Positions 1 through 64,000 of a DNA stretch of 64,000 nt are shown here, in pieces. A program made the translations under genes and the position numbers. Location: assembly GCF_900142415.1 (NCBI RefSeq), contig NZ_FRAU01000002.1, positions 186,001 through 250,000 of the forward strand, given 5' to 3'. Positions within the stretch are counted from its first letter, which is position 1. The number at the start of each line of letters is the position of its first letter. The notes below the pieces were generated by a model. The model worked only from the letters and a program-made list of their open reading frames with translations, was not told the DNA's origin and did no database searches. Source of the stretch: Rhodothermus profundi (GTDB lineage: Bacteria > Bacteroidota > Rhodothermia > Rhodothermales > Rhodothermaceae).

Positions 1-281
1 ACCAGCCGGCCTTCTTCCAGCACAAAGTTTCGTCCGTAGTCCCGACTGGCACCAATCGAAAGGCTCAGGTCTGGCAAAAAGTTGCTGCGGGCACTGGCCA
101 GGCCGATCTCGCTACGTTTGCGTTCGTTGGCGGCTTGTTGAATCGCCGGGTTGCGTTGCAGGGCCAGTCGAAGCGCTTCTTCAAAAGTAATTCGCTGGAC
201 CTGCTGGGCGAGGGTGGGGGTGACCAACATTACCCAGAGCGCGCCCAGAGCGCAGATGCGTGTAAGCATACCTGATCGCAT
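1..281 (-). CDS. TolC-family outer-membrane efflux protein, N-terminal part (runs off the window)
   Basis: The gene starts at an ATG at 281 and continues past position 1, so only about 93 residues are visible. The protein opens with a signal peptide (basic start, hydrophobic stretch, cleavage near TLAQQ). It then has ITFEEALRLALQRNPAIQQA, the start of the first helical repeat seen in TolC/OprM-type outer-membrane channels, followed by a second helix rich in Arg/Ser. An in-frame ATG at 269 is an alternative start. It lies 214 bp downstream of hypE on the same strand and is probably a separate unit, since that gap holds hairpins. The substrate cannot be inferred because the partner pump genes lie outside the window. 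Confidence 0.8.
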   Translation of the reverse strand, partial: MRSGMLTRICALGALWVMLVTPTLAQQVQRITFEEALRLALQRNPAIQQAANERKRSEIGLASARSNFLPDLSLSIGASRDYGRNFVLEEGRL

Positions 282-370
282 GGCTATCCGTCGTTAATTG
301 CGCCGGATGACTCTGTAGACGAATTCGAGGGCTGTTTGTTACACTTTGCTAAAGATCTGTTCTGGATGCT

Positions 371-434
371 GTTTTCCGGAGAAAACAAAGAGCCGTTCAG
401 GGGGAAGGCGCGGCGCAGAACGCTTACTGCGCCG
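371..434 (-). other. Two hairpins in the hypE to exporter gap
   Basis: The 282-495 gap holds two inverted repeats. One is an 8-bp GC-rich stem (411-418 with 427-434, 8-nt loop). The other is a 6-bp stem GTTTTC/GAAAAC with a 4-nt loop (371-386). Neither is followed by a T-run on the minus strand, so a classical intrinsic terminator is not proven. They are plausible transcript-end structures for the long hyp operon. Nothing else is recognised in this gap. Confidence 0.35.
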
Positions 435-495
435 GCGTACTACCTTGACGCCATAGAGCCGGGAACCCCAAAAAAGCGAATTTCCGTGGATGTAT

Positions 496-1551
496 TTAAC
501 AAATTCGCGGTAGCTGTTCGCCGCTAAACAGGTCGAGTACGCGTGTGGTACCCAGGGAAGTGCGGAGCGTAACGAACCCGACCGGACCGTTCTGGATTAC
601 GCGGCCGACCAGACAGGCGCCTGCGCTGACTGGCTCTGTCTGTAACACGGCCAGGGCACGTGCTGCCTCTGCCTCGGGCACGATGGCTACAAAGCGTCCT
701 TCGTTCGCCACATAAAGCGGATCGAGCCCCAGCAGCTCGCAGGCGCTCTGCACCTCCGGTCGGATCGGGATGGCGGTCTCATCAAGCTCGATGGTAAGGC
801 CGCTTGCCTGGGCAATTTCAATCAGCGCTGCCGCCAGGCCGCCGCGCGTCAGATCTCGCAGGCAGTGCAGCTCGACGCCAGCCTTGAGCAGCTTCAGTAC
901 CGGTGTAGTTAGCGGGGCACAGTCGCTTTCAATTGTAGTCTCAAAGGACAGGCCTTCGCGCACGGCCATAATTGCAATGCCGTGCCGGCCGATGTCGCCG
1001 CTAAGCAACACCACATCGCCCGGACGCACCGCCTCCGGACCAATCGGCTGGCTGTGCTCAATAAGCCCCAGGCCCGCCATACTGATAAAGATTCCGTCCC
1101 CCTTGCCCCGGTCAACCACCTTGGTGTCGCCAGTAACGATCTGAACGCTGGCCTCTCGGGCCGTTGCCTGCAGCGACTGGACCACGCGGCCAAGCGTTTC
1201 CATGGGCAATCCTTCTTCTAAAATGAAGCTGACGCTCAGATAGAGCGGGCGGGCCCCGCACATGGCCAGATCGTTTACCGTACCGCAGACAGCTAACCTG
1301 CCAATATCTCCGCCGGGAAAGAAGAGCGGCTGCACCACAAAGGCATCGGTGGTGAATGCCAGCCGCTCGCGGCCTATGCGCAGGGTAGCTCCGTCGTGCC
1401 GGCGATTCAGCTCCGCACTGGCAAAGGTAGCGGCAAAGGCATCAATGAGCTGGTGCATCAGGCGACCGCCGCCTCCGTGTGCCAGTAGCACCTGTGGGTA
1501 TTGCTGAAGGGGCAGCGGACACGTGGGCATAAAGTCGGTTTCCCCGCTCAT
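496..1551 (-). CDS. hypE: Hydrogenase maturation protein HypE
   Basis: HypE (351 aa) dehydrates the thiocarbamoylated C-terminal cysteine to thiocyanate and donates the cyanide ligand for the NiFe(CN)2CO centre. The protein has the PurM/AIR-synthase fold signature: an N-terminal [12 protein letters not shown] segment, then [15 protein letters not shown] and a TGDTKVV segment. It ends in the family hallmark PRIC, with the reactive Cys as the last residue. Its start overlaps the hypD stop by 4 bp, so translation is probably coupled. It is the last gene of the hyp cluster. Length is normal and no key residue is missing. Confidence 0.96.
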
Positions 1552-2657
1552 GGTGTTTCGGCATGTTTTTGCGTGAACCGACGATATCGATAATAGGCGG
1601 CGCAGGCTCCCTCGGAGGATACCATCGGGGCGCCCAGCGGCTGCTCAGGCGTGCAGCGCGTGCCAAAGGCCGGGCAGTCGGTCGGCTTTCGGGCGCCCTG
1701 CAGCACTTCGCCGGCAATGCATTCTGAATGCACTTCGACCGTCCGGGCAACGACGCCAAACTTGCGCATTGCATCATAGGCCTGGTAGGGAGCGCGAAGG
1801 CCCAGGCCACTCCGGGGCAGTTCGCCAATTCCTCGCCATTTGCGCGGCACAACCTCAAACACCTCCTGAATGTGCTGCTGGGCTGCTCTGTTGCCCTGAC
1901 GGCGTACAGAACGAGTGTACTGGTTTTCGACTTCGCAGCGTCCTTCTTCAAGCTGGCGAATGCACATGTAGAGTCCCTGCAACAGATCCAGCGGCTCAAA
2001 ACCGGTTACCACAATGGGTACCCGGTACTTCCGGGCGATGGGTTCGTATTCCTGGTAGCCCATAACCGTGCAGACATGACCGGCTGCCAGAAAACCCTGC
2101 ACGCGGTTGCCAGGCGATTGCAGGATGGCTTCCATCGCAGGGGGGACCAGCACATGGGCTACCAGGATCGAAAAATTCTTCAGGCCCATTTGGTGGGCTT
2201 GTAGCACGGCCAGTGCATTGGCCGGTGCCGTGGTTTCGAACCCAACTGCAAAAAAGACAACCTCGCGGTCTGGATGCTGCGCGGCCAGGCGGACGGCGTC
2301 GAGCGGCGAGTAGACGATGCGGACGTCGCCGCCGCGGGCTTTGACCGAAAACAGGTCGCCCTGCGTTCCTGGCACGCGCAGCATGTCGCCAAATGAACAG
2401 AAGATCACGCCTGGCATCGATGCGATGGCAATGGCCTGATCGATGAGTTCTACGGGCGTCACGCAGACCGGGCAGCCGGGACCGTGGACCAGCGTTATGT
2501 CGGGTGGGAGCAGCTCATCAATCCCGAAACGCACAATGGCGTGCGTCTGCCCGCCACAGACTTCCATGATGGTCCAGGGACGGGTGGTGATCTTTGCAAT
2601 CTGGCGAGCGTAGCGCAGGGCTGCCTCGCGGTCCCGGTATTCGTCAATAAATTTCAT
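1548..2657 (-). CDS. hypD: Hydrogenase maturation protein HypD
   Basis: HypD (369 aa) is the iron-sulfur scaffold on which, together with HypC, the Fe(CN)2CO unit is assembled. Visible hallmarks are [15 protein letters not shown] near residue 33, [18 protein letters not shown] near residue 57, [10 protein letters not shown], and the C-terminal cysteine cluster ([10 protein letters not shown] with later CPAFGTRC). It overlaps hypC upstream and hypE downstream by 4 bp each, the usual compact hyp arrangement. Confidence 0.96.
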
Positions 2658-2911
2658 GAGGCGTCGGGCGAATTCAGTTCATCCAGCTCGTCAATTTGCC
2701 GCAGATACTCGAAGACGCGGTGCGCCTCGGCTTCGTCTACCACACTGATGGCGATGCCCACATGTACCATGACATAGTCGCCCTCGCGCGCTTCCGGCAC
2801 GAACGTCAGGTTGATCTCTTTCTGAATGCCACCAAAGTCCACTTTGCCGCGCCGGGTAAGCGGTTCGTTGTCAAGGATGGCGACAATCTTACCGGGTACG
2901 GCCAGACACAT
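2654..2911 (-). CDS. hypC: Hydrogenase maturation chaperone HypC
   Basis: HypC/HybG family, 85 aa. The protein begins [10 protein letters not shown], in which Cys2 is the essential iron-carrying residue. The motif [20 protein letters not shown] follows, typical of the family's OB-fold. It shuttles the Fe(CN)2CO unit between HypD and the hydrogenase large subunit. Its start lies inside the end of hypF (23-bp overlap) and its stop overlaps the hypD start. Confidence 0.96.
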
Positions 2912-5243
2912 GGCTTCTGGATGCGTTGGCGGGGGTGGCCGGCAGGGTGAGTCCCCAGCGCAGGGCAGCTACCTGGCCCAGGGCCAGGCCTCCATCCCCG
3001 GGGGGTACCTCTTGGTGAATATACGGGCAGAAGCCGGCTGCGCGGAGTAGCCGGAGCGTTGTTTCCGTAAGCAGGCGATTCTGGAAGCATCCTCCGCTGA
3101 GCACCACGGTCGCGCAGCCCACGCGCCGGGCTACGGCCACGATGGTTGCGGCCAGGCCTTCATGAAAGCGCCGGGCAATGGTCTCAGGGGGTAAGCCGCG
3201 CGCGCAGTCGGTCTGCAATGCTTCAAGCAGGGGAGCCCAGTCGAGCACGATCCGGCCCTGCTGCTCGCGTAATGCCAGGGGATAGGGTGAGCCGAAGTGC
3301 CGGGCTTGCTCTGCCGCAAACTCCAGGAGCATGGCTGCTTCGCCTTCAAAACGGTTGCGCAGGCGCAGGCCAAGCAGAGCAGCGATGGCGTCAAAAAGGC
3401 GGCCTATGCTGGTGGTCCAGGGCGCATGAAGCCCTCGCTCAAGCAGTTGGAGCAGCAGACGCTGTTCGGTGGGCGTAAACGCCTCAGGGGGGAGAAGGGA
3501 CCGGAAGGAAGCGTCCGGCCCCTGCCAGGCATACAGCAGGCCCAGCGCAGCGCGGCGAGGCTCGCGGATAGCTGCCTTGCCGCCCGGAAGCTGAAACGGT
3601 CGTAGATGGGCTACTCGTTCGACGCGCTGGGCCGTGATCAGCAGACTTTCGCCTCCCCAGACCAGGCCGTCCGGACCGTAACCGGTGCCGTCCCAGGCAA
3701 AGCCCAACACGGGCGGCCGAAGACCATGCTCAGCCATACAGGCCCATACGTGCGCCAGATGATGCTGGACGGGTACAACCGGCCGGCTCAGGCGACAGGC
3801 ATAGTGCGTGGAGGCATAGTCCGGATGGGCATCGCAGACCACCACGTCGGGCACGCGCCGGTAAAGATGCTGGAAGTCCTTCACCACCTGCATGAAGGCT
3901 GCTCGCGCCTCGGCCGTTTCCAGGTCGCCGATGTGCTGGCTGAGCCATACTGTGCGTCTGGCTGCCAGCGCCACGGTGTTTTTCAAATGGCCTCCGACAG
4001 CCAGGATCTGCGCAGGGTGCTCCGGCCAGTCGTCAGGCAGCACCACAGGCAGAGGCGCATAACCGCGGGCGCGGCGCAGCAGTACAGGGCGGCCGTCCAT
4101 GAAGCGCACCACAGAGTCGTCGCAGTAGCGAGCAATAGGCCGGTTGTGCACCAGGAACAGATCGGCCAGGCCGTGGAGCCGCACCAGTGCTTCGCTTTCG
4201 TCGGTGCAGATGGGCTCCTCCGAACGATTGCCGCTGGTAGCTACGACCGGAAAGCCCAGCTCCGCCAGTAGCAGGTGGTGCAGCGGCGTGTAGGGGAGCA
4301 TGATACCCAGGTAGGGGTTGCCAGGGGCTACCGAGGGCGCCAGTGCCTCGTAGCTTGCTTCGGTTCGGGGGAGCAGGACGATAGGGGCGGCTGGCGAGGT
4401 CAGCGTAGCGGCTTCCGCTGTTGAAACTTGGGCGTGCGCTCGGACGGCCTCCAGCGACGGATACATCAACGCAAACGGTTTGGCTTCGCGTCCTTTGCGG
4501 TGCCGCAGCGCCCGGACGGCCCCTTCGTTGCGGGCATCGACCATCAGGTGAAAGCCGCCCAGACCCTTGACCGCCACAATGTGGCCTGCCCGAATGGCCT
4601 CGGCTGCTTGCCGGAGCGCTTCGTCCTGCTCGGCCAGCACGCGGCCGGTCCGATCCCAGAGTGCCAGATGGGGACCGCAGTCAGGGCAGGCGTTGGGCTG
4701 AGCATGGAAACGCCGGTCGTGTGGGTTGTCGTACTCTGCCTGGCAACGGATGCACATGCGGAAGCGTCGCATGGTGGTATGGGGGCGGTCGTAGGGCAGG
4801 CGTTCGATGATCGTGAAGCGGGGGCCGCAGTGGGTGCAGTTAATGAACGGGTAGCGATAGCGGCGGTTGGTCGGATCGAACAGCTCGCGCAGGCAGTCAG
4901 AGCAGGTAGCCAGATCCGGCAGCAGAAATACCTGGCGTTCGCCTTCGGAATGGCTTGCTGCGATGATGAACGTGGCATCACCCCGCGGCGGCTGCGCTGT
5001 ACAGGTGATGCGCCGGATGCGTGCTGCCGGAGGGGGCATCAGTTCCAGGCGTTCCCGGAAGCGCGTCAGCCGCTCCGCCGGGCCTTCGACTTCAATGGTA
5101 ACGCCCCGGGGATCATTGCGCACCCAGCCGGTCAGGCCCAGCTCGTGGGCCAGCCGATACACGAACGGCCGAAAGCCTACTCCCTGCACCGCGCCTTCAA
5201 CGTGAAGGCGCCAGCGCATCAGTCGGTTGGTTGCGGTGCGCAT
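2889..5243 (-). CDS. hypF: Carbamoyltransferase HypF
   Basis: HypF (784 aa) activates carbamoyl phosphate and transfers the carbamoyl group to HypE. Domains in order: acylphosphatase-like (about 10-95, with GAVQGVGFRPFVYR), two zinc-finger pairs (CSDCLREL and CTHCGPRF, then CIRCQAEY and CPDCGPHL), a YrdC-like domain (VKGLGGFHLMVDA), and a Kae1-like C-terminal domain (VQHHLAHVWA, DGTGYGPDGLVWGGE, SGGCFQNRLL). An internal ATG at 5219 (MRWRLH) forms a TGATG junction with the hypA stop and is an equally plausible start, giving 776 aa. Confidence 0.95.
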   Translation of the reverse strand: MRTATNRLMRWRLHVEGAVQGVGFRPFVYRLAHELGLTGWVRNDPRGVTIEVEGPAERLTRFRERLELMPPPAARIRRITCTAQPPRGDATFIIAASHSEGERQVFLLPDLATCSDCLRELFDPTNRRYRYPFINCTHCGPRFTIIERLPYDRPHTTMRRFRMCIRCQAEYDNPHDRRFHAQPNACPDCGPHLALWDRTGRVLAEQDEALRQAAEAIRAGHIVAVKGLGGFHLMVDARNEGAVRALRHRKGREAKPFALMYPSLEAVRAHAQVSTAEAATLTSPAAPIVLLPRTEASYEALAPSVAPGNPYLGIMLPYTPLHHLLLAELGFPVVATSGNRSEEPICTDESEALVRLHGLADLFLVHNRPIARYCDDSVVRFMDGRPVLLRRARGYAPLPVVLPDDWPEHPAQILAVGGHLKNTVALAARRTVWLSQHIGDLETAEARAAFMQVVKDFQHLYRRVPDVVVCDAHPDYASTHYACRLSRPVVPVQHHLAHVWACMAEHGLRPPVLGFAWDGTGYGPDGLVWGGESLLITAQRVERVAHLRPFQLPGGKAAIREPRRAALGLLYAWQGPDASFRSLLPPEAFTPTEQRLLLQLLERGLHAPWTTSIGRLFDAIAALLGLRLRNRFEGEAAMLLEFAAEQARHFGSPYPLALREQQGRIVLDWAPLLEALQTDCARGLPPETIARRFHEGLAATIVAVARRVGCATVVLSGGCFQNRLLTETTLRLLRAAGFCPYIHQEVPPGDGGLALGQVAALRWGLTLPATPANASRSHVSGRTR

Positions 5244-5584
5244 TCGATTTCCAGGCTTTCGAGATAGACCTCATCCCCTGCTTCCTTCAGGGCCCCGATG
5301 CGTCCGCAGGTCGGGCAGCACCAGTCGGTTTCGGTGGGTTCGTAATCCCGCTGACAAGGCAGACAATGAAGACGCATCGGACGCCGCTCGAATTCGAGCA
5401 CGAGGTCGGCGGCCGGACCAGCAGGATCAACCAGATGCGCCACATAGAACCGAAGCGTCTCGGGCGACAGGTGGGAGCGGGCGCCCAGCACTACGCGGGC
5501 GGTGCGCACGCGCCGGGCTCCGGCGCGGCGAGCTTCGGTTTCGATGAGTTGTACCAGCGCGCGGGCTACGCTTAGCTCATGCAT
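5219..5584 (-). CDS. hypA: Hydrogenase nickel incorporation protein HypA
   Basis: HypA (121 aa) binds nickel through the N-terminal Met-His and delivers it with HypB to the large subunit. The start at 5584 is chosen because it gives the obligatory [12 protein letters not shown]-terminus. An in-frame ATG two codons upstream would bury His2. Structural zinc is bound by two CxxC pairs, CLPCQRDY and CPTCGR, in the C-terminal half. The gene overlaps the protease gene by 8 bp and ends at the hypF start. Confidence 0.95.
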   Translation of the reverse strand: MHELSVARALVQLIETEARRAGARRVRTARVVLGARSHLSPETLRFYVAHLVDPAGPAADLVLEFERRPMRLHCLPCQRDYEPTETDWCCPTCGRIGALKEAGDEVYLESLEIECAPQPTD

Positions 5585-6026
5585 GGCCAAGTTCTTTCAG
5601 GATAGCTTCGGCAGCCTGGGGCAACGCAGCGGCTACGGCCGGAGAAAGTGGCGCGCCCATGTCGAAGTGCTGGCCTTCAATGCCATAGATGATCAGGCGT
5701 TGGGGCAATCGGCCCAGTTGCCGGGCCAGCTCGATCACTTCGGCCAGGCCTATGCTATGCGACGACACGCTGGCCCGCATTGAAGCGGGGAGGGGACTGC
5801 TGTGCGCCTCAAACCGGTGCAGCGTGCCTGGAGGCGCTCCGGAGCAGATGGCATCGCATACGATGGCCAGATGAGCTCCTTCCCAGCAGTCGGGCAGGTG
5901 CAGTGGGTCGGACAGCACGCACAGCCGCACGTTTCGGGGCAGTCGGGAGCGGACTTGGGCGACAGCCTCTAAGCCGGCTGCATCATCGCCCCGCAGCGGA
6001 TGGCCGATGCCGATCACCACGTTCAT
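5577..6026 (-). CDS. [NiFe]-hydrogenase maturation endopeptidase
   Basis: HyaD/HycI-type protease (149 aa) that removes the C-terminal extension of the large subunit after nickel insertion. The protein starts [20 protein letters not shown], containing the G(N/I)xxxxDD-type motif whose Asp binds nickel. The usual [12 protein letters not shown] segment lies further on, and residues near CDAICSG fill the central position. The ATG at 6026 is preferred over an upstream in-frame one at 6110, because it overlaps the large-subunit stop by 4 bp and gives the family-typical N-terminus. It presumably processes the neighbouring alpha subunit. Confidence 0.92.
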
Positions 6027-7324
6027 GTTCGTTCCACATGCAGTTTCAGAAAATGGGTGGCGCAGGAAATGCAGGGGTCGTAGTTGCGGATGGCCTGCTC
6101 GCAGCGCCATTGCAGTTCCTCATCGGAAAGCGCTAGCGAACGAGTGGCAACGTGCCGCAGGTCCTCTTCAATGCGTCGCTGATTCTGCGCAGTCGGTGGG
6201 ACAATCTGGGCTTCCAGAATGGTGCCCTCTGCGTCGATGGTGTACCGATGGTAGAGGATTCCCCGGGGAGCTTCGGTGCAGCCATGGCCGGTGGCAGCAC
6301 GAGGAGCTACTTCGAGAGAGGGCGTCGATGGCGGCTCATAGACCTTGATCAGACGCAGTGCTTCATCACAGGCGTGCAGCATTTCGAGAGCGCGGGCGAT
6401 AATGCTCTGGAATGGATTGCGGCATTCGGGCAGGAAACCCACTTCGCGGGCGGCTTCCCGAGCCGCCGGAGCGAGCTGGTCGAAATTCAGATTGAAACGT
6501 GCCAGGGGGCCGACCAGGTAGGCGCCGCGCTCCCGGATGCGGGCGTGCAGTGCGTTGGAGTGCGGCACGTGTTCTTCTTCGATGTAATCGTTGAAAGCGG
6601 CGATGGGAATGTCCAGGCCTCGGTTCGATACCAGACGGCCATCCAGGATGGCATATTCGTCCGTGCGATGCAAGGCCACAAATTCGTAGTCCTGTTCAAA
6701 ATTCGGGAACGTGAACCCTGATACCCAGCGCACCGTGTTGTAGGCTGCCTCCCGGGCCCACTGCAGGGGCTCCACCAGTTCACGCAGTTCTTCCGGCCGG
6801 GGGACCCGGTAGAAGCCGCCCACGCGCACGTTGATGGGATGGATTTCGCGGCCGCCGATCACACGCATGAGCGCATTGCCGACTTTTTTGAGCTGCAAGC
6901 CCATCTGCACCTGTTCTGGATAATCGCGGGCCATGTCGAGAGCGCTTTCGTAGCCCAGAAAGTCCGGTGCGTGCAGCATGAACACATGGAGCGCATGGCT
7001 TTCGATCCACTCGCCGCAGTAGAGAAGCTGACGCAGCAGCCGAAGGGATCCGGTTACTGCCACCCCGCAGGCATCCTCCATGGCCGCGCAGGCGCTCATC
7101 TGGTAGGCGACCGGACAGATCCCACAGATGCGGGCGGTGATGTCCGGTGCTTCCTGAAAAGAGCGTCCGCGCAGGAAGGCTTCAAAGAAACGGGGCGGTT
7201 CGTAAATGTGCAGCCGAACATCGGTTACCCGGTTGTTGTGGATGCGAAGGTACAGGGCCCCTTCGCCCTCCACGCGGGCCAGGGCGTTGACGCGAATCGT
7301 ACGGGTCTGACGCGAGGAAGACAT
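6023..7324 (-). CDS. Group 3b [NiFe] hydrogenase, large (alpha) subunit
   Basis: Catalytic subunit (433 aa) carrying the NiFe site. The N-terminal cysteine motif is [23 protein letters not shown] (about residues 66-88). The C-terminal motif is [12 protein letters not shown], after whose His the maturation protease cuts. Short length, the gene order beta-CNB-gamma-delta-alpha and the soluble partner subunits place it in the bidirectional NADP-linked group 3b (sulfhydrogenase type, homologous to HydA of Pyrococcus). The group assignment rests on operon layout and motif style; a phylogeny of the large subunit would confirm it. Confidence 0.93.
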
Positions 7325-7345
7325 CGCCGCCGATCAAGGTCTGGG

Positions 7346-8116
7346 TTAGGGCAGGGTAGCCTTACGAAAATCCGGAGCATATGCGTTGAACGTGCGTAGC
7401 GCTCGAGCGGCATCCCGCGTTGACACCTGGAGTTTGGCCTGCCACCAGTGCATGAGCGAAGATGGATTGGGCGTTTCCTTGGGCCCGAAACAGGCATAGC
7501 AGCCTCGGTCATAGCGAGGACACAGGGCACCGCAGCCGGCCTGCGTCAGGGGTCCCAGGCAGGGGGTACCCCGGGCTACCATGACGCAAACCGTCCCCTG
7601 ACGCTTGCACTCGACGCAGACGCTGTAGGTGGGGATGTTGGGACGGCGCCCCTGCAGGAAGGCCGTGATGACTTCCAGAAGCTGGTGCTTGCTGATCGGG
7701 CAGCCGCGCAGTTCAAAATCGACGGGTACGTGCTCGGCAATCGGCGTCGAAGTGGCCAGCGTCTCAATGTATTCCGGGTGGGCATAGACGATGCGCGTGA
7801 ATTCGGCCACGTCCTGAAAGTTGCGCAGTGCCTGAATGCCACCGGCGGTGGCGCACGCGCCAATGGTTACCAGAAAGCGCGACTGTTTTCGGATCTGGCG
7901 GATACGCTCGGCGTCGTGCGGCGTCGTGATGGAGCCTTCCACAAGGGATACGTCGTAAGGACCGCGCACAGTTGCACGTGACGCTTCCAGAAAATAGGCG
8001 ATTTCAACCGCGTCGGCTATGGCCAGCAGTTCATCTTCACAGTCAAGCAGAGTGAGCTGGCAACCGTCGCAGGAGGCAAATTTCCAGACCGCCAGTTTGG
8101 GTTTGCGTCGGGTCAT
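7346..8116 (-). CDS. Group 3b [NiFe] hydrogenase, small (delta) subunit
   Basis: Electron-transfer subunit (256 aa) with iron-sulfur clusters leading away from the NiFe site. Cysteine motifs are [20 protein letters not shown] near the N-terminus, [23 protein letters not shown], and a distal set [23 protein letters not shown] and CYACFGP. No signal peptide or twin-arginine motif is present, so the enzyme is cytoplasmic. The ATG at 8116 is chosen; a GTG at 8131 overlapping the preceding stop is an alternative with no better ribosome-binding site. Confidence 0.93.
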
Positions 8117-8120
8117 GGTT

Positions 8121-8987
8121 TCAGAGCTCACGAATGGTCAGCCATCGGGCGATCCGGGCAAAGTTGAACACCGGCCCTTCCTTGCAGAGGAAGGTGGGGC
8201 CAAACTGGCAGTGGCCGCACAGTCCGATAGCGCACTGCATGTTGCGCTCCATGGAGAGGTAGATGCGGGTGGCCGCTACACCGCGCTCCTGGAGTGCTTT
8301 AGCGGCAAAACGCATCATGATTTCCGGGCCGCACACCAGCGCGACAGTTTCTTCGGGGTCAAAATGAGCGCGGGGCAGCAGGGTGGTGACCACACCTACG
8401 TGCCCGAACCAGCCGGTGCCCGCATGGTCGACCGTAACTTCGACCTGCATGTCGAACCGTCCTCGCCAGCGTTCCAGCTCGCGCAGGTACAGCAGATCCC
8501 GGGGCGTGCGGGCGCCGTAGAGCAGAACCAGGTGCCCGTACCGGCCGCGGTGTTGCAGCAGGTAATAGATAGCCGGACGCAGGGGAGCCAGGCCAATGCC
8601 GCCTGCCAAGATCACCACGTCCTGCCCCTCGGCCGCCTCGACCGGCCAGGCACTCCCAAATGGTCCGCGCACGCCCAGCACATCTCCCTTTTGCAGGCGG
8701 CACAGGACCGCGCTGACAGCTCCTACAGCTCGAATTGTGTGCACCAGCCGCTCCGGATGGGCGGGGTCGCCACTGATTGATACAGGGATTTCGCCAACTC
8801 CGAACACATAGAGCATGTTGAACTGACCCGGACGGAACACCAGGCCGTTCGTTTCAAGCGGAGTCAGTTCCAGCGTGCAGGTGTCGTGCGTTTCGCGCCG
8901 TCGGCGCACCACCTGCCAGCGGACAGGGGTCATGGGTGCATGGGTCCGGACGGCATGCGGGCAGGTCAGGAGCGTTTCGGCCGGCAT
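8121..8987 (-). CDS. Hydrogenase FAD/NAD(P)-binding (gamma) subunit
   Basis: Ferredoxin-NADP reductase-like subunit (288 aa), homologous to HydG of Pyrococcus sulfhydrogenase and related to PyrK/DHOD electron-transfer subunits. An FAD domain ([23 protein letters not shown]) is followed by an NAD(P)-binding domain ([24 protein letters not shown]). A C-terminal [2Fe-2S] cysteine set follows ([15 protein letters not shown] with a later LCKEGP). It passes electrons between NAD(P)H and the iron-sulfur chain. It starts 6 bp after the cyclic-nucleotide-binding gene. Confidence 0.92.
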
Positions 8988-8993
8988 AGAAGG

Positions 8994-9485
8994 TCAGGAG
9001 TACAGCGGTTGACGTCGGGAGGGCGTCCCGTACATGTCGAGCAATTGCAGGCGCGTAGCCTGCAGGCGTTCCACGATGATTCGTACAAAACGGCTGAAGA
9101 TTTCGTAGCCCAGGCGCGGATCTTCGGTGCATTTCTGGCGGATGCAGGCGCCGTCGAAGGCCAGGGCTCGCACGAGCGTCAGGGCCCGCGCGTCAAACTG
9201 GTTGCGATGCGGGGGCACCAGCCAGGACCAGCCCAGCACGTCGCCTTCGCTCAGGGTCTGGATGGTTACTGCACCCCGTTCGGGCAGGTGCACTTCGAGG
9301 GCCACGCGGCCGTAGCGGATCAGGTAAAAGGTGGTGGCCGGTTCGCCTTCTCGAAAGATGTACGTTCCGGCGTTGAAGCGCACGTTGCGGGCGCATCCGG
9401 CAATCAGCTCCAGGTACGGGGCGTCAAGCCCCTGAAAGAACGGATGCTCGGCCAGGAGTTCTTTAAGCGGTCGTTTTGCGGTCAT
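8994..9485 (-). CDS. Stand-alone cyclic-nucleotide-binding domain protein in the hydrogenase operon
   Basis: A 163-aa protein that is essentially one CNB (cAMP/cGMP-binding, CRP-like) domain. It has HPFFQGLDAPYLELIAGCA, a beta-roll FNAGTYIFREGEPATTFYLIRYGRVAL, and TLSEGDVLGWSWL. The residues after the beta-roll form one long helix, and no helix-turn-helix follows, so it should not bind DNA as CRP does. It overlaps the beta-subunit gene by 23 bp and is followed by gamma after 8 bp. A role as an allosteric or structural hydrogenase partner is an inference. Confidence 0.87.
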   Translation of the reverse strand: MTAKRPLKELLAEHPFFQGLDAPYLELIAGCARNVRFNAGTYIFREGEPATTFYLIRYGRVALEVHLPERGAVTIQTLSEGDVLGWSWLVPPHRNQFDARALTLVRALAFDGACIRQKCTEDPRLGYEIFSRFVRIIVERLQATRLQLLDMYGTPSRRQPLYS

Positions 9486-10617
9486 CGGGATGGATGGGTT
9501 GGTAGGTGGAACGGAGCGCGGCTACTTCTTCGGTCAGGTCGATCCCGACCGGGCACCAGGTGATGCAGCGGCCACATCCCACGCAGCCTGTTACACCAAA
9601 CTGATCGATCCAGGTAGCCAGCTTGTGCGTGAGCCACTGGCGATAGCGGGCGCGTGTGCTCTGGCGGACGCTACCGCCGTGCAGGTAGGAGAAAGCTACC
9701 GAGAAGCAAGAGTCCCACTGTCGAATGCGTTCGGCGGTCTGCCCCGTCAGGTCGGTTACGTCTTCGACTGTGTGGCAGAAGCAGGTGGGGCAGACCATCG
9801 TGCAGTTGGCGCAGCTCAGGCAGCGCCGGGCTACCTCGTCCCAGCGTGGATGTTCGTAGCAGTCGTAGAGGAGGTCTTTAAGCCCATTGCAGTCCAGGTG
9901 GCGCTTCATCTGCGTTGCGGCCGCCTGAAGCCGGGCATTGGCGGCGGCTACCTCATCCGGCCGGGCTTCGCGATGGGGCACGTCGGCCAGCACAGCGCGA
10001 CCGGTTTCGCTCCCTGCGGTCACGATAAAGTAGTGTTGGTCTGCTTCCAGCACCTCGGTCAGGGCCAGGTCGAAACCCGAGGTGACACAAGGACCTGTCT
10101 GCATGGAAGCGCAGAAGCAGGTACCACCGGGCTGTGTGCAGTTGACAGCCAGTAGAAATAACCGCTCGCGCAGCGCCCGATAGTAGGGATCGACGTAAGG
10201 GCCTTCCAGAAAGACCCGGTCCTGCACGGCGAGGGCTGCCAGTTCGCAGGCACGCACGCCGATGAACGCATAGGCGGTGTCGGGCAGGGGCGGTGTTTCT
10301 ACGGTGAAGTCGCCCGCTTCTGTTCGGACGGCCCGCCACAGGCGCAGCGTGGGCGGAAAGAGCCATTGCTTCCAGCTCTGCGGACCAACGGCATAGCCAA
10401 ACAGCGCCGGGTCATCTCGGCGGTGCAGGCGATAGGTCCCACCCTCCTGCTTGTCGGTCCAGCCAACGGGCAGATCGGTGCTGCTTTGAATCCGGTCGTA
10501 GACGATAGCGCCGTCGCGTACGCGGGGACCGATCAACGTGTAGCCGCGCGCAGTTAGCGCTTCCAGTAGCGCATCAAAGTCCTGGCGTTCCAGAAGCCAG
10601 ATGGTTGTTGCGTTCAT
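9463..10617 (-). CDS. Hydrogenase iron-sulfur (beta) subunit, 4Fe-4S dicluster
   Basis: A 384-aa HydB-like/anaerobic sulfite-reductase-A-like subunit. The N-terminal two thirds hold the 4Fe-4S substrate-binding-like domain ([19 protein letters not shown]). The C-terminal third has two ferredoxin-type cysteine sets, [17 protein letters not shown] and [17 protein letters not shown]. The ATG at 10617 ([10 protein letters not shown]) is chosen. The upstream in-frame stretch to 10725 is low-complexity and lacks family similarity. It is the first gene of the hydrogenase unit, 161 bp after porB. Confidence 0.92.
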
Positions 10618-10778
10618 GCTGCCCTGGCTGTCGTACGGATCCTCTTCGACAGGCCCCGCCAGGTCCGTTCTCTTCCGCAGAAAAGCCCTCCCGGACGCTT
10701 CCGAGCTCCACGCTTCAAAGAGCATTTGCCAACCACAGCGTGCAAGGGATCAATTGTGACGTTCTGGTTACGGAGCGC
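10618..10778 (-). promoter_or_regulatory. Possible promoter region of the hydrogenase operon
   Basis: This is the longest non-coding gap between the POR genes and the hydrogenase genes, so a separate start of transcription is plausible. On the minus strand a TTG is followed 19 nt later by GCTCTTTG, near 10719-10748. This matches only the TTTG half of the Bacteroidota -7 box, so the call is weak. Confidence 0.25.
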
Positions 10779-11789
10779 TCACACTTCCAGCAGTCGCCCC
10801 TCGCATTTGCGCAACAGACGGTCCCAGGCGCGGTTAACCTGTTCCTGCAGCATGTCAAGCAGGTGGCGATTTTCCGGGCGGAGCAGGTGGCGGAACCGGT
10901 TCTGCGTTTTGATCCACTCGGCAATGGGGCGTGGTTTCGAGGGGCGGGCGTTCAGCCAGTATTCGCCGTCAATGACTTCGTAAAGGGGCCAGAAACACGT
11001 TTCGACGGCCAGGCGGGCGATCTCGACCGTCTGGGCGGGATCGTAGCCCCAGCCGCGCTGGCAGGGCGCCAGTACGTTGAGGAAACTCGGGCCGTCTGCC
11101 TGCACAGCCATCTGAATCTTGCGCACCAGATCCTGCCAGTGCGAGATTGACGCCTGGGCCACATAGGGCACGTGGTGGGCGACAGCGATTTCCGTCAGGT
11201 CTTTGCGCTGTTGCAGTTTGCCCAGACTCTGCGTGCCCACGGGCGTCGTGGTGGTGTAGGCCAGTGGAGGGGTAGCGCCGCTGCGCTGGTTGCCGGTGTT
11301 CATGTAGGCTTCGTTGTCATAGCAGATGTAGGTGAAGCGGTGTCCGCGTTCCAGGGCCCCCGAAAGCGCCTGCAGTCCGATGTCGTAGGTGCCGCCGTCG
11401 CCGCCGAAGACGATAATGCGCACGTCTTCCGGGAGCTCGAAGGGAGCGGGATGACCACGCTGACGCTTGCGCTGGAGCACCCGGAAGGCAGTTTCTACCC
11501 CGCTTGCTGCGGCTGCCGCATTTTCAAAGGCCACGTGCAGCCAGGGGATGTTCCAGGCTGTTGCGGGATAGCGGGTGGTTGCCACCTCCAGGCACCCTGT
11601 AGCATTGACAACGATCACGGGTGTGTCGATGGTGTTCAGCACCATGCGCACCACCAGGGGTACGCCGCAGCCTGCGCAGAGCGAGTGCCCCCCCTGAAAG
11701 CGCAGCATGCGCTCTTCGCGTTCGGCCAGTTCTTTGAGCGTCTTCGGGCGCAGGCCTTTGCCATTGGGTTGAAGGCGTGGGGTTGCCAT
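10779..11789 (-). CDS. porB: Pyruvate (2-oxoacid):ferredoxin oxidoreductase, beta subunit
   Basis: Thiamine-diphosphate-binding subunit (336 aa). Shown by the N-terminal LCAGCGVPLVVRM (two cluster cysteines), ATGCLEVATTRYP, the TPP motif GGDGGTYDIGLQALSGALER and DNEAYMNTGNQRSGATP, and a late Cys in the family position. With porA and the fused porGD it decarboxylates pyruvate to acetyl-CoA, or works in reverse, reducing ferredoxin. Substrate preference for pyruvate over other 2-oxoacids is inferred from overall resemblance to archaeal-type POR. Confidence 0.93.
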   Translation of the reverse strand: MATPRLQPNGKGLRPKTLKELAEREERMLRFQGGHSLCAGCGVPLVVRMVLNTIDTPVIVVNATGCLEVATTRYPATAWNIPWLHVAFENAAAAASGVETAFRVLQRKRQRGHPAPFELPEDVRIIVFGGDGGTYDIGLQALSGALERGHRFTYICYDNEAYMNTGNQRSGATPPLAYTTTTPVGTQSLGKLQQRKDLTEIAVAHHVPYVAQASISHWQDLVRKIQMAVQADGPSFLNVLAPCQRGWGYDPAQTVEIARLAVETCFWPLYEVIDGEYWLNARPSKPRPIAEWIKTQNRFRHLLRPENRHLLDMLQEQVNRAWDRLLRKCEGRLLEV

Positions 11790-11805
11790 GGCTGCTTCGC
11801 TCGGG

Positions 11806-13005
11806 TTAGGCGCGCACGCCCAGGTAGTGCATCACCGGGGGCGTGTGCGGATCCTGGATGCGGGTCAGGGCTTCGGCAATCTGGTCGGGCGTGACGTCGC
11901 GTCCGCCCAGTCCGTACGTGAAGTTGTACAGGCGGGGCCGTGCGGCTTCGGGCAGGGCATAGAGGGCGGCTGTGAGCTCCGCATACAGCGGGCCCCAGCT
12001 ACCGAACGATAGCGCCCGGTCCATTACGGCTACCGCCTGTTTGTTGCGCAGCGCTTCGGCTACCGCGGCATGCGGGAAGGGGCGGAAGAGCCACAGCTTG
12101 AGCAGGCCCACGGGTTGGCCTTCGTTCCGCAGCCTGTCGACCACCACTTTTGCGGTGCCGGCTGTCGAGCCCAGCACGACCACGGCAAACGCAGCGTCAT
12201 CGAGCCGGTAAGCTTCGTAATAGCCCCGATAATTTCGTCCGGTGGCTTCGGCGTAAGCCTGCTGCACTTCGGGGAAGACCTCCAGCACCCGCCGCATGGC
12301 CTCGTCCTGCTGCCGCTTGTGCTCGTAGTAAAAGTCGGGCATGTCGAACGGCCCCTGCGTGGTTGGACGCGTGGTATCCAGCAGCGGATAGCGTGGCCGG
12401 TAGCGTCCCACGAACGCGCGGGCCACTTCGTCGGGGAGCAGTTCGACCGCCTCGGCCGAGTGCGTGAGCGTAAAGCCGTCCAAGTTGACCAGGACGGGCA
12501 GGAGTACCCGTTCGTCTTCGGCCAGGCGCACCGCCATCAGCGTATAGTCGTAGGCTTCCTGGGCATTTTCGGTGAAGATCTGGACGGCGCCGGCATCGCG
12601 CGCCAGCATGGCATCGGAGTGGTCGCAGTGGATGTTGATGGGGCCGCTCAGCGCCCGGTTGCCCAGCGGCATTACGATGGGACAGCGCATAGAGGCAGCT
12701 ATGTAAAGCACCTCGATCATGAGCGCCAGGCCCTGCGAGGCGGTGGCCGTCATGACGCGGGCTCCGGCTACCGAAGCGCCGACGGCGGCACTCATGGCCG
12801 AGTGCTCCGACTCCACGTTGATGATCTCGCTGTCGCAGCGGCCGTCGGCCACCATCTGCGCAAACTCCTCAATGATCGGCGTCTGGGGCGTGATCGGATA
12901 GACCGGCACGACGTCCGGCTCAATCTGGCGCATGGCATGCGCCACGGCCTGCGCACCTGTCAGCAACTGAGCGGTTTCGAGTCGGGGAAGGACCACCAGC
13001 GTCAT
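11806..13005 (-). CDS. porA: Pyruvate:ferredoxin oxidoreductase, alpha subunit
   Basis: A 399-aa alpha subunit. Visible: VYPITPQTPIIEEFAQMVADG, INVESEHSAMSAAVGASVAGAR, TATASQGLALMIEVLYIAA and PINIHCDHSDAMLARDAG, all typical of POR alpha chains. A second domain has VLGSTAGTAKVVVDRL and KLWLFRPFP. It follows the porGD stop by 4 bp and precedes porB by 16 bp. Confidence 0.94.
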   Translation of the reverse strand: MTLVVLPRLETAQLLTGAQAVAHAMRQIEPDVVPVYPITPQTPIIEEFAQMVADGRCDSEIINVESEHSAMSAAVGASVAGARVMTATASQGLALMIEVLYIAASMRCPIVMPLGNRALSGPINIHCDHSDAMLARDAGAVQIFTENAQEAYDYTLMAVRLAEDERVLLPVLVNLDGFTLTHSAEAVELLPDEVARAFVGRYRPRYPLLDTTRPTTQGPFDMPDFYYEHKRQQDEAMRRVLEVFPEVQQAYAEATGRNYRGYYEAYRLDDAAFAVVVLGSTAGTAKVVVDRLRNEGQPVGLLKLWLFRPFPHAAVAEALRNKQAVAVMDRALSFGSWGPLYAELTAALYALPEAARPRLYNFTYGLGGRDVTPDQIAEALTRIQDPHTPPVMHYLGVRA

Positions 13006-13009
13006 GGCT

Positions 13010-13936
13010 TTATTTCGGGTTGGGCGAGACCGACGCAGCGACCGGTTCGGTGGCGCCTTCGGGAACCATGGTCAGGGCGCCTGTGGGACACATCGCCACG
13101 CAGATCCCGCAGCCTTTGCAGTAGTCGTATTGAAAGCCCTCCATGCGGCGGTTGCGCACTACAATGGCTGGCTCCGGGCAGTGCGCCCAGCACAGCAGGC
13201 AGTTCACGCAGAGCGTTTCGTTGAAAACCGGCCGCTCGTTACGCCAGCCGCCGGTTTTCGGAAACTGGCGAATGTCCGGGGTGATAACGCCGCCGATAGG
13301 CAGCGCATAGTAGGGAGGTAGGGCGCGGCTGCTCTCCGGACGGGACCGTGGCGGCAGCGTGTCGGGCGGAACCGCTTCGAGCCTGACTGTTTCGTGGTAG
13401 CCTCGTTGTAGGGCTTCCACGTTAGCCGTAACGATTTCAGGCCGACGCTTACTCAGAAACGCCCGCAGCGCGTCTTCCAGCACGGGCAGCTCCAGAAAGT
13501 CCAGTGTGCGAGCCAGGGCGCCGAGCAGGGGGACGTTGGCGAAGCGGGAGCCTGTTTCTTCCGCGATCCGGGTGGCCTCGACGCACACGATGCGTCCCGG
13601 ATACCCGGTCTGAGTCCGGATCGCCTCCGGTGAGCGTGCGGTGTTGATCACCAGGGCGCCGTCCGGATCCAGTCCTTCGCACACGTCTTCGGCATCCAGC
13701 AGGGTTTCATCCAGCACAGCCACCCGGTGGGGCGTGTACACCCCGGAATGCAGCAGGATCGGGCGTTCGTCCAGTCGATTGTAGGCGCGTACCGGGGCCC
13801 CACTGCGCTCTGGGCCGTACTCCGGAAACGCCTGCGCATAGGTCCCGCTGCGCAGGGCAGCCAGCGCCAGCACTTTCGACACGGTGATGGCGCCCTGGCC
13901 TCCGCGTCCGTGCCAGCGGATTTCCAGCATACGCAT
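13010..13936 (-). CDS. Pyruvate:ferredoxin oxidoreductase, fused gamma-delta subunit
   Basis: A 308-aa fusion. Residues 1-190 are the gamma domain (MLEIRWHGRGGQGAITVSKV, AFPEYGPERSGAPVRAYNR). After a linker, residues about 235-295 are the delta ferredoxin domain with two [4Fe-4S] sets, CVNCLLCWAHCPEP and CKGCGICVAMCPTGAL. In archaeal-type enzymes gamma and delta are usually separate genes. The start at 13936 forms a TGATG junction with the upstream gene and has a strong AAGGAGG about 7 nt before it, which decides against the longer reading to 14071. Confidence 0.93.
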   Translation of the reverse strand: MRMLEIRWHGRGGQGAITVSKVLALAALRSGTYAQAFPEYGPERSGAPVRAYNRLDERPILLHSGVYTPHRVAVLDETLLDAEDVCEGLDPDGALVINTARSPEAIRTQTGYPGRIVCVEATRIAEETGSRFANVPLLGALARTLDFLELPVLEDALRAFLSKRRPEIVTANVEALQRGYHETVRLEAVPPDTLPPRSRPESSRALPPYYALPIGGVITPDIRQFPKTGGWRNERPVFNETLCVNCLLCWAHCPEPAIVVRNRRMEGFQYDYCKGCGICVAMCPTGALTMVPEGATEPVAASVSPNPK

Positions 13937-15315
13937 CAGGCGTCCTCCTTCCCGTCGGTTGCCGGCGACGGTTTGGTGCGACGCCGGGGAGTAATCAGGC
14001 GGTCGATGGCGCGGGCTGCCAGCTTTCCATGCTGCACAGCCTCGACGACCGTGCCGCCCCCGTTGACGCAATCGCCGCCCGCAAACACCCGGGGATGGGT
14101 TGTGCGAAAGTTTTCATCCACCCATACCCGACCATGCTCCAGCCGGATCGAGGGCAGGCTGGTGAGCAGATCGGTACGGGGTTGCTGTCCGATAGCGAAA
14201 ATGACCGCGTCGGCCGGTACCACGAAAGCAGTGCCTTCGACCACCTGCGGTCGCGGCCGACCGCCCGAGGGATCAGGCACCAGGCGCGTGCGCATGCATT
14301 CGACCCCCTGCACGCGCACCTCTCCCAGCAGACGCACCGGCAACGTTAGCCACTCGAACTGAACCCCTTCCTCACGGGCGGCCTCCACTTCGTGCCGGAA
14401 GGCGGGCATTTCCGCTTCAGTGCGTCGGTAGAGCACCGTTACGTGCCGGGCGCCCAGTCGGACGGCCTCGCGTGCCACGTCGATGGCCGTATTACCACCC
14501 CCGATAACCACTACCTGATCGCCAAGAGGAGGGGGATGCAGGGCCTTGATTCGTTCAATGAAGCGAAGCGAGGGCCACACGCCTTCCAGGTCCGCCCCTT
14601 CCATTTCCAGGGGAACGTCACCGTCCATGCCCACTCCCAGAAACAGCGCATCGTGCTGCGCTTCCAGGGTCGCCAGCGATACGTCCTGGCCAATGCGGGT
14701 GTTAAATCGGAAGGTGACGCCCAGCGCACGGATTGCTTCCACCTCCTGTGGAAGGGGGGCCACCATCTGCTTGTAGGGCGCAATCGCTGACACCACCAGA
14801 CCGCCGGGTTCTGGGCGCGCCTCGTACACCGTGACCTGATGTCCCAGCCGGGCCAGTTCGGCCGCGCAGGCCAGTCCGGCGGGTCCGGCCCCCACGACAC
14901 CAACGCGGAGTGGTTGCTGCGTTTGCCGGGGACGGGGATGAATGGCCGCCCCTGCTTCGAGTGCCGCGTCGGTGGCGTAGCGTTGCAGGCGGCCGATAGC
15001 CACGGGCCGCCGCTTTTCATGCGTCAGCACGCAGGCACCTTCGCAGAGCGCTTCCACCGGACAGACGCGCGCGCAGGTGCCGCCCAGCACATTGGCCGCA
15101 AAGATGAGACGGGCCGACGTCAGCGGATCTCCTTCCCGGATGGCCCGGATGAATCCCGGAATGTCGATCTGAGTGGGACAGGCTTCAATGCAGGGGGCTG
15201 GACGGCCATCCCGTCCGCATTCCAGACAGCGCGTAGCTTCCAGAAGAGCCTGTTCGTCCGTCAGGCGGGGGCGCTCCTCTTCGTAAACCGAACGCATATC
15301 TACGGAGATATCCAT
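13936..15315 (-). CDS. GltD-like NAD(P)-dependent iron-sulfur flavoprotein
   Basis: About 459 aa, homologous to the glutamate synthase small subunit and to NfnB/SudA-type oxidoreductases. An N-terminal double cluster domain (CLECGRDG..CIEACPTQIDIPGFI and CARVCPVEALCEGACV) precedes an FAD site (GVVGAGPAGLACAAELARLG), an NAD(P) site (VIGGGNTAIDVAREAVRLGA) and a closing FAD loop (FAGGDCVNGGG). No gltB is nearby. Its place at the head of the POR genes suggests electron exchange between NADPH and ferredoxin rather than glutamate synthesis; this is inference. The ATG at 15315 is preferred; upstream GTG (15339) and TTG (15423) codons are alternatives. Confidence 0.88.
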   Translation of the reverse strand: MDISVDMRSVYEEERPRLTDEQALLEATRCLECGRDGRPAPCIEACPTQIDIPGFIRAIREGDPLTSARLIFAANVLGGTCARVCPVEALCEGACVLTHEKRRPVAIGRLQRYATDAALEAGAAIHPRPRQTQQPLRVGVVGAGPAGLACAAELARLGHQVTVYEARPEPGGLVVSAIAPYKQMVAPLPQEVEAIRALGVTFRFNTRIGQDVSLATLEAQHDALFLGVGMDGDVPLEMEGADLEGVWPSLRFIERIKALHPPPLGDQVVVIGGGNTAIDVAREAVRLGARHVTVLYRRTEAEMPAFRHEVEAAREEGVQFEWLTLPVRLLGEVRVQGVECMRTRLVPDPSGGRPRPQVVEGTAFVVPADAVIFAIGQQPRTDLLTSLPSIRLEHGRVWVDENFRTTHPRVFAGGDCVNGGGTVVEAVQHGKLAARAIDRLITPRRRTKPSPATDGKEDA

Positions 15316-15479
15316 GGTGCGGCCCCCGGTTGGTGGCACGTCGTAGGATAGCAGCGCGAGATTACCTGTAGTACTGACTATAAGATCGCCCTGTTGTTGC
15401 GTTTGGCGGGTGGAATAAGGCAAAATAGATGTGAATAGAATGGCAAAAAGTTATGGACGATTTATGTATTACAATACAT
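15316..15479 (-). promoter_or_regulatory. Intergenic control region before the GltD-POR genes, with a 16-bp palindrome
   Basis: A perfect inverted repeat, ATGTATT-AC-AATACAT, spans 15464-15479 and overlaps the hypB stop codon. Downstream on the minus strand lie TTTTTG and, 16 nt later, TATTTTG, close to but not matching the Bacteroidota -33/-7 pattern. The palindrome may be an operator, or a weak structure at the end of hypB. Confidence 0.4.
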
Positions 15480-16125
15480 TGGTTAACCAGGTAATCCAGG
15501 GGGTCAGCCCTTCGCCTGTTCGGCAGGAGAGCTCGAAGACGGGGGCCTGCGTGAGAGCGCGGAGATGCCGGTAGAATGAGCTGCGGTCGAAGTCGCACAG
15601 CGGGGCCAGGTCGATTTTGTTGAGTATTACCGCGTCGCTGCGGGCAAAGATGGCAGGATACTTGAGTGGCTTGTCGTGTCCTTCGGCGGCGCTGACCAGG
15701 CAGATGGTGTGATGGGCGCCCAGGTCCCAGTGGGTTGGGCAGATCAGGTTGCCAACGTTTTCGATAAAGAGCAAATCGAGCGCTTTCAGGTTGAGTTGTT
15801 GAAGGGCGTCGGCGATCATGCGGGCTTCGAGGTGGCAGGTACCGCCCGTGTTGATCTGGACCGCATCGCAGGCGCCTGCGGCGAGCACCTGGCGGGTGTC
15901 GATGCTGCCGGCAATGTCGCCTTCGAGCACGCCGATGCGGTAGCGGTCGCGCAGGTGTTCGATGGTGCGGCAGATCAGGCTGGTTTTGCCAGCGCCCGGG
16001 GCGGCGATCAAGTTGACGACGTGCACGCCAGCTGTATTGAAACGCTGACGTAGCTGACGGGCCAGCGCGTCGTTGTCGGCCTGCACGCGGCGGGCTACCT
16101 GGATGATTTTCAGGTTTGGATCCAT
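15469..16125 (-). CDS. hypB: Hydrogenase nickel incorporation GTPase HypB
   Basis: HypB (218 aa) hydrolyses GTP during nickel delivery with HypA. The P-loop is AAPGAGKTSL, followed by VLEGDIAGSIDT, the QINTGGTCHLEARM metal-site segment, FIENVGNLICP and LNKIDLAP (GTPase G4). It lacks the histidine-rich nickel-storage N-terminus found in some homologues. It follows hupE by 3 bp and is 150 bp before the POR unit, so it is separated from the other hyp genes by nearly 10 kb. Confidence 0.95.
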   Translation of the reverse strand: MDPNLKIIQVARRVQADNDALARQLRQRFNTAGVHVVNLIAAPGAGKTSLICRTIEHLRDRYRIGVLEGDIAGSIDTRQVLAAGACDAVQINTGGTCHLEARMIADALQQLNLKALDLLFIENVGNLICPTHWDLGAHHTICLVSAAEGHDKPLKYPAIFARSDAVILNKIDLAPLCDFDRSSFYRHLRALTQAPVFELSCRTGEGLTPWITWLTNVL

Positions 16126-16128
16126 CGC

Positions 16129-16722
16129 TTAAAACAGCAGGGCTGCCATCGACACAATCGATACCAGGCCGGCATATCGAAAGGCAGCGGTTGCCTGTCG
16201 TTGCTGGAGCCAGCGGCCGGTGGCGTAGCCCGTGGCAGTCAGCAGCGCCGTGCTGGCCATCAGGCCGGTTACGTACGGCAGGTTTGCCCCGGGCGACAGT
16301 TCGGTGCCGTGGACGTGCCCGTGCACCAGTCCAAGCAGGACGACCAGCAGCAGGCTGAAGGCGGCTGGTGGACGCAGCGTCAGCATCAGGGCGATGCCCA
16401 GCAGCAGCACGGAAGCCAGGGTACCTGCAGGGGCAACAGGCGTGGGCCAGGCAAAGCCCAGTGGCAGGCCTACCAGCAGGGCGCTCAGGAAGATCCAGGG
16501 CAGGTGGCGTCTGGCCGCAGGGTGCTGGAGCGTGGCCCAGAGTCCTACGCCCAGCGCGGCCAGCAGGTGGTCCAGTCCGGTCAGCGGATGCAGCAATCCT
16601 TGGGCGAAGCCGGTAGGGGGCACGACACCCGTGTGCGCCTGTGCGGAGAGGGGCATCAGGGTCAGAAATGCGGGCAGCCAGCGTCGAAGCGTCATCGGAC
16701 GTTCAGGACGAGCCCGTTTCAT
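16129..16722 (-). CDS. hupE: HupE/UreJ-family nickel permease
   Basis: A membrane protein of about 197 aa with a cleavable signal peptide (ending LSAQAHTG) and about six hydrophobic segments. Metal-site motifs typical of HupE/UreJ are LLHPLTGLDHLLA and LGLVHGHVHG. It probably supplies nickel for the hydrogenase, consistent with the adjacent hypB. Start codons at 16695 and 16764 are alternatives; 16722 keeps a normal basic n-region. Confidence 0.87.
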   Translation of the reverse strand: MKRARPERPMTLRRWLPAFLTLMPLSAQAHTGVVPPTGFAQGLLHPLTGLDHLLAALGVGLWATLQHPAARRHLPWIFLSALLVGLPLGFAWPTPVAPAGTLASVLLLGIALMLTLRPPAAFSLLLVVLLGLVHGHVHGTELSPGANLPYVTGLMASTALLTATGYATGRWLQQRQATAAFRYAGLVSIVSMAALLF

Positions 16723-16885
16723 GATTGCCAGGAGGTTTCGTGGAGGGTGGAGGGCAGCCTTCATAAAATGAAATGAATTGCCGTTGGGTAATCAGGCAAG
16801 CATTCCTGCCACAATCCGCCAAAAAATCACAGGAAAAGGATGTTGTTGGGCAACCTTGATTTGGTGAAGAATACTATGGGACAGG

Positions 16886-16915
16886 GATATAGTGGATTTG
16901 TCATCTATATATCAA
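16886..16915 (-). promoter_or_regulatory. Candidate promoter for hupE-hypB
   Basis: On the minus strand, TTGATA (16910-16915) and TATATC (16886-16891) are separated by 18 nt, upstream of hupE. The rest of the 16723-17042 gap is AT-rich. It contains no gene or clear terminator that I can see. Confidence 0.35.
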
Positions 16916-17042
16916 GTTGATTTATTATACCTAATAACTAAATAGTAACGTTGTATTCTACTTTGTTGATATCGATCAGATGTATACAGAACCGTCCAAA
17001 AAGTAATCTACCGTAACGAGAACAAAAAACTTCGGTATAGAT

Positions 17043-17828
17043 TTAGATTTCAGTTACTTTTTGATATAAACAGGGAAGCATATTTCTTCGAAGTCTAAAT
17101 TTTGTTCCATGGTTATGACCTGTACGAGCATCAAAATCTATAAACACAAATCCTTCTTCTAAACCCTTTAACAAGCCATCCAAGCTAAAAGATTCTAAAA
17201 TATAAATCTTAGAATAACGAAACCAGAGTTGCCCCTTTTCATCTCTGCGACATTCTGCTAAAACAAGAAAACAGTTCAATAATTTTGTGCCGGCCTTATG
17301 CTTTAAATCATTGAATCCCCAGTAAGGTTGGGGATCTAATTCCCCTAATCCTGCTCGTTGCTTTACACTTTGAAGCCACTGCTTATGCCGTGGATCTACA
17401 GCAGAAGCATCAAATGAAATTAATACTTTCTTGGCATTTCTGTCCACCACTACTTTAAAACCTCTATCACTCCTACGATCTCCACTTATAGTTTGCCGAA
17501 ACGACATTTCCCCTATAGGATATTTACGTCCAGCTTCTTTATGTCTCCATCCATATTTTGGAAGTAAAATATTAGAGACAATTCGTAGGGCTCGCGGCGA
17601 AGGTTCCAAATGAAAGAGAGTGACCAAAGAAGTAGTGTTAAGCCGTTGAGTTTTCAGCTCCCACTCTGCTGCGTTAGGAATAGGTAAATTGTTTTCTTTA
17701 ATCCCTAACAAATCTTCAAGGGTGTTGCCTATACCTCCATCATTACCAGGTCTGGTATTAAGTATCCATCCTTTTTGTCTGATTTCTTGAAGCTTTTCTA
17801 TCAAAGATTTTTTTGTATAAATCTGCAT
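17043..17828 (-). CDS. MvaI/BcnI-family type II restriction endonuclease
   Basis: A 261-aa protein resembling the MvaI/BcnI family, which cut CCWGG or CCSGG. Seen: an N-terminal helix, NTRPGNDGGIGNTLEDLLGI (24-43), and an E-x-K site in NAAEWELKTQR (E57, K59). The residue five before E57 is N52, where an acidic residue might be expected. A late FDARTGHNHGTKFRLR segment is also family-like. It begins 16 bp after the methyltransferase stop. Base composition is visibly AT-rich, unlike its neighbours, pointing to horizontal acquisition. The exact target site is not readable from the sequence. Confidence 0.82.
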   Translation of the reverse strand: MQIYTKKSLIEKLQEIRQKGWILNTRPGNDGGIGNTLEDLLGIKENNLPIPNAAEWELKTQRLNTTSLVTLFHLEPSPRALRIVSNILLPKYGWRHKEAGRKYPIGEMSFRQTISGDRRSDRGFKVVVDRNAKKVLISFDASAVDPRHKQWLQSVKQRAGLGELDPQPYWGFNDLKHKAGTKLLNCFLVLAECRRDEKGQLWFRYSKIYILESFSLDGLLKGLEEGFVFIDFDARTGHNHGTKFRLRRNMLPCLYQKVTEI

Positions 17829-17844
17829 GGTGAATTCTGTTGCT

Positions 17845-18777
17845 TTAGTTTGAAGTCTTCCAAAAATCTAGCAAATATTCAAAAGTTGTTCCCATAGTAA
17901 TATAATTTGAAGGCCATCCAAAGATACCAACTCGGTTTACAATATTTGTTCGATCCCAAATGATAATATTTCTGAGCTCATAGCCTCGCTTTCGTAATTC
18001 TTCTACAACAGCTATATGGATTGTAATTCTTTTGTTTTCCCACCACATATCTGACACATTAATCACACAATGACCTTTAGGTTTTAGGAGAGGTAGCAAC
18101 TTCTCAAATATTTCTCCTATAGCTTTAGTATATTGATCAATTGGCATAGTACCTAAATCTCTTGGATCTTGTGAATACTGTTCGATCTTTTCATACTGCT
18201 CATTTTTTCGTTCATCACCTCTTCTTGATTTATTCTTTCGTTTTCGATTTAATAAATTAGCATAAGGTGGAGATGTTAAAATTAAGCTTATGCTTTCGGG
18301 ATAGAAATATTCAGGAATATAGAATGCATCATCCTGAATGGCTACTTGTTGAGATCTATTAAATAGATTGTCTTTTTGTAGCCTTCTTGCACATAAGTCT
18401 ATATATTTCTCCTGTAAATCAAAGCCTACTGCATTACGATTTAAGTCTTGAGCAGCCACTAATGTGGTTCCACTTCCCACAAACGGATCTATTACAAGTT
18501 CTCCTTCATGGGTAAATAGGCTAATGACTCTTTTGGCTAAAGCAATGGGAAAAGTGGCTGGATGTAAATTTTTATCTCTAATGTCACGCTTTTCGTAAGA
18601 AAAGCGCCAAACTCCTAGTTGACTTTTAATCCATTCCTTTGGAGTTAAGCAATTAATATGATTTGAATTGCATGTACAAGTTCTAGTATATCCAATAGAT
18701 AAACGTTTCCTAAAAAAGGGAGAACCGGGCTTTATTATTAAAGGTACTTGTGAAGCTTTCTGAACTTGTGTTTCCAT
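17845..18777 (-). CDS. DNA (cytosine-N4-type) methyltransferase of the R-M pair
   Basis: A 310-aa SAM-dependent DNA methyltransferase. Motif I is VIDPFVGSGTTLVAA (about 95-109), preceded by a motif-X-like HPATFPIALAKRVISLF segment. Motif IV is LTSPPYANLLNR (about 168-180); TSPPY is typical of N4-cytosine enzymes. Motif I precedes motif IV, a permutation relative to the common beta-class order. Paired with the MvaI/BcnI-like nuclease, it should protect the same site by m4C methylation. The gene is AT-rich. No controller (C) protein gene is present. Confidence 0.85.
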   Translation of the reverse strand: METQVQKASQVPLIIKPGSPFFRKRLSIGYTRTCTCNSNHINCLTPKEWIKSQLGVWRFSYEKRDIRDKNLHPATFPIALAKRVISLFTHEGELVIDPFVGSGTTLVAAQDLNRNAVGFDLQEKYIDLCARRLQKDNLFNRSQQVAIQDDAFYIPEYFYPESISLILTSPPYANLLNRKRKNKSRRGDERKNEQYEKIEQYSQDPRDLGTMPIDQYTKAIGEIFEKLLPLLKPKGHCVINVSDMWWENKRITIHIAVVEELRKRGYELRNIIIWDRTNIVNRVGIFGWPSNYITMGTTFEYLLDFWKTSN

Positions 18778-18899
18778 TGCATTTTCTGTGCAGCCTATAT
18801 TCCCCTAGAACTGAAAGAGAGCACAAGCTCAAATTAGACAAAGACCAACAACCCATTCTTAAGTAAAAGAATATAAGAACTAGATAGAAGATTTTCAAC

Positions 18900-18948
18900 T
18901 TATCAAAGATATTTCAAGATTGAAAATATCTTGAAATATCTTTGATAA
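18900..18948. repeat. Perfect 21-bp inverted repeat with 7-nt loop
   Basis: The arms at 18900-18920 and 18928-18948 are exact reverse complements around a 7-nt loop. It lies in the 18778-19141 gap, 120 bp upstream of the methyltransferase start and downstream of tRNA-Asn (both minus strand). It could end the tRNA transcript, act as an operator or cruciform for the R-M genes, or be the remnant of a mobile element. No T-run follows on either strand. A weaker 8-bp hairpin lies at about 19015-19041. Nothing else is recognised in this gap. Confidence 0.8.
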
Positions 18949-19141
18949 TTATAGTACAAGAAGTTCTGTTTCATAAAAGTCAAAACTTCGATCCTTTCAG
19001 ACAGGTTCAAAGGTCAGAGCCACTTAAGAAAAGAAAGTGGCTGTAAAAGGACCAAAATGTTAAAGCGCGCTAAACAATGGGTGAGAATTTGGATATAATT
19101 TTCACTCTGATGAATACTTCTCTTCTCCAAGTTACATTCTG

Positions 19142-19214
19142 CTCCTCGGGCAGGGCTCGAACCTGCAACCCCCTGGTTAACAGCCAGGTGCTCTACCAAT
19201 TGAGCTACCGAGGA
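19142..19214 (-). tRNA. tRNA-Asn (anticodon GTT)
   Basis: A 73-nt cloverleaf: acceptor TCCTCGG/CCGAGGA, D arm GCTC-AATTGGTA-GAGC, anticodon stem CCTGG/CCAGG with loop CTGTTAA (GTT), and T arm GCAGG-TTCGAGC-CCTGC. The discriminator is G, and CCA is not encoded. The AT-rich restriction island begins directly beyond its 3' end, a common insertion position, but I could not find a duplicated 3' tRNA fragment on the far side. Confidence 0.96.
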
Positions 19215-19584
19215 GTGAAGCGGCCCATAAATTACAACGGTCCCGCAACCATCGTCAAGCACAGCGCCCTGGCTTGACGGCCTTTTCAAACGCGCAAAAC
19301 GATCGCAGGTTCACCTGAAACTGCTGGGGATAAAAAGGCTGCGGCCTCGCTTTTCTGGCGAATCTCGGCCGGCAGAGCGGCGACGCGACGCATTTCGTGC
19401 CGCTCTTGAAATTTGCCCTGGAGTGCGGTCGCGTTGCGGCGTCAGGAAGCGTCTAATTCGTCAAGGGGCGGGTGTATATGCTTGCCCGGGGAACGGGCAA
19501 GGCCCGATCTGATGCCCTGAAATCCTCCGCCCGGGGCGCCCACGCCGTCGTGTCGAAAAGCCCGTGAAGGTGCAGGGCGGGAAC

Positions 19585-19613
19585 TTGCGGAGCGATGCGA
19601 GATTTGTTATCAT
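19585..19613 (+). promoter_or_regulatory. Sigma-70-type promoter of tRNA-Leu
   Basis: TTGCGG (19585-19590), 17-nt spacer, TATCAT (19608-19613). Transcription would start around 19620, just before the tRNA at 19633. The rest of the 19215-19584 interval contains no convincing gene. Confidence 0.6.
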
Positions 19614-19632
19614 CGCAATCCACAGACCCGAT

Positions 19633-19719
19633 GCCCGGGTGGCGGAACTGGTAGACGCGCATGATTCAGGGTCATGTGGGGGCAACCCCGTGGGGGTTCG
19701 AATCCCTCCCCGGGCACCA
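19633..19719 (+). tRNA. tRNA-Leu (anticodon CAG)
   Basis: A class II tRNA with a long variable arm. Acceptor GCCCGGG/CCCGGGC, anticodon stem CATGA/TCATG with loop TTCAGGG (CAG), a variable arm with GGGG/CCCC pairing, and T-loop TTCGAAT. The 3' CCA is encoded (19717-19719). It has its own promoter and an intrinsic terminator. Confidence 0.96.
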
Positions 19720-19720
19720 C

Positions 19721-19759
19721 AAAAAGCCATCTGAGTCCCTGTGGCTCGGATGGCTTTTT
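19721..19759 (+). terminator. Intrinsic terminator of tRNA-Leu
   Basis: AAAAAGCCATC...GATGGCTTTTT forms a long stem, extended by GAG/CTC, with a 9-nt loop. It ends in a run of T. Because the stem starts with an A-run it could work in both directions. Confidence 0.85.
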
Positions 19760-20143
19760 CTCATAAGGAGATACTCCACACAGATCGCTTCGTCGCTGGT
19801 GCGTTTACGCAGGGGGCACTCCTTGCTGATGGCAGCAAGCGCTCTGGACTTCAGAGAAGACGCCCAGGCCAGACCCGCCCCTTCCTCAGCTATGGCTACC
19901 CGCAATAGCCGTTGAGGCGGCCGATGGCAGGTTGGTTTCCCTGAAAGGAGGCGCGTTGACCTGATCTGAACCCCTTCAGGAAACGCATAGCCAACAGAAC
20001 GGCTCCTTGACCTATCGGCAAAAGACCGGGCAGAAAGCCGAACTGTAGGCGGCGGCTTCTCGGGAGGCTGTTGGTCTGGAGGCCGTCTAACCGTACCTTA
20101 ATCTGTAGCGGCAGGGTTGCCTTTGCATTTGTCTGGAAAGGGC
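19760..20143. other. 384-bp stretch without a recognisable gene
   Basis: Open frames exist on the minus strand (19896-20156 and 19672-19905), but neither has a recognisable domain, an SD or supporting context. It may contain a degenerate gene or insertion-sequence remnant; I see no terminal repeats. It also provides the leader of the acetyltransferase gene. Confidence 0.4.
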
Positions 20144-20626
20144 ATGGCAGGAGCATTGTCTGTGACAGTCGGTCCGGTCTTACCGGCAGACGAGGAGCGC
20201 GTAAAGCAACTGCTCCAGCAGTGTGGGCTGCAGGATACGGGCGTTCTGGAGCCGAACGGACAGGTGGTTGTGGCCCGAGTGGCCGGAAAGATTGTCGGGA
20301 TGGCCCGCCTGGAGGTTTATCGCGAAGGCGGATGGCTGCGCTCAGTGGCGGTCGATCCCGCCTGGCAACGCCAGGGGATTGGTCGGCAGCTGGTTGGTGC
20401 GATCCTGGCCTGGGCCCGCCGGAACGGTCTGCGGCAGATCTTTCTGCTTACTGAGACGGCCACTGGCTTTTTTGAGCGACTGGGATTCGTGCCAGTTACG
20501 CGCGCAGAGGTTCCACCTGCTGTCCGGGCAGCCCCGCAGTTTGCGTGGCCAGCCTGCGCATCCTGCCAGGTGATGCGGTGGACCAATCCAGCGGCATCAG
20601 CTCCGGCGCGAAGTCAGCCCACCTGA
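20144..20626 (+). CDS. ArsN2-like GNAT acetyltransferase
   Basis: About 160 aa with the GNAT acetyl-CoA site in LRSVAVDPAWQRQGIGRQLVGAIL, followed by LLTETATGFFERLGFVPVTRAEVPPAVRAAPQFA. This order and wording match the ArsN2-type acetyltransferases often found with arsenic-resistance genes. No other ars gene is adjacent here, so the substrate is uncertain. The ATG at 20144 has GGAAAGG just upstream; a TTG at 20117 is the longer alternative. The C-terminal tail (after about residue 135) is Pro/Ala-rich and probably unstructured. Confidence 0.8.
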   Translation: MAGALSVTVGPVLPADEERVKQLLQQCGLQDTGVLEPNGQVVVARVAGKIVGMARLEVYREGGWLRSVAVDPAWQRQGIGRQLVGAILAWARRNGLRQIFLLTETATGFFERLGFVPVTRAEVPPAVRAAPQFAWPACASCQVMRWTNPAASAPARSQPT

Positions 20627-20643
20627 AAGCTTTTTCAGGATGC

Positions 20644-20699
20644 TGTAAGGTTTTGGCGTACAAACGCACTCCGGCAATCCTTACACCGAAAGTGTAAGG
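20644..20699. promoter_or_regulatory. Three TGTAAGG copies, two forming a perfect hairpin, upstream of SQR
   Basis: CCTTACAC-CGAAA-GTGTAAGG (20679-20699) is an 8-bp perfect inverted repeat. A third direct copy TGTAAGG is at 20644-20650, with TTTT following. No T-run follows the hairpin, so an operator for the SQR gene (start 20775) is as likely as a terminator for the acetyltransferase. Confidence 0.45.
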
Positions 20700-20774
20700 T
20701 TCACGGGCAGCGTCGCCTGTCCTGCTGATCCTATCCTGTCAATACCTGTTCGGTCTAAACAGACAGGAAGGATC

Positions 20775-21986
20775 ATGGGTGACAGGCACCACGAAGTCGT
20801 CATTGTCGGAGGCGGAACCGCCGGAATCACCGTGGCCGCGCAGTTGCGCCGGACCAAAAATCCACCGGAGATCGTCATCATTGAACCGTCCGACCGCCAC
20901 TTCTATCAACCGCTCTGGACGCTGGTGGGCGCCGGCGTCTTTCCGCCAGAGGCCTCCGTGCGGAACGAGGCCGACTACATTCCACCGGGCGCGACCTGGA
21001 TGCAGGATCGCGTGGTTGCGCTCGACCCCGACCACAACCAGCTCCAGACAGCCGGCGGTCAAACGATCCGCTACGACTACCTGGTGCTGGCACCGGGTAT
21101 TCAACTGAACTGGGGGCAAATCCCGGGCCTGAAGGAATCCCTGGGGCAATACGGCGTCACCAGCAACTATGCCTACGAACTGGCGCCCTACACCTGGCAG
21201 GTGATGCAACAACTCAAGCCCGGGGATCGGGCGCTTTTTACGCAGCCTTCGACTCCGGTCAAGTGTGGCGGAGCCCCCCAGAAGATCATGTATCTGACGG
21301 CCGACCACCTGCGCCGACGGGGTATCCCGGACCAGGTGGAAGTTCACTTCTTCACGCCAGGCGTGGTGATTTTTGGCATTCCGGCCTTTGCTCGGACCCT
21401 GGAGCAAGTTATCGAGCGCTATGGCATCCAGGTGCATTTCCGGCATGAGCTGGCCGAAGTGCGAGGGCCAGCCCAGCAAGCGGTCTTTCACCTGAAGGAT
21501 GAGCAGGGGCGCGTGCTGGAAGAGCGGGTTTTTCCCTTCAACATGCTACATGTAGTGCCGCCGCAAAGCGCGCCAGACTTCATCCGGAACAGCAAGGTAG
21601 CCAACGCCGATGGATGGGTGGACGTAGATCCCTATACGCTCCAGCACGTGCGCTACCCGAACATCTTCGCGCTGGGCGATGCGGCTGGCCTGCCCACCGC
21701 AAAAACCGGAGCCGCCGTGCGCAAGCAGGCACCCGTGGTCGTGCATAATCTGCTTCAACTTCGGGAGCACGGTGCGCTGGTGGCGCCCCGGAAGTATGAC
21801 GGTTACGCCTCCTGTCCGCTGGTAACGGGCTATGGCCGACTGGTGCTGGCCGAGTTTGTCTATGGCAACCGGCCGGTCTCTTCGTTTCCTCTGGATACGA
21901 CGAAAGAGCGGCGCTCCATGTACCTCCTGAAGAAATACGTGCTGCCCTGGTTGTACTGGAACCTGATGCTGCGGGGGAAGGCTTAG
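20775..21986 (+). CDS. sqr: Sulfide:quinone oxidoreductase, type II-like
   Basis: A 403-aa flavoprotein that oxidises sulfide and passes electrons to the membrane quinone. The FAD-binding fold is HHEVVIVGGGTAGITVAAQL. The closing FAD loop is NIFALGDAAGLPTAKTGAAVRKQAPVV. Exactly two cysteines are present, C164 (TPVKCGGAPQK) and C347 (YASCPLVTGYG). This matches the two-cysteine redox site of type II (SQRDL-like) enzymes rather than the three-cysteine type I. The C-terminal helix KKYVLPWLYWNLML is amphipathic and should anchor it to the membrane. It converges with the next gene (4-bp overlap). Confidence 0.92.
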   Translation: MGDRHHEVVIVGGGTAGITVAAQLRRTKNPPEIVIIEPSDRHFYQPLWTLVGAGVFPPEASVRNEADYIPPGATWMQDRVVALDPDHNQLQTAGGQTIRYDYLVLAPGIQLNWGQIPGLKESLGQYGVTSNYAYELAPYTWQVMQQLKPGDRALFTQPSTPVKCGGAPQKIMYLTADHLRRRGIPDQVEVHFFTPGVVIFGIPAFARTLEQVIERYGIQVHFRHELAEVRGPAQQAVFHLKDEQGRVLEERVFPFNMLHVVPPQSAPDFIRNSKVANADGWVDVDPYTLQHVRYPNIFALGDAAGLPTAKTGAAVRKQAPVVVHNLLQLREHGALVAPRKYDGYASCPLVTGYGRLVLAEFVYGNRPVSSFPLDTTKERRSMYLLKKYVLPWLYWNLMLRGKA

Positions 21987-23110
21987 CGACCGTTTTCGGT
22001 ACGAAGCGCCTGCCACTCCGCAAAGACCCGGGCAAAGCCATCCGCCAGTTCAGGGCTCGGTCCTTCCAGCTGGATCACGGGCCGACCGGCCGGTGGCAGG
22101 CCCTCCGGAAAACGAATCGTGATGCGGCTGTAACGTCCATTGCCGTGCCCGATATAACACTCCGGCGCCGGCAGATGAGGCCCTTCGTAGCGCGCCAGGC
22201 CCAGACGGTCCAGCACGGCGTCGGCGGCGGTCAGCCCCTGGGCCGTGGCCACCCCGGCGGTGCGGGGAAGGAGCGTGCGGGTGGCGTCGCCCACGACAAA
22301 CAGGCCCGGGACGGTCGTCTCTCCCTGCTCGTTTACGGAAACCAGCACCCCGTTGTCCCCCAGAGAATCAAGCAGCGGGGCACGGGTGTGCGGGGGCACA
22401 ATCAACGCCAGGTCGTAGGACAGGCGGGAGCCGTCCGTAAAAACCAGCGTATCTTCCGTGCTGGCCGACCAATCAGGAGTTCGCCGGACCTGCACGGCAA
22501 CGCCTGCGGCAGCGCAGGCTTGTAGCAAAAAGTCGGTAACCTCAGGACCCAGTCCGGTCAGAGGCGCTTCTTCAGGGGTGGTCAGCGTAAGCTGCACGTC
22601 GCGCTGTCGGCTTCGGTAAAAGGCGGCCAGTTGAAGGGCCAGGCTGTACGGAGCCGGTGGGCAACGGTAGGGCAGGCCAGAGATAACCACGACCAGATGA
22701 CCGGCTTCAAGCCGGGCAATGGCCTGGCGGGCGGCCTCGGCTGTGCTCGGACTCCAGAAGACGAACCGTCGGGGATGGGGCGGGACGGCCTGAAGGTCCA
22801 GGTGCAGGCCGGGCGCTGCAATAACTGCATCCGCTTCCAGCGTGCGTCCATCGGTCAGCACCACACCTTCGCCGCTGGCCTGCTGCACGTCGGCCGCCAG
22901 CACCTGAACGCCGCGCAGCCGTACCGGTCGGCGCCAGTGCGCGGCCGGCGCTTCGCCCAGGACGGTAGCTATGGTGCCCGGAAGAAATTCCGAAACTCCT
23001 TCTCGGGTGATCAGCAGGAGCTCCAGCCGGCTATCGGCGCGATCGCGCAGGCGCCGAACCGCTGCGATGCCGCCCGGACCGGCCCCGACTATCAGGATAC
23101 GTTTGCGCAT
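21983..23110 (-). CDS. FAD-dependent pyridine-nucleotide-disulfide-type oxidoreductase, SQR/FCSD-related
   Basis: A 375-aa flavoprotein: RILIVGAGPGGIAAVRRLRD (FAD), a second dinucleotide region around LVVVISGLPYRCPPAPYSLAL, and a C-terminal FAD loop VPGLFVVGDATRTLLPRTAGVA. Overall layout resembles sulfide:quinone oxidoreductase and flavocytochrome c sulfide dehydrogenase. Only one Cys (in PYRCPPAPY) is well placed for redox chemistry, so a typical SQR reaction is doubtful. It diverges from the SoeBC-like gene across a shared control region. The substrate is unknown, but the sulfur context is strong. Confidence 0.78.
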   Translation of the reverse strand: MRKRILIVGAGPGGIAAVRRLRDRADSRLELLLITREGVSEFLPGTIATVLGEAPAAHWRRPVRLRGVQVLAADVQQASGEGVVLTDGRTLEADAVIAAPGLHLDLQAVPPHPRRFVFWSPSTAEAARQAIARLEAGHLVVVISGLPYRCPPAPYSLALQLAAFYRSRQRDVQLTLTTPEEAPLTGLGPEVTDFLLQACAAAGVAVQVRRTPDWSASTEDTLVFTDGSRLSYDLALIVPPHTRAPLLDSLGDNGVLVSVNEQGETTVPGLFVVGDATRTLLPRTAGVATAQGLTAADAVLDRLGLARYEGPHLPAPECYIGHGNGRYSRITIRFPEGLPPAGRPVIQLEGPSPELADGFARVFAEWQALRTENGR

Positions 23111-23137
23111 GACCCCTCAATTTTTTGAGATGGGGTA

Positions 23138-23169
23138 TTGATAATACATGATATTACAAATTATCTTTA
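23138..23169 (+). promoter_or_regulatory. Candidate promoter with sulfur-regulon motif copy A
   Basis: TTG (23138-23140), 21-nt spacer, TATCTTTA (23162-23169, one mismatch to TAnnTTTG) form a Bacteroidota-style promoter for the SoeBC-like gene. The motif ACATGATATTACAA occupies 23146-23159 between them, where a bound regulator would block or assist polymerase. The same motif with 1-2 mismatches is in front of SulP and the CstB-like gene. Confidence 0.55.
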
Positions 23170-23221
23170 CATGAAAGGGCTGTGAATTAACAAGAGATGC
23201 CCGCAAAATGTCTCCGGTGCT

Positions 23222-24868
23222 ATGAACTATGGCTTTCTGATTCGGAATGACCGGTGCATTGGCTGCCATGCCTGTTCGACGGCCTGCAAGAGCGAGAACA
23301 ATGTGCCGCTGGGCGTCTATCGCACCTGGGTAAAAAGCGTGGAGGTCGGCGTCTATCCCAACGTACGTCGGCACTTCCAGGTAACGCGCTGTAATCATTG
23401 TGCCAATCCGCCGTGCGTGCGCATCTGTCCGGTTACGGCTATGTACCAGCGGGACGATGGCATTGTGGAGTTTGATCCGGACGTGTGCATTGGCTGCAAG
23501 GCCTGCCTGCAGGCGTGTCCCTACGATGCCATTTACGTGGATCCGGAGACCGGCACGGCGGCCAAGTGTCATTTCTGCGCGCACCGCATTGAGCTGGGGC
23601 TGGAGCCGGCCTGCGTGGTCGTGTGTCCGGAGCATGCGATTATTGCCGGGGATCTGGACGACCCCAACTCCGAGATTAGCCGCATGCTGGCTGAGCTGGA
23701 GGTAACGGTTCGTAAGCCCGAGCAGGGAACGGCGCCCAAGCTGTTCTATGTGGAGGGCAACGACGCCAATTTGACGCCGACGGCTGTCGAGGCGGCGCCT
23801 CCAACGTTCGCCTGGGCCGACGCGTGGTCGGACCGAGCCTGGGAGGTTGGGGGAGATGGCGCGCCCGAGCGGGCAAGGGCTGACCGAACGGCCGATTCTG
23901 GGACGCCTATTCGGACGCCTGGCGCGCAGGGCATCCCGGAACCCGGACCCATCTTTATCGGGGAAGGCCGCATGGCTGGCCAGATGACCCAGGTGGCCTA
24001 CAACGTGCAGCACCGGATTCCCTGGCACTGGCCAGTGCCGGCCTATCTGGTCACCAAAGGGATCAGTGCCGGGCTGTTTTTGCTGATGGCGCTGGGCGTG
24101 CTGCTGGGAGGCGTGCCGCCGGTGGCGCCTACGTTGCTGTGGGCCGGGCTGGGCACGCTTCTATTTCTTGGCATAACGACGGGCTTGCTGGTATACGACC
24201 TGGAGCGTCCCGAGCGCTTTCTGCGCATTGTGTTTCGGCCGCAGTGGAAGAGCTGGCTGGCCCGGGGCGCCTTTCTGCTGATCGGGTTTGGCGCTGTGGC
24301 CGGTCTATGGTGGGTGCTGGAAGGGGGTGCCTGGCTGGGATGGTGGGCCGAGCCAGCAGCAATGCGGCCTTTCCTGCTCGGTGTGGGAGTGCCGTTGGCG
24401 CTGGGAGCGGCTGTTTACACGGCTTTTCTGTTTGCCCAGGCAGAAGGACGCGATCTCTGGCAGAGTCCGCTATTGCCGGTGCATCTGCTGGTGCAGGCAG
24501 CACTGGCCGGTAGCGCCCTGATATTGCTGACGGCGCCCTGGTTGCCCTGGGAAGCGCGTTTGCTGGAGCTGGCGCGCTGGACGCTGGGGCTAAGCCTGGG
24601 GCTGGATTTGCTGGTAACCCTGCTGGGCGAGTTTGGGATGCCCCATGCTTCGGAGGTGGCGGCTCGGGCTGCGCATCGGATCACGCATGGTCCTTACCGG
24701 CACCATTTCTGGACCGGCAGCCTGTTGCTGGGGCATCTGGTGCCACTGGCGCTGCTGGCCTTCGGTGGACTCTGGGGGGAGGCTGCCGCCGGCCTGCTGG
24801 CCCTCGTGGGGCTCTACCTTTATGAGTACGCTTTTGTAATGGCTCCCCAGGAAATTCCCAATAGCTGA
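23222..24868 (+). CDS. Fused iron-sulfur / NrfD membrane subunit of a SoeABC/polysulfide-reductase-like complex
   Basis: A 548-aa fusion. Residues 1-150 form a four-cluster ferredoxin subunit with 16 cysteines in CX2CX2CX3C-type groups (C12/15/18/22, C57/60/65/69, C89/92/95/99, C116/119/131/135). Residues 150-255 are a charged linker. Residues about 260-545 are an NrfD/PsrC membrane subunit with about eight hydrophobic segments, expected to exchange electrons with quinone. In most Psr/Phs/Soe systems these are two genes. It is followed after 4 bp by the molybdopterin subunit. Sulfite oxidation (Soe-type) is favoured by the lack of export signals and by nearby SQR and TauE. Confidence 0.88.
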   Translation: MNYGFLIRNDRCIGCHACSTACKSENNVPLGVYRTWVKSVEVGVYPNVRRHFQVTRCNHCANPPCVRICPVTAMYQRDDGIVEFDPDVCIGCKACLQACPYDAIYVDPETGTAAKCHFCAHRIELGLEPACVVVCPEHAIIAGDLDDPNSEISRMLAELEVTVRKPEQGTAPKLFYVEGNDANLTPTAVEAAPPTFAWADAWSDRAWEVGGDGAPERARADRTADSGTPIRTPGAQGIPEPGPIFIGEGRMAGQMTQVAYNVQHRIPWHWPVPAYLVTKGISAGLFLLMALGVLLGGVPPVAPTLLWAGLGTLLFLGITTGLLVYDLERPERFLRIVFRPQWKSWLARGAFLLIGFGAVAGLWWVLEGGAWLGWWAEPAAMRPFLLGVGVPLALGAAVYTAFLFAQAEGRDLWQSPLLPVHLLVQAALAGSALILLTAPWLPWEARLLELARWTLGLSLGLDLLVTLLGEFGMPHASEVAARAAHRITHGPYRHHFWTGSLLLGHLVPLALLAFGGLWGEAAAGLLALVGLYLYEYAFVMAPQEIPNS

Positions 24869-24872
24869 AGCG

Positions 24873-27800
24873 ATGGCTACGACAACCCTGACTCAGCCCA
24901 GGTCGCTGCTGGAGCGTCTGCTGCTTCGATTGCAGCAAGCCACAGGCGCTGCAACCGAAACATCGGTTGCCTCCGAGAGGGCGTCGCAAACGTCTACCGA
25001 GGCAACGTCCTGGGGACCGCCTCGTTTTGCCGAAACCGACCGGACGCCCGAACCGGTGCAACTGCAAACGGTCGTGCATCCAGACGGCCGCATCAGTCAG
25101 TATCCGCCGCCTGACAAATGGGAAGACTGGGTCGAATGGGATGGACAGGCCTGGCCGCGGCGGGTGGCGCGTCGCTACACGCTGGTGCCGACCGTCTGCT
25201 TCAACTGCGAGAGCGCCTGTGGACTGCTGGCTTACGTGGATCGGGAGACGCTGGAAATCCGCAAGTTCGAGGGTAACCCGGTGCACCCCGGCAGTCGGGG
25301 ACGAAACTGTGCCAAAGGGCCGGCCACCATCAACCAGATTTACGACCCGGAGCGCATTCTCTATCCGCTCAAGCGCGTGGGCAAGCGCGGCGAAGGCAAA
25401 TGGAAACGAATTTCCTGGGAAGAAGCGCTCAATGAGATCGCCGAGAAGATGCGGGAGAGCCGGCTGCGGCGGCGGGATGGGATCATGTACCACGTCGGTC
25501 GGCCCGGCGAAGATGGCTATACGAACCGGGTCATTCAGGCCTGGGGCGTGGACGGCCACAACAGCCACACCAACATCTGCTCCTCCAGCGCGCGGCTTGG
25601 CTATACGCTCTGGAGCGGTATCGACCGGCCCAGCCCAGACCATGCGCACGCGCGGGTCATCCTGCTGCTGTCCAGCCATCTGGAGACCGGCCACTACTTC
25701 AATCCTCATGCCCAGCGGATCATTGAGGGCAAGGAGCGAGGGGCGAAGCTGATTGTGCTAGACCCGCGGCTCTCCAACACGGCTTCTAAGGCCGACATCT
25801 GGCTGCCGACCTGGCCGGGCAGTGAGGCCTACGTGCTGCTGGCCTGGGCAAACTATCTGATTCAACAGGATCGCTATGCGAAGGACTTCGTGCGGCGGTG
25901 GGTCAACTGGGAAGATACGCTCCAGGCGGTGGCCGAGGGCCAGTTGCCCATTGAGGATGCCGGGCTGCGGGAAGCTATTCGGCAGGCAGCGCCCCGCTTT
26001 TCGTTCGAACTCTTTGATCGGCTCCTGAAGCACCTGTACGCTCCCTTCACCCTGGAGCGGGCTGCTCGCGAGGCTCAGGTGCCGGTTGAGCGGCTTCGTG
26101 AAGCGGCCGAATACATTGCAGACTGCCAGGGGCGGCTGGCTACCCATAACTGGCGCAGCGCCTCGATAGGCAACCTGGGGGGCTGGCAGATCACGCGCGC
26201 GCTGTTCTTCCTGAATGTGCTAACCGGCTCGGTGGGCACAAAAGGTGGAACTGGCCTGAACGCCTGGCACAAGTTTGTCCCGCGTCCCTTTGACGTACCG
26301 CCTCCGGGAAATACCTGGAACGACCTGTTGCTGCCGCAGGAATGGCCGCTTGCCTTCTTTGAGATGAGTTTTCTGCTGCCCCACATGCTGCTGGAAGGGC
26401 GCGGCACCATCGACGTGTACTTTACGCGCGTGTACAATCCCCTCTGGATCAACCCGGACGGCTTCGTCTGGCTGCAGGCGCTGCTGGACGAGGAAAAAAT
26501 CCGTTGCCATGTCGCCCTGACACCTACCTGGAATGAGACCGCCTGGTTTGCCGACTACGTGCTGCCCATGGGGCATGCGGGCGAGCGGCACGACCTGATG
26601 AGCCAGGAAACCCATGCCGGGCAATGGATTGCCTTCCGCCAGCCTGTTCGGCGCGTGGCAATGGAACGGCTGGGGCATTCGGTGCGCTACACCTACGAAG
26701 CCAACCCCGGCGAGGTGTGGGAAGAAAACGAATTCTGGATCGAACTTTCGGCGCGCATGGATCCAGACGGCAGTCTGGGCATCCGGAAGCACTTCGAGAG
26801 TCCCTATCGCCCGGGCGAAATTATTACGGTAGAGGAATACTATCGCTGGATCTTTGAAAACCAGGTGCCCGGTCTGCCCGAAGCAGCGGCGAAAGAAGGA
26901 CTGACGCCGCTGGAATACATGCGCAAGTATGGCTGCTTTGAAGTAAAGCGGGACGTGTACCAGCCCTATGAGCGCGAGGTAGGACCTGAAGACCCCGGCG
27001 TCGAGGTTGATGGCGTGCGACGCGCTGGCTTCCCGACTCCCAGCCGTAAGCTGGAGTTCTTCAGCCGCACGCTCTATGAGTGGGGCTGGAAAGAACCGCG
27101 CTTTACAATCCCCTGGCCGCTGAAGAGCCACGTCCATCCTGACCAGATCGACCGCTCCCGTGGCGAGATGCTGCTGCTGCCTAACTGGCGGCTGCCTACG
27201 CTGATTCATACCCGCAGCGCCAACGCAAAATGGCTGTATGAGCTGAGCCACAAGAATCCCATCTGGATGCATCCTGAAGATGCGGCTCGCATTGGCGTGC
27301 GCACGGGCGACCTGGTACGGGTGGAGACGGAAATTGGCTACTTTGTGAACACGGTCTGGGTGACAGAGGGCATCAAGCCCGGCGTCATTGCCATGAGCCA
27401 CCACCTGGGGCGGTGGCGGTTGAAGCCTGATCTGGGCGTCAATCGCCAGGCGTCTGCCTGGGTAGCACTGGAGGAGACCGGTCCCGGCCAGTACCGGCTG
27501 CGCCGGAAAGCCGGAGCGACGCCCTTTGAAAGCTGGGATCCCGACACGCGTCGCATCTGGTGGCAGGAAGTGGGCGTGCATCAGAACCTGACCCATGCGG
27601 TGCATCCCGATCCTGTCAGCGGCGCGCACTGCTGGCTTCAGAAAGCCGTGCGCGTAACGCGGGCGCAACCGGGCGATCAGCAGGGAGATGTCTGGGTAGA
27701 CACCCGACGCTCCATGGAGCTGTACCGCCGCTGGGTAGCGCTCACGCGGCCGGCTGCGCGTTACAGCCCGGACGGCACGCGGCGTCCTTACTGGCTGAAG

Positions 27801-27968
27801 CGCCCGCTTAAACCCACCCGCGAAGCTTATCGGCTGCCAGATGCGGTCTTTACGCCGGCGGAACCCTATCCATCGCTCGAAGAGGCAGCGTCCCTCATTT
27901 CTGAGGATTTCCTGATAGGGCCCCGGCCGACCGATCCCGGGCGGCTCAACGCGGAAACCGACTCATGA
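24873..27968 (+). CDS. Molybdopterin oxidoreductase catalytic subunit, SoeA-like
   Basis: A 1031-aa DMSO-reductase-superfamily protein. The [4Fe-4S] site is C109-X2-C112-X3-C116-X29-C146 (VCFNCESACGLLAY..NCAKGP). THTNICSSSARLGY contains C236, the likely molybdenum ligand. A C-terminal molydopterin-dinucleotide-binding region includes NWRLPTLIHTRSANAKWLYE and WMHPEDAARIGVRTGDLV. There is no twin-arginine signal, so it faces the cytoplasm, as SoeA does and PsrA/PhsA do not. Arsenate, thiosulfate and polysulfide enzymes are related; sulfite dehydrogenase is the best guess from context. Confidence 0.85.
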   Translation: MATTTLTQPRSLLERLLLRLQQATGAATETSVASERASQTSTEATSWGPPRFAETDRTPEPVQLQTVVHPDGRISQYPPPDKWEDWVEWDGQAWPRRVARRYTLVPTVCFNCESACGLLAYVDRETLEIRKFEGNPVHPGSRGRNCAKGPATINQIYDPERILYPLKRVGKRGEGKWKRISWEEALNEIAEKMRESRLRRRDGIMYHVGRPGEDGYTNRVIQAWGVDGHNSHTNICSSSARLGYTLWSGIDRPSPDHAHARVILLLSSHLETGHYFNPHAQRIIEGKERGAKLIVLDPRLSNTASKADIWLPTWPGSEAYVLLAWANYLIQQDRYAKDFVRRWVNWEDTLQAVAEGQLPIEDAGLREAIRQAAPRFSFELFDRLLKHLYAPFTLERAAREAQVPVERLREAAEYIADCQGRLATHNWRSASIGNLGGWQITRALFFLNVLTGSVGTKGGTGLNAWHKFVPRPFDVPPPGNTWNDLLLPQEWPLAFFEMSFLLPHMLLEGRGTIDVYFTRVYNPLWINPDGFVWLQALLDEEKIRCHVALTPTWNETAWFADYVLPMGHAGERHDLMSQETHAGQWIAFRQPVRRVAMERLGHSVRYTYEANPGEVWEENEFWIELSARMDPDGSLGIRKHFESPYRPGEIITVEEYYRWIFENQVPGLPEAAAKEGLTPLEYMRKYGCFEVKRDVYQPYEREVGPEDPGVEVDGVRRAGFPTPSRKLEFFSRTLYEWGWKEPRFTIPWPLKSHVHPDQIDRSRGEMLLLPNWRLPTLIHTRSANAKWLYELSHKNPIWMHPEDAARIGVRTGDLVRVETEIGYFVNTVWVTEGIKPGVIAMSHHLGRWRLKPDLGVNRQASAWVALEETGPGQYRLRRKAGATPFESWDPDTRRIWWQEVGVHQNLTHAVHPDPVSGAHCWLQKAVRVTRAQPGDQQGDVWVDTRRSMELYRRWVALTRPAARYSPDGTRRPYWLKRPLKPTREAYRLPDAVFTPAEPYPSLEEAASLISEDFLIGPRPTDPGRLNAETDS

Positions 27969-28858
27969 CCACCTTCGACCCGCAGTTGCTGGCCCAGCTC
28001 TATCACCGGCTGGGCCAGCTCCTTCTGGATGGACGGGCGTCCACGATCCGGCAGCTAACGGGCCAGTTGCCGGAGCTGGTCGAGGGCCTTTCAGAAACCG
28101 ATCCGGAAGCGCTGGCGGCGGCCCACTATCACGTCCTGGGGCGCGAAGTGCCGCCCTACGCCAGCCTGTTCTGCGAGGTGGATCGACGCATCGGCGGGCA
28201 GACAACCGAACACTACCAGCGCCTGTATCGGGCGGCCGGATTTACGCTGGATCCTCGCCAGGAACCAGCCGACCATCTTGGACAGATCCTGCATTTCCTG
28301 GGCTTCTGTCTGGAGCAGGAACGCCCGGAACGTCAGGAAGCAGCCCGCCAGCTTCTGCACGGCGAAGGACTGGCATGGCTACCGGTTTTTGCATTTGCGG
28401 TGGCGCGTCAGCAGATTCCTTTTATGGATCGGGTAGTGGGGTTGGTTACCGAACTGATCCAGGCCCATCAGACCCTCCTATCTCCCCCTGCGCGAAGAGC
28501 GTCGTTGCCATGGCCTGATCCGGCTGTGCCCGGGCCTGAAGCAGGTCTGGCTCAGTTGGCTGCGTATCTGACCACGCCGGTTCGGTGTGGGTGCTATCTG
28601 AGTTTGGCCGATCTGCAACAGATAGGACGCCAGGTAGGCCTTCCGGTGGGCGTTGGCCCGCGCGTGCAGGTGCTGGAAACGTTGCTCCATACGGCTGCTC
28701 TGCATGGCCGGGCTCGTGCGTTGCTGGAAGCCCTGCTAGCCCTGGTCGAAGCGTGGCGGCAATACCTGGCAACCTGTGCGGACAAAGTAGGTGTCTGGCG
28801 TGAACGCCTGGAAGCTACCCGAAGACTTTTGCAGGCTGCCTGGGAGACGCTGGACTGA
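27965..28858 (+). CDS. TorD/DmsD-type chaperone of the molybdoenzyme
   Basis: A 297-aa, mostly helical protein whose start overlaps the molybdoenzyme stop by 4 bp. The TorD-family pattern is visible: an N-terminal region resembling LxxPP-x-SLF (VPPYASLFCEVDR), then EPADHLGQILHFLGFCLEQE and later WLPVFAFAVARQQIPFMDRVVG. Such proteins bind the apo-enzyme and coordinate cofactor insertion. The C-terminal 110 residues (after RRASLPWPDP) extend beyond the usual family length and are not recognised. Confidence 0.77.
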   Translation: MTTFDPQLLAQLYHRLGQLLLDGRASTIRQLTGQLPELVEGLSETDPEALAAAHYHVLGREVPPYASLFCEVDRRIGGQTTEHYQRLYRAAGFTLDPRQEPADHLGQILHFLGFCLEQERPERQEAARQLLHGEGLAWLPVFAFAVARQQIPFMDRVVGLVTELIQAHQTLLSPPARRASLPWPDPAVPGPEAGLAQLAAYLTTPVRCGCYLSLADLQQIGRQVGLPVGVGPRVQVLETLLHTAALHGRARALLEALLALVEAWRQYLATCADKVGVWRERLEATRRLLQAAWETLD

Positions 28859-29166
28859 ACGGGCTTTGGTTGCGTGAAGAACCTGGCAGTTAACTGCAAA
28901 GCGTACTACCTGGCCTTCCCCGTTGAATATAAAGGGCCCCGGCTTGAATTCTGGTTGCAGGTGTCCGACAGGACGTGTCTGCCTGGAGACCGGAGATAAC
29001 GTTGCCCTCTAGCAAAGCGGACCGGCACATACCGTCCAGAGGGCGGTGGCCGTGGGAGTAGAGGCTGGAAAGGCAGTGCTGATTGACGCAGGTTTTCGGA
29101 TCGGTGTTGCAGGGACGTCTGGCAGATAGATGGGATAACGTTGTGCTTTCGGGCCGTTTTGATGGC
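28859..29166 (+). other. 308-bp leader region of the metal operon
   Basis: No gene is recognised. Seen: a perfect 12-bp palindrome GCAGTTAACTGC (28886-28897), a decamer GATAACGTTG repeated at 28995-29004 and 29134-29143, and an imperfect hairpin closed by CCCTCT/AGAGGG around 29005-29042. Any of these may be regulator sites or a leader structure for the following operon. Confidence 0.4.
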
Positions 29167-29565
29167 ATGCGCCTGCCTGTTTCCTCCTGGCGAGAGCGGA
29201 TGATCGGCGTGCTGACGCTCTTTACGTCGGGCGGTACGCTGATCTGCTGCGCGTTGCCGGCTGCGCTGGCGGCGCTGGCCGGTGGAGCCGCCGTGGCCTC
29301 GCTGGTATCGGCGTTTCCCTGGCTGATTCCTCTTTCGCAGCAAAAAGACTGGATCTTTCTGGGAGCCGGCGGACTGCTGCTGCTCAACGGGCTGCTGGTG
29401 TTTCGTCCGCAGAGCCGGCTGGCCTGTCGGATAGCCGGCGGCACCGGGTGCCAGGTGGCCGGACGCTTTACCCGCCTGACGTTCTGGGTAGCGCTGGGGA
29501 TGTACAGCATCGGGGCCTTCTTTGCCTATGCGTTGACCCCCCTACTGCGCTGGCTGGAAAGCTGA
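29167..29565 (+). CDS. Small MerT-like inner-membrane protein
   Basis: About 132 aa with three to four hydrophobic segments. The first contains adjacent cysteines (TLICCALPAALA), as in MerT/MerC mercury-transport proteins. A second pair (LACRIAGGTGC) lies in a loop before the last segment, again a MerT-like feature. The start is uncertain: ATGs at 29167 and 29200 are in frame, and an ATG at 29083 gives a poorly conserved extension. It heads a run of co-oriented genes encoding exported HMA proteins and a MerR regulator, so metal-ion transfer across the inner membrane is likely. MerA is absent. Confidence 0.65.
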   Translation: MRLPVSSWRERMIGVLTLFTSGGTLICCALPAALAALAGGAAVASLVSAFPWLIPLSQQKDWIFLGAGGLLLLNGLLVFRPQSRLACRIAGGTGCQVAGRFTRLTFWVALGMYSIGAFFAYALTPLLRWLES

Positions 29566-29576
29566 CGGTGACCAGG

Positions 29577-30323
29577 ATGAAGCGCCTTCTGCCACAGATC
29601 ATGGGTGGTCTGCTGGGATGGATGCTGGCCGGGTTCGGTCTGGACGGTCTGGCGCAGCCGCTTCCTCCTTTTCGCCATGAGCCTATTTTCGGACTGGGAC
29701 CCCGAACGATCTGGCAGGGCGGCTGGGGGATTGAAGTCGGGGTGGACCGAAATCGGACGGTGCGGGCCGACCAGTGGCGGCTGGAATATGAAGTGCTCTA
29801 CGGGCTGACCGTCAACTGGGCGACCACGCTTGTTCTGGAACAACCTGTTGATGGAGCGCCCGTGGATGTCTCGGTGCGCACCAAGTATCGGTTCTTCCGT
29901 CGGGATGTGCGCGGCGGGGTCTACCATGCCGCAGTACTGGGTGGGTTGGTGCTGGCAGAAGGTGCAGGCGCGCCAGAGGCTGTCCTGCTGGGACTTTCGG
30001 CCGCCTATGAAGGGCGGCGCTGGCTGCTATTCCTGACCGGACGGCAGCGGTTGGGCCAGCGGCCCGTGACGCGCTACGACGTGGCGCTGGGCGTGCGCCC
30101 CGTCCGAACCGGTTACTACCAACCCGACCTGGTGGTGATGGCCGAGGTGAACGGCCAGCTCTTTCGAGATCCCGTAGACCATCGCATGCTGGCCGCCGTC
30201 GGTCTGTGGCTGACCTACCGGAACTGGGCCTTTAAACCGGGAATCCAGTGGCCGCTATATCGCAGCCGAGGCGTAGAACCGCTCCGGTCCCGATGGGTCG
30301 GATCCATCGAAGTTCATTTTTAG
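29577..30323 (+). CDS. Putative outer-membrane beta-barrel protein of the metal operon
   Basis: About 248 aa with an N-terminal signal peptide (GWMLAGFGLDGLAQPLPP). Alternating polar/hydrophobic strands end in GSIEVHF, whose C-terminal aromatic residue is typical of outer-membrane proteins. Repeated GWGIEVGVDRN, WRLEYEVLYGLT and WLTYRNWAFKPGIQ segments read as beta-strands. I do not recognise the family. It sits 11 bp after the MerT-like gene and before the HMA genes. An outer-membrane channel or sensor for the same metal is an inference. Confidence 0.6.
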   Translation: MKRLLPQIMGGLLGWMLAGFGLDGLAQPLPPFRHEPIFGLGPRTIWQGGWGIEVGVDRNRTVRADQWRLEYEVLYGLTVNWATTLVLEQPVDGAPVDVSVRTKYRFFRRDVRGGVYHAAVLGGLVLAEGAGAPEAVLLGLSAAYEGRRWLLFLTGRQRLGQRPVTRYDVALGVRPVRTGYYQPDLVVMAEVNGQLFRDPVDHRMLAAVGLWLTYRNWAFKPGIQWPLYRSRGVEPLRSRWVGSIEVHF

Positions 30324-30348
30324 CCCGATAACCAGATCGGAAAGAACG

Positions 30349-30711
30349 ATGCGACTGCGTTTCCGCGTTGCTTCTGGCCTGTTAGTGCTATGGATGGGCG
30401 TAGGATTCTTACCAGCGCAGGGGCAGACCCGGGTGCCGGTGCCGGACGCCATCCTGTACGTCAAAGGCCTGGCCTGTCCGTACTGCGCCTATGGGCTGGA
30501 AAAGAAGCTGAAGCAACTTTCTATGGTTCGAGAAATTGAGGTGCAGATGGACGAAGGCCGGGTGCTGGTGGCCTTTCGGAAAGGACAGCGTCCCGACCCT
30601 GCTGCGTTTGAGGCCCTGGTTGCCCGCGTAGTGAAAGAAGCCGGATTCACCTTGGAGAAGGTGGAATATCCAGCCCGGCAGAACCTTTCTCGAAGGAAAG
30701 GCGGATCATGA
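30349..30711 (+). CDS. Exported heavy-metal-associated (HMA) domain protein 1
   Basis: A 120-aa protein with a signal peptide (residues 1-26, cleavage near PAQGQ) and one HMA domain (about 34-105). The metal site is GLACPYCAYGLEKKL (C43, C46). The usual Met before the first Cys is Leu-Ala here. It resembles periplasmic MerP/CopZ-type carriers that shuttle soft metals. A second, divergent copy follows 62 bp later. Confidence 0.82.
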   Translation: MRLRFRVASGLLVLWMGVGFLPAQGQTRVPVPDAILYVKGLACPYCAYGLEKKLKQLSMVREIEVQMDEGRVLVAFRKGQRPDPAAFEALVARVVKEAGFTLEKVEYPARQNLSRRKGGS

Positions 30712-30773
30712 AGCAGAGGCAAGCGTAAGGCAGGGAAAATCGCTTTTCTTCATCACCCATTCACGGAGGAGCC

Positions 30774-31121
30774 ATGATGGTACGAATGCTTTCGCTTGCG
30801 GCCTTGCTGATGTGGCTGGGCGGGGTTGCCTATGCCCAGGAGAAGGAGACTGCTGCGCCGGACACCCTGAAGGCCGATGCAGTGATCTACATGAAAGGAT
30901 TGACCTGTGAGATGTGCGCCCGCAGCGTATCGGTGGCGCTGCAGCGGGTCGAGGGAGTGGCCGACGTGCAGGTTTTTCTGGAGAAGCCGCAGCGGGCCTT
31001 GCTTACGCTGAAGGAAGACGCGCAGGTGAGCGAAAAGGCGCTGCGCACGGCCGTTGAAAAAGCCGGGTTTGAAGTCGAAGGAGTGCGCCTTCGCGGAAAG
31101 AAAAAGAAAGGCTCGTCTTAA
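30774..31121 (+). CDS. Exported heavy-metal-associated (HMA) domain protein 2
   Basis: A 115-aa protein with a signal peptide (residues 1-21, cleavage after AYA) and an HMA domain with site MKGLTCEMCARSV (C45, C48), followed by the expected VEGVADVQVFLEK strand. The C-terminus is a lysine-rich tail (RGKKKKGSS). A good ribosome-binding site (GGAGGAG) precedes the start. It is followed by the MerR gene after 2 bp. Sequence similarity to HMA protein 1 is confined to the fold and site, so any duplication is old. Confidence 0.85.
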   Translation: MMVRMLSLAALLMWLGGVAYAQEKETAAPDTLKADAVIYMKGLTCEMCARSVSVALQRVEGVADVQVFLEKPQRALLTLKEDAQVSEKALRTAVEKAGFEVEGVRLRGKKKKGSS

Positions 31122-31123
31122 GC

Positions 31124-31591
31124 ATGCCGCGGGGGCTGACCCGGGGCGAGCTGGCCCGACGGGCGGGCGTTCGTCCCTCCACAATCCGCTACTACGAGGC
31201 CCAGGGATTGTTGCCCGCGCCGGCCCGGACATCGCGCGGCTACCGCATCTATACGGAGGAATATGTCGCGCGCCTGCGGTTTATTCGGCGGGCCCAGGCC
31301 CTGGGTTTTTCGCTGCGTACCATTCGGGAGCTCCTTGAGGTGGCGGCTGCAGGGAAAGAAACGGCAGCGATTGTCCGCCAGCAAGCCCTGCGGCACTTGC
31401 AAGAGGTGCGTCAGCGCCTTCAGGACTTGCAGCGGCTTGAGCAGGTATTGTCGCAACTGGTGGCCGCCTGCTTGGCGCGCCAGGAGGAAGGGTGTCCGAT
31501 TTTGGAGGCCTTGCGAGCTGACGCTCCGCTCCCTTATGCGTCGGACCTCTCCGAAGCGGAGGCCTCGGCGCCTGGTACTTCTTTAAGGTAG
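31124..31591 (+). CDS. MerR-family regulator, CueR-like
   Basis: A 155-aa regulator. The N-terminal winged helix (LTRGELARRAGVRPSTIRYYEAQGLL) is typical. The C-terminal metal loop is C116-LARQEEG-C124-PILEAL: a Cys-X7-Cys spacing and trailing CPI-E-L that match the copper sensor CueR. The position equal to CueR Ser77 is T80, not Cys, which fits a monovalent metal (Cu+, Ag+) rather than Hg2+ or Zn2+. It is the last gene of the operon and probably controls it. Its 3' end overlaps the convergent SulP gene by 58 bp. Confidence 0.87.
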   Translation: MPRGLTRGELARRAGVRPSTIRYYEAQGLLPAPARTSRGYRIYTEEYVARLRFIRRAQALGFSLRTIRELLEVAAAGKETAAIVRQQALRHLQEVRQRLQDLQRLEQVLSQLVAACLARQEEGCPILEALRADAPLPYASDLSEAEASAPGTSLR

Positions 31592-33312
31592 GTGTCGGCC
31601 TGGCCCCATTGCCGCAGGATATGCAGGACTGCCCGGTGCGGGCTGAGGAAGAAGTGGTCTGCTCCCAGTTGGTCCACCAGGTGGCTCCGGCGCATGGTTT
31701 CCAGGACGGGTTCCTTAACGCCGGCAAAGTAGAGGGTCACTCCCTGTTCCTGAAGGATGCGGGCCGTTTCTTTGAGGGTGGCTGCGGCTGTGGTGTCTAG
31801 GTCGTTAATCGAAGAAGCATCCAGAATGACGGCTCGGATGGAGGGATCGTCGCGCGTGCGGGAAAGCAGCAGATCCTGCAAAAAGTCGGCATTGGCAAAC
31901 GAAAACGACGCATCGATGCGCAGCAGGAGCAGTCCGGGAATGGGACGCGCTTCGGGATGATGGCGCATATCCCGAAATGACCGCGTGCCGGGCAGGTGGC
32001 CCAGTTCAGCTACGTTAGGACGGCTGATGCGATACATGATGGCTATGACCGAGGCCGCGATGCCGCTGAGCACGCCCTCCTGCACGCCCAGCAGCAAGGT
32101 GATGGCAAAGGTGAGCAGGGCGATGGCTCCGTCGGTGCGTTTGATGCGCCAGAGCGCGTGCAACCCGCGCAAATCCAGCAGGCCTACCGCGGCCACGATG
32201 ATAATCGCCGCCAGGGCAGGTACGGGGAGGTAATAAAACCAGGGCGTGAAGAAAAGCAGCGTCAGGGCAACCACGCTGGCTGCAATGACATTGCTCAGCG
32301 GCGTGCGCGCTCCGGCCTGGGCATTCACGGCCGTTCGGGAGAAGCTACCAGAGACGGGCAGGCTCTGAAAAAAGCTGCCGGCCAGATTGGCGGCGCCCAG
32401 CGCGAAGAGTTCCCGGTTGGGACGAATGCTGTAGCGGTAGCGGGCAGCAAACGCTTTGCCCAGCGTGATGACGCTCATGAACTGCACCAGGGCCAGCGTC
32501 AGTGCCGTGGGAAAAAGCGATCCGAGCGCGGAAAAGTTGATTTCGGGCAGTGACCAGGTGGGCAGACCCCGGGGAATTTCACCAACGATGGCGACGCCTG
32601 TCTGCTCCAGCCGAAACAGCCACACCAGCAGCGTGGTCAGCAGCACCACAACCAGGGCGGCCGGCACGCGGGGCGCGTAGCGTTGCAGTCCAATCAACAC
32701 CAGAATAGCGCCCAGGCCCAGCAGCAGGGTTGGCCAGTGGATGGCAGACAGATGGGTCAGCGCCTCCCAGAGTAGCCGATGTGGAGGAGCGCCGCGGGAC
32801 AGAGACAGGCCCAGCAAGCTACCGAGCTGGCTGAAGGCAATGATGAGTGCAGCCGCCGACATGAAACCCGTCAGCACGGGACGGGAAAGCAGGTTGACCA
32901 GAAAGCCCAGGCGTGCCATGCCCATGATGAGCTGTAAGGCACCCACCAGGGCCGTCAGCAGAAGTACCAGCGCAAGATAGCGGGGCGATCCCGGCGAGGC
33001 CAGCGGAGTCAGACCGGCTGCCACAATAAGCATATCAATGGCAATAATGCCAGCGGCCAGATGGCGCGAAGTGCCCAGCAGGGCATACACCACCAGCGGG
33101 ACCAGCGAAGCATACAGTCCATAGACAGGCGGAACCCCGGCCAGCAGCGCGTAGGCCATGCTCTGCGGAATGAGCATAATGCCGACGGTCAGACCGGCTG
33201 TCAGATCACCGCGAAAATAGGCTGCCTGGTAGTTGCGCAGCCAGGTTGCCGCCGGAACGAGCCGTTGCAGCCACGAACTATAAGCAACCGAGCGAAGCGA
33301 ACGCGGCATCAT
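31534..33312 (-). CDS. SulP-family anion (sulfate) permease with STAS domain
   Basis: A 592-aa transporter. The SulP core has LTAGLTVGIMLIPQSMAYALLAGVPPVYGLYASLVP near the start and QSLPVSGSFSRTAVNAQAGARTPLSN in the second half. About 12 hydrophobic segments are followed by a C-terminal STAS domain (about 455-575; ILDASSINDLDTTAAATLKE). Substrates in the family include sulfate and bicarbonate. Sulfate is favoured because the promoter shares a motif with sulfur-metabolism genes. Two adjacent ATGs mark the start. Confidence 0.9.
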   Translation of the reverse strand: MMPRSLRSVAYSSWLQRLVPAATWLRNYQAAYFRGDLTAGLTVGIMLIPQSMAYALLAGVPPVYGLYASLVPLVVYALLGTSRHLAAGIIAIDMLIVAAGLTPLASPGSPRYLALVLLLTALVGALQLIMGMARLGFLVNLLSRPVLTGFMSAAALIIAFSQLGSLLGLSLSRGAPPHRLLWEALTHLSAIHWPTLLLGLGAILVLIGLQRYAPRVPAALVVVLLTTLLVWLFRLEQTGVAIVGEIPRGLPTWSLPEINFSALGSLFPTALTLALVQFMSVITLGKAFAARYRYSIRPNRELFALGAANLAGSFFQSLPVSGSFSRTAVNAQAGARTPLSNVIAASVVALTLLFFTPWFYYLPVPALAAIIIVAAVGLLDLRGLHALWRIKRTDGAIALLTFAITLLLGVQEGVLSGIAASVIAIMYRISRPNVAELGHLPGTRSFRDMRHHPEARPIPGLLLLRIDASFSFANADFLQDLLLSRTRDDPSIRAVILDASSINDLDTTAAATLKETARILQEQGVTLYFAGVKEPVLETMRRSHLVDQLGADHFFLSPHRAVLHILRQWGQADTYLKEVPGAEASASERSDA

Positions 33313-33358
33313 CCTGTCTCATGGAAGTCCGGCCGGGCCTTACTGCCCGTTAAGGTAA

Positions 33359-33383
33359 CAAAGATAATAACATGTGATAACAA
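33359..33383 (-). promoter_or_regulatory. SulP promoter -7 box with sulfur-regulon motif copy C
   Basis: On the minus strand TATCTTTG (33359-33366) matches TAnnTTTG exactly, 47 bp before the SulP start. The motif ACATGTGATAACAA (plus-strand orientation, 33370-33383) lies 3 bp upstream of it. This is almost the same distance as in front of the SoeBC-like gene (2 bp). No well-spaced -33 TTG is clear. Confidence 0.55.
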
Positions 33384-33453
33384 TTGCACGACAAAAACAT
33401 TTCTGGCGTTTGAACCTGCGCGTCACGGTTCCGTTGCACAGTGATGAGGAAAA

Positions 33454-33774
33454 ATGGCGACGGCTACTCGGGGCGGAGCCATGTTGGTGCTTTTTCGACG
33501 CGCGCAGGATCCGATAGCAGACGACATTGAGGAGCAACTGCGGGAGCTGGTGCTGGCGCATCGCGTGGTTCGGGTAGACAAGGCCGGGCGCCTGCCAGAT
33601 GGGACCCTGCCAACGGCCTGGCCAGTGCTGGTCGAAGGTCGTAGCGCGCGTTATGAGGGGGCGAAAGCTATTCGGGCCTTTCTGGAGGAGCTGGCGCATG
33701 AGGTGCGGCTTAACCGGCAGTTTCAGGCGGACGCCTGCTATCTGGATCCTGACGACCCCTCCTGCTGTCTTTAA
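33454..33774 (+). CDS. Small protein of unknown function, possible thioredoxin-fold
   Basis: A 106-aa protein with AGGAAAA before the ATG. The pattern LVLFRRAQDPIADDIEEQLREL, then WPVLVEGRSARYEGAKAIRAFLEEL, resembles a glutaredoxin-like alpha/beta unit lacking a CxxC in the usual N-terminal place. The protein ends DACYLDPDDPSCCL, with three cysteines clustered in the last ten residues. It is divergent from SulP and shares its control region with it, suggesting a sulfur link. The family was not recognised. Confidence 0.6.
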   Translation: MATATRGGAMLVLFRRAQDPIADDIEEQLRELVLAHRVVRVDKAGRLPDGTLPTAWPVLVEGRSARYEGAKAIRAFLEELAHEVRLNRQFQADACYLDPDDPSCCL

Positions 33775-34385
33775 TCCATGCGCTGCTGCCAGACCAGGCG
33801 TACCGTAGCGGCTGGACCCTGGTGGCCGGGGCCTTCGTGCAGCACTGGCGTTGCGTTTTCCAGCAGATGGAAGCCTTCGGGCGCGAAGTGCTGGCGGAGC
33901 TCGTCGGCGGTTACCATCCAGGTCGGGTCGGGCGGGCCACCACTGGGGTAGCCTTCGATGCGCTGCTCGGGCCGGAACCACTCAGCGATCAGGTACCCTT
34001 TGGGGCGCAGTATGCGGTGGACCAGAGCGTAGAGGATCGGGCGCGCCTCAGGCGGTAGATGCAGAAAGGTGATTACCACAGCATCCCAGGTGCGGTCAGG
34101 CTGCCAGCGAGTAACGTCGGCCTGGACCGTATCGACCGTTACACCCGCCTGCGTTGCCAGCTGGCGGGTTTTTTCCAGCCCGATCTCGGCGTAGTCGAGT
34201 GCTGTTACGCAAAAGCCCTGTCGGGCCAGCCAGACGGCATTCCGTCCCTCACCGGCGCCCAGCTCGATCACTTCGGCGCCGGGGCGGAGGTAGCGGGGGA
34301 TGGTTTCCGCTATAAAAGCGTTGGGCGCGGTGCCATAGAAGAAGTCGGGGCTGGCAAATCGCTGGTTCCAGCGTTCAGGGTGCAT
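33771..34385 (-). CDS. Class I SAM-dependent methyltransferase, TehB-like
   Basis: A 204-aa protein. The SAM-binding motif is EVIELGAGEGRNAVWLARQGFCVTALDYAE (about 38-67), followed by VQADVTRW and VVITFLHLPPEARP. The opening WNQRFASPDFFYGTAPNAFI is typical of methyltransferases annotated as TehB/thiol methyltransferase-like. The substrate is unknown. It overlaps the 3' end of the upstream nucleotidyltransferase by 11 bp and the convergent small-protein gene by 4 bp. Confidence 0.82.
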   Translation of the reverse strand: MHPERWNQRFASPDFFYGTAPNAFIAETIPRYLRPGAEVIELGAGEGRNAVWLARQGFCVTALDYAEIGLEKTRQLATQAGVTVDTVQADVTRWQPDRTWDAVVITFLHLPPEARPILYALVHRILRPKGYLIAEWFRPEQRIEGYPSGGPPDPTWMVTADELRQHFAPEGFHLLENATPVLHEGPGHQGPAATVRLVWQQRMD

Positions 34386-34767
34386 CGTCGCACAGCGTGT
34401 TGAGGGGAATGCGGGACCACAGTACCCGGCCGGTCTGGAGCGCCGTCTGGGCCAGAGGTTGGCCGTTCCGAATTTCGTCGAGGGTGTAGGGAAAAAGGTC
34501 TAGGTCTACCGGAAACGTGGCAGGCAGATATGCGTCGATCCGCTTCAGGAAGGGTTGTTCGCTGGCGCGCAGCACAACGAGTAGATCCACGTCGCTGCCT
34601 ATGCCGGCTTCGCCGCGTGCCCATGAACCAAAACAGACAACGGCCAGCACCTCTTCCCGTTGTCGGAGGGTTTCGGCCAGCGTCTGCAGGGCTGCTTCAA
34701 CCTGAGGTCGGTCCAGTGAGAAGACCGTGACTGAACCGTAGGATCGCTTCTGCACAGCGGATGGCAT
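34375..34767 (-). CDS. MNT-type nucleotidyltransferase (antitoxin of a HEPN/MNT pair)
   Basis: About 130 aa with the minimal nucleotidyltransferase signature VVCFGSWARGEAGIGSDVDLLVVL (GSxARG...SDxDL) and a later VDLDLFPYT acidic residue. In HEPN/MNT modules this protein adds AMP groups to, and silences, the HEPN ribonuclease. The ATG at 34767 lies within the HEPN gene (71-bp overlap). An upstream reading to 34869 would overlap even more. Confidence 0.8.
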   Translation of the reverse strand: MPSAVQKRSYGSVTVFSLDRPQVEAALQTLAETLRQREEVLAVVCFGSWARGEAGIGSDVDLLVVLRASEQPFLKRIDAYLPATFPVDLDLFPYTLDEIRNGQPLAQTALQTGRVLWSRIPLNTLCDDAP

Positions 34768-35101
34768 GTTCGGCTTCCGGGCGGGTGAAAAATTCCGTGG
34801 GAGCCCCTTCGGCCAGTCCGTTGGGATGCCGGGTGGGAATGTAGAGCTTGTCCAGCGTTTTGGCGGCATTCAGGAGGGCTTCTTCGATAGAGAGCCCCTG
34901 GTCCTCGAGGGCCTGCAGCATGCGGGTTACGGAATGCCCCCAGGCTTGCTGTCCGCGTTGCTCAAAGACCGCCTTGAGGGCTTTTTCTGCCGCCTGCTGG
35001 GCGGCGAAGCAGGCCCATTCAAAATCTTCATCTGCAAGGGCATGGCGAGCGTGGCGCAGGTCGGCCTCGGCCTGTACCCACCAGTCACGGGCGCGTTGCA
35101 T
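34697..35101 (-). CDS. HEPN-domain protein (toxin of a HEPN/MNT pair)
   Basis: A 134-aa all-helical HEPN protein: WWVQAEADLRHARHALADEDFEWACFAAQQAAEKALKAVF, then the loop LYIPTRHPNGLAEGAPTEFFT with an Arg-His pair in the usual RX4-6H area, and EAEHAIRCAEAILRF. Such proteins are ribonuclease toxins or nucleotide-binding partners of MNT proteins. It is the upstream gene of the overlapping pair. Confidence 0.82.
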   Translation of the reverse strand: MQRARDWWVQAEADLRHARHALADEDFEWACFAAQQAAEKALKAVFEQRGQQAWGHSVTRMLQALEDQGLSIEEALLNAAKTLDKLYIPTRHPNGLAEGAPTEFFTRPEAEHAIRCAEAILRFSHGLLTGPTSG

Positions 35102-35165
35102 AAGACGGCGACATTTGCGGGCAACAGCTGATTTGGACCAGCCGTTGCCCGCAAACGTTCCGCCT

Positions 35166-35588
35166 CTATTCGACAGCGGCGCCGGCGCGGGCCAGGTCGT
35201 TGAAGCCGCCGATGTTGTAAAGCTTCCGGAAGCCCATGTCCCGGAGGATTTCGGCGGCGCGTTGACTCCGGCGGCCCGAGCGGCAGTAAAGATACACGGG
35301 CGCGTTGGGATCCAGGTTCAGCGCCTGGATGCGCTCCCGGAAGTCGGCAGCCAGTACGTTAACGTTCCGCGCGCCTTTCAGGTGACCTTGTGCGAATTCT
35401 TCGGGCGTGCGCACGTCGAGGATGACGGCCTCCGGGGTATACCGGGCCAGGAATTCCTCCGCCGATAGCCGCACAATGACGGCAGGGTTGGCCTGCTCCG
35501 TGGCCGGAGCGCTTTGCGTGGAAGCACGCTGCGGCGTGCAGGCCTGCAAGCCAGGAAGTAGCAGCAGCAACAGTAGGAGCAAACGCAT
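35166..35588 (-). CDS. Rhodanese-domain lipoprotein
   Basis: A 140-aa protein. An unusually leucine-rich signal peptide ends in lipobox LQAC, giving a lipid-anchored periplasmic protein. The rhodanese domain (about 45-135) has the catalytic loop YCRSGRRS with an active Cys. It transfers sulfane sulfur. The ATG at 35588 is chosen because it begins the signal peptide; the longer reading to 35798 has no signal and runs into the upstream gene. Codons for VRTPEEFAQGHLKGARN are identical at DNA level to those of the next gene. Confidence 0.87.
   Translation of the reverse strand: MRLLLLLLLLLPGLQACTPQRASTQSAPATEQANPAVIVRLSAEEFLARYTPEAVILDVRTPEEFAQGHLKGARNVNVLAADFRERIQALNLDPNAPVYLYCRSGRRSQRAAEILRDMGFRKLYNIGGFNDLARAGAAVE
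35364..35419. repeat. 56-bp exact repeat, copy 1 (rhodanese lipoprotein)
   Basis: This 56-nt stretch is identical, including third codon positions, to 35800-35855 in the neighbouring rhodanese gene. Flanking sequence is clearly different. Confidence 0.95.
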
Positions 35589-35607
35589 AGGGCTTCTTCG
35601 GGGATTT

Positions 35608-35964
35608 TTAGCGTTCGATTTCGGCGCCAGCCTGAACCAGGGCTTTGAGGCTGCCGATATTGTACGCCTCAAGGCCGCGTTCGCGCAGCAACCGCGTGGC
35701 GTATTCGCTGCGGTTGCCGGAGCGGCAGTAGAGATAATAGGTACGGTCTGGGCGCAGGCGTGCAATTTTTTCCGGAAAGTCCGGGGCGCTGACGTCAAGG
35801 TTCCGCGCGCCTTTCAGGTGACCTTGTGCGAATTCTTCGGGCGTGCGCACGTCGATCACCACGTCTTCCGGGCGACGTCGGTGCAGGAAGACTTCCGGTC
35901 GCAGTTGATCCGGCCGGGTATGGCCGGGCGTTGGGCGCAGTCGTTCAAACAGTCGGGTCCACAT
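35608..35964 (-). CDS. Cytoplasmic rhodanese
   Basis: A 118-aa single rhodanese domain without a signal peptide. The segment DVVIDVRTPEEFAQGHLKGARN leads to the catalytic loop YCRSGNRS. It is a paralogue of the lipoprotein rhodanese next to it (19 bp apart). The pair would handle sulfane sulfur on the two sides of the membrane. The gene stands between the haem lipoprotein and the rhodanese lipoprotein in one minus-strand run. Confidence 0.88.
   Translation of the reverse strand: MWTRLFERLRPTPGHTRPDQLRPEVFLHRRRPEDVVIDVRTPEEFAQGHLKGARNLDVSAPDFPEKIARLRPDRTYYLYCRSGNRSEYATRLLRERGLEAYNIGSLKALVQAGAEIER
35800..35855. repeat. 56-bp exact repeat, copy 2 (cytoplasmic rhodanese)
   Basis: Identical to 35364-35419; same orientation and same reading frame. 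This suggests recent gene conversion between the paralogues. Confidence 0.95.
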
Positions 35965-35980
35965 GGTTGGTTTTCAACGG

Positions 35981-36559
35981 TTAGGGGTTATGGTTGGTGC
36001 GTTGCCACAGCGTGTCCGGCACAAAGACACTGTAGAGGCCCCGCAGGTCGCCGGGCTGAAAGTTGTAAGCGCGGTCATCCGGATAGCGCTGGACGATAAA
36101 GTCCGGGCGTTTTTCACGCGGGCCGTGGCAGGCCAGGCATTGCGGGCGCACGGTAATGCGGCGCAGGTAGCGCCAGCCGGGGGTGCCGTTCCAGGTGGCC
36201 CGTACCCAGAGGCTGTCGAGCGTAGGATCCGCTTCGAAGCGCGCGAAAAGCGCGGCAGCCTGGCTGTCTGGCCGGTGGGCTGGATTCCGGTATTTCACGG
36301 CCAGCTGTTGCACGACCCATCCGTGCTGCGCTGCCAGCCGGCGCGCCTGCTGCCCGACAGGCCGACAGACGCGGTTGAACGTCGCCTCGTTGATGGTTTC
36401 CTCGGCCGTGATGGTCTGGGCCAGGCTGGCCCGCAGCGCATCCAGCGCTCGAATGGCGTCTGCTACCTGCTGCCGGATCGGTTCAGGTGGCGCCTGCGGG
36501 GGCGTGCTCATGCGGCACGCGCTCAGCAGCAGGGCGGCTATCAGGACGACCGCGCGCAT
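35981..36559 (-). CDS. Single-haem c-type lipoprotein, DUF3365/Tll0287-like
   Basis: A 192-aa protein. A lipoprotein signal (LLLSAC, Cys15) precedes a domain resembling DUF3365 (RVCRPVGQQARRLAAQHGWVVQQLAVKYRNPAHRPD). One haem c site follows, C141-LA-C144-H145. A late tyrosine-rich strand DLRGLYSVFVPD is also typical. It is likely a periplasmic redox or sensing haem protein in sulfur metabolism. The start at 36559 begins the signal peptide. Confidence 0.8.
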   Translation of the reverse strand: MRAVVLIAALLLSACRMSTPPQAPPEPIRQQVADAIRALDALRASLAQTITAEETINEATFNRVCRPVGQQARRLAAQHGWVVQQLAVKYRNPAHRPDSQAAALFARFEADPTLDSLWVRATWNGTPGWRYLRRITVRPQCLACHGPREKRPDFIVQRYPDDRAYNFQPGDLRGLYSVFVPDTLWQRTNHNP

Positions 36560-36579
36560 GATGCTATCCTCGGGTTGGA

Positions 36580-36912
36580 TCAGGATGCAGTTGGCTCCGG
36601 TACATGCCGGTGAAGCCACTGGCGCACTGCCGGTTCTGGCAGGGCGCCGACGAACTCATCGACCACCTGGCCGTTGCGAAACAGTTTCACGGTCGGAATA
36701 CCCCGCACCTGGTAATGCAGGGCCAGTTCGGGGTGCTGGTCGGTGTTGATTTTGACCAACCGCCAGGCCCCCTTGCTTTCACGAGCCAGTTTTTCTAGCA
36801 CAGGCCCCAGGATGCGGCAGGGGCCGCACCAGGGCGCCCAGAAGTCAACCACTACAGGCTTTTCGTGGCTCTTTTCAATCACCTCTTTGTGAAAGAATTC
36901 CGGAAGCGTCAT
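36580..36912 (-). CDS. Thioredoxin
   Basis: A 110-aa protein with the classic active site FWAPWCGPCRILGP (C29, C32), the cis-proline GIPTVKLF, and no signal peptide. Within the sulfur operon it would reduce persulfides formed on rhodaneses or on the CstB-like protein. It is separated from tauE by 30 bp. Confidence 0.95.
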   Translation of the reverse strand: MTLPEFFHKEVIEKSHEKPVVVDFWAPWCGPCRILGPVLEKLARESKGAWRLVKINTDQHPELALHYQVRGIPTVKLFRNGQVVDEFVGALPEPAVRQWLHRHVPEPTAS

Positions 36913-36942
36913 GGCTGTTTTTTCTGGTTGGATTAATGCATG

Positions 36943-37740
36943 TTAACCCGTCAGCACGCTCAGATTCTGATAGAGAATCCAGAGTCCCATCAGAATAAGA
37001 AAAATGGCAAAGCCGCGTTGCAGGCGTTGCTGGGGGATGCGCGCGCCAATCCAGTTGCCGACGAATGACCCGGCAATACCGACGGCCGCGAAGAGACCCA
37101 CCAGTTTCCAGTTGACGGCCAGCCCCATTGAGGCCAGAACGTCCAGATACTTCAGGTAGCCGGCCACGCTTTTGAGCGCAATGATCACTAGGCTGGTGCC
37201 GACAGCCCGGCGCATGTCGAGCCCGCCCAGGAGCACCAGGGCCGGCACAATCAGGAAGCCGCCGCCGACCCCGACCAGGCCGGTCAGCACGCCCACACTG
37301 ATGCCTTCGAGCATGATTTTCCAGGCAGCATGTGGAGGAGCCGCTACCACACTGCTGGCCGCAGGCGTCAGCGGCGAAGCACCTGGGCGGCGCCCCCGGT
37401 ACATGAGGATAGCCGCCAGCAACATTACGCCTGCGAACAGGACAAGCTGCACCGGGCCAGAGACAAAGCGCGACAGCCAGGCCCCTCCGTAGGTCCCGAT
37501 AATACCGGGAATGCCAAAAAACAGGACGCTTCGCCAGTCGATGGCTTGCTGGCGGGCATACGGGAGGGCACCGGCGGCTGCGATAGCCGCCACAATGCCC
37601 AGGCTTTCTGCAATGGCCACCTTGTCAGGTTCTCCCACCAGGTACACCAGCACCGGGACGGTTAGAATGCTCCCGCCGGAGCCGAGCAGGCCCAGCGACA
37701 GCCCGATAAGCACCGCTCCGCTTAGCGCAATCCACCACAT
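36943..37740 (-). CDS. TauE/SafE-family sulfite (anion) exporter
   Basis: A 265-aa membrane protein with about eight hydrophobic segments. Two family repeats are visible: GLSLGLLGSGGSILTVPVLVYLVG near the start and SVGVLTGLVGVGGGFLIVPALVLLGGL in the middle. Members export sulfite, sulfoacetate or related anions. In cst-like operons a TauE protein is thought to remove sulfite made by persulfide oxidation. Confidence 0.9.
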   Translation of the reverse strand: MWWIALSGAVLIGLSLGLLGSGGSILTVPVLVYLVGEPDKVAIAESLGIVAAIAAAGALPYARQQAIDWRSVLFFGIPGIIGTYGGAWLSRFVSGPVQLVLFAGVMLLAAILMYRGRRPGASPLTPAASSVVAAPPHAAWKIMLEGISVGVLTGLVGVGGGFLIVPALVLLGGLDMRRAVGTSLVIIALKSVAGYLKYLDVLASMGLAVNWKLVGLFAAVGIAGSFVGNWIGARIPQQRLQRGFAIFLILMGLWILYQNLSVLTG

Positions 37741-37786
37741 AGGTCGTTTTGCTAAGGATTGATGAAGTAGCGATAGCCTATAAGCC

Positions 37787-37815
37787 GCGGGGCCGCTCCT
37801 TTGGAGCGGCCCCGC
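37787..37815 (-). terminator. Strong GC hairpin between the CstB-like gene and tauE
   Basis: A 13-bp perfect stem with a TTT loop directly follows the CstB-like stop codon. There is no T-run after it, so it may attenuate transcription or protect the mRNA 3' end rather than stop it fully. Confidence 0.5.
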
Positions 37816-37821
37816 CAGGCA

Positions 37822-39276
37822 TCAGGCCGTAACAGCGGCCCCTTCTTCGACGGGGCCCAGACGTCGATAGTTGGCAAAGTCGTCAATGACGTACTGAACC
37901 TCGTAGCCCTGGGCGGCCAGGAAGGAAGCCGCCGCTGCGCTCCGCGCGCCAGAGACGCAGTGCACCAGCAGGGTCCGGTCCCGTGGAATTCGGTCCAGGT
38001 ATTCTGGCAGTCGGGTATACGAGGCGTTGATGGCGCCCGGAATGTGGCCGGCTTCGTATTCGGACGCGTAGCGTACGTCTATGATGGCCACGTTGGGCTG
38101 CGTGCGCATCTGCGCTACCTCCTCGAAGGAAATGATCGGAATCGAAGCCCGGGCACCGCCCTCGTTGAAGTAGCGGGTAAGCGTCTCCGGAGTTACGAAC
38201 GCTTCGATGCGGTCATAGCCGATGCGGACCAGGTCCCGCACCGCCTGCTCGACATCCTCTTCGTCGATGATCAGCACCAGCGGAGTCTGATCGTCTGCGA
38301 CCAGCGAGCCAACAACGGTGTTAAAGCTCTTATTAAAGGGCGCGTAGAGGGCGCCGGGCAAATGAGCCCGCATGAAGGCTTCGCGGTCCAGGCGCGTGTC
38401 AATGAAGGTCACCTCGCCGGCCTGCACCAGCCGCTCCAGTTCAGCGACCGAGAGCTGCTGGGGAGCAGGGAGACGCCCCAGCAGAGGAACGCCGTCGCGG
38501 TTGTACACTTTCATGCGGGCGTAGTAGAGCGGGGGTTCCGGCTGGCCGCTCAGGATGGATTGGACGAACGCCTCTTCGCCCTCGCGGGCCGGGGCCAGGG
38601 AAGCGTTGAATCGCTTTTCGTAACCAACGGTCGATTCCGGAACCGCCCCCAGCGCCTTGCCACAGGAGGATCCGGCTCCATGGCCGGGCCAGACCTGCAG
38701 ATAGTCCGGCAACTCCAGGAAGCGCAGCGCCGATCGGTACAGCCGACGCGCGGACGGATCCTTCATGCCCGCAATTTTAGCCGCCGATTCGAGCAGGTCC
38801 GGTCGCCCCAGATCCCCTACAAACACAAAATCACCCGTGACCATACCCATGGGGTCTGTGGCGCCGCCGCCTCTGTCGGTCACCAGATAGCACATGTGCT
38901 CGGGCGTATGGCCGGGCGTGTGGACGGCCTTGAATTCAATGTTGCCGATTGTGAAGGTGTCGCCGTCGCGCAGGAAGGTGACGTCGTAGTTGCCCTGTTT
39001 GGCCCAGTTTGAGGCCCAGCCGTCCGCTTCGCCTTCGGCCGAGAGGTAGAGCTTCACGCCCAGCCGTTCGGCAAACTCCCGGGCACCCGACAGAAAATCG
39101 GCGTGGATGTGGGTTTCGGCTACTGCCACGATGCGCAACCCTTCTTCTTCGGCTAGCCGCAGGTACTGGTCGATGTCGCGTTCCGGATCGATGACAATGG
39201 CTTCTTTGGTTTGCTGACAGCCTATCAGGTAGGCGTACTGCGCCAGCTTGGGGTCGAAAATCTGTCGGAAAAGCAT
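37822..39276 (-). CDS. CstB-like persulfide dioxygenase-rhodanese fusion
   Basis: A 484-aa protein. An N-terminal metallo-beta-lactamase domain (1-250) carries ETHIHADFLSG (H56, H58, D60), AVHTPGHTPEH (H119, H123) and VTGDFVFVGDLGRPD, the persulfide-dioxygenase (ETHE1-like) iron site. A first rhodanese-like domain (about 265-355) has no catalytic Cys (its loop reads LVLIIDEEDVE). The second (about 375-470) has an active loop HCVSGARS with C440. This MBL, inactive rhodanese, active rhodanese order is that of staphylococcal CstB, which converts persulfides to thiosulfate or sulfite. Motif copy B lies 23 bp upstream of the start. Confidence 0.9.
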   Translation of the reverse strand: MLFRQIFDPKLAQYAYLIGCQQTKEAIVIDPERDIDQYLRLAEEEGLRIVAVAETHIHADFLSGAREFAERLGVKLYLSAEGEADGWASNWAKQGNYDVTFLRDGDTFTIGNIEFKAVHTPGHTPEHMCYLVTDRGGGATDPMGMVTGDFVFVGDLGRPDLLESAAKIAGMKDPSARRLYRSALRFLELPDYLQVWPGHGAGSSCGKALGAVPESTVGYEKRFNASLAPAREGEEAFVQSILSGQPEPPLYYARMKVYNRDGVPLLGRLPAPQQLSVAELERLVQAGEVTFIDTRLDREAFMRAHLPGALYAPFNKSFNTVVGSLVADDQTPLVLIIDEEDVEQAVRDLVRIGYDRIEAFVTPETLTRYFNEGGARASIPIISFEEVAQMRTQPNVAIIDVRYASEYEAGHIPGAINASYTRLPEYLDRIPRDRTLLVHCVSGARSAAAASFLAAQGYEVQYVIDDFANYRRLGPVEEGAAVTA

Positions 39277-39298
39277 AGGACGTTGCAGGTTTGGTTTT

Positions 39299-39312
39299 AC
39301 ATGTTATAACAA
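39299..39312 (-). promoter_or_regulatory. Sulfur-regulon motif copy B
   Basis: ACATGTTATAACAA (plus strand) contains the perfect 10-bp palindrome TGTTATAACA (39302-39311). It lies just upstream of the CstB-like gene, in the gap after the YeeE gene, and differs by one base from the SulP copy and two from the SoeBC copy. Confidence 0.55.
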
Positions 39313-39368
39313 GATGGTATACAGACTTACTGAGAATATCCAGGGTTTTCGTGGATTGAGGCAAGGCG

Positions 39369-39896
39369 TCAGTGTGGCAGGCGAGGGCGCAGGGCAGCGT
39401 AGGCCCAGGTGCCCAGCATGGCGCTGAGCAGTCCTACGATCATGACCGTGAGGCCGCTGCCCAGTAGGGCGAACATAGGTCCCGGGCAGGCGCCCAGCAG
39501 CGCCCATCCCAGGCCGAAGATGGTGCCACCCAGCCAGTAGCGAATGCCTTTGTGGCCCCACTCTTTGGGTTGAATCTCAATAGGCTCTCCGTGGATGGTT
39601 TTCAGGTGCAGCCGTTTGATCAGTTGCACCGACAGGCCGGCAACCAGGACGGCGGAGCCAATGATACCATACATGTGGAAGCTCTGGAAGCGAAACATCT
39701 CCTGGATGCGAAACCAGGAGGCCACTTCACTTTTGATCAGCACGATGCCAAAGAAGATGCCTACCAGCAGGTAAGCCAGCAGGCTGCCGGGGCGGTTGCC
39801 GGTTTCGAGCGCCTGTGCTTCGTAATCCGGCGCGACCTGTTCGACGTCGATGCAGGCCTCCGGCGTGCGTTCACGTATCAGTTCCGCTTCAGCCAT
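39369..39896 (-). CDS. YeeE/YedE-family sulfur-compound transporter, half 2 (PmpB-like)
   Basis: A 175-aa membrane protein with a soluble N-terminal 35 residues and about four hydrophobic segments. The family motif is GWALLGACPGPMFALLGSG, whose Cys would relay thiosulfate or sulfane sulfur. In split members the two halves are separate genes, as here; the partner precedes it by 21 bp. Confidence 0.83.
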   Translation of the reverse strand: MAEAELIRERTPEACIDVEQVAPDYEAQALETGNRPGSLLAYLLVGIFFGIVLIKSEVASWFRIQEMFRFQSFHMYGIIGSAVLVAGLSVQLIKRLHLKTIHGEPIEIQPKEWGHKGIRYWLGGTIFGLGWALLGACPGPMFALLGSGLTVMIVGLLSAMLGTWAYAALRPRLPH

Positions 39897-39917
39897 GGCG
39901 TGTTTCGGGGTTTGGGG

Positions 39918-40481
39918 TTAAAGCAACAGGGGGAGGATCAGGTAGGTAGCGATCAGGCCGCCGATAAAAAAGCCGATGACGGCTACGAGGGAGGGTAGTT
40001 GCAGGTCGGCAAGCCCCATGATCGCATGTCCCGACGTGCAGCCGCCGGCGTATCGGGCGCCAAAGCCGATCAGAAAGCCACCGAGCACCACCATGACCAG
40101 CCCGGGCAGGGTGGTCAGCCCCTTCCAGCTAAAGAATTCCGTGGGCACCAGACCCCGGAAGTCTGAAATGCCGAGCGCGGCCAGGTCGGCTCGGGTGGCC
40201 TCGGAAATATGCACGTAGGGATCAGGGGAGGCCAGCAAGGTGGACGCAATCCAGCCGCCGAGCAGGATGCCCAGCGCAAAGGTCAGGTTCCACAGGCCCC
40301 GTCGTTTCCAGTCGTAGCGCAGAAACTCCAGGCGGGTTGGCAGGATGGCAGCGCACAGGTGGCGCAGGTTGGCCGATACGCCGAACGACTTACCACCGAT
40401 CAACAGCAGCAGTGGAACGATCAGGCCTATCAGCGGTCCCGCCACGTACCAGGGCCATGGTTGTGAGAGCCATTCCAGCAT
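39918..40481 (-). CDS. YeeE/YedE-family sulfur-compound transporter, half 1 (PmpA-like)
   Basis: A 187-aa membrane protein. The family motif is [27 protein letters not shown], with the conserved Cys in GGCTSGH. An amphipathic segment around [15 protein letters not shown] precedes it. It is the first gene of the sulfur operon, divergent from the ArsR gene across 186 bp. It is probably a thiosulfate or sulfur-species importer, like PmpAB/TsuA. Confidence 0.85.
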
Positions 40482-40515
40482 AGTCGTTGTGGGTTGATGA
40501 ACGATTCGGCCGAGT

Positions 40516-40540
40516 AAACAACTTTTTAGTTATGTTGTTT
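40516..40540. promoter_or_regulatory. Inverted repeat between the YeeE-type transporter gene and arsR
   Basis: AAACAAC (40516-40522) and GTTGTTT (40534-40540) form an inverted repeat with an 11-nt AT-rich spacer. It is the most symmetric element in the divergent control region 40482-40667 and a good candidate operator for the neighbouring ArsR-type protein. Confidence 0.45.
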
Positions 40541-40667
40541 CCAGGTAAGACTCCTTTTCACAGTCAAAGTAATGTGGATGGTTGCGTGAAAAGGAATATG
40601 GGTTGCTTCGGAACCAATATAACCAAAGAGTGATTTATGAGGCAAGTTTTACGGGAGGTGTTGTCCG

Positions 40668-40982
40668 ATGGAGACCTTGATTCCGCGTTCAAAGCTGCGC
40701 GAGGTTGCCCGGCGATTTCGGTTGCTGGGCGATCCGGTACGTCTGGAAATTCTGAACCTGCTCCACGTGCACGGAGAGCTGACTGTGCAGGAGCTGGTAG
40801 CAGCCACCGGGCAGAGCCAGGCCAATATCAGCAAACATTTGAAGCTGCTGCGGGAAGCCGGTCTGGTTACCCGGCGGCAGGATGGACTCTATGCCTATTA
40901 TCGGATCAACGATCCGATGCTGGCCGCGCTGTGCGTACTGGTGTGCAGTCAGGTGCAGGCCGTTGTGGAGACCACAGATTAA
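40668..40982 (+). CDS. ArsR/SmtB-family regulator
   Basis: A 104-aa winged-helix protein: LREVARRFRLLGDPVRLEILNLL, recognition helix QSQANISKHLKLLREAGLV, and wing RRQDGLYAYYRI. A C-terminal helix carries two cysteines (AALCVLVCSQ). The family includes sulfide/persulfide sensors (SqrR, BigR) that use a cysteine pair, but their second Cys lies in an N-terminal helix, so the spacing here is different. Position opposite the sulfur operon suggests it represses that operon. GGGAGGTG lies 7 nt before the start. Confidence 0.88.
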   Translation: METLIPRSKLREVARRFRLLGDPVRLEILNLLHVHGELTVQELVAATGQSQANISKHLKLLREAGLVTRRQDGLYAYYRINDPMLAALCVLVCSQVQAVVETTD

Positions 40983-43504
40983 GGAAGCCCCAGAGCGCAG
41001 CCGGTCCAATCCATTGCCCGAAGTAACTGGCGAGGCGGTTGGAGCACCGGGTCCAGCAGGCCGATAGGAGCTCCCGGAGGAAGTTCCAGGCGAGGGAACG
41101 TAGGTGCTTCGGGCGTAAAGGTGCGATTCAAGAAGCGTAAGATCCAGGCGCGGTGGTAGCGACGGTGAGCACGCGTAGCCGCATCGGGTCCGGGATGCTG
41201 CGCGAGCCAGTCGGCCAGCGTCTGCAGGTGGGCTTCCAGCTCGACGCGCACGTCGATGGGCGTCTGATGATCCTGCACGCGTTCGAGCAGACCGGCGGTC
41301 CAGGCCGTTTGAACGACGCGCTGCAAATGCGCCTCGTAAGGGTCGTCGGGGATAGCGGCCTGCCAGACGCGTCGGGTTATCTGGTGGAGCACTTCCGTCA
41401 GGGAGGGCAGCTCAGGGTTAACGAATACCTGGTAGCGCAGGCGGCTCAGGCGTTCGGGTTGCAATAGTAAATCGAACACCTGGCGGGCAGCTGCTTCGGC
41501 AGGAGCGATGGGATCGAAGAGCGGAGCCGTCCGGCGGGCGAACAGTTCGCGATGGGGCGGGTAGCCCGGGGGGCGGGGCGGAATAAGGGTGCGAAGCGAT
41601 GCAGGAAGTCGCAGCGTGGCGGGCTGCACAATGGTAAGGAGCGCGTTCAACGCAGCACGCTGCGTGGCGCCGGGTACAGGGCGGACAATTGGCGCGTCGG
41701 GCATTGCTTCGGAGCGGAGGGCGTACGTGTAGAAGGCCCCGCCGATCAGTTTGACGGTGGCTTCTGTCTGGTATCGGTGCCACAGGTAGATCGGAACCAG
41801 CACCTCTTCGAGAGTGGCCAGTGGACGTCCTGCGCGCAGGTTGTGCAGGCCAAAGCGCTCCAGGGCAATCTGGCGCACCCGGAGCTCTCGGTGCAGCGCT
41901 TCGACCGCGTCGGTGCCGTTGTCCCAGAGGTGGGCCAGCGGATGCGCTCCGCCGGGAGGCCGCGCGTCGGCGTCCGTTATGAAGTGCAGGCCCTGTCGGG
42001 TTGCTTCTTCGAGGATTGCTTCCAGCGCAGCCGTTTCGTCGGTGCCCGGTGGAAACTGGCTATAGCCATAGCGAATGGCTACTTTGTCCCAGGCGCCGAT
42101 GCCGGTATCATAGGCCTCCGAGACGTCCAGGGAGCCGTCAGCGCGCACGCGCACGTACGGAGCCGGATAGTCCATGACCGAAGCGCGGTCGTTCACCGAG
42201 GCGGCAAAGTTATGCTGCAGCCCCAGAGTGTGTCCGACTTCGTGCGCAGCCAGTTGGCGAATGCGTGCCAGAGCCAGTTGCAGCATGGGATCGGCTTGGG
42301 GCGGGTAGCCCTGCGCGTGGGCGCTGTCGTAGGGCGCCAGCAGTCCTTCAAAAATCAGGTAGTCCTGACGGATGCGCAGGGAGCCCAGCGTGACATGCCC
42401 CTTAATGATTTCGCCGGTCCGTGGGTCGATAATTGTGCGGCCATAGCTCCAGCCGCGGGTCGCCCGATGCACCCACTGGATGACGTTGTAGCGCACGTCG
42501 AGTGGATCGGCGGTATCGGGCAAGAGTTCGACGCGGAACGCATTGCGGAAACCAGCTGCCTCAAATGCTTCAGCCCACCAGGAAGCCCCTTCGATTAGCG
42601 CCTGCCGAATGGGCTCAGGCGCTCCGGGGTCTACGTAGTACACAATGGGCTTCACCGGCTCGCTGACCGGCGCGTGGGGGTCTTTCTTCTGGAGCCGGTG
42701 CCGGACGATCCAGCGGCGGGCCAGGGGTTCGCCTACAGGGCTCGTGTAGTCATAAAAAGTGAGATGAAAGAAACCGCTGCGCGGATCATGCAGGCGGGGT
42801 TGGTAGCCCGGTGGCGGCAGGGCCACAAACATCAGGCGCTGGCGCAGCGTGACGTGCTCGGGAACGGCCGCTACCTGCCGCACAAAACGGCCCGGCTGAT
42901 CACTGGAGAAAGTAAGCAGCGCGTCGATCACAATGTTTTGAGGAAAGGCTTTGACCGCTTCAAACAGAATCGTGCTCCGGTCGCGATCCAGGCGAAACGT
43001 GCCCTGGCGGGTCCGCCGCAGGCGGCCGACCACGTCCATCGCGTCGTGCAGCGCAAAGTCGGTTGCATCCACCAGAAAGCGATTTCCCTGACGGGCTACG
43101 ACCGGAAAACGCCAGAGCACCGCGGCCGCAAAGGCCTCTTCGACGGCCCGCTGGGCCGGCGCGTCTCCGGTAAGGGCGCGGTAGGTCAGGTTAGGGGCAT
43201 AGAGCAGGATCTGGTTGCCGGTGCGCCGAAATTGTACGACACGCTCTTCGCCAAAAAGTCCGCGGTCCAGCCCTACGTCGTTAGAGCCCAGTCCTGCCGG
43301 CAGGGCTGGAACCAGCAGCAGCGATGCCTCAGAGGGGACGACTTCCAGGTAGAGCTTGCCGTTCAACGTGTCCACGTGCACTGTAAGCAACCCCTCATGA
43401 CGCACCATGCCCTGGGTGAAGGTGTCGATATTCGGCAGTTCCTGGGCAAAGAGCAGGGATGTCCAGAGCGCAGGTAGCGCCAGCAGTAAAAAGCGGTGCC
43501 GCAT
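40979..43504 (-). CDS. Secreted zinc-dependent metalloprotease (DUF5117/DUF4953 type)
   Basis: An 841-aa protein with a signal peptide (LLLALPALWTSLLFAQ). The zinc site is AAHEVGHTLGLQHNFAAS (H421, E422, H425, then H431) with a following SVMDYPAP Met-turn. This large family is common in Bacteroidota and related phyla; substrates are unknown. The start at 43504 begins the signal peptide; the reading from 43546 adds 14 residues. Its 3' end overlaps arsR by 4 bp, convergent. Confidence 0.87.
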   Translation of the reverse strand: MRHRFLLLALPALWTSLLFAQELPNIDTFTQGMVRHEGLLTVHVDTLNGKLYLEVVPSEASLLLVPALPAGLGSNDVGLDRGLFGEERVVQFRRTGNQILLYAPNLTYRALTGDAPAQRAVEEAFAAAVLWRFPVVARQGNRFLVDATDFALHDAMDVVGRLRRTRQGTFRLDRDRSTILFEAVKAFPQNIVIDALLTFSSDQPGRFVRQVAAVPEHVTLRQRLMFVALPPPGYQPRLHDPRSGFFHLTFYDYTSPVGEPLARRWIVRHRLQKKDPHAPVSEPVKPIVYYVDPGAPEPIRQALIEGASWWAEAFEAAGFRNAFRVELLPDTADPLDVRYNVIQWVHRATRGWSYGRTIIDPRTGEIIKGHVTLGSLRIRQDYLIFEGLLAPYDSAHAQGYPPQADPMLQLALARIRQLAAHEVGHTLGLQHNFAASVNDRASVMDYPAPYVRVRADGSLDVSEAYDTGIGAWDKVAIRYGYSQFPPGTDETAALEAILEEATRQGLHFITDADARPPGGAHPLAHLWDNGTDAVEALHRELRVRQIALERFGLHNLRAGRPLATLEEVLVPIYLWHRYQTEATVKLIGGAFYTYALRSEAMPDAPIVRPVPGATQRAALNALLTIVQPATLRLPASLRTLIPPRPPGYPPHRELFARRTAPLFDPIAPAEAAARQVFDLLLQPERLSRLRYQVFVNPELPSLTEVLHQITRRVWQAAIPDDPYEAHLQRVVQTAWTAGLLERVQDHQTPIDVRVELEAHLQTLADWLAQHPGPDAATRAHRRYHRAWILRFLNRTFTPEAPTFPRLELPPGAPIGLLDPVLQPPRQLLRAMDWTGCALGLP

Positions 43505-43570
43505 CGCTTTTCCTGGGGATTTATAAACGGCCTGACTCTGCATCAAAATAGCAAATTCTGTATTTTCTGA

Positions 43571-43578
43571 AAGCGCTT
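43571..43578. promoter_or_regulatory. AAGCGCTT site upstream of the S9 peptidase
   Basis: TGAAAGCGCTTTTTG surrounds the palindromic octamer AAGCGCTT, 27 bp before the peptidase start. It is similar to the operator-like sites near the LacI gene. It may be coincidental. Confidence 0.3.
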
Positions 43579-43604
43579 TTTGTTAACCAGACCTGCAGGC
43601 CGCC

Positions 43605-45665
43605 ATGCGTCGCGTAGCCCTTGTTCTGTTGCTTCTGCTTGTCTCTGGTGCGGAGAGTTATGCGCAATCGGCACGGCTGACGCTGGACCGCTATCTGGAG
43701 TGGGAAGATGTAGACGATCCGCAGATTTCTCCGGATGGTCAACGCATTGTCTTTACGCGCCGGTGGGTGGACAAGCAAAAAGATCGATGGCAATCAGCGC
43801 TCTGGATTATGAATGCTGATGGGTCGCAGCAGCGCTTTCTGGTTGAGGGACGGTCGCCGCGCTGGTCGCCGGATGGGACGCGCATTGCCTTTATCGCCAA
43901 CGATGCGGAAGGGCGCCCGCAGATTTTTGTCAAATGGGTCGATCTGCCAGAGCCACCTACGCAGTTAACGCGCCTGACCGAAGCGCCGGCCAGCCTGAGC
44001 TGGTCGCCCGACGGGCGGATGATTGCGTTCACGATGAACGTACCGGTCGAGGTGCGCTGGAACATTAAGCTGCCTCAAGCTCCAGAAGGAGCGCAGTGGA
44101 CCAAGCCACCTCGGCTGGTGCGACGGCTGCATTACCGGGCCGACCGCCGGGGATTCATGGAGGAGGCCTACACGCATCTCTTTGTGATTCCCGCCGAAGG
44201 AGGCACGCCCCGGCAGCTTACGGAAGGGACCTGGCATGTGGGACCCCGTTTTGATGGTCTGCCGGCCCGCGCTACGCTGAGCTGGACGCCGGACAGCCGC
44301 ACCATCGTGTTCGATGGATTCAAAGCATCAGCCGATTCGGTGGACCGTAACTATCGCAACGCGCATCTCTATGCGATTGATGTGGAAACCCGGCAGCTGC
44401 GCCAGCTTACGCAGCGGCCCGGACGCTGGACGCAGCCGGCCGTCTCGCCAGACGGCCGATGGGTAGCTTTCACGGGCTTTGCCGAAACCCGCCAGACCTA
44501 CCATGCGGCGGATCTCTGGATCATGCCGCTTGACGGCAGCGCCGAGCCCCGTAACCTGACCCGGACGCTCGACCGGGACGTCAGCAACCTCCACTGGGCC
44601 CCCGATGGCTCAGGCGTCTATTTTACGATTAACGACCGGGGCACGCGCAACGTTTACTTCGCGTCGGTTCGAGGCGAGGTGCGCCAGGTAACGCGGGGCG
44701 TGCACATGCTCTCGCTTACCTCAGTGGCGCGTAACGGAATCGCCGTCGGCGTGCGCACCAGCTATCATGAGCCGGATGATGTGGTCCGCTTTGCATTGAG
44801 CCGGCCCGACCAGATCGAGCGGCTGACGGCGGTTAACGACGACGTGCTGCAGGACGTGAAACTGGGCGAAGTCGAAGAAATCTGGTACGCTTCGCGCGAC
44901 GGGACGCGCATTCAGGGCTGGATTGTCAAACCACCGGACTTTGATCCCGCTCAGAAGTATCCTTTAATTCTGCACATCCATGGCGGTCCGCATGCCATGT
45001 ACAATGTGGGCTTCAACTTTTCCTTCCAGAATTTTGCTGCCAACGGGTATGTTGTGCTCTATACCAATCCGCGGGGCAGCACAGGCTATGGGACCGAGTT
45101 TGGCGCAGCGATCAGTCAGGCCTATCCGGGGGTGGACCACGAGGACCTGATGGCCGGAGTCGATGCGTTGTTGGAGCGGGGCTACATTGATCCGGATCGG
45201 TTGTTTGTAACCGGATGTAGCGGAGGCGGCGTGCTTTCCAGTTGGGCCATTGGCCAGACCGATCGGTTTGCTGCCGCGGCTGTGCGCTGCCCGGTAACCG
45301 ACTGGATCAGCATGGCCGGTACGACCGATATTCCGCTTTTCACGTTCAACTGGTTTCACAAGCCGTTCTGGGAAGATCCTTCAGAGTGGTTGGCGCGCTC
45401 GCCTCTGATGCTGGTCAGCAACGTTAAGACGCCTACGTTGCTGATGACCGGCGAGCTGGACCTGCGCACGCCAATGAGCCAGACGGAAGAATACTACATT
45501 GCACTGAAGATGCGCGGCGTGCCGGTCGTGTTGCTCCGCTTTCACGACGAGTATCACGGCACGGGCTCGCGGCCGTCCAACTTTATGCGGACGCAGCGTT
45601 ACATCATGGACTGGTTTGAAAAGAAAGGCCGCATTCCGGGCGTGACGGTCGAAGCATCGAAGTAG
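43605..45665 (+). CDS. Secreted S9-family (prolyl oligopeptidase type) peptidase
   Basis: A 686-aa protein. A signal peptide (residues 1-21, SYAQ) precedes a beta-propeller made of WD40/TolB-like repeats (SPDGQRIVFTRR, SPDGTRIAFIAN, SPDGRMIAFTMN, SPDGRWVAFTGF, APDGSGVYFTIN). An alpha/beta-hydrolase domain follows, with S539 (TGCSGGGVLS), D619 (GELDLRTP) and H651 (DEYHGTG). The nucleophile motif GCSGGG has Cys in the position before Ser. It cleaves peptides, probably in the periplasm. It is divergent from the zinc metalloprotease. Confidence 0.93.
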   Translation: MRRVALVLLLLLVSGAESYAQSARLTLDRYLEWEDVDDPQISPDGQRIVFTRRWVDKQKDRWQSALWIMNADGSQQRFLVEGRSPRWSPDGTRIAFIANDAEGRPQIFVKWVDLPEPPTQLTRLTEAPASLSWSPDGRMIAFTMNVPVEVRWNIKLPQAPEGAQWTKPPRLVRRLHYRADRRGFMEEAYTHLFVIPAEGGTPRQLTEGTWHVGPRFDGLPARATLSWTPDSRTIVFDGFKASADSVDRNYRNAHLYAIDVETRQLRQLTQRPGRWTQPAVSPDGRWVAFTGFAETRQTYHAADLWIMPLDGSAEPRNLTRTLDRDVSNLHWAPDGSGVYFTINDRGTRNVYFASVRGEVRQVTRGVHMLSLTSVARNGIAVGVRTSYHEPDDVVRFALSRPDQIERLTAVNDDVLQDVKLGEVEEIWYASRDGTRIQGWIVKPPDFDPAQKYPLILHIHGGPHAMYNVGFNFSFQNFAANGYVVLYTNPRGSTGYGTEFGAAISQAYPGVDHEDLMAGVDALLERGYIDPDRLFVTGCSGGGVLSSWAIGQTDRFAAAAVRCPVTDWISMAGTTDIPLFTFNWFHKPFWEDPSEWLARSPLMLVSNVKTPTLLMTGELDLRTPMSQTEEYYIALKMRGVPVVLLRFHDEYHGTGSRPSNFMRTQRYIMDWFEKKGRIPGVTVEASK

Positions 45666-45672
45666 CCGGGCG

Positions 45673-46908
45673 TCAGGACAGGCGCTCTGCCTCCAGACGC
45701 GCTTCCAGCGCCAGAGCTGCTTCGATCAGTTGCTCGCGGAGGGGGTGAAGTTGCTCGTGCTGGTCGATGTAGCGCGTGAGGGCTTCGCGCAGTGAGCTGT
45801 CGCGTTCAACAATGGTGCGCTGCTCGCGCACGACCGGTTCGACCGTACGCTCAATGCCCGCAATGTGGGCAGCAGCCTGCAGGGCTTCACGGATGCGGCG
45901 CAGGTCGATACGGGCTACCTGGTCTTCGTTCACCTGGTAGCGCACGCGCACAATGGCATCGGCTACCGCTACCCGGCCAATAGCGTTCAGAATGCGCTCC
46001 GTAGGGTCGTCGCTGTCTCGAGCGTCCACCTGCACGTCCACGAAGCGACGGGCCGGGGTTTCCACGAAGCGATACTGCGTCTGTTTGCGGGATCCCTGCG
46101 TCTGGATTTCGACCAGGACAAACCCTTTGGGATCCTCTGCTTCGCGAAAGGAGACCCGTTCGATGCTGCTGCTGTAGACGACCGGGATGCCGTCGGGGTT
46201 GAGGTTCTGGTGCCGGTGAATGTGGCCCAGGGCAACGTAGTCGATGGGCGGCAGGGCCAGCTGGCCTACGGTAAACTTGGGTTCGTAGGCTATCAGACTG
46301 GTACGCTCCGAGCCCGACAGTTCTGCGCCCTGCACGCTGAAGTGTCCGGCCAGTATGGTAGGGAGCGAGGGATCCAGTCGTTCAACGGCTTTCTGGACGT
46401 ATTCCGTGTAGAGTTGCTCGATGACCTCGCGCACTTCTGCGGCTGATTTCTGACGATATTCCCTGCGGGTCAGGAGCAGGCTGCGCACGGGCCAGGGGAG
46501 CGCGATGAGTTGGAGGGGGCCGCTTTTGGTCTGGATGGTAGCCACTTCAGGACGTCGGAAGACGCGGGCCTGGCCTTCCAGATAGCGAAAAATATCAATA
46601 GAGGATGCGCGTCCAAAGGTAACGGGATGGTCGTGGTTGCCTACCAGCAGGACGAGGGGAATCCCCCGTTCTACGAGGGGCTGAAGACATTCGGCAAAGA
46701 TCATCTGCTCGGTGGGCGAAGGGTCCGGGTTGCGAAAGGCGTCGCCGCAGAACAGAAACAGATCGACGTCTTCGGCAAGCGCTTGTTCTACCAGAAAGGT
46801 AAACGACCGTCGGAAGTCCTGCAGGCGCGAGTTCAGACCGGTGGCCGGATCAACGCGGCCATACGTTGTGATGCCCAGGTGGATATCGGCTGTGTGCAGG
46901 ATTTTCAT
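45673..46908 (-). CDS. sbcD: SbcD/Mre11-type DNA-repair exonuclease
   Basis: A 411-aa calcineurin-like nuclease: ILHTADIHLG, LFCGDAFRNPDP, VLLVGNHDHP, ILAGHFSVQG and YVALGHIHRHQ supply the two-metal site. A C-terminal capping domain follows (FVDVQVDARDSDDPTERIL onward). SbcD normally works with the SbcC/Rad50 ATPase. No sbcC is adjacent: the next gene downstream is the convergent peptidase and the upstream one is a penicillin-binding protein. An unlinked partner is likely. Confidence 0.88.
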   Translation of the reverse strand: MKILHTADIHLGITTYGRVDPATGLNSRLQDFRRSFTFLVEQALAEDVDLFLFCGDAFRNPDPSPTEQMIFAECLQPLVERGIPLVLLVGNHDHPVTFGRASSIDIFRYLEGQARVFRRPEVATIQTKSGPLQLIALPWPVRSLLLTRREYRQKSAAEVREVIEQLYTEYVQKAVERLDPSLPTILAGHFSVQGAELSGSERTSLIAYEPKFTVGQLALPPIDYVALGHIHRHQNLNPDGIPVVYSSSIERVSFREAEDPKGFVLVEIQTQGSRKQTQYRFVETPARRFVDVQVDARDSDDPTERILNAIGRVAVADAIVRVRYQVNEDQVARIDLRRIREALQAAAHIAGIERTVEPVVREQRTIVERDSSLREALTRYIDQHEQLHPLREQLIEAALALEARLEAERLS

Positions 46909-46968
46909 GGCATGGACGGGCTACCGGTCGTCGCCAAAGATAAGACGACCGTGCCTTGAACGCCAGCG

Positions 46969-49320
46969 TTACCAGCCGACGCGGCGTTGATGCAGCTCTG
47001 GAATAATTCGGCGTTCCTGTTGGAGCGAATCGGCACCGGGCAGATGCAGGCCGAGAGGCAGCGGGAAGGTGGCATCGCTGATTTCGATATCCGGCGCCTG
47101 CTCCATGCGTCGCCAGAAGTCGCCGACGATCAGCAGCGCATTGTGAGCGCCCTGGCCCCACCAGTGCGTGCGGAACGTGACCCGGGGGTCGTTAAAGCCC
47201 ACCCATGCACCGGTAACCAGCTCCGGATGCATCAGAACAAACCAGCCATCGGCGCTATTCTGCGTAGTGCCCGTTTTGCCTGCCAGATCGTACCGCGTCA
47301 GCCCGAACTGCCAGCGGATGCGCTGCCCTGTTCCATAGCGGATTACGTCCCGCAGCATATCGACTACCGTGTAGGCGGTTTCTTCAGAGATGGCTTCGCG
47401 GGGAGTAGGCCGCGCTTCGTAGAGCACATGACCGTTGGCGTCTTCGATCCGGGTTACCACGGTGGGTTCGTAATACAGGCCCCCGCTGGCCAGCGTAGCG
47501 TAGGCGGAAACCAGCTCGAGCAGCGTTACGTTGCTGGTCCCCAGCGCCAGGGAAGGGACGGCTTTTAGCGGACTTTTGATGCCCATGCGGCGGGCGTAGA
47601 AGGCAACATTACTGGGACCTACCTGCAGCACCAGGCGGGCCGAGACGGTGTTTACCGAGCGGGCCAGGGCTTCGCGCAGCGTGATGAGCTGTCCCGTCGA
47701 TTCGCCCTCTGCATTTTTGGGCTGCCAGACATTTCCGGCCGGATCCACGTACGTTACAGAGCTGTCGGGGAGCACGTCGTAGGGCGACCAGCCGTTGTCG
47801 ATGGCGGCAGTGTAAAGGAATGGCTTGAAGGTAGAGCCCGGTTGCCGACGGGCAATGGCGACGTGGTCGTACCAGTCGCGCGTCAGGTCGCGGCCACCCA
47901 CCCAGGCCCGAACGTAGCCGTTGCGCGGGTCAATGGCCACAAAGCCAGCTTCCAGCCGCGTCTTGACGGCTTTAAGCGAATCCATGAAGCGCTGGTCGGC
48001 TCGAAGCTGGCGCAGCGCTTCTTCCGGAGCAATGCCCTGTGCTACCAGACGCCGGTAGCGTTCCGTTTCCCGGATAAACTGATCTACCGTGTCTTGCTTG
48101 CTGGACCAGTAATAGGCAAACGGTTCATAGTGCTGCTGCCGAAGGTACCGGTTGATGTCGTCGCCCAGAAAGTAGCCGGTTTCGCGACTCCACTCGTAGT
48201 TGACCACGGCCTGCAGCTTATCGAGCTGCTCTACCACTGCCTGGCGGGCCAGCTCCTGCAGCCGACTGTCCAGCGTGGTATAGACGCGCAGCCCATCGGT
48301 GTAGATGTTGTAGCCGTGCGCTTGGGCCCAGTTGACAAGCCAGCGGCGCACGTATTCTGCGAAGTACGGCGCGATGCTGGCGGTGATCGAAGAGGTGTGG
48401 AAATCCGTAACGATGGGGTCATCCTTGTGCGCTTCAAAAAAGGCGCGGTCCAGATAGCCGCGTCGGACCATTTGCCAGAGCACCACGTTGCGTCGCTGGC
48501 GGGCGCGTTCCGGAAAGCGGATAGGGTTGTAGAGAGCCGGGTTGCGGAGCATGCCGACCAGCGTCGCCGCCTCCAGCACGTTCAGGTCTCGGGCAGGCTT
48601 ATTGAAAAAGGTGCGGGCGGCCGATTCAATGCCAAAGGCGTTGTAAACGAACTCGACCGTGTTCAGGTACATTTCGATGATTTCGCGCTTGGTGTAGCGG
48701 CGTTCGAGTTCGACGGCCGTGACCATCTCTTTCAGTTTGCGTTTGATGGTCTGGGCGCGGCCGATTTGCTCGTTGTACAGGTTACGAGCCAGTTGTTGCG
48801 TGATGGTGGAGCCGCCTTGCACCTCGCGTCCCAGGCTCAGGATCGTTTGCGCTACGGCCGAGGCGGTGCGAAACAGGTCGATGCCCCAGTGGTCGTAGAA
48901 GCGGTGGTCTTCGGTAGCCAGCAGGGCCTGAATCACATAGGGGGAAATCTCGTCATAGGAGACCCAGGTGCGGTTCTGACGGGCGTAGCGGGCCAGCTCG
49001 CGGCCGTCGGCGGTGTAGGCGACGGTGGCCAGTTCGAAGGTAGGGTTGTCCAGTTGTTGAAAGGAAGGCAGTTCGTCGGCAAGCGACCACACGTAAAGTC
49101 CCAGTGCTAGCATGCCCAGCAGCGCCAGCCCTACCAGTACGCTCAGCACCAGGGCGGCCTGCGCCTTGCGGGGATCCCGGAAACGCCGGTAGAAGAAACC
49201 GCTCAGTCCACGGCGTTTCCGGGCAGGGCGGCCGTCGGAGCGTAGCCGGGCATGGCGGAAATTGGGGTCGTTGAAGTACCGTTGCAACTCTTCTTCGGTG
49301 TGGGTCCAGCGGTCAGGCAT
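46969..49320 (-). CDS. Bifunctional penicillin-binding protein 1A
   Basis: A 783-aa class A PBP that polymerises and cross-links peptidoglycan. One N-terminal membrane anchor (about 60-80) precedes a GT51 transglycosylase domain (ALLATEDHRFYDHWGIDLFR, GGSTITQQLARNLY, YTKREIIEMYLNTVEF). The transpeptidase domain has RQPGSTFKPFLYT (SxxK), RSVNTVSARL (SxN) and GKTGTTQNSADGWF (KTG). The basic N-terminal cytoplasmic tail RPARKRRGLSGFFYRRFRD is normal. Confidence 0.94.
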   Translation of the reverse strand: MPDRWTHTEEELQRYFNDPNFRHARLRSDGRPARKRRGLSGFFYRRFRDPRKAQAALVLSVLVGLALLGMLALGLYVWSLADELPSFQQLDNPTFELATVAYTADGRELARYARQNRTWVSYDEISPYVIQALLATEDHRFYDHWGIDLFRTASAVAQTILSLGREVQGGSTITQQLARNLYNEQIGRAQTIKRKLKEMVTAVELERRYTKREIIEMYLNTVEFVYNAFGIESAARTFFNKPARDLNVLEAATLVGMLRNPALYNPIRFPERARQRRNVVLWQMVRRGYLDRAFFEAHKDDPIVTDFHTSSITASIAPYFAEYVRRWLVNWAQAHGYNIYTDGLRVYTTLDSRLQELARQAVVEQLDKLQAVVNYEWSRETGYFLGDDINRYLRQQHYEPFAYYWSSKQDTVDQFIRETERYRRLVAQGIAPEEALRQLRADQRFMDSLKAVKTRLEAGFVAIDPRNGYVRAWVGGRDLTRDWYDHVAIARRQPGSTFKPFLYTAAIDNGWSPYDVLPDSSVTYVDPAGNVWQPKNAEGESTGQLITLREALARSVNTVSARLVLQVGPSNVAFYARRMGIKSPLKAVPSLALGTSNVTLLELVSAYATLASGGLYYEPTVVTRIEDANGHVLYEARPTPREAISEETAYTVVDMLRDVIRYGTGQRIRWQFGLTRYDLAGKTGTTQNSADGWFVLMHPELVTGAWVGFNDPRVTFRTHWWGQGAHNALLIVGDFWRRMEQAPDIEISDATFPLPLGLHLPGADSLQQERRIIPELHQRRVGW

Positions 49321-49342
49321 GGATTCGTTGCCGTTCCACGGC

Positions 49343-50092
49343 TCAGGGTAGGGGATACCGGATCAACGTCTGTAGGCCGTCTGGGGTCCAGCGGCAGAGC
49401 GCCAGCGCGTTCGCTTCCAGGAGGCCGAATGTCTGGTCCTGATACCAGCAGCCCGGGTTCAGATAGAGACCTTCGGGCCAGCAGTGCAGTTCGGCCTGAT
49501 GACTGTGGCCCAGGACCACAATGTCGGCTTGTTTTTCCTGCAGCACGCGATGCGCATGCTGGCGCAGGCGCTCGGCGATAACAGGGTTGAGCCGCTCGGG
49601 GCGCCATTGCGTAACGCGTCGGGCCAGGGCAAGGCCCAGGTCGCCAGGTAGCAGCGTTCGGTACAGCCAGACCGGTACAGGATGCCGGAGCAGGCGGCGG
49701 AGGGCGCGGGAGAGGGGGCCAGCGATAGCCAGATCCCCATGGTCCAGATAAACGCGGTATCCCAGCAACGTATCGACCACGGCTCGGTGCAGCACGCGCA
49801 CGCCCAGCTCCTGGGCGAAATAGTTCTGGTGCCAGGGGTCATGATTGCCGACCACGTAGGTGACCGGAAGGCCGCGGTCGGTCCAGCGTGCCAGCAGCGC
49901 CTGAAAGCGCACAAAACCTTTGGGCACGAGATGCCGATATTCAATGTAGTGGTGAAAGACATCCCCTACCAGTACCAGGTGCTGCGTCTGAGGGGCCAGG
50001 GTGTTCAGACAGGCCAGCAGGGATTGTTCGACAGCGCGTTCCGTGGCCGGATCCGCGCGTCCTAGATGTAAATCGGCAAAAAACAGAATCAC
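49343..50092 (-). CDS. UDP-2,3-diacylglucosamine pyrophosphatase (LpxH)-like phosphoesterase
   Basis: About 249 aa with the calcineurin-like pattern of LpxH: FFADLHLG, LVGDVFHHYIEYRH, VTYVVGNHDPWHQNYFAQELG, VYLDHGDL and VVLGHSHQAELHCW. LpxH cleaves UDP-diacylglucosamine to lipid X in lipid A synthesis. The start is a GTG at 50092 (SVILFFADLH); a TTG at 50098 is equally possible, and longer readings overlap the divergent promoter of the rhomboid gene. Confidence 0.8.
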   Translation of the reverse strand: MILFFADLHLGRADPATERAVEQSLLACLNTLAPQTQHLVLVGDVFHHYIEYRHLVPKGFVRFQALLARWTDRGLPVTYVVGNHDPWHQNYFAQELGVRVLHRAVVDTLLGYRVYLDHGDLAIAGPLSRALRRLLRHPVPVWLYRTLLPGDLGLALARRVTQWRPERLNPVIAERLRQHAHRVLQEKQADIVVLGHSHQAELHCWPEGLYLNPGCWYQDQTFGLLEANALALCRWTPDGLQTLIRYPLP

Positions 50093-50247
50093 GGACAAAA
50101 CGTTAGGAAGTCGCCGTAACTTAAAGGCAACGCGCGGCCTTGTTCGCCTGAGGGGGTGGTAGAGTTCCGGGCCCGCGTCAGGTCCGCACCCTTTTGGCGT
50201 CTGAGGCGTTGGATGCGCGTCTGCGAACCGGTAGTGAGCCAGCAATC

Positions 50248-50910
50248 ATGTACCGAGATTACGACTATTACCAGCCGCCCACGCGCTTTGCGGTTTTTCC
50301 GCCGGTCGTTAAGAATCTCCTGATCTTGAATGGGCTGGTATTTCTGGCGCAACTGGTACCCACCACCGACCGATTGCTGATCGAGTGGTTTGCACTCTGG
50401 CCGTTAGGGCTCCCGGAATTCTATCCTGGATTCTGGCCCTGGCAGCTCCTCACCTATAGTTTTTTGCACGGAGGCTTTGCGCACCTCTTTTTTAATATGT
50501 TTGCCCTCTGGATGTTTGGGGTGCCGATTGAGCGGGCCTGGGGGTCGCGGCGTTTTGGCGTATACTACTTTGTGAGCGTCATCGGAGCAGGGCTTACGCA
50601 GTTGCTTGTGGTGACCCTCAGCGGGGCGGTATATCCAACGGTAGGGGCTTCGGGAGGCGTTTTTGGCATTTTGCTCGCTTTTGGGATGATGTTTCCCAAC
50701 ACGCCTATTTACCTGTACTTTCTGTTTCCTATTAAGGCGAAATGGCTTGTCATTGGCTACGGGCTGCTAGAACTCTGGGCGGGCATAACCGGCACGCAGG
50801 CAGGCATTGCCAACTTTGCGCATCTGGGCGGGATGCTTTTCGGGTTTCTCCTGATTCAGTACTGGCGAGGCAAGCTGCCCTGGCGTCCGACTCGGCGCCT
50901 GTACTGGTAG
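50248..50910 (+). CDS. Rhomboid-family intramembrane serine protease
   Basis: A 220-aa membrane protein with six hydrophobic segments. Active-site Ser is in VGASGGVFGILLAF, and the catalytic His is in FAHLGGMLFGFLL. HLFFNMFALWMFG supplies the conserved oxyanion Asn/His. It cleaves membrane proteins within the bilayer. A second rhomboid follows 73 bp later, so the two form a pair. Confidence 0.9.
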   Translation: MYRDYDYYQPPTRFAVFPPVVKNLLILNGLVFLAQLVPTTDRLLIEWFALWPLGLPEFYPGFWPWQLLTYSFLHGGFAHLFFNMFALWMFGVPIERAWGSRRFGVYYFVSVIGAGLTQLLVVTLSGAVYPTVGASGGVFGILLAFGMMFPNTPIYLYFLFPIKAKWLVIGYGLLELWAGITGTQAGIANFAHLGGMLFGFLLIQYWRGKLPWRPTRRLYW

Positions 50911-50983
50911 CAGGACAAAACCTTTCGCCGGTCCATGCAGTACACACCAACAGGTCCGTGGAACCATCCATTCGGAGCGATCC

Positions 50984-51889
50984 GTGAGCCGGTTTCTGGT
51001 CTGGTACCGCATGCAGCCGCCTGCGTTGCGGGCGTTGCTGACCATCAACGCCGGATTCTATCTGCTGTGGGTAGTGGCGCTCATGCACATCGATGTAGTG
51101 CGCCGGTTTGTCTGGATGCACCTGGCCCTGAATCCTGACTGGCCGGCCATCTTAACGCATCCCTGGCAACTGGTCACCTACAATTTTTTGCACCTCCAGC
51201 CTGGCTTCTGGGGGTTGATTCACATTCTGTTTAACATGCTCTGGCTGGTGTGGATTGGGCGTGAGTATGAAGAGTTGCATGGGTCACACCGGCTGCTGGC
51301 GTTGTACGTAATTGCCGGGGTAGGGGGCGGCCTGCTCACGGTGGTGCTGCACATGCTGTTTCCGGGCGTGGGCGCTTTCGGGGGGCTGGTGCATGGCGCT
51401 TCCGCTTCCGTGCTGGGGGTGCTCATGGCAGTGGCAATTCTTTATCCTTTCAAGAGCGTGGCCCTGTTTCTTTTAGGTCCGATCCGGTTGCTCTATCTGG
51501 TGCTGATCTTTCTGGCACTCGACGTGCTCTTCATGGCTGGCGGCGGGACGGCCGTTGGAGCCCATCTGGGAGGTGCCCTGTTTGGCCTGCTCTATGCAAA
51601 AGCTGAGCAGCGGGGCATTGAGCTGGCCGGTTGGGCGCGCGTCTTTTTCCAGAGGCGACGCGCGCGTCGGCGGCAACCCGTTGCCGCCGAAACCGGATGG
51701 AGCCTGCGCCGGGTGGGGGCCTGGATGGAGCAGCGACGCGGATCGGCGGCAGAAAGCCGGGGCAGCGCTGCCCGAGAGCGCTCGCTGGAGGAAGAGGTGG
51801 ACCGCATCCTGGATAAAATCAGCGCGCACGGGTACGATTCCCTTACCGAAGAGGAGAAGCGGATCCTTTACGAAGCCAGTCGGCGTTGA
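50984..51889 (+). CDS. Second rhomboid-family protease with C-terminal extension
   Basis: A 301-aa protein starting with GTG. The rhomboid core spans about 15-210, with HILFNMLWLVWIG, the serine motif VHGASASVLGVLMA and AVGAHLGGALFGLL. The C-terminal 90 residues are a charged cytosolic tail (RRRARRRQ) ending in a conserved-looking helix pair, EEEVDRILDKISAHGYDSLTEEE (partly quoted), seen in many Bacteroidota rhomboids. Motifs are complete, so it should be active. Confidence 0.88.
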   Translation: MSRFLVWYRMQPPALRALLTINAGFYLLWVVALMHIDVVRRFVWMHLALNPDWPAILTHPWQLVTYNFLHLQPGFWGLIHILFNMLWLVWIGREYEELHGSHRLLALYVIAGVGGGLLTVVLHMLFPGVGAFGGLVHGASASVLGVLMAVAILYPFKSVALFLLGPIRLLYLVLIFLALDVLFMAGGGTAVGAHLGGALFGLLYAKAEQRGIELAGWARVFFQRRRARRRQPVAAETGWSLRRVGAWMEQRRGSAAESRGSAARERSLEEEVDRILDKISAHGYDSLTEEEKRILYEASRR

Positions 51890-51929
51890 AAGCTTCGAGT
51901 CAACCAGCACAACCACTGAGCTGCTAACG

Positions 51930-53039
51930 ATGGAGCGACCACGTCGCAAGTCTCGGCCGGTGATGGTCGGGAACGTGCAGATAGGGGGAGGGGCCCCGAT
52001 TTCGGTGCAGTCGATGACCACGACCAAGACGCACGATGTGGCGGCCACGCTGGCCCAGATTCAGCAACTGGCTGAGGCGGGAGCCGACATCGTGCGGGTG
52101 GCTGTCCCACGTCCGGAAGATGCGGACGCTTTGCGAGACATTGTGCAGGGGAGTCCGGTGCCCATCGTGGCCGATATTCATTTCAACTATCAGTATGCCC
52201 TGAAGGCCATTGAGGCGGGCGTGGCCAAAGTGCGGATCAATCCGGGGAATATTGGCAAAGAAGAGTGGGAACGAGAAGTGCTACTGGCCGCCAAAGAAAA
52301 GGGGATTCCAATTCGCATTGGCGTCAATTCGGGCTCGCTGGAGCGTGATCTGCTGGACAAGTACGGTTATCCCAGGCCTGAGGCGCTTTTTGAGAGCGCC
52401 ATGCGACACATCGAAATCTGCCACAAGCATGGATTCGAGGATATTGTCATTTCGGTCAAGCATTCGGACGTTTACTACATGATCCAGGCGTATCGGCTGA
52501 TTGCCGAACGCACGGATTTTCCGCTGCATCTGGGGGTTACCGAGGCCGGTTCCTTTGTCAGTGGCAGTATCAAGAGCGCCATCGGCATTGGAGCGTTGCT
52601 GGCCGAAGGCATTGGCGACACGATCCGCGTTTCGCTGGCTACCGATCCGGTGCAGGAAGTAGAGGTAGCGCACCAGATCCTGAAGGCTTTGCGGCTGGGG
52701 CCGCCTGGTGTCAACATTATTGCCTGCCCGACGTGTGGTCGGCTGACCGGAGATCTGTTTTCTATTGTGGAGGCCGTGGAGGCGGCCGTCAAGGCCCGGA
52801 AGTTCAAAAAGAATCTGAACGTGGCCCTGATGGGCTGCGCAGTGAACGGGCCGGGCGAAGCGGCAGGGGCCGATTTAGGCATTTCGCTGGGACGAGGCCG
52901 CGCGCACCTGTTCATTCGGGGCAAGGTCGTCCGGGTGGTGCCCGAAGATCAGATTGTCGAGGCCGTGCTGGAGGCTATTGAGCAGTGGGAAGAAACGTCG
53001 GATGAAGCGGCACACGCCTCTAAGCAGAATCATACATAA
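51930..53039 (+). CDS. ispG: 4-hydroxy-3-methylbut-2-en-1-yl diphosphate synthase (flavodoxin/ferredoxin) IspG
   Basis: A 369-aa enzyme of the MEP isoprenoid pathway that converts MEcPP to HMBPP with a [4Fe-4S] cluster. Seen: PISVQSMTTTKTHDV, ADIHFNYQYALKAIEAGVAKVRINPGNIG, IRIGVNSGSL, and the cluster cysteines in IIACPTCGRLTGD and LMGCAVNGPGEA. The start at 51930 gives the family N-terminus; upstream in-frame sequence to 51555 belongs to the rhomboid gene's other frame. Confidence 0.96.
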   Translation: MERPRRKSRPVMVGNVQIGGGAPISVQSMTTTKTHDVAATLAQIQQLAEAGADIVRVAVPRPEDADALRDIVQGSPVPIVADIHFNYQYALKAIEAGVAKVRINPGNIGKEEWEREVLLAAKEKGIPIRIGVNSGSLERDLLDKYGYPRPEALFESAMRHIEICHKHGFEDIVISVKHSDVYYMIQAYRLIAERTDFPLHLGVTEAGSFVSGSIKSAIGIGALLAEGIGDTIRVSLATDPVQEVEVAHQILKALRLGPPGVNIIACPTCGRLTGDLFSIVEAVEAAVKARKFKKNLNVALMGCAVNGPGEAAGADLGISLGRGRAHLFIRGKVVRVVPEDQIVEAVLEAIEQWEETSDEAAHASKQNHT

Positions 53040-53132
53040 ACTGCACACTTTCTTGTCCTAAATTTTTTTATCAATCGTTTTTCACAGGAGTCTTGAAACC
53101 GGAGGCACAAGGGGGACGTTGGGAGGCGCCGG

Positions 53133-53140
53133 AAGCGCTT
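53133..53140. promoter_or_regulatory. AAGCGCTT site upstream of the lyase gene
   Basis: GGAAGCGCTTTTGC, about 85 bp before the lyase start and 3 kb from the LacI-family gene. It is one of several copies of the octamer near gene starts in this half of the window. Confidence 0.35.
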
Positions 53141-53222
53141 TTGCTGTGTAAACGGGGCCGTTGTAGGGAGGAAAGGAAAGCGAGCTCTTTTTCAGTAACA
53201 AGCTGAGTTAACAGCAGGTCTT

Positions 53223-55901
53223 ATGGATTACAGCTATCCTAAGGCAGCGCCTTACAAAGTCAAAATCGTCGAGCCTCTTCCGCACCTTTCTGAAGCCCAA
53301 CGTCAGGAAGCCCTGATCCAGGCAGGCTACAACGTCTGGCGACTGCGCGACGATCAGGTCTTCATCGACCTGGCAGACGCCCACGGCAACGGAGCCATGA
53401 GCCAGGCGCAGTGGGCCGGGTTGATGATCGGCGACGAAGCCTACGCAGGCAGCATTAACTTCGAGCACCTGCAGGAAGCCGCGCAGGCGCGTTTTGGAAA
53501 GCGCTACCTGGTGCCCACGCATGCCGGACGTGGCGCCGAACATCTGGTATTGCTTGCCTTAAGCCATGACGGGCAGCAGGTGGTGGGCAACGCGCCCAGT
53601 CCCACGTTGCTTCGGTTGCTGGAACGCTATGGCCGGACGTACCGTGACCTGACGGATGCCGCCTCGGCGTTTCCCGGCGACGTGAACCTGCAGGCGCTGG
53701 AAGCCCTGCTGCAGGAAGCGGCCGAGCAGATCGCCTATGTGGTGCTGCATGCGGCTGCCTGGGTGCAGGGCGGCCAGCCCTTTTCGCTGGCCAATGCCCG
53801 TGCCGTGGCCGAGCTAGCCCGTGCCTACCAGAAACCGCTGGTGCTCGACGCAACGCATGTCTTCACGCAGGCCCTGATCTTGCAGGAGCAGGAGGCCGAC
53901 CTGAAAGCGCATTCGGTCTTTGCTATCGTACGAGCTCTGGCCGACCTGGCCGACGTAGTGTACCTTTCGGCTCGAGGTGATCTGGGGTGTCATGTAGGCG
54001 GCTTTATTCTGACCAATTCGGAGGCAGATTACATCCGGCTGCGGAGTCTGGTGGTCGTGTTTGAGGGGCTGCATACCTACGGAGGGCTGGCCGGACGCGA
54101 CATAGAGGCCATTGCGGTGGCCCTCCAGGAAGTCTCCGAAGATGAACTGCGCTTCCACCGAGGACAGCTCCAGGCGTTAGGCCATCGGTTGCGGGCGCTG
54201 GGCTACCAGGTGGCCGAACCAGTGGGCATGGTGGGGCTCTCGCTGGACGCCGCTGTCCGGGTCGAGGGAGAGTTTGCGGCCCACGCGCTGGCAGCCGCGC
54301 TCTATTTGCTGGCAGGAGTCCGAGGAGGACCCCGGGGGACGCACCTGCATCTGGCGCTGCCGCGCCGCGTCTACACCGAGCACCATCTGGACTACGTGGT
54401 GGCTGCCCTGCAGGCCCTGCAGACGGTGCCGGTTCCCTCTCTGAAGCTGGTAGAGGACCATCCCCTCCAGCGAGACGCATTGGCCCGGTTCCGGCCGGAA
54501 GGGACATTTGAGGCAACAGCCTGGTCCCCGGAGGTGCAGCCCGAACCCTATCGGATCAAAGCCATTGAGCCGCTGGTGCTCACCACGCGGGCTCAGCGGG
54601 AGGCCGCTCTGCGCGAAGCCGGATGGAATACGTTTTTGCTGCGCTCGCAGGACGTATATATCGACTTTTTGACCGATTCGGGCACGTCGGCCATGAGTAG
54701 CGTGCAGTGGGCTGAAATGATGCGTGCAGCCGAAACGCTGAGCTACTCAGCGGCCTACCATCGTTTTGTGGAGACGATCCAGGAGGTATATGGCTTTCCC
54801 TATGTGCTGCCTACCCATCAGGGACGAGCAGCCGAGCACGTCCTGTCGCAGGTGCTGATCCGGCCCGGGCAGTATGTGGCCAACAACATGTACTTTACAA
54901 CGACGCGCGAGCATCAGGAGCGTGCCGGTGGCATTTTCGTAGACGTGATCATTGATGAGGCGCACGATCCGGCGGCCCATCATCCCTTTAAGGGGAACAT
55001 GGACCCCGAGAAATTGCGGGATCTGATCCGTCGCGTGGGACCCGAGCAGGTGGCGTACGTCTGTCTGGAGCTCAACGTCAATATGGCGGGTGGGCAGCCC
55101 GTCTCGCTGGAAAATGTGCGAACCGTGGCGCAGCTCTGCCGGGAATTCGGCATTCCCCTGATCTTCGATGCCACCCGGGCGGCTGAAAACGCCTACTTTA
55201 TCAAAGCGCGGGAGCCCGGGATGCAGGACCGGGCGATTCCGGACATTTTCCGCGAGCTGATGTCGTACGCAGATGGCATTACCGTCAGTGCCAAAAAAGA
55301 CCTGCTGGTAAATATCGGCGGCTTTCTGGCGGTGCGGGATGCAGCGCTTTACCGTCGCATGGAGCAATTTGCCCTTCGATTTGAAGGACATCCGGCGGAT
55401 GGAGGGTTAGCGCGGCGAGACCTGGTAGCAATGGCGCAAGGTGCGCGGGAAATGCTCGATGTCAACTACTTGCGAAGCCGTATTGAACAGGTAGCCTATC
55501 TGGCCGCCGCGCTGCGGAAGGCCGGAGTGCCGATTGTGGAGCCGCCAGGAGGTCATGCCGTTTTCATTGATGCGCGCCGGTTTTTGCCCCACCTCCCGCA
55601 GGACCAGTTCCCTGCGCAGCGGCTGGCCGGCGAGATCTATCTGGCTGCCGGCGTGCGGGCAATGGAGCGTGGCATCGTCTCGGCCGGTCGCGATCCCGAG
55701 ACAGGACAGCACAAATATCCCCGGCTGGAACTGGTGCGCCTTACCATTCCACGACGCGTCTACACGCAACGACATCTGGATGTAGCGGCTGAAGGAATTC
55801 TCGACGTGTTTGCCCGGCGAGAGCAAATTGGCGGTCTGCGGATGGTTTTCGAGCCGCCTGTGCTGCGGTTCTTCACGGCGCGTTTTGAGCCGATGGCGTG
55901 A
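53223..55901 (+). CDS. Double-length tyrosine phenol-lyase-like protein: inactive plus active lyase domains
   Basis: An 892-aa protein, twice the usual 455-470 aa. Residues 440-892 form a complete beta-eliminating lyase: PTHQGRAAEHV, NMYFTTTREHQ, FDATRAAENAYFI, PLP lysine in VSAKKDLLVNIGGF (K692), and VRAMERGIVSAGRDP. The Arg in MERG and the Thr-rich YFTTTR match tyrosine phenol-lyase rather than tryptophanase. Residues 1-430 repeat the fold (PTHAGRGAEHL, LDATHVFTQALI, LPRRVYTEHHLD), but the PLP site reads LSARGDLGCHVGGF, so the lysine is Gly252. The FTTTR and MERG segments are also missing. The first half is therefore expected to be a pseudoenzyme, perhaps structural or regulatory. Confidence 0.88.
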   Translation: MDYSYPKAAPYKVKIVEPLPHLSEAQRQEALIQAGYNVWRLRDDQVFIDLADAHGNGAMSQAQWAGLMIGDEAYAGSINFEHLQEAAQARFGKRYLVPTHAGRGAEHLVLLALSHDGQQVVGNAPSPTLLRLLERYGRTYRDLTDAASAFPGDVNLQALEALLQEAAEQIAYVVLHAAAWVQGGQPFSLANARAVAELARAYQKPLVLDATHVFTQALILQEQEADLKAHSVFAIVRALADLADVVYLSARGDLGCHVGGFILTNSEADYIRLRSLVVVFEGLHTYGGLAGRDIEAIAVALQEVSEDELRFHRGQLQALGHRLRALGYQVAEPVGMVGLSLDAAVRVEGEFAAHALAAALYLLAGVRGGPRGTHLHLALPRRVYTEHHLDYVVAALQALQTVPVPSLKLVEDHPLQRDALARFRPEGTFEATAWSPEVQPEPYRIKAIEPLVLTTRAQREAALREAGWNTFLLRSQDVYIDFLTDSGTSAMSSVQWAEMMRAAETLSYSAAYHRFVETIQEVYGFPYVLPTHQGRAAEHVLSQVLIRPGQYVANNMYFTTTREHQERAGGIFVDVIIDEAHDPAAHHPFKGNMDPEKLRDLIRRVGPEQVAYVCLELNVNMAGGQPVSLENVRTVAQLCREFGIPLIFDATRAAENAYFIKAREPGMQDRAIPDIFRELMSYADGITVSAKKDLLVNIGGFLAVRDAALYRRMEQFALRFEGHPADGGLARRDLVAMAQGAREMLDVNYLRSRIEQVAYLAAALRKAGVPIVEPPGGHAVFIDARRFLPHLPQDQFPAQRLAGEIYLAAGVRAMERGIVSAGRDPETGQHKYPRLELVRLTIPRRVYTQRHLDVAAEGILDVFARREQIGGLRMVFEPPVLRFFTARFEPMA

Positions 55902-56132
55902 AAAGGTCCGGGCTTGCTTTCATGAGACCGCCCACAACGGAGGCGGGCAAATGCCTGCGGGGCTGATTATTTCATCTTTTTACCCACCGATCTCAAACGT
56001 TGCTCAGGGGATAGGGGCAACCCGTTGGAATTTAACACGCTGTCTTTAGCGCCGGTCTCGAGCAGAACGAATTTTCCTCCGTACGCGAGAGGACAGCAGG
56101 GCTTTTTTTTCTCGCGGGGAAAACCCGGGGGC

Positions 56133-56182
56133 TTGACTAAAATGCAAATGCGTTGTTTATTTAGCCCTTGGTAAGCGCTTAC
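56133..56182 (+). promoter_or_regulatory. lacI promoter with a 12-bp palindromic operator
   Basis: TTGACT (56133-56138) and TATTTA (56158-56163), 19 nt apart, precede the perfect palindrome GTAAGCGCTTAC (56171-56182), which would lie near the transcription start. It has the shape of LacI/CcpA-type operators and suggests autoregulation by the LacI protein encoded 26 bp further on. The remainder of the 55902-56132 gap holds only a weak inverted repeat (CGCGAGA/TCTCGCG, 56084-56116). Confidence 0.6.
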
Positions 56183-56207
56183 GCAAAACCGACCAATCGG
56201 CCGGGGC

Positions 56208-57263
56208 ATGGGACTGACCATTTACGACATCGCCCGTGAAGCAGGCGTTTCGATTGCTACTGTCTCTCGCGTCTTTAACAACAGCCCTCGGGTAGCGCCT
56301 CACACGCGTAAGCGGGTGCTGGAAGTGGCGCGGCGGTTGGGCTATCAGCCCCACGTATCGGCTCAGAGTCTGGCGCGGCGGCAGGCGCAGACGGTAGCGG
56401 CCATTGTGCCCATGTTGACCAACTACTTTTTCGTTGAGGTATTGCGCGGGTTGCAGGATCGACTGGCCGAAACGTCTTTCGACTTGCTCGTCTACGCAGC
56501 TCCTACGCTTTCTGACGTGAATGCGCATCTGGAGCGTGCGTTGCAGCGCGGACGCTCGGCCGGCGTCATGATTTTTTCGACGCCGATGACGGAGGAGCGG
56601 GTTGAACGGCTGCGGCGCAGCCGGCAGCCTGTGGTTCTGGTGGACTCGTTTCATCCTGATTTTGATTCGGTTTCGATTGATAACGAGCAGGGCGGTTATC
56701 TGGCGGCGCGCCATCTGCTTGAGCATGGCTATCAGCGCATAGGGTTGCTTATGGCCCACCCTGATTCGGTGCCTGCGCGGGAGCGCCGCCACGGTTACGA
56801 GCGGGCGCTTCGCGAGGCAGATCTGGAGCCTGATCCTGCGTTGATTGTTGCCAGCACAGATCCGCATAACCACGGCTACACGGAGGAAGGAGGGTATGAG
56901 GCGATGCGGCGGCTGCTGGAGCGGAATCCTCGTCCAGAAGCTGTGTTTGTGGTATCCGACATTATGGCGCTGGGCGCTTTGCGGGCTATTGAAGAAACGG
57001 GGCTGCGGGTGCCGGAAGATCTCGGGCTGATCGGGTTTGACGACCTGCGCGTGAGCCGCTTTCTGGGGCTGAGCACGCTTCGCCAGCCGATGTACGAGAT
57101 GGGAAAACTGGCTGCCGAAAAGCTCTTGCGACGGATTGCCGAGCCAGAGTTGCCGGTGACCAGTACGGTTTTCGCGCCCCGACTGATTTGCCGTCGCACC
57201 TGCGCCTCGGACGAGCAGGACGGCCAGCGTGATGTGACAACGCTAACCCGAAATCTGGCATGA
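56208..57263 (+). CDS. LacI-family transcriptional regulator
   Basis: A 351-aa regulator. The N-terminal HTH is TIYDIAREAGVSIATVSRVFNNSPRV with hinge helix LGYQPHVSAQSLA. A periplasmic-binding-protein-like ligand domain follows (VAAIVPMLTNYFFVEVLRG, VVLVDSFHPDFDSVSIDNEQGG, IGFDDLRVSRFLGLSTLRQP). The ligand is unknown, likely a sugar. Its stop overlaps the next start by 4 bp, and the downstream TonB receptor has a matching operator-like site just inside its coding start, suggesting control of that uptake system. Confidence 0.93.
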   Translation: MGLTIYDIAREAGVSIATVSRVFNNSPRVAPHTRKRVLEVARRLGYQPHVSAQSLARRQAQTVAAIVPMLTNYFFVEVLRGLQDRLAETSFDLLVYAAPTLSDVNAHLERALQRGRSAGVMIFSTPMTEERVERLRRSRQPVVLVDSFHPDFDSVSIDNEQGGYLAARHLLEHGYQRIGLLMAHPDSVPARERRHGYERALREADLEPDPALIVASTDPHNHGYTEEGGYEAMRRLLERNPRPEAVFVVSDIMALGALRAIEETGLRVPEDLGLIGFDDLRVSRFLGLSTLRQPMYEMGKLAAEKLLRRIAEPELPVTSTVFAPRLICRRTCASDEQDGQRDVTTLTRNLA

Positions 57264-58939
57264 AAGCCCTGAGCCTCGCTCTTGTCGGGCTGTTGCTGTG
57301 GAGTGGGTGTCGGTCCGATTCCGCGCAGCGGACGCTGCTGGCCGAAGGCCCTGGCGTGCGCATAACGGCCGATGCGTTTCGCGAGGCGTACCTTGATTAC
57401 CTGCTGCGGACAGGGCTTTCCGATCACCCCCGGCTGCGCCGACTGTTTCTGGAGCAGATGATTCAAGAAGCGCTTGTTGTGTATGAAGCGCGTCGGCAGG
57501 GGCTGGAGCGCACGCCGGCCTATCAGGAGGAGGCGCAGGCGGTCGAGACAAAGTTGCTGGTGGAAGCCTACGCGCGGCGCGTGCTCTACGATACAGTGCA
57601 GGTGCGTGAGCAGGAGCTGGCCGAAGCGTTCGTCCGCCTCAATACCGAAGTGCGGGCGCGCCACCTGTGGGCGCCCACGCGGGCAGCCGCTGAGTCGCTC
57701 TACGCGCGGCTTCAGGCCGGGGCTTCGTTTGAGGAGCTGGCGGCAGAGGTCTTTCAGGATAGTACTCTGGCCCGCAGCGGCGGGGATCTGGGGTGGTTTA
57801 CCTTCGATGAAATGGATCCGGCTTTTGAGGACGTAGCCTTTCGGCTGCAACCTGGAGAAATTTCACCCCCTGTGCAGACCGCCTATGGCTACTCGATTAT
57901 TCAGGTAACCGACCGCTTTACCAGACCGATTTTGACCGAAGTCGAGTTTGCAAAAAAGCGCCCCTTGCTGGAGCGTTACCTGCGCTTCCGCAAACAACAG
58001 GCCGCCCGCGAAGCGTGCGCGCGAAGCCTGGCCGACTCACTCCAGATTCGCTTTTACGAGGCGACGCTGCGCCGGCTTTATGCGCGCATTGCCGGGCGCG
58101 TGGTGCAAGAGACCGAAGCCGACCGCGATGACTGGATGCAGGCCCCACTGCTGACGTTCGGTCCGGCCGCGCGGCGCGTTACCTGGACCGTAGCCGACTT
58201 TCGGGAGCAGGCGCGGCTCACGGGGGCGGCCCACCGAGAGGCAGCAGCCCGTTCGCCCGAAGCGCTTAAGGAGTTTGCCCGAGGGCTGGTTGTGCGCCAC
58301 GTGCTGGCGGAGCGCGCTCGAACCGCCGGGCTGCACCGGACGCCAGATTTTGCAGCAGCCCGGCAGCAGGCGCTTGATCGCTGGCTGTACCAGTATGTCC
58401 GGCAACAGGTGCAGGCGGAAGCAGTCGTGCCCGAAGATACGCTGCGAGCGTTTTACGAGGCGCACCGCGCCGACTTTCGGATGCCGGCCCGCCGGGCCGT
58501 CTGGGAAATTCTGGTGCCTACTGAGGCAGAGGCTCACCGCCTGCAGCGGTTGCTTGCAACTACCGACTTTGTAGCGCTGGCCCGTCGCTACTCGCGGCGG
58601 CCCGGCGCCGCGACGACCGGCGGGTATCTGGGCTTTGTAACGCAGGAGCAATTAGGCAAACTCGGGCCCGCGGTCTTCAGAGCCCGTGAGGGCGATGTGC
58701 TGGGACCGCTACGCGTTGCCGACGGATACGTCCTGCTGCGGGTCGGAGCATGGCAGCCTGAGCGGCCGATGACGCTGGAAGAGGCGCGGCCGCTGATCGA
58801 ACGCCAGCTAAAGCCCTATTTCGCACGAAAACGCTGGCGGCAGTACCGGGCAACGCTGATGGCACAATATGCAGAACGAATCACGCGCTATCTATCCCGA
58901 CTCGACACGCTATGCCTGACGCCCTCAACCGATGCCTGA
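57260..58939 (+). CDS. PpiC/SurA-type peptidyl-prolyl isomerase lipoprotein
   Basis: A 559-aa protein with a lipobox signal (LLLWSGC, Cys17). An N-terminal SurA-like helical region is followed by two parvulin domains, one around ARHLWAPTRAAAESLYARLQAGASFEELA..GGDLGWFTFDEMDPAFE (about 135-220) and a second around PARRAVWEILVPTEAEA..GGYLGFVTQEQLGKLGPAVF (about 410-505). It probably helps fold outer-membrane proteins, fitting the TonB receptor 30 bp downstream. Translation is likely coupled with lacI. Confidence 0.88.
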   Translation: MKALSLALVGLLLWSGCRSDSAQRTLLAEGPGVRITADAFREAYLDYLLRTGLSDHPRLRRLFLEQMIQEALVVYEARRQGLERTPAYQEEAQAVETKLLVEAYARRVLYDTVQVREQELAEAFVRLNTEVRARHLWAPTRAAAESLYARLQAGASFEELAAEVFQDSTLARSGGDLGWFTFDEMDPAFEDVAFRLQPGEISPPVQTAYGYSIIQVTDRFTRPILTEVEFAKKRPLLERYLRFRKQQAAREACARSLADSLQIRFYEATLRRLYARIAGRVVQETEADRDDWMQAPLLTFGPAARRVTWTVADFREQARLTGAAHREAAARSPEALKEFARGLVVRHVLAERARTAGLHRTPDFAAARQQALDRWLYQYVRQQVQAEAVVPEDTLRAFYEAHRADFRMPARRAVWEILVPTEAEAHRLQRLLATTDFVALARRYSRRPGAATTGGYLGFVTQEQLGKLGPAVFRAREGDVLGPLRVADGYVLLRVGAWQPERPMTLEEARPLIERQLKPYFARKRWRQYRATLMAQYAERITRYLSRLDTLCLTPSTDA

Positions 58940-58969
58940 ACGGGACCAACTGAGTGGCAGCAGTTGATC

Positions 58970-61828
58970 ATGAAGCTACGAGCCATTGTAAGTAAAGCGC
59001 TTACACTATGGGGCGGTCTGCTACTGAGCGGATTACTGGGAGTCCCGGTTGCCGCGCAGACCACCGGTAAAATTACGGGCCGTGTTATTGATGCGGGAAC
59101 GGGCGCTCCATTACCTGGTGTGAGCGTTTACATCGAAGGGACGACGCGGGGCGCTGCTACTGACATTAACGGTGAGTACGTCATCATTGGCCTGCGGCCA
59201 GGGACATACACCGTTGTCGCCTCCTTCGTAGGGTATGCTACCGAGCGCCGCGAAGGCGTGCAGGTGAGCAGTGGGTTGACCACGCGCGTGGATTTTGCGC
59301 TGCGGGAAGAGGTTATCCAGGGCGAAGAGATCGTGGTGGTCGCGCCGCCTATCACCGTCCGAAAGGACCTGACCAGCGCAGAAGCGCGCGTAACGGCCGA
59401 GACCATTGACCGCCTGCCCGTCCAGGAGGTGAGCCAGGTGCTGACGCTGCAGGCGGGCGTGACCGAACGCGGCGGATTGCACATCCGAGGCGGCCGCGCC
59501 AGCGAGGTCGTGGTGATGGTTGATGGGGTGCCTGTCACGGATAACTTCGATGGTTCCACGGCCGTCCAGCTCGAAAACGAAGGAATCCAGGAACTGCAGG
59601 TCATCTCGGGCACCTTCAACGCCGAGTATGGCAATGCGATGTCGGGCGTAATCAACGTCGTTACCAAAGAAGGACGCTCCGATCGATGGGGCGGAGCATT
59701 GAAGGTGTACAGTGGCTCCTATCTGGTTTTCGGAGAAGGAGGAGCAGCCTACCTGCGGGGCGTCGAGGTGGCCCGCTACACGCGCCAGGGCATTCAGTAC
59801 CGGGACGTCGATCCGTATAGCTATCTGCCTGTTAATCCTACGCATTACTACAACATTGAAGCCGCTCTGGAGGGACCAGTTTTTACGCCGCGTCTGACGC
59901 TCTTCGGACTCGTCCGCTACTTCCACAACGACGGCTGGCTCTACGGCGCCCGCCTGTTCAACATGGATGGCACGTATGGCGACTCGGCCCTGGTACCCAT
60001 GAACACCTATACCAAACTGAGCTGGCAGGGCAATCTCCGCTTTCAACTTACCCCGAACCTGTTTTTAAATCTGATCGGACTGGGATCGGTGACGCGCAGC
60101 CGCCCCTATGATCTGTACTGGCGCTGGAATCCTGACGGCCGCACGCGCAGCTACGACCTGGGCTACAATCTGAAATTACAACTCAAGCATCTGCTCAGCG
60201 CCCGCACCTTTTACACCGTACACCTGGCTACCTTCCGGCGCCATGCCTGGAGCCGGCGCTTCGACAATCCGCTCGATCCGCGCTACAATGGGCTGGCCGT
60301 TCTACCCCCCGACTCGATTGAGGTGGCGCCAGGCATCTGGAGGCCCTACCTGACAGGAGGAGGTCGCTTCGCCCGAGGGGGAATGGATATGAACCACTTC
60401 GAGCGCACCTCGCAGGCCTATTTCGTCAAGGCCGACCTGACCAGCCAAGTGGCGCGCAACCATCTGGTCAAAATTGGAGCCGAGCTGCGCATCGACCGGC
60501 TGAACTTTACCGCGTTCAACCTGATCCCGGCCACCGATGCCGATGGCAACGTAATCGAACCGTTCCAACCAGCTATTCCCCCCGAAACGTCCCCCCAGTA
60601 TCAACACTACGAGAACGTCTCGCCCCTTACAGCAAGTGCCTATGTGCAGGATAAGATCGAGTTTGAGGATTTCATCGTGAACGTCGGACTGCGGTTCGAC
60701 TACTTCGATGCCCGCACGCCTGTCCCGGCCGATCCCGAAGACCCGAACATCTACTTCCCCTTTAAAAAGATCCACATTTACAAAGACCTGAATGGCGACG
60801 GCGTGATTACGGTCGATGAGGAGCGAGAAGACAACCGCTATACGCTGGAAGAACGGGAGGCCTTCTGGTGGAAGTATCCGGCCCCGAAGTTTCAGCTTTC
60901 GCCCCGGCTGGGCATTGCCTATCCCATCACAGAGACCGGCGTGCTGCATTTTTCGTACGGCCACTTTCTCCAGATTCCCACGCTGAACCTGCTCTTTGCG
61001 GGCTACGGCTACAAGATTCAGAACCAGTCGGGGCAGTACGGACCCTATGGGAATCCCGACCTGAATGCGCAGCGGACCGTCATGTACGAAATCGGTTTTC
61101 GCCAGGGATGGGGGCCGTTCCTGTTCGACGTAACCGCTTACTATCGGGACGTGCGCGACTGGGTCTCAACCTCGACACCTATCGAGACGGAAATTCCCGG
61201 GGTCGTCTATGTGATCTACACCAATCGAGACTATGCCAGCACGCGCGGCGTAACCGCCACGTTTTCGCGGCGCTTTGAAAACGGCTGGGGCTTTGATGTG
61301 AATTACACCTTTCAGGTGGCCGAAGGCTCTAACTCGAATCCCGACGAGGAATTCTTTGCGCGGCTGAGCAATCAGCAGCCGCCTCTGGCCCTCCTACCCC
61401 TCGACTGGGATCAGCGGCACAAGGTGGCGGCGGCCCTGTACCTGGGCGGGCAGAACTGGGGCGCCTCTATGGTGAGCGTCTGGGGATCGGGCTTTCCCTA
61501 CACGCCCTCGTTTCCGGAAGCGGCGATCGCGGGCCCGGATGTGCCCCCTGCCTTTCCGCGAAATGCACGCCGTATGCCTTCCACCTGGCAGGTGGACCTC
61601 TACGTTTACCGGGACTTCGAGATCGCGGGCGTGCGGCCGCGCCTGTTCCTGCAGGTCTATAACCTGCTGGACCGCCGCAATCCCGTATCTGTCTTCAGCG
61701 ACACGGGCCGGCCCGACGTAACGCTTCCGCAGCAACAGGCGGCCTCGTTCGATCCGGGCTACTTCGTACGGCCTGAGCACTACAGCGAACCCCGACGGCT
61801 CCACATAGGACTGGAACTGCAGTTTTAA
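58970..61828 (+). CDS. TonB-dependent receptor with carboxypeptidase-like regulatory domain (SusC-like)
   Basis: A 952-aa outer-membrane receptor. A signal peptide (ending PVAAQ) precedes a CarboxypepD_reg domain (GKITGRVIDAGTGAPLPGVSV, about 30-110). A plug domain follows (about 125-225; RGGLHIRGGRASEVVVMVDG, YGNAMSGVINVVTKEG), then a 22-strand barrel ending LHIGLELQF. There is no SusD partner; the next gene encodes a different secreted protein. The ligand is unknown; regulation by the LacI protein upstream would suggest a carbohydrate. ATG at 58970 is used; a TTG at 58964 is less likely. Confidence 0.92.
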   Translation: MKLRAIVSKALTLWGGLLLSGLLGVPVAAQTTGKITGRVIDAGTGAPLPGVSVYIEGTTRGAATDINGEYVIIGLRPGTYTVVASFVGYATERREGVQVSSGLTTRVDFALREEVIQGEEIVVVAPPITVRKDLTSAEARVTAETIDRLPVQEVSQVLTLQAGVTERGGLHIRGGRASEVVVMVDGVPVTDNFDGSTAVQLENEGIQELQVISGTFNAEYGNAMSGVINVVTKEGRSDRWGGALKVYSGSYLVFGEGGAAYLRGVEVARYTRQGIQYRDVDPYSYLPVNPTHYYNIEAALEGPVFTPRLTLFGLVRYFHNDGWLYGARLFNMDGTYGDSALVPMNTYTKLSWQGNLRFQLTPNLFLNLIGLGSVTRSRPYDLYWRWNPDGRTRSYDLGYNLKLQLKHLLSARTFYTVHLATFRRHAWSRRFDNPLDPRYNGLAVLPPDSIEVAPGIWRPYLTGGGRFARGGMDMNHFERTSQAYFVKADLTSQVARNHLVKIGAELRIDRLNFTAFNLIPATDADGNVIEPFQPAIPPETSPQYQHYENVSPLTASAYVQDKIEFEDFIVNVGLRFDYFDARTPVPADPEDPNIYFPFKKIHIYKDLNGDGVITVDEEREDNRYTLEEREAFWWKYPAPKFQLSPRLGIAYPITETGVLHFSYGHFLQIPTLNLLFAGYGYKIQNQSGQYGPYGNPDLNAQRTVMYEIGFRQGWGPFLFDVTAYYRDVRDWVSTSTPIETEIPGVVYVIYTNRDYASTRGVTATFSRRFENGWGFDVNYTFQVAEGSNSNPDEEFFARLSNQQPPLALLPLDWDQRHKVAAALYLGGQNWGASMVSVWGSGFPYTPSFPEAAIAGPDVPPAFPRNARRMPSTWQVDLYVYRDFEIAGVRPRLFLQVYNLLDRRNPVSVFSDTGRPDVTLPQQQAASFDPGYFVRPEHYSEPRRLHIGLELQF
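58992..59005. promoter_or_regulatory. LacI-operator-like site inside the start of the TonB receptor gene
   Basis: GTAAAGCGCTTACA is a near copy of the lacI-proximal palindrome, with one extra A breaking symmetry. It lies at codons 8-12, where a bound repressor could block elongation into the receptor gene. Confidence 0.45.
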
Positions 61829-61846
61829 TCAAGGAAAACACGGGCC

Positions 61847-64000
61847 ATGCGTATGCGCCTGCCTCATAGCTGCCTGATAATGCTGGCTCTGGCAGCCGGC
61901 TGGATCGCCGGTAACCTGACGGCAGCGCAGCCGATTGAGCGAGAGCACGTGCCCAGCAAAGAGCGCGTCGATCCCCTGGAGCGGCGGCGCGATGACATCG
62001 ACGGCAACAACGTCCGCGCAACGATCACAAACTGGCTCCAGACGGCCCAGTCGGGTAACCCGGGCGACTTCTGGTACGAGTGGCCCAAAAACACGCGCCG
62101 CATCTACGTATCGCTCACCCAGCTCTGGGTCGGTGCCCAGGTAAAGGCCAACGTGGGCAGCAATCCGGGCCAGACCCTCTACATCGTCGATGTGGCCGAC
62201 TTTCGGCAGAACCGCTTTGGCGGTACCAATTCCTGGACGTTTGAACCCATTAAGGGCTACGTCAATCCGGCTGGCAGTGAATACGGCATTGCCCAGAGCG
62301 ACGATCCGGAAAGCTGGCCACCGTTCTGGCCAGACAAGCTGGCCGATCAGAACGACCCGGGCTGGCGCGGCTCCTGGAATGGCTTCTTTGGCAAAAACAT
62401 TTTCAACGCGGACCAGGAATTCTTCTTTAAGGCCGGCGACGACCAGTACGACCGCTACCTGAATGCCTACCGACCTGACTCGACTGATCCAACACGGGGC
62501 GGCCTGGGGCTTGTCGTCGAAGCCCGCTACATGGCCTGGACTCAAATTCTGATTGACGATGTGGTCTTCTTGCTCTATGAAGTCAAAAACGACGGGACCG
62601 AAGACCTTGAGCGCGTAGGCTTTACGGTCTGGCTGGCCGACTGCGTAGGCGGTGATTGCGGCGATGATATCCCCTTCTTTGACATCCTGGAAGACGTCGC
62701 GTTTATGACCGACCGCGACGGCGTGGGCGACCAGAACTTTGGTCCGGACCCTGTCGGCGTAGCCGCCATCACCTTCCTGGAAACACCCGGGAATGGCATC
62801 GACCGGATCGATAACGACGCGGATGGATCGACCGGCAACCCGGACTGCAGCGTGGCCGAGTGCAACAGTCCGGTAGTGCCAGAGGCTTTTCTGGTAGGCG
62901 AAAACCCGCTGAATGGCATCGACGACAATGGCAATGGACTGATCGACGAAAACGCTTCGCACGTGCCTTTCCAGGCCGAGCAGGGATCCAGCCCCGGAGT
63001 GGGCTACGCGGATTTCATTGACAACGATGGCGATGGGGAACTAAACAGTCCGGTCGTGACGGAAGCCATGGTGGCGGCCGCGGCGGCCGACGTCTGGAAC
63101 CGCTGGCCGCCCAATCCGGAGGCTGATTCGCTTCAGCAGCGGGCGGACGGCCGACCCATCGTGCACCTGATCGGAGTAGGACAGGAAGATATCGGGCGCG
63201 GCTTTAAGGATGGGATTGATAACGACAACACCTGTGATGCAGAAGGACACATCCTGGCCGAGCCGGGCTCGCCGCGGGTCACGCAGGAGATGATCGATGC
63301 GGCGGCGTCGGATCCCTACCGTCGCTACCGACTCCCTGGCACCGATCTCATCCTTTATGACGTGGGGCCCGAAGATCTCGGTAAGTGCTATGCAGATGGC
63401 GTGGATAACGACGGGGATGGCGCCGTGGACGAAGGCATCGACGAGGGCATTGACGAAATGATCGATGAGCGCCGCGACGATGGCCTGGACAACGACGGCG
63501 ACTGGAATCCGCTTCGGGACGACACCGGCCTGGATGGCGTGCCGTATTCCGGGGACCCCGGCGAGGCGGACGGGCTCCCCACCAGCGGCGCCGGCACGCC
63601 CTTCCCCGGGGAACGCAACATTGATAAAACTGATGTGGCTGAGTCGGACCAGATCGGCATCACCAACGTGCAGGTCTTTCCAGCAGGCTCGCTGAACCTG
63701 ACGCAGACGGCCGATCAGACGCTCTTTAACACCTTCATGCTGCCCGGCGAGCTGGAGCTTGAGCGGCCGCCGGCCGGCGACAACGACCTGGCAGTCTCCA
63801 GCGGACTTTTTCCGCTACGGGCCGGGCAGATCGAGCGTATCTCCCTGGCCGTCGTGCTGGCTACCGGCCGAGAGGAGGCGCTGCAAGGACGTGACTATGC
63901 GCTGAGCGCCTACGCCGAAGACTACCAGTTTGCGCAGGCTCCCCTGACGCCGACCGTTGTGGCCGTGCCGGGAGACGGCCGCGTCACGCTCTACTGGGAT
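61847..64000 (+). CDS. Large secreted protein with Asp/Asn-rich calcium-type loops, 3' end beyond the window
   Basis: The reading frame is open from the ATG at 61847 to the window end (718 codons so far). A signal peptide (LALAAGWIAGNLTAAQP) is followed by an unfamiliar N-terminal part with DFWYEWPKNTRRIYVSLTQLWVGA. Repeated acidic loops occur: DRIDNDADG, NGIDDNGNGLIDE, DFIDNDGDGE, DGIDNDN, DGVDNDGDGAVDE and DGLDNDGD. These DxDNDGD loops resemble EF-hand/thrombospondin-3-type calcium sites. The last visible residues, VVAVPGDGRVTLYWD, look like the start of a fibronectin type III domain. It lies 18 bp after the TonB receptor, so it probably works with it at the cell surface. Confidence 0.78.
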   Translation, partial: MRMRLPHSCLIMLALAAGWIAGNLTAAQPIEREHVPSKERVDPLERRRDDIDGNNVRATITNWLQTAQSGNPGDFWYEWPKNTRRIYVSLTQLWVGAQVKANVGSNPGQTLYIVDVADFRQNRFGGTNSWTFEPIKGYVNPAGSEYGIAQSDDPESWPPFWPDKLADQNDPGWRGSWNGFFGKNIFNADQEFFFKAGDDQYDRYLNAYRPDSTDPTRGGLGLVVEARYMAWTQILIDDVVFLLYEVKNDGTEDLERVGFTVWLADCVGGDCGDDIPFFDILEDVAFMTDRDGVGDQNFGPDPVGVAAITFLETPGNGIDRIDNDADGSTGNPDCSVAECNSPVVPEAFLVGENPLNGIDDNGNGLIDENASHVPFQAEQGSSPGVGYADFIDNDGDGELNSPVVTEAMVAAAAADVWNRWPPNPEADSLQQRADGRPIVHLIGVGQEDIGRGFKDGIDNDNTCDAEGHILAEPGSPRVTQEMIDAAASDPYRRYRLPGTDLILYDVGPEDLGKCYADGVDNDGDGAVDEGIDEGIDEMIDERRDDGLDNDGDWNPLRDDTGLDGVPYSGDPGEADGLPTSGAGTPFPGERNIDKTDVAESDQIGITNVQVFPAGSLNLTQTADQTLFNTFMLPGELELERPPAGDNDLAVSSGLFPLRAGQIERISLAVVLATGREEALQGRDYALSAYAEDYQFAQAPLTPTVVAVPGDGRVTLYWD

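Follow-up and report, generated by a model that had tools for sequence, protein, structure and literature searches.

A reduced version of an unnamed module found in many phyla, putatively for a soft metal: a five-gene operon with MerT-like, barrel, HMA and MerR-family proteins in Rhodothermus profundi

Which metal is handled, and by which route, when an operon resembles the transport part of a mercury-resistance operon and yet encodes an outer-membrane barrel and neither a reductase nor an ATPase? This question is raised by a locus found in the window, i.e., the whole stretch of 64,000 nucleotides of the Rhodothermus profundi genome analyzed here. The five genes proposed in the first-pass annotation were all found, in the proposed order, on the plus strand and with intact reading frames. 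The operon and its flanks are as follows:

27965-28858: TorD-like chaperone gene, upstream flank of the five-gene operon
29167-29565, plus strand: MerT-like gene (132 aa), first of five
29577-30323, plus strand: outer-membrane beta-barrel gene (248 aa), second of five
30349-30711, plus strand: exported HMA carrier 1 (HMA-1), motif CPYC; PF00403 at 26.5 bits, above the cut-off
30774-31121, plus strand: exported HMA carrier 2 (HMA-2), motif CEMC; PF00403 at 42.6 bits, above the cut-off
31124-31591, plus strand: MerR-family metal regulator, PF13411/PF09278 above the cut-off; fifth of five
31534-33312, opposing strand: sulfate permease gene, the other flank of the operon

As had been claimed, the operon and its immediate surroundings in the window contain neither a reductase gene nor one for an ATPase. 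The absence of MerA holds for the operon only, since family searches, on which all our statements about the whole genome are based, place a mercuric reductase on another contig (C3) of the same genome. The intact frames, together with dN/dS values of 0.07-0.18 for each of the five genes in pairwise comparisons with three sister species, indicate that the operon is maintained under purifying selection. No name for the gene set was found in the open-access literature, in agreement with the earlier statement that it matches no named system, and a search of that literature for a MerT-like protein with a barrel, or for mer operons of this group, returned nothing matching.

The operon lies within a sulfur-metabolism neighborhood. 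Positions 23222-28858 encode an Fe-S/NrfD fusion, a 1031-aa molybdopterin oxidoreductase, and the TorD-like chaperone, which together perhaps form a sulfite-oxidising enzyme of the SoeABC type, while positions 31534-37740 encode the sulfate permease, two rhodaneses, a thioredoxin-like protein, and a TauE/SafE exporter. The complete 23222-28858 set also occurs in two sister loci (L021 and L022) and is missing beside SulP in G167 and G168. These two near-complete genomes of the same genus keep the sulfate permease and its other neighbors, and have neither the metal operon nor the molybdoenzyme genes adjoining it.

The first protein of the operon gave no match to PF02411 (Pfam/NCBIfam) at an E value of 1, and is therefore not a member of the MerT family by profile. 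However, hhalign aligned its profile with that of MerT, built from seven MerT/MerTP domains, at 94.7% probability (E 6e-8, 88 columns; both alignments are small), which indicates homology. The cysteine layout is also that of MerT, with C27-C28-x2-P31 in the first hydrophobic helix and a second pair, C87 and C95, in the loop that leads into the last long helix. None of these four cysteines varies among 39 aligned MerT-like sequences, and neither do the rest of the C27-C28-x-x-P31 motif and a number of glycines. The predicted structure is all-helical, a small bundle with a pTM of 0.56. On these sequence grounds, we consider the protein a distant relative of MerT, so that the resemblance to MerT/MerP transport noted in the first-pass annotation is borne out by both the profile match and the cysteines. 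As neither this protein nor the barrel matches a Pfam/NCBIfam family, we name the former from its profile alignment to MerT and the latter from its modelled structure. No plasmid-borne MerT-like copy was found in 72,556 plasmids. In the genome of relative G029 (contig C1, L034 9262-11929), a second copy of the module retains intact barrel and HMA genes, but its MerT-like gene is broken and its regulator ORF is split.

The AlphaFold model of the second protein is a 12-stranded barrel (pLDDT 81.7), and the sequence carries a signal peptide by inspection and a C-terminal Phe. Among known structures it most resembles 4rl8, an outer-membrane channel of the COG4313 type (VIA Z 21.2, 2.5 Å over 203 residues), followed by FapF (VIA Z 20.8), while the copper protein PcoB (PDB 7pge) scores lower (VIA Z 13.6). 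The 12-stranded fold is thus that of a COG4313-type channel, for which, to our knowledge, there is no link to metal. By sequence, the barrel has no Pfam match to that family and shares 9% identity with 4rl8. Its homologues are found in other phyla, most of them ending in Phe, and in most barrel relatives the signal peptide is followed by a His-[Glu/Gln/Gly]-Pro motif. In the window this motif is His-Glu-Pro near the mature N-terminus (29676-29687, barrel residues 34-37), where H34 is nearly invariant across relatives and constitutes a possible metal ligand.

Both HMA proteins consist of a single PF00403 domain with a signal peptide recognized by inspection, as in MerP, but they score 15.3 and 31.4 bits against the MerP equivalog TIGR02052, whose cut-off is 92.55 bits. 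HMA-1, with its CPYC motif, represents the Cx[F/Y]C carrier typical of the module: CxFC or CxYC appears in 47 of the 58 module HMA genes with a readable motif among the loci listed, while Phe or Tyr occupies the second X position in none of approximately 20 ordinary HMA domains (MerA, MerTP, MerP, CopA, and CopZ), a comparison set from which module copies were taken out by eye.

The regulator had been described as CueR-like on account of a C116-X7-C124 loop and Thr80. The two cysteines and their spacing are correct, while the selector residue was misplaced by one position: the residue aligned with Ser77 of CueR (numbered as in E. coli) and with the first cysteine of MerR is Ala81, the dimer-contact ligand position. 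The protein therefore has the metal loop of CueR but not its selector serine, and lacks the complete set of three MerR ligand cysteines. It scores 120.7 bits against MerR (TIGR02051, cut-off 150.85) and 115.7 bits against CueR (TIGR02044, cut-off 147.4), below the cut-off in both cases, and its two best PDB matches are mercury MerRs. Consequently, only the loop spacing fits the CueR-like label; the Ala in place of Ser, the higher MerR score, and the PDB matches speak against it. The combination of Ala81 with a loop of CueR length is found in the regulators of the window genus, whereas most regulators of the relatives (about 15) have the three-cysteine site of MerR.

The search of other genomes proposed earlier did recover the locus in three sister species of the same genus (G169, G170, and G171), with the same neighbors on both sides but with an additional gene, encoding a heavy-metal P-type ATPase of approximately 810 aa, directly upstream of the MerT-like gene. 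The TM6 motif of this ATPase is YPC, and not the CPC of Cu(I)-ATPases. The window genome encodes five ATPases of this superfamily, none of them with YPC, and the simplest account is that the operon without an ATPase is a derived state originated by a lineage-specific loss. Where the sisters carry the ~2.4-kb ATPase gene, the window has approximately 280 bp (28906-29184) that align to neither flank, the last 18 bases being the start of the MerT-like gene. As for the origin of this spacer, an ATPase remnant in 28859-29166 was rejected (the translated score falls within the shuffled range, with 7 of 60 shuffles as high), and so was an inserted repeat, as there is no second copy in the genome. The sole part of the 308-bp spacer aligning with the three sister species is the following block:

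28876-28905, plus strand: conserved upstream block GAAGAACCTG-x-x-AG-x-TA-x-CTGCA...CGTA, just past the TorD-like gene

By its conservation, this block is a candidate promoter/operator that may have been kept after the ATPase was lost. A sigma-70 scan of the spacer found no match. The MerR-type operators sought in 28859-29166 did not appear: no known operator of the MerR family, SoxR included, scored above chance, the published consensuses for MerR, CueR, HmrR, and ZntR being those of PMC1526738.

The YPC ATPase seems to be a companion of the MerT-like gene. Among 244 genomes of the class, none of its seven top-scoring matches is more than 4 kb away from a MerT-like gene, while four sampled next-best matches are ordinary CPC enzymes. 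Apparent relatives of the YPC ATPase segment at 57-61% were discarded, as all four sampled have CPC. The YPC ATPase is also found in the same neighborhood in Balneolales relatives and in G201. Examples of P1B ATPases with YPC in TM6 are:

L020 7325-9796, minus strand
L021 6358-8790
L022 6791-9226

These three also show a second, HMA-like CxxC segment at the C-terminus. Such ATPases were found in the class only next to MerT-like genes, and nothing matching YPC ATPases was found in the open-access literature. The presence of the ATPase in three sisters and its loss in one species offer a natural comparison for the contribution of the pump.

In 84,980 species genomes scanned, MerT-like relatives occupy at least 70 loci in many phyla. 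An exported HMA gene adjoins the MerT-like gene in most of the 70 loci listed, a barrel-family gene (two clusters taken together) is present in 55 of them, again in many phyla, and in the loci listed most phyla carry the module without this ATPase. The window operon is hence a slimmed-down copy of an unnamed cross-phylum module, and it is the module that is of interest, the window copy alone being modest. Tentatively, and with somewhat less than even confidence, we propose that the module takes a soft metal across all layers of the Gram-negative envelope by means of its own barrel, a CxFC/CxYC HMA carrier, and the MerT-like protein, combined according to lineage with MerA, with the new YPC-type P1B ATPase, or with neither.

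Two variations were observed at the edges of the module. In Balneolales (L024 11433-13991 and L029 11497-14096) it is followed by genes for ArsR and MerTP and by one for a disulfide reductase that contains GTCALRGCDPKK and scores below the MerA cut-off, possibly an alternative reductase cassette. In Marinimicrobia, as in some proteobacteria, the module begins with small secreted proteins that are rich in Cys and match no Pfam family (L057 2823-3194, L045 9175-9528, and L081 6143-6541).

For the window operon, the function that we regard as slightly more probable than not is a metal-inducible relay of the MerP/MerT type, in which a thiol-loving cation would cross the envelope with the help of a barrel dedicated to it in the outer membrane. 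An outer-membrane barrel and exported HMA carriers do make a possible route across the envelope, as the first-pass annotation had suggested. In the relay, of which we infer the direction, each hand-over, and the metal, the barrel would let the metal itself or a complex of it enter the periplasm, where the CxxC pairs of the exported HMA proteins would bind it, and the MerT-like protein would pass it through the inner membrane, from the helix-1 cysteine pair to the loop pair. The MerR-type regulator would turn the operon on as the metal rises. The cytoplasmic step would be encoded elsewhere, by MerA on the other contig in the case of Hg(II), or by CopA in that of Cu(I) or Ag(I). In the sister species a YPC-type P1B ATPase is part of the operon, a pump that the window lineage has, by the simplest account, lost. 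Against the relay stand the regulators of the window genus, which lack the third MerR cysteine, the absence of a linked mer gene in that genus, and the MerTP that the genome already encodes beside MerA. Moreover, P-type ATPases normally export, and yet the sisters have one next to what looks like an importer, and the proteobacterial and Marinimicrobia versions of the module have no mer genes and, in some cases, copper-type neighbors. The mer inventory given in passages of a recent survey covers transport proteins of the periplasm and the inner membrane, with no outer-membrane component among them (PMC8261052). Since a barrel is conserved next to MerT-like and HMA genes in several phyla, whether mercury or copper uses a dedicated outer-membrane gate becomes directly testable.

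As to the metal, the operon might be specific for mercury, providing auxiliary Hg(II) uptake that feeds a MerA encoded elsewhere, just as MerP and MerT feed MerA; we consider this possible, although doubtful. The true MerA of the genome and the three-cysteine site in most relatives' regulators are consistent with it, and mer genes adjoin the module in Calditrichota, Fodinibius, Balneola, G201, and an Actinomycetota MAG. The first-pass annotation had set one observation against its own copper reading, namely that relatives link the operon to a mercuric reductase, and such linkage does exist in part: MerA or MerTP lies within 10 kb in 7 of the 73 MerT-like loci listed, with at least five changes on a quick tree (139 columns, many forks unresolved), where chance would give about 0.4 by a rough estimate assuming around one MerA per ~4-Mb genome. 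Nevertheless, no such case occurs in the window genus, whose regulator lacks the third cysteine and has a loop of CueR length; G170 keeps the operon with no MerA above the cut-off (in an incomplete assembly), and G166-G168 carry MerA without the operon. The alternative of copper or silver handling in the envelope, with a regulator that senses Cu(I)/Ag(I) and a role in defense or redistribution, is plausible but unlikely. The two-cysteine loop points to it, as do CsoR-family repressor neighbors in L067, L078, and L083, a multicopper oxidase neighbor in L057, and a CPC ATPase with a Ser-type regulator in L089. However, the alanine at the selector position, the higher MerR score, the absence of CPC from the sister ATPase, and the full CueR-CopA-CopZ-Cus locus elsewhere in the genome argue against it. 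Since Ala81 fits neither the Cys of MerR nor the Ser of CueR, and both metals have loci of their own elsewhere, neither is taken as settled; we lean towards soft-metal defense, with mercury slightly ahead of copper or silver.

Two further readings are far less probable. Copper acquisition for respiratory oxidases, the idea put forward in the first-pass annotation, is not supported and seems improbable: a layout from barrel to MerT could serve import, five loci of the Hyphomonas group have a SCO1/SenC gene adjacent to the module, and what look like bd oxidase genes were seen by eye near L105, but the SCO link is limited to that one related group, no recurrent oxidase link was seen, and no oxidase gene was recognized in the window neighborhood. 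In addition, MerR-family sensors activate on metal excess, and the genome has its own CueR-CopA-Cus efflux locus. It is very improbable that the operon is a decaying remnant, non-working since the loss of the ATPase. That loss is lineage-specific, and one MerT-like copy in the relative G029 is broken; yet the five frames are intact, their dN/dS is as low as that between the ATPase-bearing sisters, and in most phyla this ATPase is absent from the module.

Among known systems, MerP/MerT is the closest in design to the relay proposed here, with an exported HMA carrier, a small inner-membrane protein with a helix-1 cysteine pair and two loop cysteines that is homologous by profile, and a MerR-family regulator. 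The window operon differs in a MerT-like protein below Pfam/NCBIfam detection, an extra barrel, a CxFC/CxYC-type carrier, the lack of MerA, and a regulator without the third cysteine. The ArsR-MerTP-MerA operon on contig C3 of this genome is likewise a soft-metal transport system in which a MerT domain is combined with an HMA domain, but these are fused as MerTP, and it has an ArsR-type regulator, a reductase, and no barrel. The CueR-CopA-CopZ-Cus locus (contig C7) likewise combines a MerR-family sensor, an HMA carrier, and an outer-membrane component, while differing in its P-type and RND exporters, another carrier, and Ser at the selector position. At the outer membrane, the COG4313 channel 4rl8 shares the 12 strands of the window barrel, unlike it at only 9% identity, and PcoB, a barrel for copper, is similar in fold, although as a weaker match and with no sequence relation shown.
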